A stretch of 34,253 nucleotides of DNA. Source: Candidatus Desulfosporosinus infrequens (lineage in GTDB: Bacteria > Bacillota > Desulfitobacteriia > Desulfitobacteriales > Desulfitobacteriaceae). Positions 1 through 34,253 of the stretch are shown piece by piece (position 1 is the first letter of the stretch; every line of letters starts with the position of its first letter). Both the position numbers and the translations under genes were made by a program. The stretch lies in NCBI GenBank assembly GCA_900290375.1, contig OMOF01000668.1:1-34253 (forward strand), read 5' to 3'. A model generated the notes under the pieces. The model made no database searches. It saw nothing but the letters and a program-made list of their open reading frames with translations, and was not told the origin of the DNA.

Positions 1-75
1 AGAATGTTAATATAGAAAGTTTTGATAATTAAGAAAATGGCAATACTTGTTATTGAAAATAAACAAAAGACCCTC

Positions 76-135
76 TATGAAAGGAAATAACAAGTCAAAG
101 ATGCCTTGGATATTTTGCGTCAGACAAGGAGGTAT
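76..135. repeat. Dispersed 60-bp repeat, copy 1 (identical to 20716..20775)
   Basis: Exact direct repeat 'tatgaaaggaaataacaagtcaaagatgccttggatattttgcgtcagacaaggaggtat' at both positions. Confidence 0.95.
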
Positions 136-142
136 GTTTACC

Positions 143-1399
143 TCATAGCGGAATAAACATTTTGACGGGGCGACCACCCGTTCCGTAACTCAATTCGGAT
201 CTTAATACTCGACGCTGTTCTAAAAATTCAAGATAGTGGCGTACTGTGACCCTAGTCAGCTTAACTCCTTCTGCGACTTCCTCTGCAGAAAGGGGACGGC
301 GAGTTTGTTGCAAAAATTGCATTATATGGTCAAGAGTGACTCTAGTTAAACCTTTGGGCAGTCCTTCTTCTTTACTATACCAGGGACTATCCAAACTGAA
401 TTGTGGCGTTGGTCGGGTTGCGACCGTGTGGTTGACCGTGTGGTTGGTAGTTAGGTCGGTAGTTAGGTCGGTAGTTAGCTCGGCAATTTCTGCACTTTCC
501 TTTATTTGCTCTGCGACAGCATGATGATCATTTTCAGGCGGATCATTTTCATGATTGCTATGATTTGTCCGAATTTCCTTTGTTAACCCCTGAATTTGCT
601 CCATCATTTGGTCAAAAGCATCCTTCATTTCTCTCATTTCCTGGGCGCCGGAGACACTCATGCCCTGGGTGGAATGTCCAGTCGCAACTTCACGAGTGCC
701 TAACCTGATATTTAGCAAGGAATAGAGAATTTCTTTCTGCCAGAAAAGCCAAACGAGAAGAATCACTGAAACGGTTAAAGTTAATCCCAATATGGCCATT
801 GTGGTCAAAGATCTCTTGACATATTCCTGCTCATAGGCATCCGTTTCCGGTATCCCCACATAAAACATGCCGATGACATTACCACTTTCTGAGCGTAAAG
901 GGACATAACCAGCTTGATTCCGATGACCCACTACATCCGCTTCTCCAAGGTACGTCTGACCATCCTGCAGTACTGTCTTGGCAACATTATCAGAAACCTT
1001 AGTACCGATCTCCCGTTCTCCAGATGAACCAAGTACTGTGGTTGCTACTCGCATCTCTCCCTGAAATATCGTTACTGTATCCCCCGTGAGATGGGACAAA
1101 TGATCTACCATGTCATTATTCAAACTTATCTTAACAGGTCCTTTATAGAGCTCCCCGTTTCGCACTATCCATGAGCCAGGATATTTTATGTCAATAATTT
1201 CCCCACAGGTTGCCAAATCTGCTTGTGCCTTGATGATAGCATCGGCCACGTTACGGTCTTTCATATGCCAACCCAGGACCACAAAGAAGCTACCCACCAA
1301 TATAACAAGTGAACTCAGCAATAATATGAGTATCTGATGTTTGAGTGAACGCACATGACACCTCTTTCGTTGACTTATCTCCCTTAGTTGAACTTTCAT
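143..1399 (-). CDS. Membrane-bound one-component regulator: N-terminal TM, extracytoplasmic single-Cache sensor, second TM, HAMP-like linker, C-terminal HTH of CitB/DcuR/DctR response-regulator type
   Basis: ORF 143..1486. Cache-like segment 'GDTVTIFQGEMRVATTVLGSSGEREIGTKVSDNVAKTVLQDGQTYLGEADVVGHRNQAGYVPLRSESGNVIGMFYVGIPE', TM 'LTTMAILGLTLTVSVILLVWLFW', C-terminal 'LPKGLTRVTLDHIMQFLQQTRRPLSAEEVAEGVKLTRVTVRHYLEFLEQRRVLRSELSYGTGGRPVKMFIPL' matches the HTH end of DctR/CitB regulators. MKVQL at 1399 is the more likely start than the annotated 1486. Confidence 0.8.
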   Translation of the reverse strand: MKVQLREISQRKRCHVRSLKHQILILLLSSLVILVGSFFVVLGWHMKDRNVADAIIKAQADLATCGEIIDIKYPGSWIVRNGELYKGPVKISLNNDMVDHLSHLTGDTVTIFQGEMRVATTVLGSSGEREIGTKVSDNVAKTVLQDGQTYLGEADVVGHRNQAGYVPLRSESGNVIGMFYVGIPETDAYEQEYVKRSLTTMAILGLTLTVSVILLVWLFWQKEILYSLLNIRLGTREVATGHSTQGMSVSGAQEMREMKDAFDQMMEQIQGLTKEIRTNHSNHENDPPENDHHAVAEQIKESAEIAELTTDLTTDLTTNHTVNHTVATRPTPQFSLDSPWYSKEEGLPKGLTRVTLDHIMQFLQQTRRPLSAEEVAEGVKLTRVTVRHYLEFLEQRRVLRSELSYGTGGRPVKMFIPL

Positions 1400-1442
1400 G
1401 ATACTATTCCAGAATTTAACGCTGTTATATTGTATGAATATT

Positions 1443-1490
1443 TGGAATAATGGCATAATAATAGCGCTATAATGGAATAATGGCACAATA
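1443..1490. promoter_or_regulatory. Candidate operator: two 18-bp direct repeats (TGGAATAATGGCAYAATA) 30 bp apart flanking palindrome ATAGCGCTAT
   Basis: TGGAATAATGGCATAATA at 1443-1460 and TGGAATAATGGCACAATA at 1473-1490; ATAGCGCTAT at 1461-1470. Just upstream of the likely start of the regulator at 1399. Confidence 0.6.
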
Positions 1491-1749
1491 TTTTAGTTTA
1501 AGTTTAAGTTAGACAATAATCTTTGTCAACTCCTTATCAGTTTATTCAGATAGATTCAAATTGTTGTAAATGGTTAATTTCGTGGAGATTAAATTTTATA
1601 TTAATTATTAAATAGTCATTCCTAAAGAAGGATTACTAAAACTAATGTCGAATACCTAAAACAATATAATCATTTAGTGCATGCTTGAACGGTCTATAAG
1701 GAATGACTGAATTTGATCAATTTGTAATATCGACTCTGACTTTTTTAAA

Positions 1750-1809
1750 GGATATAATAGTCATTATCGTCTTGCATGCTTTTCCTAAACCAAAGTGATT
1801 ATCATTTGG
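1750..1809 (+). promoter_or_regulatory. Two Fur/PerR-like AT-rich boxes upstream of the flavodiiron gene
   Basis: GGATATAATAGTCATTATC (1750-1768; 14/19 to GATAATGATAATCATTATC by hand alignment) and CAAAGTGATTATCATTTGG (1791-1809; core TGATTATCA). Confidence 0.4.
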
Positions 1810-1854
1810 CGTAGTAAATACGTTGCCAATTAAAATTATTTGGAGGTAATTATC

Positions 1855-3051
1855 ATGAGTTTTGAAATTAACAAAAATGTAAAATGGGTCGGTAAAATCG
1901 ACTGGGAATTAAAAAAATTCCACGGTGATGAGCTCTCTACCCACCGTGGTTCTAGCTATAATTCCTACCTTGTCCGAGACGAAAAGATAGCCCTAATTGA
2001 TTGTGTTTGGACGCCCTTCGCCAAAGAATTTGTCACTAATTTAAAAAAAGAGATCAATTTGGATTCGATCGATTATATCATAGCTAATCATGGCGAACCC
2101 GATCACAGTGGGGCGTTACCAGAATTAATGAAGGAAATCCCTAACACCCCCATTTATTGTACCGCCAATGCTATCAAATCCTTAAAAGGTCAGTACCATC
2201 AGGATTGGAACTTCATACCCGTCAAAACGGGTGATAAATTGAATCTTGGGTCAAAAGAGTTCATCTTCATTGAAGCCAGAATGCTCCATTGGCCTGATAC
2301 GATGTTTACCTACTTAACAGGAGATAATATTCTGTTCAGCAATGACGGCTTTGGGCAGCATTTAGCCTCTGAGCATATGTTCAACGACCTAGTCGATCAA
2401 GCAGAGTTATATCATGAAGCCCTCAAATATTATGCCAATATTTTAAATCCCTTCAGCAAATTCGTTGAAAATAAAATTACTGAAATCTTAAGCTTTAACC
2501 TGCCAGTGGACATGATCTGCCCAAGTCATGGCCTTATCTGGCGAGATAAGCCTTTGCAAATGGTTAACAAATATATGGAATGGGCTAAGGATTACCAGGA
2601 AAATCAGATTACGATCATTTACGATACTATGTGGAACAGTACCCGCCAAATGGCCGAAAATATAGCCGCCGGAATAAAGTTGAGCGACACGAATGTCACG
2701 GTTAAATTGTTTAACTCCAATTCGACCCATACTGATAAAAACGACATTATTTCTGAAGTCTTCAAATCCAAGGCGATCCTGGTTGGTTCTCCGACCATTA
2801 ATAAAGGCATAGCTTTTTCTGTCGCCGGAATCCTAGAAATGATCAAAGGCTTAGCCTTTAAAAATAAAAAGGGCGCTGCCTTTGGTAGTTATGGCTGGAG
2901 CGGTGAAGGTACTAAACTCATTTCGACTGAATTAGAACACAGTGGATTTGAGCTACTCAACGAAGGACTAAAAGTAACCTGGAACCCAGATGACGAGAGC
3001 CTCCTGAAGTGTCAGGAATTCGGAAAAAGCATTGGATTAGCTCTTAAGTAA
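1855..3051 (+). CDS. fprA: Flavodiiron protein (A-type flavoprotein, FprA family; O2/NO reductase)
   Basis: Diiron beta-lactamase-like core 'HGEPDHSGALPEL', 'HWPDTMFTYL', 'DGFGQHLASE', 'ICPSHGLIWR' plus flavodoxin domain 'IIYDTMWNSTRQMAENIAAGI'. ATG at 1855 preceded by TGGAGGTAATTATC; the listed 1840 start is a TTG. Confidence 0.95.
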   Translation: MSFEINKNVKWVGKIDWELKKFHGDELSTHRGSSYNSYLVRDEKIALIDCVWTPFAKEFVTNLKKEINLDSIDYIIANHGEPDHSGALPELMKEIPNTPIYCTANAIKSLKGQYHQDWNFIPVKTGDKLNLGSKEFIFIEARMLHWPDTMFTYLTGDNILFSNDGFGQHLASEHMFNDLVDQAELYHEALKYYANILNPFSKFVENKITEILSFNLPVDMICPSHGLIWRDKPLQMVNKYMEWAKDYQENQITIIYDTMWNSTRQMAENIAAGIKLSDTNVTVKLFNSNSTHTDKNDIISEVFKSKAILVGSPTINKGIAFSVAGILEMIKGLAFKNKKGAAFGSYGWSGEGTKLISTELEHSGFELLNEGLKVTWNPDDESLLKCQEFGKSIGLALK

Positions 3052-3074
3052 ATTTAGAAGAGAAAACTATAAAC

Positions 3075-3105
3075 TAGGGGAAGCGTTTCGATAACGCTTC
3101 CCCTA
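3075..3105. terminator. Intrinsic terminator-like hairpin downstream of fprA
   Basis: TAGGGGAAGCGTT-TCGAT-AACGCTTCCCCTA, 13-bp perfect stem. Confidence 0.8.
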
Positions 3106-3229
3106 CTACAATATCTCTTATAATTCTCTCTACTGCTATCTATCCAATTGACAACCATTAATCATTGACCTCATCTCTCGCCTCTGAGGTTCTTATTTAG
3201 AGCCCCAAGTAAGTTTATCATCAGACTTG

Positions 3230-3427
3230 TTAAAATCCGATTCCCAAATCGAGGCGCTTAATCTGCTCGGTCATAAAATCGACCGTTTCATCGTCCGATG
3301 AAAAAATCATTTCGATGACTTGGGGGCGGCTGAGGTTTTTATTTTCACAAAGTCTGTCCAATCTCCGCAGAACCTCAGAATCTAAGCTGAGACTGATCCG
3401 AACCTTTCTTTTCATCTTCATTTTCAT
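3230..3427 (-). CDS. Small ribbon-helix-helix (CopG/Arc-like) protein
   Basis: 65 aa 'KRKVRISLSLDSEVLRRLDRLCENKNLSRPQVIEMIF'; AAAGGAG upstream of the ATG. Confidence 0.7.
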   Translation of the reverse strand: MKMKMKRKVRISLSLDSEVLRRLDRLCENKNLSRPQVIEMIFSSDDETVDFMTEQIKRLDLGIGF

Positions 3428-3586
3428 TGTGCTCGCTCCTTTTAGGTTTATGTTATAACCACTATTCTACTACAATACCCGACAACAACAACCATTATTT
3501 TTAACTTACGTCTCAAGGTCAAACACCATTTGTGGGTATAGAAAATTCAGCTCGCTCCAACTGGCCATGGATAGGCAAGAAGGAAC

Positions 3587-3604
3587 CGAGGATTTATATC
3601 CTCG
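3587..3604. terminator. Hairpin downstream of the RsbRD_N-domain gene
   Basis: CGAGGAT-TTAT-ATCCTCG followed on the minus strand by GTTCCTTCTT. Confidence 0.4.
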
Positions 3605-3709
3605 ATCCCTTAAAGTTTCAACTCATTTACTATTTCCGTCCAATTGAGAGTCCTCCAACATTTAAACTATCCTTCAAATTCTGATCGTACCAGAGTTCCA
3701 AACTCATTC

Positions 3710-4249
3710 TTAGTCCCTGTGTTCAAATTCCTCTACAGGGATCTCTGACATTATATTTGCTTTTTTCAACAACGTAAAGCTCATCCTTTTCAGTTCATCT
3801 GTCTTAAGTTTGTAAATCTGCTCTCGACACTTTATATATTTATCAAAGGATAAAAGAGCCAGATCATCAATTTTCAGCTCAAACTCCAACAAAGCTTCCG
3901 AGAGCTGCTGACTCTGCCTAATTTCCTTCTCTAATTCTTTGCGGACCACATTTTTAAGGAGAAAAACAAAGGACATGGCCTTCGAAGGTGTAAAATCTTG
4001 AATTGCTCTTACTTTGATAATATCATCGAGAAATGATGCACTCTTAGCAAGATCTCTTCCCTCAATCAGCGCTGCCAAGATATTCTCTATCCCCTGAGTG
4101 AACACGTGACCCACGGGATTAGCAAACCTGTCTTTCTGATTTTTCAAAAAACCCGAGGTATCAGTGGGATATGTCTCGATGATCGCATCGAACCACTTTT
4201 TCAAAATAGCGGATTTATTTTCTTCTAGAAGGTCTTTTAGCTTCATATC
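3710..4249 (-). CDS. RsbRD_N-domain protein (RsbT co-antagonist N-terminal globin-like domain)
   Basis: 'MKLKDLLEENKSAILKKWFDAIIETYP...F..NPVGHVFTQGIENILAALI' is typical of RsbRD_N; MDMKLKD/MKLKD starts lie within ORF 3710..4267. Confidence 0.65.
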   Translation of the reverse strand, partial: DMKLKDLLEENKSAILKKWFDAIIETYPTDTSGFLKNQKDRFANPVGHVFTQGIENILAALIEGRDLAKSASFLDDIIKVRAIQDFTPSKAMSFVFLLKNVVRKELEKEIRQSQQLSEALLEFELKIDDLALLSFDKYIKCREQIYKLKTDELKRMSFTLLKKANIMSEIPVEEFEHRD

Positions 4250-4441
4250 CATTCTTTTCTCCCCCAAACATTATATTTTTTAATATTATTTCTAATTTGG
4301 AACTATGTATGTAAGTATGACCACGTCAGGAGCACAGAAGAAAGGGCTCTGATTAATAAAGTTGACAAAGATTTGTTCATGTTCTAAACTACAGAAGAGC
4401 TGACATTGAGATCGCGCTAATTGGCGCGGCACCGAAATCGA

Positions 4442-4473
4442 GAAAACACCTGCTATGGACGGCGGGTGTTTTC
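4442..4473. terminator. Hairpin terminator between the glutamine amidotransferase and RsbRD_N genes
   Basis: AAAACACCTGC...GCGGGTGTTTTC stem with U/A-rich flanks. Confidence 0.55.
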
Positions 4474-4565
4474 ATTTTGGAGTTCATTCTGCCCTTCCAG
4501 AGTCTTTGCTAAAATTTTCATTATTTTTTCATCCATCTTTGACAGTCCCCCTTATACCCATCATT

Positions 4566-5273
4566 TTACTCTCGACACGCTTCGACAAACCCTCTAAATA
4601 AGGCGTTACTATGTATGTCGGATTCCATACTTTCTGGGTGCCACTGAACCCCTAGACAAAACGCAGTATTGGTCTTTTCTATTCCCTCAATAACCCCATC
4701 GGCAGCATGTGCATTTTGTATAAACCCTAGTGGAATTTTTGATACAGCTTGATGATGGAGGCTGTTGACTCCAACTTTTTTCTCACCTAAAAGTCGAAAA
4801 AGCGCAGACTTCTCAGCGATATCCACGTCGTGCCAGGCGTATTGACGAGGGGCGGTTTGGCTATGCTCCATTGCTGTGGGATGTTGACTGGGAATGTCCT
4901 GATAGATTCCCCCCCCAGCAGCGACCGCCAAAACCTGAACACCCCGGCAAATTCCCAAAATCGGGATATTCTGTTGCAGGGATTGTTTAGTAAGCAGGAT
5001 TTCGCCCCAATCCCGTTCTGGTGAACATTTACCTATTCCACGGAGGGGCTCCTCTCTTAAATACACGGGAGAAATATCTCCTCCACCCGTTAAGAGCAAG
5101 CCATCAAGAACACTTAAAACGTCATCGCACTCTTCCTGGGTCCGAACTGGCGGGAGAATAAACGGGATCCCACCCGCCTTTTTAATACTTTCCACATAAT
5201 AATGCCGTGGAAATGTCTGTAGTTCCTCCGAACAATGGGCCGCCGTGATTCCAATCACCGGTTTTTCTGACAT
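4566..5273 (-). CDS. Gamma-glutamyl-gamma-aminobutyrate hydrolase family protein (peptidase C26, class-I glutamine amidotransferase)
   Basis: 'VIGITAAHC', 'DGLLLTGGGDISPVYL', nucleophile 'ILGICRGVQVLAVAAGG', 'GVQWHPE'. Confidence 0.9.
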   Translation of the reverse strand: MSEKPVIGITAAHCSEELQTFPRHYYVESIKKAGGIPFILPPVRTQEECDDVLSVLDGLLLTGGGDISPVYLREEPLRGIGKCSPERDWGEILLTKQSLQQNIPILGICRGVQVLAVAAGGGIYQDIPSQHPTAMEHSQTAPRQYAWHDVDIAEKSALFRLLGEKKVGVNSLHHQAVSKIPLGFIQNAHAADGVIEGIEKTNTAFCLGVQWHPESMESDIHSNALFRGFVEACRE

Positions 5274-5372
5274 CCCTTCACTGCTCCTCTCCTATGGTGG
5301 ATATAAAAATAAAACAAAAACAGCGTCGGTTTTGTCCCGCTGCGCTGTCTCCCTCTCACCTGAAGCTATATA

Positions 5373-5732
5373 TCAAATATCCGCAAGCCCTAAACTGATT
5401 TCAATGGCTTGGTCTACCCTAAGCATCACTTCTTCATCCAAAACGGCCACCTTTTCCTTAAGGCGACTTTTGTCAATCGTCCGAATCTGCTCTGTGAGAA
5501 TGACGGAATCTCGTTCTAAGCCACTTCGTTTAGCTCTCACTTCTACGTGAGTAGGTAATTTTGCTTTCGCGATCTGTGAAGTGATCGCAGCAATAATCGT
5601 CGTTGGGCTGAATTGATTCCCTATGTCGTTTTGAATCACAAGGACTGGACGAGTTCCGCCCTGTTCTGAGCCGACAACGGGGTTAAGCTCTGCGTAATAA
5701 ATTTCCCCGCGTTTTATGTTCATCTCCGACAC
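5373..5732 (-). CDS. ndoA: Type II toxin MazF/EndoA (PemK-like mRNA interferase)
   Basis: '[48 protein letters not shown]' is typical of EndoA/MazF. Confidence 0.95.
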
Positions 5733-5998
5733 TCCACCATCGTTTCTTCATAGTACACTAATACTTCTTGTTCCGTTGAAAACAACTCCCTGGCTATTGA
5801 TAAATTTAGCTGCGCCATTTCTAAGTATCCTTTACGCATCTGCTCGTGAATTCCTTTTTTCCGGCGTTCGTGAAGGATGCTGTTTAGCGCTTCTCGTATA
5901 AATTCGCTGCGATTGCGTTTCTCTACAGTGACGATCCCATCCACTTCCGCAAGCAAACTCTCCGGCAAACTGATCATAATCCGCTTACTTTCTGCCAC
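5720..5998 (-). CDS. ndoAI: Antitoxin EndoAI (RHH, MazE-type)
   Basis: '[38 protein letters not shown]' RHH; overlaps the ndoA start by 13 bp. Confidence 0.9.
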
Positions 5999-6245
5999 AT
6001 TAGCACCCCCTAGTCATTTAGCTAAAGCTATACTCTATTATAGACAGTAATGCAAAAAAGTGTCAACGAACTATACTGGCAAATAAGCCTAAACTCTATA
6101 AAAACAAGGTTTTTTAAACATGTAATTTATGGTAAATCATTAATATCAATATATTTTTGGCAAAATCTTCGTCTCTTAATGATAGTATAACATATATCAC
6201 ACTTGCTATACTGTTTTTTACACTAAACCAACCGTCAAATTAAAT

Positions 6246-7028
6246 TTAGGCTTGCTTCAAGAGCCTTTTAACCATAGCCTGATGGGCTAACTCCTCCATA
6301 TGGTCATCGAGTTCCACTAAGCGAGTGAGGGGTCCGCGTCTTTGAATCGCCAGTTCTAACAACAAATCGGCAAAGTGTGGGTTCTTCGGAAGGAGCGGAC
6401 CGTGCAAATACGTTCCGAAGACATTGCGATACCGTACTCCTTCTGCTCGGTCATCACCATTATTTCCGTTCCCAAATAAGACTTTACCCAAAGGACTAAC
6501 CCCTTCGCCTAAGTACGTTTTACCTGAGTGATTCTCGAACCCAACTAACGTCTTTAATTTCGAAGCAGATGCTCTCATCCCTATCGATTGGTCGGAGTCA
6601 ACACTCAGCACTCGTTCATCAATTTCCACCACGACATTACCTATTAAACGCTTTGCACCAGCGATGGTCCAAACATCGAGAATGCCCAAGCCCTGGATCT
6701 TTTCCCCGCTGGCCATTTGATAGTATTCCCCTAACATTTGATAACCGCCACAGATGGACAGAACCACAAGTCCCTCCTCTATGGCCCTGCGCAGTTCTTC
6801 TTCCCGCCGCATCAAGTCTCGAACTAGTAGGCCTTGTTCACGGTCAGACCCTCCGCCCAGAAATAAAATGTCCATTCCCCTAAAGTCCAAGTCATCACCC
6901 AGAGAGGCTTGTTGAATTAATGGCTCAATTCCCCGCCAACGGCAGCGGGCTGCCAACGCTAAAATGTTCCCACGATCTCCATAAAGGTCAAGCAAATCGG
7001 GATACAAATGGCAAATATTCAGTTTCAT
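6246..7028 (-). CDS. gatD: Lipid II isoglutaminyl synthase, glutamine amidotransferase subunit GatD
   Basis: 'MKLNICHLYPDLLDLYGDRGNILALAARCRWRGI', nucleophile 'LSICGGYQMLGEYY', 'GTYLHGPLLPKNP'; 4-bp overlap with murT. Confidence 0.95.
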   Translation of the reverse strand: MKLNICHLYPDLLDLYGDRGNILALAARCRWRGIEPLIQQASLGDDLDFRGMDILFLGGGSDREQGLLVRDLMRREEELRRAIEEGLVVLSICGGYQMLGEYYQMASGEKIQGLGILDVWTIAGAKRLIGNVVVEIDERVLSVDSDQSIGMRASASKLKTLVGFENHSGKTYLGEGVSPLGKVLFGNGNNGDDRAEGVRYRNVFGTYLHGPLLPKNPHFADLLLELAIQRRGPLTRLVELDDHMEELAHQAMVKRLLKQA

Positions 7029-8431
7029 GCACTTGCCTCCTCCCTACTATCCTGAGCCTTGGGATGCAACAGTCCTGCCTTCTCCTGCCGTTCTTCTAGG
7101 ATCTCACGCAAAGGGAAAAGCAAGGTGTAGGTGGGCAATATAAAAGCGATCTCATCCTCCTCCCTGCTTGCTTGCAAACGGATTAGTGCTTCAGGTAACA
7201 TGTGTTCAATGACCAGTTTTTCGCCGGATACTCCGGCGTACTTAAGCCTCAAAGCGATGTCCTCGGCACGAAGTCCTGTACAAATCACTCGGTGTATCCG
7301 TGCCTCATGCGTTCCTAAGCGTTCAAAATTCACATCCCAAAGCCAAGAGATATCCCGTCCATCGGCAGCTAAATCATTAATTCCGATCAAAATACACAGG
7401 GGTTTATTAGCGCCAAGCATGGTCTGAATAACTTGATCGAAACCAGTGGGATTTTTAACAAGGGTTAAGGTGATTTCCCCTTCCGGCAAATTAAAACGTT
7501 CCATCCGGCCAGCTTGAGGAATAAAGCCCTGTAACCCTTTATGAATCAGACTATCGTTTAAACCAAGGTGGCGAGCTGCAGTAAATGCTGCCAACGCATT
7601 GTATAGATTGTAGTACCCTTGTAAAGATAATGTAAAGGAAGTCACACCTACCCGAAACAGCAGTAAACCCTCCTCGGAGCGAACGTCTTGCGCCAATATT
7701 TCGGGCTCAGGGCGATGGAATCCGCACCCTAAACAATTGAAAATCCCCAATTGCCCATAATGGAAAAGCACATACTCAAGTTCTGTACCGCATGCCGGAC
7801 AAAACCTCGCTTCCCGAGTCTCCAAGCTTTCACTTCGACTATCCGGGGTACGTTCCACCCCATAATATACGACGTTAGCATAGTTTGTTCCAAACTGAGC
7901 TACTAAAGGATCATCGGCATTTAACACGAGTACTGTTTCCTTCGGCAAAGACTCTCTAACCATACGAACGGTTGTATCTAACTCGCCGTAACGGTCCAGT
8001 TGATCACGAAAGAAATTCGTGACAATCGCTAAACTAGGAGACACTTGTTCGCAGAATTTAGGAACCGTAGCCTCATCCACTTCCAGCAAGGCTAAGCTCG
8101 CCCGAGATAAGCCGTTCCAGCGTGTATTTTGGATCAAAGCCCCTGCAATACCAGTCACGAGATTTGCCCCGGCCTGGTTAAACGCGAAGCCTTGTCCAGC
8201 CTCACGAAAAATGCTGGCGAGGAGATTGGCTGTCGTTGTTTTCCCGTTAGTTCCAGTGACCATGATAATCCCATCCGTATAAGCCATACTCAAGTGCCTC
8301 ATGATCTCGGGATCAATCCAATTGGCGATTTTTCCGGGTAAGGTTGTCCCCTTTTTCCCAGTGACTAACAGGGCTATTGTTATTATCTTGCCCGCCCATA
8401 AGGCAACCCAAAAACGCCAAGTTCTCTTCAC
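7025..8431 (-). CDS. murT: Lipid II isoglutaminyl synthase, Mur-ligase subunit MurT
   Basis: 'VTGTNGKTTTANLLASI' P-loop; zinc ribbon 'CPACGTELEYVLFHYGQLGIFNCLGCGF'; coupled to gatD. Confidence 0.95.
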   Translation of the reverse strand: MKRTWRFWVALWAGKIITIALLVTGKKGTTLPGKIANWIDPEIMRHLSMAYTDGIIMVTGTNGKTTTANLLASIFREAGQGFAFNQAGANLVTGIAGALIQNTRWNGLSRASLALLEVDEATVPKFCEQVSPSLAIVTNFFRDQLDRYGELDTTVRMVRESLPKETVLVLNADDPLVAQFGTNYANVVYYGVERTPDSRSESLETREARFCPACGTELEYVLFHYGQLGIFNCLGCGFHRPEPEILAQDVRSEEGLLLFRVGVTSFTLSLQGYYNLYNALAAFTAARHLGLNDSLIHKGLQGFIPQAGRMERFNLPEGEITLTLVKNPTGFDQVIQTMLGANKPLCILIGINDLAADGRDISWLWDVNFERLGTHEARIHRVICTGLRAEDIALRLKYAGVSGEKLVIEHMLPEALIRLQASREEDEIAFILPTYTLLFPLREILEERQEKAGLLHPKAQDSREEASA

Positions 8432-8595
8432 ACGTATACTCCTTTAATCCTAGTTCTATTTATTGTAGCACTCTTATTTATATTATCAACCAAAAACGCT
8501 TATAAACAAACCCTCTTCTCAGAATATCCTAGTCAAGCCAGTTATCCTTACGCTACCCTACAACTTATAATAAAGGCCGATCTTAATGACAAACG

Positions 8596-8636
8596 GAAAA
8601 GCCCTCACACAGTTAGTATGAAGACTTTTTCCTCGT
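8596..8636. terminator. Hairpin downstream of the HEPN/MNT pair
   Basis: GGAAAAGCCCTC...GAAGACTTTTTCC imperfect stem. Confidence 0.4.
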
Positions 8637-8659
8637 GGAAGGACCGCCCCCCTTTTCTA

Positions 8660-8968
8660 CTACGCTCTTGTGAAAAAAACTATTCCAACTCTATTTATAT
8701 GACTTTTCAAGTCTTGATGGCTTAAATGCGAATAATCCACAATATCAAAGAAATATGGCATAGGACTATCTTCTTCTAAAATAGCATGTAGCTTTGCTAT
8801 AGTGGAAAAAGAAATATCATTTCCCCAGACGGCGATATCCACATCGGAACCGGGCTTATAATTCCCTTTTGCGCGGGAGCCAAAGATTGCCGCCTTCTCT
8901 ATCTCGGGAAATTGATGGATCGTTGTGATAATATAGTCCAAATCCCCCTCTCGTAGGCCGAAACTCAT
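8660..8968 (-). CDS. MNT-domain minimal nucleotidyltransferase (MntA-type antitoxin)
   Basis: GSX10DXD motif 'GSRAKGNYKPGSDVDIAVWG'. ATG at 8968 overlaps the upstream TGA (ATGA). Confidence 0.85.
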   Translation of the reverse strand: MSFGLREGDLDYIITTIHQFPEIEKAAIFGSRAKGNYKPGSDVDIAVWGNDISFSTIAKLHAILEEDSPMPYFFDIVDYSHLSHQDLKSHINRVGIVFFTRA

Positions 8969-9360
8969 GCCATACCCTCCAAAGCGCAAAAAAGCGCTTG
9001 TAGCATGGCATAATAGGATGTGCGAATAAGCCCTTCAGCTTCATTTGTTAAATTCTCATCATAAGTATGCGCCATCAGGTTTCTTTTTTCGAGTGCGTCG
9101 ATCCATACATGCCCATCCTGCAACAACTGTATCTGAAATCCAGTTTGAATAGCCATTCTCGGGCTTTTGATGGTAAAGCCTTGTTCTTCCAGATAATCCT
9201 TCATGGTCTTCCACGCCAACTCAAAGGTATATTCAAAGCATTGGATTAAACCTTGCTTTTCAAATTTATTGAGTTCAGGTTTTTCGATAAACTCTGTTAA
9301 TTGCAGAATCGCTTTTCTGAAGTTATCAAGCCTTTGCTTCCAGCGCACATCATTATCCAT
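8965..9360 (-). CDS. HEPN-type nucleotidyltransferase substrate-binding protein, HI0074 family (putative toxin)
   Basis: 'RWKQRLDNFRKAILQLTEFIE...EFEYTFELAWKTMKDYLEEQGF'-like N-terminus; RX4HXY motif 'RNLMAHTY'. Confidence 0.85.
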   Translation of the reverse strand: MDNDVRWKQRLDNFRKAILQLTEFIEKPELNKFEKQGLIQCFEYTFELAWKTMKDYLEEQGFTIKSPRMAIQTGFQIQLLQDGHVWIDALEKRNLMAHTYDENLTNEAEGLIRTSYYAMLQALFCALEGMA

Positions 9361-9465
9361 AATAGCACCTGTCCTTTTGTGAGATATTCTTCGACGGGAA
9401 CATTTATTATCCCTTTAGGGTAGTGGGTAGTTCACTATCCAATTCGCTATAAAGATATCGAATTA

Positions 9466-9494
9466 ATTTTATCCTAAATTTGGTATCTTTTCAA
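9466..9494 (-). promoter_or_regulatory. Predicted sigma-A promoter for the HEPN/MNT operon
   Basis: Minus strand TTGAAA (9494-9489), N17, TAAAAT (9471-9466). Confidence 0.45.
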
Positions 9495-9502
9495 TGATAG
9501 TC

Positions 9503-9847
9503 AACCACAGATTACACAGATTAACACAGAATTAAAAAATACATTTTTAGCTCTAAAATATCAATCGCTTGTAACGCAATTGATATTCGCCATTTTTCTA
9601 TACTTAATTCTGATTCTGCTGCAGAAACCCCTTGTCATGCTATTAATATCACGTTTTATTGTCATCCTGAGCGAAGCGAAGGATCTTAAGGTCCTAGATC
9701 CTTCGCTCTCACTCAGGATGACACAAAAATAATTGCAGTGACTTGATATTTTATATCATTTTAGACTTTCTGCAGGGGAATCAATTCTTCTTAATCTGTG
9801 ATATCTGTGGTTTCTCTTATCGTTCTTTTCATGTGTAATCTGTGGTT
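9503..9847. repeat. Outer inverted repeat (CACAGAT-type arms) interrupted by the inner MITE-like element
   Basis: AACCACAGATTACACAGATTAA (9503-9524) versus TTAATCTGTGATATCTGTGGTT (9791-9812), plus TGTGTAATCTGTGGTT (9832-9847). Confidence 0.7.
9612..9782 (+). mobile_element. MITE-like element, copy 1 (171 bp)
   Basis: Ends GATTCTGCTGCAG...CTGCAGGGGAATC; 6-bp TSD AATTCT at 9606-9611 and 9783-9788; internal hairpin GTCATCCTGAGCGAAGCGAAGGATC.../...GATCCTTCGCTCTCACTCAGGATGAC; near-identical to 28179..28357 in opposite orientation. Confidence 0.85.
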
Positions 9848-9946
9848 CCCCGTTCAGAATTCCCCAAGGCGTATTTACAGTGTTTTTCCTTGTAGGTATA
9901 AAAAAATGCGGGATTTTAGGTTATACTTTTGCCCTGCATAAAAAAG

Positions 9947-9981
9947 CGAAAGCCCTGACGCATTAATGCGAAAAGGCTTTC
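9947..9981. terminator. Hairpin terminator downstream of the small membrane protein gene
   Basis: CGAAAGCC-CTGA-CGCATTAATGCG-AAAA-GGCTTTCG, a stem enclosing a second palindrome. Confidence 0.6.
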
Positions 9982-10001
9982 GGTTATTGCATGCGCTAAA
10001 A

Positions 10002-10259
10002 TTAAAAGGCTTTAAAACCATTAATACTTTGATTGACAAACATATCAACTACTGGACCTAACACAAAGCTTAAAAAAAGTCGAAATCCCTCTGCCAAAAC
10101 AAGAGCCACACCTACCCGGAGTAGGAGACGCCCCCCCTGAGACGTCGAACGCCGTAAAATCCCATCGAAATCAAGGGCTCCCGCAGCGCTCCAGCCGAGC
10201 ATTAGGCAGAAAACAAAAAAAGCATAAGTCATCCAAGTGGTTAGATCAAACACAGCCAC
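10002..10259 (-). CDS. Small membrane protein, possibly DUF1146/YwzB-like
   Basis: 85 aa with two hydrophobic segments ('WMTYAFFVFCLMLGWSAAGALDF' and 'LLLRVGVALVLAEGFRLFLSFVLGPVV'); family assignment tentative. Confidence 0.5.
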   Translation of the reverse strand: MAVFDLTTWMTYAFFVFCLMLGWSAAGALDFDGILRRSTSQGGRLLLRVGVALVLAEGFRLFLSFVLGPVVDMFVNQSINGFKAF

Positions 10260-10322
10260 GACCCTCCCCCCTTGCCAAAACTTATGATGCAGAGGAGGGT
10301 TTTATGATAATAAAATTTCCTA

Positions 10323-11804
10323 TTAAATCACGCTTTTACCCATCAGAAATTTATCAACTTCCCGCGCGGCGAGCTTTCCTTCTTGGATAGCCCAAACAAC
10401 AAGACTTTGCCCTCTTCTCATGTCACCTGCAGTAAAAACCTTCTCCACATTGGTCTCGAAAACCTCGTACTCCGCTTGAACATTGCTCCGTAAATCTCTC
10501 TCCAGGTTAAGCTCATTCGGGATCGTATCCTCTGGACCTAAAAATCCCATGGCTAGTAACACAAGATCAGCTTGCCAAACTTTTTCGCTACCCGAAACTT
10601 CTTGAGGAACCATTCTTCCAGAGGAGTTCTTAACCCAAGTGATTTCTACGGTTTGAACCTCCTTAATCTCACCCTGCTCATTCCCTACCATCTTTTTCGT
10701 AGATATCAGGTAATTTCTCGGATCCTTGCCATAGAGATTAATAGCCTCTTCCTGACCGTAATCCACTTTATACTTCAGTGGCCATTCCGGCCAGGGATTA
10801 GACTCTTCACTTCTCTGCTTAGGCGCTTCAGGCATAATTTCAAACTGGTAGACGCTCACGCAACCATGGCGCAGGGCTGTGGCGACACAATCAGTTCCTG
10901 TATCTCCACCCCCAATGACAATGACGTTCTTGCCCTTGGCGCTTATATAGTTGCCGTCCTTAAGCTCAGAATCCAGGAGGCTTTTAGTATTAGCCTTCAG
11001 GAAATCTATCGCAAAGTGAACACCCTTCAGTTCTTTGCCTTCAACCTCCAGCCCCCGTGACTTAGTAGCACCTGCACACAGCACAACTGCATCATACTGA
11101 TCAACTAATTCCTGAGCAAGGATATCTTTGCCCACCTCTGTATTGAACACGAATTGAATTCCAGATGCCTTCATGAGCTCAAGGCGCCTTTCCACAAATC
11201 GTTTTTCGAGTTTCATATTGGGAATCCCATACATCAGCAGACCACCAGCTCTGTCGTCTCGCTCGTAAACCGTGACAGCATGACCGACAATATTTAGATA
11301 ATAGGCTGCAGACAACCCCGCTGGACCTGAACCGACTACTGCGATCTTCTTACCCGTTGTTTTGGCTTTTTTCGGTACTACCCAACCTTCGGCAAAGGCT
11401 TTCTCAATAATTTCATATTCAAGACTGTTGACAGTAACTGACTCCATAATATAGCCTTCTGTACAGGAACCTTCACAGGGTGCCGGACAGACTCTGCCCG
11501 TAAATTCCGGGAAGGGGTTGGTTCTAATCAACCTTTTGTAAGCCTCTTCCCACTGTCCCTTATAAACCAGTTCATTCCACTCAGGAATAAGATTGTGTAC
11601 AGGACAGCCCGCTGCCATGCCGTTTAACAGAACCCCGCCTTGGCAAAACGGGACACCGCAGTTCATACATCTCGCACCCTGAGTTTTTATGGCCTCAAGA
11701 TCCTGGGGAAGCCTTAGTTCATCCCAGTCTTTAATTCTTTCTTCTGGAGGACGTTTCTTTGGATTGATTCTTTCGTACTCTAAAAATCCAGTCACTTTTC
11801 CCAT
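10323..11804 (-). CDS. gltD: Glutamate synthase small subunit (NADPH)
   Basis: '[12 protein letters not shown]', '[13 protein letters not shown]', '[17 protein letters not shown]'-type FAD motif, '[19 protein letters not shown]', '[18 protein letters not shown]'. Confidence 0.97.
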
Positions 11805-11891
11805 TCAAGTCCCACCTTAATCCAATTTTCAAGACTCTCACTTCTTTAAGTGGGAGGTGGATTCATCGTAAACTCTATAGCCCTTTAATTC

Positions 11892-14800
11892 TTAAGACTT
11901 GTCTTCGAACGCGACCATTAACGCTTCTTCACCACTGAAACCTGCCTTGTAAGCCTTAGCAATGTTGGCCAGCATACGTTTGTAATCTTTCGGAATGACC
12001 TTGGTGAATCTCTGCTCAATGCTGTTCCAGTCCTTGAGAACCTTCTTGCCCTGAGGGCTGTCGGTATGCTCAACATGTTTTTCAATCATGACCTTGATTT
12101 CATTCAGCTCTTCTGCTGATTCGATTTTTTCCAGTAACACCAAGGACTTGTTGCAGTATATTTCGTCAAAGTCCAGAATATAGGCTATTCCACCTGACAT
12201 TCCTGCTGCAAAGTTTCTTCCGGTTTTACCCAAGATAACCACTTTACCACCTGTCATATACTCACAGCCATGGTCACCTACACCCTCAACAACGGCATTA
12301 ACTCCGCTATTCCTGACGCAGAAACGCTCCCCTGCAATTCCGTTGATATAAGCTTCTCCTGACGTTGCCCCATAAAAGGCAACATTTCCGATCAGAATAT
12401 TTTTTTCAGGCACAAAATCAGAGGTTTTAGGAGGATAAACCACAATTTTGCCACCGGAAAGGCCTTTCCCTAAATAATCATTGGCATCCCCTTCCAGTTC
12501 AAGAGACATTCCTTTAGGAATAAAGGCTCCAAAGCTCTGTCCTGCTGAGCCTACAAAGGTGAGTTTGATCGTGTCCTCGGGAAGTCCAGCTGTGCCGTAG
12601 CGCTTCGAAATTTCGCTACCGACGATAGTTCCGACTACCCTGTCGACATTATTGATCTTCAGCTTCGCCCTTATGGGCTTCTGGTCCTCAAGCGCCGGCT
12701 GGCACATCCTCAGCAATTTCTTAATATCCAGTGATTTTTCCAGCAGATGGTTCTGGGACTGAGTGTTGAAGCGACTGACATCGGCACCCGCATACGGCTG
12801 ATACAGAATTCGCGACAAATCGAGATTCATGGCCTTCCAGTGCTTAATCTTCTCTTTGGTTTTAAGCCGATCTGTCCGTCCAACCATTTCATTGATTGTT
12901 CTAAAGCCCAGTTTAGCCATAATTTCACGTATTTCCTGTGCGACAAAGCGCATGTAGTTTTCAAGATGCTCCGGTTTACCGGCAAAGTTTTTTCGTAAGG
13001 TTTTATTTTGAGTGGCGATCCCTACTGGACAGGTGTTAAGGTTACACACCCTCATCATGACACAGCCAATGACAATCAGAGGGGTCGTCGCGAAGCCGAA
13101 TTCCTCAGCTCCCAGCATTGCTGCGATCACGACATCCCTACCTGAAAGCAGCTTGCCATCAGTTTCCACGACCACTCTGTCTCTTAACTTGTTAAGAACC
13201 AGAGTCTGATGAGTCTCGGCAAGCCCTAGTTCCCAGGGGAGGCCGGCATTTCTAATGCTCGTGCTTGGAGACGCGCCTGTCCCTCCGTCATAGCCACTGA
13301 TTAGGATGACGTCCGCTTTTCCTTTGGCTACTCCAGCCGCAATGGTCCCGACACCCACTTCAGAAACAAGCTTGACGCTAATCCGAGCCTCTTTATTGGC
13401 ATTTTTCAGGTCATGAATCAGTTCAGCTAAATCTTCAATCGAATAGATATCATGATGCGGCGGTGGCGAAATAAGATCGACGCCTGGCGTTGAATGCCTT
13501 ACCTTGGCAACTTCCGGATACACCTTACGTCCTGGGAGTTGGCCACCTTCACCCGGTTTTGCTCCCTGAGCCATTTTTATCTGGATCTCTTTGGCATTTA
13601 CCAAGTAGTTGCTGGTCACACCAAAGCGTCCTGACGCCACCTGCTTGATAGCACTGTTTTTAGAATCCCCGTTCGGCATGACCGTAAATCGTTCGGTATC
13701 TTCTCCACCTTCACCCGTGTTGCTTTTGCCGCCCAGTCTATTCATAGCGATTGCCATGCATTCATGGGCTTCTTTGCTGATTGAGCCATAAGACATGGCC
13801 CCAGTCTTAAACGTTCTAACGATGGCATCAACCGATTCGACTTCTTCAAGGGGAATCGTATCTCCTGCCTGGTATTTGAAATCAAGCATACTCCTGAGGG
13901 TGCATATTTCTTCATTAACCTTTTTAGAGAAATCCTTATACAGAGCGTAATTTCCTTCCCGACAGGCTTTTTGCAGCATATAGATGCTTTCAGGGTTGTA
14001 GAGATGAAGTTCTCCGCCCTCTTTGCACTGGAAGCAACCGCCCACTTCAAGGGTGTCTGTATAGGGTGAATTTTCAAGATAGGCGCTTTCATGCCGCATC
14101 TGATTTTCTAGAGCAATTTCTTCGAGTCCAATCCCTTCCACCCTGGATGGGGTCTTGGTGAAATATTTGTCGATAAGATCCTTTTTAAGACCAACTGCCT
14201 CAAAAATTTGGGCTCCGTGATAGCTACGCACAGTAGAAATACCCATTTTAGTGAGAACTTTTAGCATCCCTTTGACTGAAGCCTTAATGAAATTCTTTTT
14301 ACCCTCTTCATAAGTTAGCCCGTCTAGAAACGCTTTGGCGGCAAGATCCTTAATGGTTTCAAAGGCTAGATACGGATTAATGGCTGTGACTCCATAGCCA
14401 ATCAGGGCACAGAAATGGTGTACTTCTCTTGGTTCTCCTGATTCCAGAACGATACCAAGATTGGTCCTGATCTCTTGTCTGATCAAGTGCTGGTGAAGAC
14501 CCGAGCACGCCAAAAGGGCAGGGATGGCTGCATAATTTTCATCAACACCACGGTCTGAAAGAATAATGATATTAGCGCCTGCGCTGATCGCTTGATCTGT
14601 TTCTCTAAAAATCCTATCCAAGGCCTTTTCCATCGCTTTTACCCCTTTAGAAACTTGATAAAGGATGGATAAGGTGGCTGTTTTAAACTTGTCATTATTG
14701 AGATGCTTGATTGTATTCAGCTGTTCATTAGTCAGGATCGGATGTTCCAAGAAAATACTGGCTGAATTACTTTGATCGGGATCCAGCAGGTTTCCAGCAT

Positions 14801-16445
14801 CTCCCAGGAGTATGCTACTAGAAGTGATGAGTTCTTCTCTTATCCCGTCGATCGGGGGATTGGTGACCTGGGCAAAAAGCTGTTTGAAGTATAGGTACAG
14901 CATCTGAGGTTTCTCAGATAAAACAGCGAGCGGCGAATCCATACCCATGGCTCCCACAGGATCAATGCCGTCTTTCACCATCGGTTGAATTGTTTTCGTG
15001 ATATCCTCAAACGTATAGCCAAAGGCTTTCTGCTGCTTAATCAGGTCCTCCGCTACTTCCTCTTCCGGCACTTTCTCAACCGGTATATCGTTAAGATGAA
15101 CGATATGCCGGTTATTCCATTCTGCATAGGGATGTACGCTCGAGACACTTTCCTTAAGTTCTTCGTCAGAGATGATTCGCTGCGCTTCGGTATCAATCAA
15201 CAACATTTTGCCCGGTTCCAGCCGACCTTTATATTTTACATTTTCAGGTTTGATATCCAAGACCCCAACTTCTGAAGCCATGATAACTTTGTCATCTTTG
15301 GTTACATAATACCGAGAAGGTCGGAGTCCGTTCCTGTCCAACACTCCGCCAATGACCACACCGTCAGAGAACCCCATGGCAGCTGGACCATCCCAAGGCT
15401 CCATTAAATAGTCATGGAATTTATAGAAGTCTTTTTTCTCCTTAGACATCAGTTCATTTTTTTCCCAGGGTTCAGGAATCATCATCATCACAGCATGAGG
15501 AAGTGACCTGCCCGTGAGGTGAAGGAATTCAAGACTATTGTCGAACATCGCTGAGTCACTACCTGACTCGTCGACGATCGGATATACTTTTGTGAGATCC
15601 TCAAAAAGCGGTGAGTCGATACATTTCTGTCTCGCCTTCATCCAGTTGACATTCCCTCGAATGGTATTGATTTCGCCGTTATGAACGATATAACGGTTGG
15701 GATGAGCTCTCTCCCAGCTCGGGAAAGTGTTGGTGCTGAACCTAGAATGAACCATAGCCAAGGCGGATGTAAAATCCAGATCTGCCAGGTCAAGATAGAA
15801 ATTTCTAAGTTGCTCTGCTGTCAGCATGCCCTTATAGACGATGGTCTTGGAGGAAAGGCTGGAAATATAGAAAGTGCCTCCCTTGTCTTCAGACATCGGA
15901 ACAATTATTTTTTCAGCATTTTTTCGTATTATATAAAGTTTTCTTTCAAAATCCATCTCATCCGCGATGCTCGCATCCTTGCCAATAAAAACCTGGATGA
16001 ATCTGGGCATGGCAGCGATTGCAGTTTCGCCAATCGTCGACTTATCGATCGGGACCTCTCTCCAACCTAGGACTCTTTGGCCTTCCTCTTGAACGATCTT
16101 TTCGAAGATTTCCATCTGGGTTTTTCTAAAATCATCATACTTATGGGCAAAGACCATACCTACGCCGTAGCTACCTTTTTCCGGCAAATCAAAACCCAGC
16201 ACGTCACATTCTCTTTTAAAGAAATCGTGAGGTATCTGGATCAGGATTCCGGCACCGTCACCTGTATTTTCATCTGCTCCGCTTGCCCCTCTGTGGCTTA
16301 AATTTTCCAGTACTGTTAAGGCTTCGTCGATAATGTCATGAGACTTTTCTCCCTTAATATTAACAACAAATCCCATACCACAAGCATCATGTTCGAAGGC
16401 TGGATCATAAAGACCCTGTTTCTTTGGTAAACCATAACTTTGCAT
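11892..16445 (-). CDS. gltB: Glutamate synthase large subunit
   Basis: GATase II N-terminal Cys in '[14 protein letters not shown]'; '[11 protein letters not shown]', '[10 protein letters not shown]', 'CPVGIATQ', C-terminal GXGXG domain. Likely start MQSYG at 16445. Confidence 0.97.
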
Positions 16446-16685
16446 AATACACACCCTTTATTGGAGTCTTCAGTTTTCTATGCTAAAAATTGTAACCTAA
16501 AAAATTGAATTGAATTAGCTGATTTTATTGACAGGCAAAAAACTCCCACTGCTTACCGAGTATACTTTTTATTCTAACATATTCGCAGATTTATGATAAC
16601 CATAAACCTAAAAGTATTTTGTATTTTTAAATAAATCTCCTTGAAAAGACCCATAAATCCTACTTTCGACAAAAATGAGTTTCTC

Positions 16686-17897
16686 TTACTTTTTCATTTC
16701 TAACCTTTGCCCGAGCCTGCCTGTATTTTCTATCGAGACGTTCACCTCAACATCTACCTTGGCATTCAAATAAGTATCCCTCCAGTGTGATTTAATCTTT
16801 TTCCAGTCGTTAGGGCTATAGCGGTGCAACTCCTCGGAAAAGCCCAAACAATCCGATCCATAACCTCGAACGGTTTCTATGGTGTGCATAGCCATAGCTC
16901 CAATTTGTTCTGAAAGAGTATGCTCTACCTGATCGATTTCACCGGGCGCCAGATCAACGCCGTTATCCTCAATTATTCTTCCTTTAACATCAATCCCAAC
17001 CTTGATGTTAAGCTTCTCGTCGTTTAACGTAGCTTTAAGTGTAGGTTTTGATTTTTCGATTAGAAACGTGAAATATTCGCCTGCTTTTTCCGCCCGAATC
17101 GTGATATCTCCTTTATTAATTTTATTAGTCAGTAAATCATACCCAACCGCTTCTTCTTTATTGAGCCAGCCAACCCATTTATCATCTTTAAATACCGCCA
17201 ACCCCTCAACTAAGACGGCCTTCGGAGGCCCAGCTAGCCTCTCACCCTTTTTTTCTTTAGGCTTGATCAACTTGATCTCTGGAGCTACTGGGTCTCTGTC
17301 TGTACTGAGCAAATTTGAAGTAAAGTCCATGAGTTTAACCCCTCTAGCGATCCCCGTGCTATCCGCCGTGTTTTGAGCCGAGTCCTTTAAATCTCGCGAG
17401 ACTGTGATAGCATCCTCTGGTTCTGTTTCGAATAATGGCGCTGCATCCCCTTTGGCAATCATAACAAAAGAGCCCGGTCGATACTCCCTAAGTCGATCTA
17501 AATAATCCACAATTTCCAATAATCTTTCTTTGGCCGCTCGTTCCCCAATTATCACCGAGTAAGTATCCGCGAAAAAAGGAAACCTTGGCGACCTTTTGCT
17601 AAAATCCAAAATCGCTTCTGGGATTGTTAACCCCTTACCCCTCCATACAAGCTCCGGTTTTACTTCTGTTGCGCCTGACCCGCCTCCAGTGTTTTCAGAC
17701 TTACCTGCCTGCATCACAAAGCTGGATACTTGCCATTTATCCAGACCATCTTCATCAGTAATTCTATCAAAGCCTAAAACCGTAATAATGTCCAGGTTAT
17801 TTACATCTCTTTGATCCCAGCACCCCCAACAAAACATCTGCAGCAAAATGACTAGTAGGCTTATTTTTGCGAATCTTCTTACTTTTTTTTGCTCCAT
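16686..17897 (-). CDS. Ger(x)C family spore germination lipoprotein
   Basis: Lipobox region 'LLQMFCWGCWDQRDVNNLDIITVLGFDR'; typical GerC length and C-terminus. Confidence 0.9.
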   Translation of the reverse strand: MEQKKVRRFAKISLLVILLQMFCWGCWDQRDVNNLDIITVLGFDRITDEDGLDKWQVSSFVMQAGKSENTGGGSGATEVKPELVWRGKGLTIPEAILDFSKRSPRFPFFADTYSVIIGERAAKERLLEIVDYLDRLREYRPGSFVMIAKGDAAPLFETEPEDAITVSRDLKDSAQNTADSTGIARGVKLMDFTSNLLSTDRDPVAPEIKLIKPKEKKGERLAGPPKAVLVEGLAVFKDDKWVGWLNKEEAVGYDLLTNKINKGDITIRAEKAGEYFTFLIEKSKPTLKATLNDEKLNIKVGIDVKGRIIEDNGVDLAPGEIDQVEHTLSEQIGAMAMHTIETVRGYGSDCLGFSEELHRYSPNDWKKIKSHWRDTYLNAKVDVEVNVSIENTGRLGQRLEMKK

Positions 17898-17898
17898 G

Positions 17899-19488
17899 TT
17901 ACTCCTTTCCTTTGCTTGGGTGCTCAGGACCTTGATTGGTGTCCATCCTAGTCGACTCCTTGACCCCGATTAAGCGAGGGCGAGTACGCATCGCCCACCA
18001 AGGGGCACGAATAAAGGTATCCTTCAAGTCACCCAGACTTAAGGGCGCAATCGGTGTCAAATAAGGTACCCCAAACGAGCGCAAACTACAGAGATAGAAC
18101 AAAATAAACATAAGCCCCATCATAATGCCAACCCCGCCTAAAAAAGCTGCTAATATTATGAGCACAAATCTTAAAATGCGAATTGAAGTTCCCGCCGCAT
18201 AATTAGGTATCACAAAGGTTGCTACAGCGGTTAGGGCTACGACGATCACCGGTATATACCCCACAAAGCCAGCTTCCACCGTAGCTTGGCCTATAACTAG
18301 GCCGCCAACAATACTGACGGATTGTCCGATCGTTCTTGGTAACCTTACCCCTGCTTCTCTTAAAATCTCAAAAAAAGTCTCCATAATTAAGATTTCTACA
18401 TATAACGGAAATGGTAAGTCCTTCCGCGTAATTATTATGACGCCCATCAACTTGTCAGGGATAATTTCCTGATGAAAGGTCATAATCGCTACAGTGACAG
18501 CTGGCAACAAGAGCGCTATATTTAAAGATACGAACCGTATCAGCCGAATAAAAGAAGCGAAGATGAATCCGTTCTCATAATCCTCACTGGCCTGCAACAA
18601 AGAGACAAAGGTTGTCGGAACTACTAAGGTCATCGGAGAGTTATCCACCAGTATTGCGACTCTGCCCTCCATTAATGACCCGGCGATCTTGTCAGGGCGC
18701 TCCGAATACTGTACCAGTGGGAATAAACTAAAAGGCTGGTCTGTGATCATTTCTTCTATAATTCCGCTACCAGCCACGGCATCGATTTGTATTCTGCTAA
18801 TTCTAGTCTTGACCTCTTTGATTAGGCTATCTTCGGCTAAACCTTTTAGGTAACAAAGAGCTACGGTAGTTTTACTGATTGCTCCAACTTCGAGCAACTC
18901 CACTTTAAGCCGACTGGATTTTATCCTTTTGCGGATTAAAAATAAATTAGTTTGGTAATCCTCGACAAAGCCGTCTCTGGGACCACGGACGGCAGGTTCC
19001 GTGATCGGCTCTTCAACCGCTCTTCCCTTGGGACCGGCGACAAAACAAATCAGGGCTTGGCACGAACCCTCCACAACAAGGGCAACTCCTCCGTTGAGAA
19101 CAAAATCCGTTAATTTGAGGAAGTCGCTGGTTTCTTTCGTACTCATGGCGGTCAATAATCGACTTTTGAGGATCTGAATTACGTTCGCTTGAGTGATCTG
19201 GAGGGTGGGGGGTAAAGAAATCATCTCCTGCATGATACCCTTAAGAATAGTGTCACTGCCGGATTTCTCATTAATCATACTCTCAGCAAATACAGCCACA
19301 ACGTTGATCGGTGGTTCGCAATTAAGGGTGAACTCTCGAAAGACGACATCTGCGCATAAATTAAAAATTTCTTGTAACTCCGTTATATTTCGCTCCAGAG
19401 AAATGAAAAGTGGGCGTCTTTCTGTGGGCTCTGCTGCTTGTTTATTGGACCTTTTTGGGCCGGAAAACCCCAAAGTCTTGGCGAGCAA
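17899..19488 (-). CDS. GerA-family spore germination protein
   Basis: 'GRVAILVDNSPMTLVVPTTFVSLLQASEDYENGF', 'SLNIALLLPAVTVAIMTFHQEIIP', 'ETFFEILREAGVRLPRTIGQSVSIVGGLVIGQATVEAG'. Confidence 0.95.
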   Translation of the reverse strand: MLAKTLGFSGPKRSNKQAAEPTERRPLFISLERNITELQEIFNLCADVVFREFTLNCEPPINVVAVFAESMINEKSGSDTILKGIMQEMISLPPTLQITQANVIQILKSRLLTAMSTKETSDFLKLTDFVLNGGVALVVEGSCQALICFVAGPKGRAVEEPITEPAVRGPRDGFVEDYQTNLFLIRKRIKSSRLKVELLEVGAISKTTVALCYLKGLAEDSLIKEVKTRISRIQIDAVAGSGIIEEMITDQPFSLFPLVQYSERPDKIAGSLMEGRVAILVDNSPMTLVVPTTFVSLLQASEDYENGFIFASFIRLIRFVSLNIALLLPAVTVAIMTFHQEIIPDKLMGVIIITRKDLPFPLYVEILIMETFFEILREAGVRLPRTIGQSVSIVGGLVIGQATVEAGFVGYIPVIVVALTAVATFVIPNYAAGTSIRILRFVLIILAAFLGGVGIMMGLMFILFYLCSLRSFGVPYLTPIAPLSLGDLKDTFIRAPWWAMRTRPRLIGVKESTRMDTNQGPEHPSKGKE

Positions 19489-19587
19489 TGATTTAAGTTT
19501 GATTGGTGGGCCCCCCTTTCCTAAGCTAAGACTTGTCTATTAATATGTCTCTTTTTGTTACATTTATCAAAAGCAAAGTCTCTCTCC

Positions 19588-20682
19588 TTATCTTTTAAAG
19601 TGTTTTTCTAACCTCGCCATACCTAGGAGAAATGTAGGGATGACCAATTCAAATACCATAGCAAACGGAGGCCAATAACTCCTTAAAATTATACTAATTT
19701 GCGAGGCGTTCCCAATGAGAACGTCAGCAACCAACAGCTCAGAAATCGCGCAGATTCCTAAAGCTGTTTTAATTCTTTTCCATTCGAAAAGTTGGGTTAG
19801 ACCCAGGCCCATTAAGTAACTCAGTAACGTCGCTTTGATCATAATTCCACTAATCCAAATAACTAAAAGAGGACTTTCTAACCTTTGTGCAACCTCACTA
19901 AGTTCGATACTTCTTGTTAGCGTCCAAAAAGGAAAGGTAGGCGCACAGGTTTCGCTTGCTCCGAGCACCCCTATGGTGACAACTACGTCCGCAGTTACAA
20001 AAAGGGTTATGGCAATTAGGGTAATCACTCCCTTTTTCTTTAGCTCCGCGGTTTTGTTGCCATAAGGAAATAGCATCGCCAGTATACATATTTCTCCATA
20101 CCAAGCCGCAGGGGCCATTGCGCCTCGGATGATTGGCATTAGTCCCTCTTCCATAACAGGTAGTAATCTACCGACCTCAAAATTTATTAAAGCAAGCAAG
20201 ATGACAATGATAAACCCTAGCAAATAAATACCTATAATAAACTGCACCGCCCGAGCGATAACCTCTAAGCCTTTATACGCACCATAAGACGCCAGAGCCA
20301 CAGCACTGGCTAAGAGCCCTATTCTCGGAGTCAAAGGTAGGGTAGTTATGATAAGAAAGTCTGAAAATTCCCTCAGTACTAATACATCCATAACTAATAA
20401 AAATATTATGTAGGCTATGCCGAAACCCTTGCCCAAAAATCTGCCCATAATAACTTCACAATATTGGAAGATCGTCAGCTTAGGAAAATAACTTCCTAGT
20501 TTACAAACCACAACCAAAGTCAGCAATCCGAAAGTTAGCGGAGGTATTGAGGCCGCTAACCAAGCGGACTCTTGAGCATCTTTGGCTGCAAACCCCGGAA
20601 CATAGATTATAATTGTAGAAGTTACAAATATAAACAACAACATAGCAATCTGAGTTCCAGTGATTTTTTCCTTTTGCTCCAT
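19588..20682 (-). CDS. GerB-family endospore germination permease
   Basis: 'KITGTQIAMLLFIFVTSTIIIYVPG', 'SAWLAASIPPLTFGLLTLVV'; SD AAGGGGAG before MEQKEK at 20682. Confidence 0.9.
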   Translation of the reverse strand: MEQKEKITGTQIAMLLFIFVTSTIIIYVPGFAAKDAQESAWLAASIPPLTFGLLTLVVVCKLGSYFPKLTIFQYCEVIMGRFLGKGFGIAYIIFLLVMDVLVLREFSDFLIITTLPLTPRIGLLASAVALASYGAYKGLEVIARAVQFIIGIYLLGFIIVILLALINFEVGRLLPVMEEGLMPIIRGAMAPAAWYGEICILAMLFPYGNKTAELKKKGVITLIAITLFVTADVVVTIGVLGASETCAPTFPFWTLTRSIELSEVAQRLESPLLVIWISGIMIKATLLSYLMGLGLTQLFEWKRIKTALGICAISELLVADVLIGNASQISIILRSYWPPFAMVFELVIPTFLLGMARLEKHFKR

Positions 20683-20715
20683 GTTTTTTCTCCCCTTCAT
20701 CTGCTAAGTAAGGCA

Positions 20716-20775
20716 TATGAAAGGAAATAACAAGTCAAAGATGCCTTGGATATTTTGCGTCAGACAAGGAGGTAT
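20716..20775. repeat. Dispersed 60-bp repeat, copy 2 (identical to 76..135)
   Basis: Exact direct repeat; offset 20640 bp. Confidence 0.95.
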
Positions 20776-20779
20776 TTCT

Positions 20780-20861
20780 CCGGAGGTCAGACGACAGAGG
20801 CCAGAGATCAGAACGGGAATACCCCAATCTGACATATCTGGCTTCTGACTCTGACCTCCGA
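20780..20861. repeat. ~80-bp imperfect inverted repeat / short palindromic element
   Basis: CCGGAGGTCAGAcgacagaggCCAGA...TCTGGcttCTGACtCTGACCTCCG, directly abutting the 60-bp repeat. Confidence 0.75.
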
Positions 20862-21025
20862 GTTTAGGTGAACGCACCGACGCAGTATACACAAAATAGA
20901 CTGGCAGACTGACTGACTGGTTATTTACTTGAATGTGCCTAAAGTCGGATTTGGAATAGCCTTCCTCATCTCACTAGTGTAATATGCCTATTTTAAGATC
21001 TTTCAATGAATAAATAAAAATTAAA

Positions 21026-21051
21026 AAGCTCACACTTTAAAATGTGAGCTT
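21026..21051. terminator. Intrinsic terminator downstream of alr
   Basis: Minus strand AAGCTCACA-TTTTAAAG-TGTGAGCTTTTTAATTTTT. Confidence 0.85.
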
Positions 21052-21100
21052 CCTCTTAGAAGCGCGAGATCGGTCTAATAAGAAAGATTCGTCCTTGTCA

Positions 21101-22246
21101 TCATAATTGGGTACTGCTTTCTGGAACAGTAGTTTCTTCTGTATCATTGAGATAGACACGGGGAACTCGTTTGGAAATTCCACAGACCACTTCATAGCTG
21201 ATGGTTCCGAGCCACTCTGCCATTTCTGTCGCCGTAATCTGATCATGACCATCTTTTCCCAAAATCGTCACGACATCTCCCACTTGAACTCCTTGAATCT
21301 TAGTTACTTCCAGCATGGTCTGATCCATGCAGACTCGCCCAACCATCATAGAACGCGTCCCTTGGACTATCATTTCTCCCTGATTAGAAAGAGCCCTCCG
21401 CAACCCATCCGCATACCCTACTGGAATGGTGGCAATACGAGAAGGGTATGCCGCTTGAAATGTACGGCCATAACTTACGGTTTCACCTGTCTTTATACTT
21501 TGGACATGGGACACTTTCGCTTTCCAAGACATCACCGGTTCCAAACCGACATTTCCGCCGATCTGAACAGATGGTGTCAGGCCATAAAGGCTGATTCCCG
21601 GTCGAACAAGTTCAAAGTGAGATTCCGGGAATTGGATGATCGCCGCGCTGTTGGCCGCATGGCGAATCGGTATTGTAAGTCCTGCTGTCTTCAAATTATC
21701 ATAGCAGTCTTGAAAGCGATTTAACTGCTCCCGAGCAAAGGACAGATCCCTAATATCGGCCGTGGCAAAGTGTGTGAAAATCCCTTCGATAAAAAGATTC
21801 GGTAAAGCTGAGATTTTTATAATTTCTGCCAAGTCTTGCTCTTTAAATCCGATCCGGTTCATTCCCGTATCTACTTTGATATGTAATCTCACCGTTTTAT
21901 TTTGTTTCACGGCCGCCTCAGAAAGCGCCTGAGCTTGAGACAAGTGAAAAATGGCAGGAATGATCTCTGCCTTAACTAAAGCATCCAACTGGTCGAGCTC
22001 AGTAGCCCCGATAACCATGACTGTAAGCTCGGGAAACTCCGCTTTAACCTCTAGTGCTTCTTGCAATAGAGCAACGCCAAAACGCTTGACTCCACAAGCT
22101 TGAAGGGTTTTCACAACTGGGATCACTCCATGCCCGTAGGCATCTGCTTTGACAATTGGCATCATTTCGCTGCGGGTATATGCCTGTAACTTGATGAAAT
22201 TTTCTTTTAGAGTTTGTAGATTAACCTCAGCCCATACCTGTCGCAA
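21101..22246 (-). CDS. alr: Alanine racemase
   Basis: PLP lysine motif 'MPIVKADAYGHG', 'VDTGMNRIGF', 'VSYGRTF', 'VGYADGLRR', 'VGRVCMDQTM'. Confidence 0.97.
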   Translation of the reverse strand: MRQVWAEVNLQTLKENFIKLQAYTRSEMMPIVKADAYGHGVIPVVKTLQACGVKRFGVALLQEALEVKAEFPELTVMVIGATELDQLDALVKAEIIPAIFHLSQAQALSEAAVKQNKTVRLHIKVDTGMNRIGFKEQDLAEIIKISALPNLFIEGIFTHFATADIRDLSFAREQLNRFQDCYDNLKTAGLTIPIRHAANSAAIIQFPESHFELVRPGISLYGLTPSVQIGGNVGLEPVMSWKAKVSHVQSIKTGETVSYGRTFQAAYPSRIATIPVGYADGLRRALSNQGEMIVQGTRSMMVGRVCMDQTMLEVTKIQGVQVGDVVTILGKDGHDQITATEMAEWLGTISYEVVCGISKRVPRVYLNDTEETTVPESSTQL

Positions 22247-23846
22247 CCCTATTTTCCCCTCCTCTTTTTTTCTCTAAAGGTTTCATTTCCACCTCACGCC
22301 GGACTTTAGGCAGCCGATCTGCCACTTCCAAGGCTGTGAATCCTGACCACCCATACTCTATCGCTAAGTCATCTGCAGCTTTCCCATGTAAATATACTCC
22401 CAGGCACGCGGCTTCAAGGGGCGTAACTCCTTGGGCCAACCAAGCGAGAATGCTGCCTGTCAACACATCTCCCGTCCCTCCTGTCCCCAGTCCCGGATTT
22501 CCGGTTGGATTGAAAAAGGCTCGACCGTCCGGAGAAGCAATAATGGTCACAGAACCTTTTAAGACAACTACTGCTTCCCACTCCACAGCTTTAGCCACCG
22601 CAATATCCAAGCGATTGCGCTCGATATCTTCGACACTACACCCGCAAAGCCGGGCCATTTCACCCGGATGAGGGGTAAGAATCAGCGGACCGAGACCATT
22701 TCTCAAACCCAATATGCCCGGTTCTAACGCCACTAGATTAAGCGCATCTGCATCTAAGACGACTGGGCAACCTATGGTTCCCAAAATTTCTTCTAATACC
22801 GTGACAAATTGAGGATTATGAGCTATGCCAGGACCCACGGCTAGAGCTTGGGCCTGATCAGATTGCTTCAAGATGACCGACCAAGCTTCTGCGTTCAAAC
22901 ATTCGTCTCCTGGAGCGGACCAAACGGTCGCCTCCGTAATACTGGCATCTACTTCCTGCGCAATCCCATCGGGGGTAACAATTTGCAACAGTCCAATGCC
23001 GCTGCGCAGAGCACCCCGGCCAGCTAAGACCGCTGCCCCACTCATGCCTTTGGAACCCGCTACAAGAATTCCTTTGCCATGGGTTCCTTTGTGCCCCTTA
23101 AGCTGGCGAACGGGAAGCATATTGTAGGCATCCTCATCGGTTAACACAAACGTGGAGATCCCTTCGTCTGTAAAGTAAGATTTGGGAATGGAAATAGGAT
23201 CCACGACAACCCGCCCACTATATTCTGGACCTTCACCGAGAAAAAGACCCCATTTGGGGAGTCCGAAGGTCACTGTAGTTCGAGCGCGAATCGCCGTACG
23301 GTAAACTTTACCCGTATCGGCCTCCACCCCACTGGGAATGTCGATGGAAATCACCCATCCAGGAGAACAGTTCACTTCATGAATATATTCTTCTATCAAG
23401 CTGGGCAAAGCTCCACGCATACCTATGCCATAAAGTGCATCCACCACGACATCCGCTTGCGCGAGTGCTAAACGTGTCAGACGATGTTGTTTCTCGCCTT
23501 CGATTACAAAGCACTTACCCGTCGTTCCTTGAAAAAGACGTAAATTTATAGCTGCATCTCCTTTGAGTTCCTTAAGTCCAGCAAATAACAGGACCGTGAC
23601 GTCCATGCCCTGGAAAACTAAATGTCGAGCCACTGCCAGGCCATCTCCGCCATTATTTCCCTTGCCAACTAAGATCACTGCTTTTTGGCCGCTTAGATTT
23701 GCCGCTCCTCCTTTACGAAAATGAGACCGAATTTCTTCAACCACAGCCCATGCTGCATTTTCCATCAGGAGCAAACTTGGAATACCATAATGGTGAATAG
23801 CTCTTTCCTCGATCTGCCGCATCTGTTCCGCGCTAACTACACGCAT
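22227..23846 (-). CDS. nnr: Bifunctional NAD(P)H-hydrate epimerase / ADP-dependent (S)-NAD(P)H-hydrate dehydratase
   Basis: YjeF_N 'VLVGKGNNGGDGLAVARHL' and C-terminal kinase-like 'VLTPHPGEMARL', 'NPGLGTGGTGDVLTG'. Confidence 0.96.
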   Translation of the reverse strand: MRVVSAEQMRQIEERAIHHYGIPSLLLMENAAWAVVEEIRSHFRKGGAANLSGQKAVILVGKGNNGGDGLAVARHLVFQGMDVTVLLFAGLKELKGDAAINLRLFQGTTGKCFVIEGEKQHRLTRLALAQADVVVDALYGIGMRGALPSLIEEYIHEVNCSPGWVISIDIPSGVEADTGKVYRTAIRARTTVTFGLPKWGLFLGEGPEYSGRVVVDPISIPKSYFTDEGISTFVLTDEDAYNMLPVRQLKGHKGTHGKGILVAGSKGMSGAAVLAGRGALRSGIGLLQIVTPDGIAQEVDASITEATVWSAPGDECLNAEAWSVILKQSDQAQALAVGPGIAHNPQFVTVLEEILGTIGCPVVLDADALNLVALEPGILGLRNGLGPLILTPHPGEMARLCGCSVEDIERNRLDIAVAKAVEWEAVVVLKGSVTIIASPDGRAFFNPTGNPGLGTGGTGDVLTGSILAWLAQGVTPLEAACLGVYLHGKAADDLAIEYGWSGFTALEVADRLPKVRREVEMKPLEKKRGGENRVATGMG

Positions 23847-23951
23847 GCTCCCCACCCCCGGTTCTCTCTTTATATTTTATCTTCTACATTATATCTCTAT
23901 GACAAGTAAGAGCATACTTGGTAAGGGCATTTCATGAAATTGTCCTTACCA

Positions 23952-24308
23952 TCAACTTAAAATCGCAAAGGCCATTGCCTGCGTTCGATTATGAGTTAAA
24001 CTTATTCGAATTTGAGACCCACCCCGAGACTTTACTAACTCCACAGCTCTTGAGCTAAGGTAAACCAGGGGTTCTCCACTCAAATCAGTTAAAATTTCTA
24101 TATCATGCCAGGACAATCTGCACAAACCAGTACCCAATGTTTTAAGTACTGCCTCTTTTCCGGCGAAACGGGCCGCATAACTCTGGATCCCTTTCCCGTT
24201 TAAGTTCTCCCGCTCTCGCGTTGTGAAAAGACGTTCAGGCAACTTAGGCTGCCGTTTAAACGCAATAACAAAACGTTCAATTTCGATGATATCAATGCCA
24301 GGATACAT
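23952..24308 (-). CDS. acpS: Holo-[acyl-carrier-protein] synthase
   Basis: 'GIDIIEIERF', 'RFAGKEAVLKTLGTGL', 'ISLTHNRTQAMAFAI'. Confidence 0.96.
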   Translation of the reverse strand: MYPGIDIIEIERFVIAFKRQPKLPERLFTTRERENLNGKGIQSYAARFAGKEAVLKTLGTGLCRLSWHDIEILTDLSGEPLVYLSSRAVELVKSRGGSQIRISLTHNRTQAMAFAILS

Positions 24309-24323
24309 TCTGCTTGCTCCAAA

Positions 24324-24935
24324 TCATAAAATTAATTGTTGCAACTTTTCTTGTCCCTCGGATGACCCCGCTGCTAAAAGAACATCTTCGCCACGCAGGA
24401 CAAAACCAGCTTCCGGAGAAAATTGTTCAAAGCCGTCTCGAACCACAGCAATAATAGTTGTTCCAGTACGCTCTCGAATCTTTAATTCCCGCAAGGTTTT
24501 CCCAATTGCCGGAGAAGTTTTTCCAATTTCGATTTCCCCAACATCCAGCCAACGGGACATTATTCGATCAGCATATCCCCGCAATTTGAGTAAATGGCTT
24601 TCAATTTTTAAATCATTTTCACGTCTTATATCCATAAGTTTTTTTAAATCTTCTAGAAAAACCTGGATTTCTCCTTTTTGATTAAACGATTTAATAAATT
24701 TTTCTGCCATAGCTTTTGACGTGACAGTAATCCCTACACCTTGACTAACTACAACAACCCCAATATTCTGTAAAATCGCGATGGCACGGCGAATGGTTTC
24801 CGGCGAAACATTATACCGCCCTGCCAAAGTAGAACGACCATGAATTTTTTCTCCTTCATGGTATTCTCCCATCATAATGGCGTGAGCTAAATCGATGGCA
24901 ATTTCCTGGTAACGTGCTTGGTCCAATACCTTCAA
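24324..24935 (-). CDS. GntR-type winged helix fused to RCK_C (TrkA_C): BusR-like regulator
   Basis: N-terminal 'YQEIAIDLAHAIMMGEYHEGEKIHGRSTLAGRYNVSPETIRRAIAIL'; C-terminal RCK_C 'VGEIEIGKTSPAIGKTLRELKIRERTGTTIIAVVRDG...LRGEDVLLAAGSSEGQEKL'. Confidence 0.9.
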   Translation of the reverse strand: MKVLDQARYQEIAIDLAHAIMMGEYHEGEKIHGRSTLAGRYNVSPETIRRAIAILQNIGVVVVSQGVGITVTSKAMAEKFIKSFNQKGEIQVFLEDLKKLMDIRRENDLKIESHLLKLRGYADRIMSRWLDVGEIEIGKTSPAIGKTLRELKIRERTGTTIIAVVRDGFEQFSPEAGFVLRGEDVLLAAGSSEGQEKLQQLIL

Positions 24936-24997
24936 CCCCTTACTTATTTATCCTATTATAACATAGCCAACTTCAGGCGACATCATCCAATTGACTC

Positions 24998-25027
24998 GTG
25001 ACAACCCTTATGTTACAATAAGGTTGT
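24998..25027. promoter_or_regulatory. Inverted repeat upstream of the GntR-RCK_C gene (candidate operator)
   Basis: GTGACA-ACCCTTA-TGTTAC (24998-25016) overlapping ACAACCcTTAT-gttac-AATAAGGTTGT (25001-25027). Confidence 0.45.
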
Positions 25028-25100
25028 TAGTAAGAAAATGTTATATATCCTAGCTGGGACTCATCTAAAACTTATACTTACTAACATAGTACCTAAAAAG

Positions 25101-25185
25101 CGGCTGACAAACTAGTTGCAGCCGGAGTAGTCTTAGAAATCAGTGTTTTTGCGTACTTGGGAAAGAAAGCTCATTCAGTACGCAA
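25101..25185 (+). other. Structured leader candidate: two inverted repeats upstream of the 61-aa ORF
   Basis: CGGCTG...CAGCCG (25101-25124) and TTGCGTACT...AGTACGCAA (25149-25185). Confidence 0.45.
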
Positions 25186-25226
25186 CTCCTATAATCGAAA
25201 TTAAACTTTAAAGGAGGCGGTGTCAA

Positions 25227-25412
25227 ATGTCTGAACGTCTTAACAACGACCAAATAATCCAACGGATCACAGAGGCCAATTCAGATCTGAAACGTTACTT
25301 AAACTTAGCACCAGGCCTTAAACCAACTCCACCTCAGCCTATAACCCCTAATGAATATTTCCAGGATTTGATTCTCACACCCCTGTCTCCTCAGCCCACT
25401 TTACAGCCTTAA
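25227..25412 (+). CDS. Proline-rich small protein of unknown function (61 aa)
   Basis: Strong SD AAAGGAGGCGGTGTCAAATG; 'MSERLNNDQIIQRITEANSDLKRYLNLAPGLKPTPPQPITPNEYFQDLILTPLSPQPTLQP'. Confidence 0.65.
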   Translation: MSERLNNDQIIQRITEANSDLKRYLNLAPGLKPTPPQPITPNEYFQDLILTPLSPQPTLQP

Positions 25413-25445
25413 CAACAGGTTATTCATAAGATCCGCCTTTGAATG

Positions 25446-25464
25446 CGATCCCTCGGGGTCGCTA
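25446..25464. terminator. Hairpin between convergent genes
   Basis: GCGATCCC-TC-GGGGTCGC followed by TATTTCTTTG on the + strand. Confidence 0.5.
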
Positions 25465-26379
25465 TTTCTTTGCCCTTTTCCCTTGCCATGTATCTCGTCG
25501 TGCTAATTCCTCATCAATTGCATTGAGAACTTCCCATTTTTTGCGGCTCCAGAGCGGGCCAAGGAGAGTATCAGGTGGCCCGTCTCCAGTTAAACGCTGA
25601 ATAACTATTTCAGGAGGTAGGATTTCTAAAATGTCAACTACGAGCGAAACATAATCATCTTTCGTCATCAGCTCAAATGGTTCGCGCTGATAAATTGCCG
25701 CCAATGGGGTTCCTTTTAAAATATGGAGCAAATGAATCTTGATCCCTTGGAGAGGCATCTTCGCAACCGCTTGTGCAGTAGCCATCATCTCAGCTTTTGT
25801 TTCCCCAGGCAAGCCGAGAATTATATGGACACAAACTCGGATTCCTCGTGAGTGCAACATCTCAAGGCCCTTCAGGAATTGGGCATAGTTATGACCTCTT
25901 TCAATCCATTGCATAGTTCGATCATGAATACTTTGCAACCCCAGTTCGACCCACAAATAGGTTCTCTGATTCAGCTCTTCCAAATAATCCAACACATTCT
26001 CTGGCAAGCAGTCCGGCCTGGTTGAGATGGCTAGCCCTACAACGTTCTCCTCCGCCAAGGCTGCTTCATAGACCTCATGCAACCTCTCTACTGGTGCATA
26101 AGTATTGGTATAGGCTTGAAAATAAGCAATATAGTTGGCATAGGGCCATTTTTTCTTCATCCTTGCCGTCACTTCAATAAACTGATCGTGCAGGGATAAC
26201 CCCTGTTTTCCGGCAAAGTCCCCGGACCCCCGTTCGCTACAATAGACACACCCATCCCGCCCTAACGTCCCATCCCGGTTAGGGCAGGTAAATCCAGCGT
26301 CCAAGGAGACCTTAAAGATTTTTCCACCGAACCTTTCCCGCAAATGTTCATTAAAGGTGTGATATCGTTTCTGTTGCAT
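25462..26379 (-). CDS. TIGR01212 family radical SAM protein (YtqA/YhcC-like)
   Basis: 'MQQKRYHTFNEHLRERFGGKIFKVSLDAGFTCPNRDGTLGRDGCVYCSERGSGDFAG', 'WVELGLQSIHDRTMQWIERGH', 'CVHIILGLPGE'. Confidence 0.93.
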   Translation of the reverse strand: MQQKRYHTFNEHLRERFGGKIFKVSLDAGFTCPNRDGTLGRDGCVYCSERGSGDFAGKQGLSLHDQFIEVTARMKKKWPYANYIAYFQAYTNTYAPVERLHEVYEAALAEENVVGLAISTRPDCLPENVLDYLEELNQRTYLWVELGLQSIHDRTMQWIERGHNYAQFLKGLEMLHSRGIRVCVHIILGLPGETKAEMMATAQAVAKMPLQGIKIHLLHILKGTPLAAIYQREPFELMTKDDYVSLVVDILEILPPEIVIQRLTGDGPPDTLLGPLWSRKKWEVLNAIDEELARRDTWQGKRAKK

Positions 26380-26386
26380 AATTACG

Positions 26387-28006
26387 CTACGCTTGATATA
26401 ATTCGAGTTTTTCCCCACTAGGACCACGGAAAAAGAAATTATACCGTCCTTCGCCTAAAGCCATAGGCTCAGAAGAGATCAACTCCACCTGATATGCTTG
26501 TAAATGCTCAACGGCTTTAAAAATATCCGCTACCCTCAGGGCTAAATGATTGACAACCCCATCGTCAAAACGTTGACCATCGACCACTTCAACGAGCTCT
26601 ACGATGGTACCCCCTAATTCCAAAAAAACCAGTTCCACATCTCCTGGTTTAATCCGATATAAAAACTTAAAGCCAAGTACCTCTTGGTAGAACCGAAGTG
26701 CCTTCTCCAGATCCACAGCCTTGATTCCAATGTGTTCGACTCCCATAAAAAGGGATTTGCTTTCCATTTTCTCCATAGTTCCCCTCCTCAAACTCTTTTC
26801 CTCAGTTCTTTCGCTTATTAAGGGCAGAATAGCACCCTCCAACTCTAATAGTCTTTGCTTAATGTCCAAGCCTCCGGCGTAACCCGTCAAATTTCCGTTT
26901 TTACCAATGACTCGATGACAAGGGACCATAACTGCAATTGGATTTCTATGATTTGCCATACCCACTGCTCTCTGCCCTTTCAGATTTTCCACCTTTGTAG
27001 CGATATCACCATAAGTACGTGTCTCTCCGTAAGGAATACGCAGAAGTTCCTCCCAAACTAGAAGTTGAAACGGTGTACCGAGCTGATGAAGCGGAATCGT
27101 AAACTCCTTGCGGTTTCCTGTTAGGTACTCTTGAAACTGACGAATAGCTTCACCATTCGGTTCGCGCTTCGGAATTAGAAACCCTTTTGGCAACCAACGT
27201 GACGCCCATATCCGTAAGGACTGTTCCTCCTCAACCGAGGGACCGAGTCCTAACCAACACAACCCCACCGAAGTGGAGGCAACCGTTAATTCGACTTCAA
27301 GGTCATGGATCATCAGCTTTTCTGTCCAAAAAGCAACAGTCTGAGCCTGCCAAAGTTCCTGTACACGGTAGCTCCGTAGTTCTCCATCTTGATAAAGTTC
27401 GAGTGAACCTTGATCATTTTTCAATCGTTGATCCAACTCTTGGGGGATACTCCATTTAGGCCCTTCAGCACGATAAAGAGCAAAGTCATCATGAGGTATC
27501 TTCACTAGAGTATAGATCAAAGCCGCCAACCCCCGTGCTAACGATTCCTCAGACTCTAAGAAAGGCCGTATGCGTTCTTCCAGCGGGTCCACCAAGTGTG
27601 GATTGACTTGAGCCAATTGTCCCAGCCCCCATAGAGCGCCATCTCTCAAACTTTCATCTTCCAAGAGCCCAGAAAGCATCCAGTTAAACTGTCCACACGT
27701 CTCCGAACAATGAGCAATCAGGCTACCTATAGCCTCAGACGCATTCCAAGCCGTCCCCCCTGATTCTTCATTAAGCATCCAAAAATATCGTCGCACTAGT
27801 TCCAGAGCATAGTTTCGCTCTTTCTGCTCGATATAGTGAGCGAAAACCCCTAAGGCTTCTACCGCTCGCCAAAAGACGATTCCATCTTTAACATAAATTC
27901 GTGCCATCAGTTGTCGATAGAGACTCTTATTTTCGTCGCCCCAAGCGAATAGTTGCTTCCAATCCCGGTTCTCTAAGATTCGCTCCACATCTCTTTTCGT
28001 AGGCAT
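26387..28006 (-). CDS. Triple-domain protein: HEAT-repeat (DVU0298-like), methylated-DNA-cysteine methyltransferase (Ogt-like), VOC/glyoxalase domain
   Basis: Single ORF (26387..28102; likely start MPTKRD at 28006). HEAT-like 'FWRAVEALGVFAHYI...DESLRDGALWGLGQLAQVNPHLV', Ogt 'GTPFQLLVWEELLRIPYGETRTYGDIA...VGMANHRNPIAVMVPCHRVIGKNGNLTGYAGG', VOC 'GVEHIGIKAVDLEKALRFYQEVLGF...GPSGEKLELYQA'. Confidence 0.88.
   Translation of the reverse strand: MPTKRDVERILENRDWKQLFAWGDENKSLYRQLMARIYVKDGIVFWRAVEALGVFAHYIEQKERNYALELVRRYFWMLNEESGGTAWNASEAIGSLIAHCSETCGQFNWMLSGLLEDESLRDGALWGLGQLAQVNPHLVDPLEERIRPFLESEESLARGLAALIYTLVKIPHDDFALYRAEGPKWSIPQELDQRLKNDQGSLELYQDGELRSYRVQELWQAQTVAFWTEKLMIHDLEVELTVASTSVGLCWLGLGPSVEEEQSLRIWASRWLPKGFLIPKREPNGEAIRQFQEYLTGNRKEFTIPLHQLGTPFQLLVWEELLRIPYGETRTYGDIATKVENLKGQRAVGMANHRNPIAVMVPCHRVIGKNGNLTGYAGGLDIKQRLLELEGAILPLISERTEEKSLRRGTMEKMESKSLFMGVEHIGIKAVDLEKALRFYQEVLGFKFLYRIKPGDVELVFLELGGTIVELVEVVDGQRFDDGVVNHLALRVADIFKAVEHLQAYQVELISSEPMALGEGRYNFFFRGPSGEKLELYQA
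26774..26789 (-). promoter_or_regulatory. Internal ribosome-binding site and in-frame ATG before the VOC domain
   Basis: Minus strand GAGGAGGGGAACTATGGAG; ATG at 26776-26774 is codon 443 of the 571-codon ORF. Confidence 0.7.
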
Positions 28007-28178
28007 TGGACACCTGCTCTCTTTAAGTGAATTTATCTTTCTTTTAGTGAATTTCTCTTTTGGTTTACTCTTTTGGTTTTCTTTTTCACTTTCCTCAGCC
28101 ATTTGTTTTAATTTCTACATCTGTTTCTTTCCTAGTTAGGAATAATCTTATCATATTTCAATATAACAATGTAATATT

Positions 28179-28357
28179 GATTCCCCTGCAGAAAGTATAA
28201 AATGATATAAAATATCAAGTCACTGCAATTATTTTGGTGTCATCCTGAGCGAGAGCGAAGGATCTAGGGCCTTAAGATCCTTCGCTTCGCTCAGGATGAC
28301 AATAAAATGTGATATTAATAGCATGACAAGGGGTCTGGCGCACTCTGCAGCAGAATC
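28179..28357 (-). mobile_element. MITE-like element, copy 2 (179 bp), opposite orientation to copy 1
   Basis: GATTCCCCTGCAG...CTGCAGCAGAATC; 6-bp TSD AATATT at 28173-28178 and 28358-28363; reverse complement differs from copy 1 by a few substitutions and one 8-bp length difference near one end. Confidence 0.85.
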
Positions 28358-28426
28358 AATATTGTATTACGAAAAACCGAGGCTGTGCCTTGATCCTTTT
28401 ATTGTTCTTAGATATCATCTTCGTAG

Positions 28427-28446
28427 GGGCACGATGCATCGTGCCC
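28427..28446. repeat. 20-bp perfect palindrome
   Basis: GGGCACGATGCATCGTGCCC. Confidence 0.8.
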
Positions 28447-28502
28447 TCGTGCTTCATCAGTGGTGCCGCATTGTGGCATGGGCGTCTGATACGTAAAAAA
28501 AA

Positions 28503-28524
28503 CGGTCCCGAAAAAGGGACCGCG
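28503..28524 (-). terminator. Rho-independent terminator of the tautomerase gene
   Basis: Minus strand CGGTCCC-TTTTTC-GGGACCG-TTTTTTTT. Confidence 0.9.
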
Positions 28525-28538
28525 CTCAAGGGATTTCC

Positions 28539-28754
28539 TTAGTCTTTAAGTTCTTTGTATTTACTCCAATAAACTGATTCTGTCAACACTTCGCCGCCGA
28601 TACCCATGTTACTATAGTCATGTTCATCTAGGGTTACAGTAAACGCTGCCATCGGAATTCCTAACGCCTGAGAAGCAGCTTGACTCATTCCGTGAATTAA
28701 GCTCCTCTTCTGGTCAATAGTTAGGGTAGGCCCATCAAAGTTAATCATTGGCAT
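28539..28754 (-). CDS. Tautomerase family protein (4-oxalocrotonate tautomerase-like)
   Basis: 71 aa beginning 'MPMINFDGPTLTIDQKRSLIHGMSQAASQALGIPMAAFTVTLDEHD' with Pro2. Confidence 0.85.
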   Translation of the reverse strand: MPMINFDGPTLTIDQKRSLIHGMSQAASQALGIPMAAFTVTLDEHDYSNMGIGGEVLTESVYWSKYKELKD

Positions 28755-28881
28755 TTACACAGCACCTCCGCTAAAAATCATTCTTTACTCTCATTAAAAT
28801 TCCCAGTTAAGCCGTAAAACATGTAAATTTATTAACTCCCTAAAAATTTATTATTTTCTTGAATGTGCCTTATAGCAAAAC

Positions 28882-29607
28882 TTAATTTTTAAAATATCCA
28901 TCGACCCAATTGAGGAGTTCCTTAACATTATACGCTGTCAAACCGATACTATCCTTGATTTTTTTGACTAGTATAACTTCTAACCCTAGTTCTAAAGCTG
29001 CCGAAATCTTCGTGTCTGTCCCACCATCAAGACCACTGTCCCGAGTCAAAAGGATGTCTGCCCCATAAAACTTTAATAATGCTTTATTGATTTCTTTAGA
29101 AAAAGGCCCCTGCATAGCTATAATATCCCTCGGATTAATACCCATATCCTGGCATTTTTGCACTAAACGTCCTTCGGGAAGCACTCTCACAACCAAACGG
29201 GCAGAGCGAGCAAAGGAGCTGCGCACAATACTTTCTAATTGATGGCTACCTGTGGTAACGAAAATCGTTACCAGTCGTTCTTTCTCTAGATATAAGGTAG
29301 GCACACGTTGTTTTAGGTGGAGTAAAGCTTCCTCCCAATGATAAACCGGATAAATTAAGGCACTCGCCGGAATCTTAGTTTCGGCTCTTTCCAACCTGAG
29401 ATAGGGAACACCCCTTTGTTCACACCATTGGTTTAACGAAGCAAACTTACTACTACAGGAAGGATGGCTGGCATCGAGAATAACAGACGGCGTCTGAAGG
29501 CGAGCATTTTCCGTCCAGATTTGTGTGCGTTCAAATTCAAGCCCCCTGTTTTCAAGACCTGCGGCGATCTCACGTGCCGCTGCTGTTTCTCCCAAAAGTA
29601 TGATCAT
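28882..29607 (-). CDS. cobK: Precorrin-6A/cobalt-precorrin-6A reductase
   Basis: 'MIILLGETAAAREIAAGLENRG', 'VILDASHPSCSSKFASLNQWCEQRGVPYLRLER', 'TRDSGLDGGTDTKISAALELGLEVILVKK'. Confidence 0.88.
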   Translation of the reverse strand: MIILLGETAAAREIAAGLENRGLEFERTQIWTENARLQTPSVILDASHPSCSSKFASLNQWCEQRGVPYLRLERAETKIPASALIYPVYHWEEALLHLKQRVPTLYLEKERLVTIFVTTGSHQLESIVRSSFARSARLVVRVLPEGRLVQKCQDMGINPRDIIAMQGPFSKEINKALLKFYGADILLTRDSGLDGGTDTKISAALELGLEVILVKKIKDSIGLTAYNVKELLNWVDGYFKN

Positions 29608-29669
29608 TTTAATCAGTCACCCTCCATAGATGTTGAGAACAATTTTCGCATTTCTGGCCAGTTAGCCAG

Positions 29670-30494
29670 TTATCTTGTTTCAAAAAGATTCTTGGCCTGA
29701 CCAATAGTCAAAGGCAGGTTATCCATATTTAAACTACCATCGCGGGCCAGTAATTCGGCTAAATGAGCTACTCTTGGTAGGCGCAAATCAATTTTACGGA
29801 TTATCTCTTTATGTTTAAAAACTTCCGCCGTAGACCCTCCCAAGACGATTTCTCCTTTACTCAATAGATAAACCTTGTCGGCGAGCAAAGGGACAATATC
29901 TACGTCGTGGGTGGCAAAAATCAGCGTAATCCCTTGATCACGGTTAATTGAATTAAGCAATTTAATTAATTTACTTACCCCACGGGGATCTAGGGCAGCG
30001 GTTGGCTCGTCTAAAACCAATACTTCCGGTCGCATAGCCAATACGCTGGCCAAGGCAACTCTTTTTTTTTCGCCGCCGCTTAAATTATGTGGACTTTTGG
30101 CACTATATTCCTGCATGTCCACAACCCGAAGGGCCCAGGCAATCGCTTCATCTAGAGCCTTACCGGAGATACGCATATTCATTAGGCCATAGGCAATCTC
30201 TTGGCGAACTGTAGAATTAAAGAGTTGGTCATCGGGGTCTTGAAAAACCATGCCGATTTTGCTGCGAATTTCCGGCAAATGTTCTTTACAAACTGGCAAT
30301 CCTTGCACAGTAACCGAACCTGATGTGGCCTGTAAGAGACCATTAAAAAGCTGGAATAGAGTCGACTTACCTGCTCCGTTGGGTCCCAGTATTGCAACTC
30401 TTTCCCCTTTTTTTATCGATAGATTTATGTTTTTGAGGGCCGAGCACCCATCACTATATGTATAGCCTACCTCTAAGATGTCGATAAGTCCCAT
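29670..30494 (-). CDS. cbiO: Cobalt ECF transporter ATP-binding protein
   Basis: Walker A 'GPNGAGKST', 'LSGGEKKRVALASVLAMRPEVLVLDEPTAALDPRG'; likely start MGLIDI at 30494. Confidence 0.95.
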   Translation of the reverse strand: MGLIDILEVGYTYSDGCSALKNINLSIKKGERVAILGPNGAGKSTLFQLFNGLLQATSGSVTVQGLPVCKEHLPEIRSKIGMVFQDPDDQLFNSTVRQEIAYGLMNMRISGKALDEAIAWALRVVDMQEYSAKSPHNLSGGEKKRVALASVLAMRPEVLVLDEPTAALDPRGVSKLIKLLNSINRDQGITLIFATHDVDIVPLLADKVYLLSKGEIVLGGSTAEVFKHKEIIRKIDLRLPRVAHLAELLARDGSLNMDNLPLTIGQAKNLFETR

Positions 30495-30508
30495 TTTGCA
30501 TCCTTCCT

Positions 30509-31288
30509 TTAGGTCAAAATATCCAAGCTCAACAATAGTATAAGCAAAGACGCAAGGAGTAGCCCATTTTTCCAATCCGCTGAGGGTATTGAGTTCGTAA
30601 AGAATTCAGCTCCAGTACTGGTTTCACTATACCCTCGAGACAACATTGCTTTATAGATCCTAGTGCTGCGGTCGAGAGATTTAATTAACACATGTCCAGC
30701 AACTTTGCCAACATCACGAGCCTGTCGTAGCCAGCTCATCTGGTCACCCATCCGACTGAGCTGCGCACGACGCATACTGCGTGCTGTTTCTTCAAGAATA
30801 AAAACGTAGCGGTACATCATAGCAGCCAGATCAATGATTATACTGGGAACCTTACAGAGGCGCAGTGTTTCTAAAATTTCAATCATCGGCGTCGAAAAAG
30901 AGAGCAAACTGCCTAAAGTAACGGCCGTCATGATCCTCAACAGCATTAAAAAACCAAGTTGCATCCCCTCAATGTACACTGGAAAGGCCAACTTTCCTAT
31001 ATTTAAAACCATCAAGGTGTGGCTTCCATTAGTAAAAAGCAAACTGACGAATACCAACCAAGCGACCCCAAACGGAATATACAAACGAACCCAGAGATTA
31101 CGCCATGGCAGGTGAAGTTTACTGAACAATAGAATACTGCTCATCCATACTATTGCGATAAAATACCAGTGTTGAAAAGCTGTTGAAAGGATAATGCCCC
31201 CCAAAAATATTACAGTCTTGACCCGTCCATCCCAAAGATGCAACGGACTATCCGCTCTGGCCATTTTATCTAAAACTGAGATCTCCAT
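30509..31288 (-). CDS. cbiQ: Cobalt ECF transporter T component
   Basis: 'DKMARADSPLHLWDGRVKTVIFL', 'MYRYVFILEETARSMRRAQLSR', 'KSLDRSTRIYKAMLSRGY'. Confidence 0.95.
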   Translation of the reverse strand: MEISVLDKMARADSPLHLWDGRVKTVIFLGGIILSTAFQHWYFIAIVWMSSILLFSKLHLPWRNLWVRLYIPFGVAWLVFVSLLFTNGSHTLMVLNIGKLAFPVYIEGMQLGFLMLLRIMTAVTLGSLLSFSTPMIEILETLRLCKVPSIIIDLAAMMYRYVFILEETARSMRRAQLSRMGDQMSWLRQARDVGKVAGHVLIKSLDRSTRIYKAMLSRGYSETSTGAEFFTNSIPSADWKNGLLLASLLILLLSLDILT

Positions 31289-31291
31289 TGC

Positions 31292-31642
31292 TTATTCCAC
31301 CTTCACTGCTTCCTCTTCCTCTACAACTGGTTTCCCAAAGATTTTTTCCCAGTGGTGTCCTATAATTAAGCCGGCAAAAAAATTAGCCACCGAGAAGGCT
31401 CCAAGCTGCGCATCCCCAGGTAATTCCACGAATGGATGATGTTCCCCTTTCGTAACCGCTGTCGCGAGGTTGTTAACTAAGTCATCCGTACCACCCGCCA
31501 CCATTTTGTGACTATCCATGTATTTCCCCGCTCCAAAAATGAAAAGCAACAAGACAAACATAACAGCTAACAGAACTTTAGTATAGGAATCGAACCATTT
31601 AAATTGTTCCGACGAAATCTTTCCTTTGGTGGTTGACAACAT
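31292..31642 (-). CDS. Small membrane subunit in the CbiN position of the cobalt transporter
   Basis: 116 aa; hydrophobic segment 'VLLAVMFVLLLFIFGAGKYM', 'AFSVANFFAGLIIGHHWEKIFG'; lies between the riboswitch and cbiQ. Confidence 0.75.
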   Translation of the reverse strand: MLSTTKGKISSEQFKWFDSYTKVLLAVMFVLLLFIFGAGKYMDSHKMVAGGTDDLVNNLATAVTKGEHHPFVELPGDAQLGAFSVANFFAGLIIGHHWEKIFGKPVVEEEEAVKVE

Positions 31643-31660
31643 CTTTTCCTCCTGACTGGT

Positions 31661-31705
31661 ATAAAAAATAAAAACCTTTCACCACATACAAAGGTAAAAG
31701 GTTTA
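31661..31705 (-). terminator. Riboswitch-associated intrinsic terminator upstream of the cbiN-like gene
   Basis: Minus strand AAACCTTTTACC-tttgtatgt-GGTGAAAGGTTTTTATTTTT. Confidence 0.75.
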
Positions 31706-31774
31706 ACTGTTATCTGACAAAATAGTCCCCAAGGTACAGTTAATACACCCCCTAACATTCCCGTAGGTAGTTTG

Positions 31775-31960
31775 ACTTCGGAATAAGCAGGTCTCCTGGC
31801 TGAAGATCTTCATCCACTCACGTCTTCCCGGGAATAGATCCCCAGTGACATTTTGTAAGTAGACTCCCTTTTACAGTGGCGGGCACCGCGTCAGCTTAAC
31901 TGACTTCCCTTTTCAATTCTTTCCCTCAGAAAAGAATCACTCATTCCTCAATATTTAATT
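31775..31960 (-). ncRNA. Cobalamin riboswitch
   Basis: Minus strand has 'AAAAGGGAAG...GCGGTGCCCGCCACTGTAA...GGGAAGACG...AGCCAGGAGACCTGC', the conserved cobalamin riboswitch motifs including the B12 box. Confidence 0.95.
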
Positions 31961-31965
31961 GAGTC

Positions 31966-31995
31966 ATTATACCCCAAACTACAAAGTCTTGTAAA
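31966..31995 (-). promoter_or_regulatory. Predicted promoter for the riboswitch transcript
   Basis: Minus strand TTTACA (31995-31990), N18, TATAAT (31971-31966). Confidence 0.65.
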
Positions 31996-32030
31996 CCATA
32001 ACCGAATCTCGCTTTGACCATTTTATCTAA

Positions 32031-33053
32031 TTAAATATGCCCCTCTGACTTACGAACCATACGTTGAATAAAAAGCCCAATGCTCCCGATCACTAACAAG
32101 GCGAAAAACGCTGATATTATATAGCCAAGAGCTTGTTGCCAAAATGTTTGATCAAACCCAGTGATGCCGTAGCCCTTAAATAAGACATGATTCCAGAAAT
32201 CCCCTAGTTTTTCCAAACCGCTCGGAACAAACCCCAATTGAGCTTGTAATGCTTTTCCACCCCATTCTCCCCAAGCCGTTCCGGAGGCCATCAAGCCTAG
32301 GGGCGTGAGCAAAGCAACAACGATCAACCCTGCAATATAGCGACCATAAGGAATGTGAGAGGTAGATTTTCCAGAATCCGTCCGCATTTGAAGCAGAACA
32401 GGGTTAGTGCGTTGCAAATAGGCAATAACCAAACCTGTCACGACTCCCTCAACCGGTCCCGCGATGGTAAGATGAGCAAAGAGCATCGCAGGGACTGCCA
32501 CTCCGAGTCCATACGGGCTATAGAGTGGGGTTCCATTAGCCGCGTGGAAAAGCAAGGGCTGAAGCCCGAACTCAATTCCCGCACATAGTGCAGCCATATT
32601 GAGCCCGATGTAACCTGCAATTCCCGCTCCAATCATGCGACGTTTGGACAGTGTCTCACTTTTTCCTGCGATGAGTTGAAAGATTGCATAACTGACGAAG
32701 GGTAATACAACCGCCATATTAAAGATGTTGGCACCCAAGGCCAGAATTCCACCGTCTCCGAAAAAAAGCGCTTGAATAATTAGGGCGATTGACACAGAAA
32801 TCATGGCGGCCCAGGGTCCTAATATAACAGCTAGCAGGGATCCACCGACAGCGTGAGCGGTCGTTCCATCTGGGATTGGAACATTGAACATCATAAGGGT
32901 AAAGGAAAACGCAGCACCGACTGAAAGCATCGGAATGTACTTAGCTCGAACCGTACTGGCTGTTTTTGAGGCGGCTACTGCTGCAGTGATTGCACTGACA
33001 AAGCCAAGGACTGCATCTGTTTGGGGACTAAGATATCCGTCTGGAATATGCAT
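32031..33053 (-). CDS. cbiM: Cobalt ECF transporter S component CbiM with C-terminal PDGLE-like extension
   Basis: Canonical start 'MHIPDGYLSPQTDA' at 33053 with AGGAGGAG SD; C-terminal 'LGFVPSGLEKLGDFWNHVLFKGYGI'. Confidence 0.93.
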   Translation of the reverse strand: MHIPDGYLSPQTDAVLGFVSAITAAVAASKTASTVRAKYIPMLSVGAAFSFTLMMFNVPIPDGTTAHAVGGSLLAVILGPWAAMISVSIALIIQALFFGDGGILALGANIFNMAVVLPFVSYAIFQLIAGKSETLSKRRMIGAGIAGYIGLNMAALCAGIEFGLQPLLFHAANGTPLYSPYGLGVAVPAMLFAHLTIAGPVEGVVTGLVIAYLQRTNPVLLQMRTDSGKSTSHIPYGRYIAGLIVVALLTPLGLMASGTAWGEWGGKALQAQLGFVPSGLEKLGDFWNHVLFKGYGITGFDQTFWQQALGYIISAFFALLVIGSIGLFIQRMVRKSEGHI

Positions 33054-33111
33054 ACTAATACTCCTCCTTTTTTCTATTCTTGAATCCCAAGCACCTTCTT
33101 TACATCTAAAC

Positions 33112-33158
33112 AAAAAAACCATAAAGTAGACTCTGACGAGTCAAACCTCCATGGTTTT
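33112..33158 (-). terminator. Terminator/attenuator-like structure in the leader upstream of cbiM
   Basis: Minus strand AAAACCAT...GACTC-GTCA-GAGTC...ATGGTTTTTTT. Confidence 0.5.
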
Positions 33159-33302
33159 GCAAACACCTTCATGGTCTTGCTCTACGCTATTATTTTTGCA
33201 TTCTCTGCTTATTATATTCTACAATTATTCACCAATTCCTGCCGAAAAGCTCCTCAGGATAAAATAAATTATTCAATTTACAATTCCGTCATTAAGATTC
33301 CA

Positions 33303-33659
33303 TTAATTTCCGCATTCATCATGATGCTTATGCTCGTGACAAATAGAACCCGTAGATTTAAGCGAACCCTGTAAATAGCTATTCGCTGCGGCTTCAACAT
33401 TTCCTTTAGCACCTGTGATAACTTCAATACCTTTCTCGTTGAAGATTGTGACGGCCCCGCCACCCATCCCTCCGGAAATAATTACATTCACTCCCATATC
33501 GTTTAAGAAATTTGGTAAAAAGCCAGGCTTATGACCGGGATTGGGGATGGATTCGCTCTTAATAATTTGATTGTTCTCTGTTTCAAAAATACTAAAACCC
33601 TCACAATAACCGAAATGCTCTGTAACCATTCCATTGCCACTTGCAACTGCAATTTTCAT
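33303..33659 (-). CDS. NifX/NifB-type dinitrogenase iron-molybdenum cofactor family protein with His/Cys-rich tail
   Basis: 'MKIAVASGNGMVTEHFGYCEGFSIFETENNQI', 'VIISGGMGGGAVTIFNEKGIEVITGAKGNVEAAANSYLQGSL', tail 'CHEHKHHDECGN'; SD GGAGG before the ATG at 33659. Confidence 0.9.
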   Translation of the reverse strand: MKIAVASGNGMVTEHFGYCEGFSIFETENNQIIKSESIPNPGHKPGFLPNFLNDMGVNVIISGGMGGGAVTIFNEKGIEVITGAKGNVEAAANSYLQGSLKSTGSICHEHKHHDECGN

Positions 33660-33693
33660 TTTGTTTCCTCCATTCAGTACTCCGTTATTAGTT

Positions 33694-33752
33694 ATTGACA
33701 TATGCTCTTTACTGTTTTTAGTATACTCTATTTTGAACATATGTCAATAATA
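33694..33752 (-). promoter_or_regulatory. Promoter with inverted-repeat operator for the NifX-like gene
   Basis: Minus strand TTGACA-N16-TATACT, flanked by TTATTGACATATG and CATATGTCAATAA arms. Confidence 0.6.
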
Positions 33753-33901
33753 TTAGGCCAGAACGTTAGATAACGTTCTGGCCTAATATTTTCACAAGTA
33801 AACAGCAACCGGACAAACTGGACAGATGGGAGAACTCTAGTATAGAAATCTAACCACTCAAATTGTTCTGTAAGAGCTTTACTTTCAACGTTTGACAACA
33901 T
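33728..33901 (-). pseudogene. Truncated or degenerate paralog of the cbiN-like gene
   Basis: 'MLSNVESKALTEQFEWLDFYTRVLPSVQFVRLLFTC' aligns with 'MLSTTKGKISSEQFKWFDSYTKVLLAVMFVLLLFIF' of 31292..31642, then runs into the palindrome and stops after 57 codons. Confidence 0.65.
33750..33791. repeat. 42-bp palindrome (20-bp perfect arms)
   Basis: AATATTAGGCCAGAACGTTA-GA-TAACGTTCTGGCCTAATATT. Confidence 0.9.
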
Positions 33902-34253
33902 CTTTTTCTGTCTCTTGCTTGGATTTTTGACGAAGTTTAATCCCAGGCAGTAAATCAGGCCGACGATTGACCATGGCTTGAAGCACAGCTGCTGTAAAAA
34001 CAGCCTCAGCAATAGCCAAAGGTAATTGGGTCGGTGCATAGCCCATAAAAAAAATCATCCATTGTTTAAGGAGCGGAATATTGCCATGTAAACTCAAGGC
34101 GAGCTCAAACGAACTGGCTAAATAGGTCAAGATATCTCCCACAAAACCAGCAACCCCTGCTGCCAACCATATGGGACTACGGAGCGCACGAAGTAGTTTC
34201 CAGCTTAAGTAACCGGAAATGCCCCCGACAATCCCCATCGAAAAGGTATTTGC
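33885..34253 (-). CDS. Second CbiM-type S component (C-terminal part; truncated by window edge)
   Basis: 'ANTFSMGIVGGISGYLSWKLLRALRSPIWLAAGVAGFVGDILTYLASSFELALSLHG...GYAPTQLPLAIAEAVFTAAVLQAMVNRRPDLL' matches the CbiM C-terminal half; frame stays open to the window edge. Confidence 0.85.
   Translation of the reverse strand, partial: ANTFSMGIVGGISGYLSWKLLRALRSPIWLAAGVAGFVGDILTYLASSFELALSLHGNIPLLKQWMIFFMGYAPTQLPLAIAEAVFTAAVLQAMVNRRPDLLPGIKLRQKSKQETEKDVVKR

Follow-up and report, generated by a model that had tools for sequence, protein, structure and literature searches.

A clade-limited HEAT–Ogt–VOC fusion in Desulfosporosinus, apparently built stepwise from syntenic neighbors

A single reading frame joining a HEAT-repeat region, an O6-alkylguanine-DNA alkyltransferase (Ogt) and a VOC/glyoxalase-fold domain is encoded in Candidatus Desulfosporosinus infrequens (contig OMOF01000668.1, positions 1 to 34,253; this whole stretch of 34,253 nucleotides is called the window). 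An initial annotation of this DNA had proposed three domains in one frame, and ORF reading and translation bear it out: the frame runs without a stop over 539 codons, from 28006 to 26387 of the minus strand, and yields HEAT, Ogt and VOC profile matches above their cut-offs (Table 1). The mechanical ORF start is at 28102, 5′ of the relative-supported ATG at 28006, and residues are numbered here along the 539-aa protein from its MPTKRDV start. The observed architecture, distribution, synteny, selection and linker differences are best explained, with a probability of roughly 0.78, by a real, recent and clade-limited fusion of known domains that proceeded stepwise from syntenic neighbors and left Ogt and VOC largely independent; the enzymatic activities, partner binding and dual products that complete this explanation are predicted.

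Table 1. Features of the fused gene and its surroundings, in window coordinates
Feature	Position	Strand	Basis
HEAT-Ogt-VOC fused ORF, 539 aa	26387..28006	-	Start ATG (MPTKRDV) common to relatives
DVU0298-family HEAT solenoid, residues 1-222, beta-hairpin at end	27341..28006	-	NF045662 E 5.5e-65; AlphaFold pLDDT 88.5
Ogt / O6-alkylguanine-DNA alkyltransferase, N- and C-domains, residues 223-390	26837..27340	-	PF01035 and TIGR00589 over cut-off; PDB relatives 4wxd/4bhb
PCHR active-site motif (residues 362-365), predicted acceptor Cys363	26912..26923	-	Sequence; invariant in 23 aligned relatives
Linker, 28 residues, low model confidence, former intergenic region	26753..26836	-	Junction comparison and full-length model
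In-frame SD-like GAGGAGGGG, apparent relic or active signal of separate VOC gene	26781..26789	-	Sequence, pairing energy
Internal in-frame ATG, possible start of free VOC	26774..26776	-	Sequence
VOC/glyoxalase-fold domain, residues 419-539	26390..26752	-	PF00903; alignments to solved VOC proteins
mnmL/ytqA radical SAM tRNA-modification gene, 7 nt 3′ of fusion stop	25462..26379	-	TIGR01212 E 4e-120; synteny
Terminator-like hairpin, interval between dmpI and fused gene	28502..28523	-	Pattern match alone
Weak sigma-70-like promoter match, 5′ of fused gene	28194..28223	-	Pattern match alone, 9/12

The Ogt–VOC fusion is carried by 9 of the 30 Desulfosporosinus genomes examined: the window genome, MAG_BO167, MAG_BO295, OKU5, UBA5188, UBA4726, G010, D. 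fructosivorans 63.6F and BRH_c37. Because the same frame is open in eight other genomes (G022, G025, G004, G012, G024, G016, G010 and G014), it reflects neither chance nor assembly. D. fructosivorans 63.6F (G012) is an isolate, with the fusion on an 827 kb contig; in G010, 342 codons of the frame were found and the HEAT part was not seen there. The initial annotation had worried that an assembly or sequencing artefact might hide a stop or frameshift, and the window genome is indeed fragmented (971 contigs) with an estimated contamination of 6.75%. Recurrence of the fusion in eight further assemblies, one of them from an isolate, together with codon-level purifying selection and in-frame indels, makes an artefact extremely improbable, and with nine independent assemblies sharing the same fusion this explanation was rejected.

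Most other Desulfosporosinus genomes encode a HEAT–Ogt protein of about 400 aa followed by a separate VOC gene. The suggestion that orthologs might always be separate genes thus describes most of the genus but fails for the nine genomes carrying the fusion. VOC was not found at the ogt locus in Desulfosporosinus genomes G003 and G009; in G005 it is its own frame on a different contig, and G026, where the Ogt frame covers just 204 codons close to the end of a contig, was left out of the fused/split call. Outside Desulfosporosinus, no Ogt–VOC fusion was seen among 83 genomes of the class, in keeping with the earlier view that the architecture is unusual, and no description of an Ogt–glyoxalase or HEAT–Ogt fusion was found in the literature searched.

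Comparison of the junctions shows how the frame is maintained. In the eight main-clade fused genes, the linker spans GAILPLIS... to LF.GV.HIG and can be aligned codon by codon; frame 0 is open in all eight species, frames 1 and 2 contain stops, and lengths differ by 0, 9 or 12 nt, all multiples of 3. Between main-clade fused pairs, pN/pS is 0.05–0.26 in HEAT, Ogt and VOC and 0.37–0.59 in the linker; judged by these ratios, purifying selection acts on all three domains, none of which is decaying. Desulfosporosinus sp. BG has a linker of equal length split by a single in-frame TAG, with an SD preceding the ATG; in D. metallidurans and others, both spacer and frame differ. In a tree built from the concatenation of seven syntenic genes, support at the BG node is 68/44, and BG could have retained an ancestral split in frame instead of having reverted to it. 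BRH_c37 is placed apart from the main fused clade (relevant branches 94/90 and 99/98) and has a much shorter linker (LELENKGETTMENLF); given its own linker and separate position, its fusion apparently arose independently. The fused label requires three state changes on this tree, at least two of them forced by well-supported branches.

Throughout the genus, the genes run in the order dmpI – (HEAT-)ogt – VOC – mnmL – gntR/TrkA_C – acpS – nnr, an order that Desulfitobacterium-like genomes largely share. In further genera, Ogt lacks the HEAT part and VOC adjoins it or lies close by; a neighboring family has ogt – mnmL – gntR without VOC. Since five of the family's genera already have ogt and VOC side by side or close together, the fusion joined pre-existing neighbors, and since HEAT–Ogt is spread over four of its genera, it is older than the VOC fusion. 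The same HEAT–Ogt part is found in Acididesulfobacillus, in other Desulfosporosinus and in Desulfitobacterium-like genomes, and the last of these and most Desulfosporosinus also share the gene order of the fused locus, but in these relatives VOC either follows as a gene of its own or is missing from the locus. In the stepwise origin that we favor, a DVU0298-type HEAT protein would have been joined to the N-terminus of Ogt among the ancestors of several genera. Within a single Desulfosporosinus lineage, the stop codon between the HEAT–Ogt and VOC genes was then apparently lost and the spacer opened in frame, so that ribosomes would read on into VOC; this opening was apparently repeated in BRH_c37.

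Several features of the surrounding DNA were recorded alongside. The regulator at 24324-24935 of the window combines a GntR DNA-binding domain with a TrkA_C ligand domain, and its synteny is kept across the family. A REP-like palindrome around GTCATCCTGAGCGAAGCGAAGGATC lies at 28231-28308 and 9661-9685, with 20 copies in the genome (≤2 mismatches) versus 0 for the reversed control. The element at 28231-28308 is flanked by a 25-nt inverted repeat (28168-28192 / 28344-28368), and together they may form a small MITE-like insertion that separates dmpI from the fused gene. Acididesulfobacillus acetoxydans (L075/L143; chromosome about 3.62 Mb) has, besides an intact HEAT–Ogt gene at 1.25 Mb, a second copy in two frames (455 and 109 aa), which is likely a paralogue broken by a frameshift.

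The HEAT region clearly belongs to the DVU0298 family (NCBIfam NF045662, DVU0298_fam; 219 bits vs a cut-off of 75), whose members often stand alone at about 225 aa rather than being fused to Ogt as here. Modeled on its own, it forms ten helices followed by a short helix and the hairpin. The initial annotation had pointed to AlkC/AlkD kinship, and HEAT-fold DNA glycosylases are known, AlkD-type proteins having a positively charged DNA-binding surface (PMC4433238). A glycosylase or DNA clamp of this type, widening the lesion range of Ogt, would also be compatible with the separate HEAT and ogt genes that are near neighbors in two genomes (G199, G230). The searches speak against it: the fused protein shows no match to the Pfam AlkD-family profile at E ≤ 0.1, a PDB sequence search with the HEAT part gave no meaningful relative, and a PDB fold search with the HEAT model gave nothing below E 1e-3, with AlkD absent from the best 50 matches. 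Net charge and pI calculated from sequence for the whole domain are −10 and 5.0, which may also speak against a positive surface of the AlkD type. AlkD kinship was rejected since profile, PDB sequence and fold searches were all without AlkD, and a glycosylase or clamp role appears very unlikely. The best fold matches were designed repeat proteins, the archaeal HEAT protein TON_1937, TOG, PP2A-A, adaptin and importin. Because these are generic protein-binding HEAT/ARM folds, AlkD is missing from the best 50 and the domain is acidic, protein binding is favored: on the model, the HEAT part is most likely a protein-binding scaffold or localization module, and it would dock a partner rather than act as a DNA glycosylase.

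Other contexts of this family were noted. Stand-alone DVU0298 genes have varied neighbors, among which TPR proteins recur at six loci. In two genomes of one genus (L103, L104), ogt and an EamA-type transporter gene lie together with such a HEAT gene, a HEAT–Ogt link without fusion. In another Firmicutes lineage (L044-L046, L049-L051, L057, L058), DVU0298 HEAT has another fusion partner at its N-terminus, a domain that carries the motifs CPFCGLP and CSCGAVYACD and is likely a zinc-binding module. In the literature searched, DVU0298 appeared in one table entry alone, which groups it with CO-dehydrogenase genes and has probably confused it with another locus tag.

The middle of the protein is a complete Ogt by TIGR00589 (E 2.7e-31, 107 bits vs a cut-off of 46.4) and PF01035 (E 6.8e-33, 113 bits vs a cut-off of 27), and its closest solved relatives are Ogt crystal structures. 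ATL proteins carry Trp or Ala in place of the acceptor Cys; in the fused protein and its relatives, Cys363 of the catalytic motif is invariant (Table 1). Like Ogt/MGMT, the protein has complete N- and C-domains and the PCHR motif within a RAVG..N-P..PCHRVIG..G.L.GYAGG context; it differs in the added N-terminal HEAT and C-terminal VOC. The Ogt part would act as an ordinary suicide alkyltransferase, flipping O6-alkylguanine or O4-alkylthymine and transferring the alkyl group to Cys363. It is the sole ogt-family match in the 99%-complete window genome. Multidomain AGT fusions are known, namely AGT–EndoV of Ferroplasma acidarmanus, ATL–EndoV of archaea and Caenorhabditis elegans AGT-2 (PMC10779285). 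These likewise combine an alkyltransferase with another functional domain, but there the alkyltransferase is paired with endonuclease V or a histone-like domain (PMC10779285), and here with HEAT as a scaffold and VOC as a small-molecule domain. A phage or defence origin of the fusion was rejected because PADLOC gave no match and PHROGs returned a generic Ogt-type and a VOC-type family and nothing else.

The C-terminal domain belongs to the VOC superfamily (PF00903, E 2.1e-14, 54 bits vs a cut-off of 20.6), and PDB sequence matches to this end of the protein are weak ones to VOC proteins. Pairwise alignment to solved VOC proteins assigns H425, E470, H487 and E535 as predicted metal ligands, an H-E-H-E pattern that would resemble a GlxI-type site. 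Family-level homology and, as predicted by alignment, the metal-site pattern are shared with methylmalonyl-CoA epimerase, glyoxalase I and YaeR, but the domain falls below all of their equivalog cut-offs, including those for glyoxalase I (TIGR00068, 32 bits vs 120; NF050074, 31 vs 165) and methylmalonyl-CoA epimerase (TIGR03081, 47 vs 115). An epimerase function, raised by the initial annotation, is disfavored and was rejected on this score and on the presence of a bona fide epimerase elsewhere in the genome, a different gene that reaches 138 bits against TIGR03081 and adjoins an mmdA-like gene. Judging from its sequence, the VOC part is probably an enzyme that depends on a metal and acts on a small molecule; it would carry the H-E-H-E site on a flexible tether and work largely independently of Ogt. 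In a related family, close relatives of the domain (about 61–67% identity; L070, L071) lie beside molybdenum-hydroxylase maturation or UbiD-like/FAH-like genes, named by reading translations, and these neighbors hint at the substrate class.

Coupling of alkylation repair to methylglyoxal detoxification, as initially proposed, is not supported. The only methylglyoxal adduct reported from genomic DNA is the N2-guanine lesion CEdG, for which nucleotide excision repair has been discussed (PMC9580021); as this is not an O6 lesion, a direct shared substrate is unlikely, though the presence of mgsA in the window genome leaves a methylglyoxal role with some probability. More broadly, functional coupling of DNA repair and detoxification is possible, and Ogt and VOC could form a selected bifunctional electrophile-defence enzyme, Ogt repairing alkylation and the tethered VOC removing methylglyoxal or whichever other alkylating or electrophilic compound is involved. 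The proximity of ogt and VOC in five genera, the apparent double origin of the fusion, the loss of the internal start in UBA5188 and G010 (see below), the mgsA gene found in the window genome and the GlxI-like ligand pattern suggested by alignment all fit such an enzyme. Against it stand the absence of VOC from the locus in G003 and G009, its occurrence in other families among unrelated molybdenum-hydroxylase or UbiD-type genes, scores far below the GlxI cut-offs, the N2 position of the adduct and the split form in BG, and we regard it as improbable. The fuller version, in which HEAT docks a partner, VOC destroys the electrophile whose adducts Ogt repairs, and a selected, twice-fused enzyme is obligate where the internal start is lost, is slightly less probable still.

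Whether the stepwise fusion yields one product or two turns on the former VOC start. The SD and ATG of the VOC gene are kept in frame in most fused genes, including that of the window. Pairing of the SD with the 16S tail is about −10 to −13 kcal/mol in fused genes keeping the ATG (−10.8 to −12.8 kcal/mol in those of the main clade) and similar in split genes. In UBA5188 the internal ATG is ACG, with a pairing of −6.5 kcal/mol, and in G010 it is GCG, with −9.8 kcal/mol. Where SD and ATG survive, as in the window gene, a free VOC protein may also be made; this comparison suggests two products in most fused species and an obligate fusion in UBA5188 and G010. A later ATG just 5′ of the VOC core could also be used as a start. 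That the cell mostly makes separate HEAT–Ogt and VOC, by internal initiation or linker proteolysis, with the fused polypeptide as a minor product, is suggested by the strong in-frame SD and ATG of most fused species and by the linker being predicted to be unstructured: in the full-length model (pLDDT 70), the linker is mostly below 40 and the VOC part is low, the latter probably for lack of sequences. We hold this to be a serious but rather unlikely reading: the frame stays open in UBA5188 and G010, where the start is lost, and a linker without a stop leads one to expect a full-length product unless translation drops off. Two apparent origins together with internal-start loss in two species could reflect selection for the fusion rather than neutrality.

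The fusion ties an uncharacterized HEAT family, DVU0298, and a VOC enzyme to the sole ogt detected in the window genome. The locus also provides a natural series, from ogt beside VOC through HEAT–Ogt beside VOC to HEAT–Ogt–VOC, with one linker split by a TAG, which illustrates the birth of a multidomain protein from gene neighbors, its internal start mostly kept and lost in two species.
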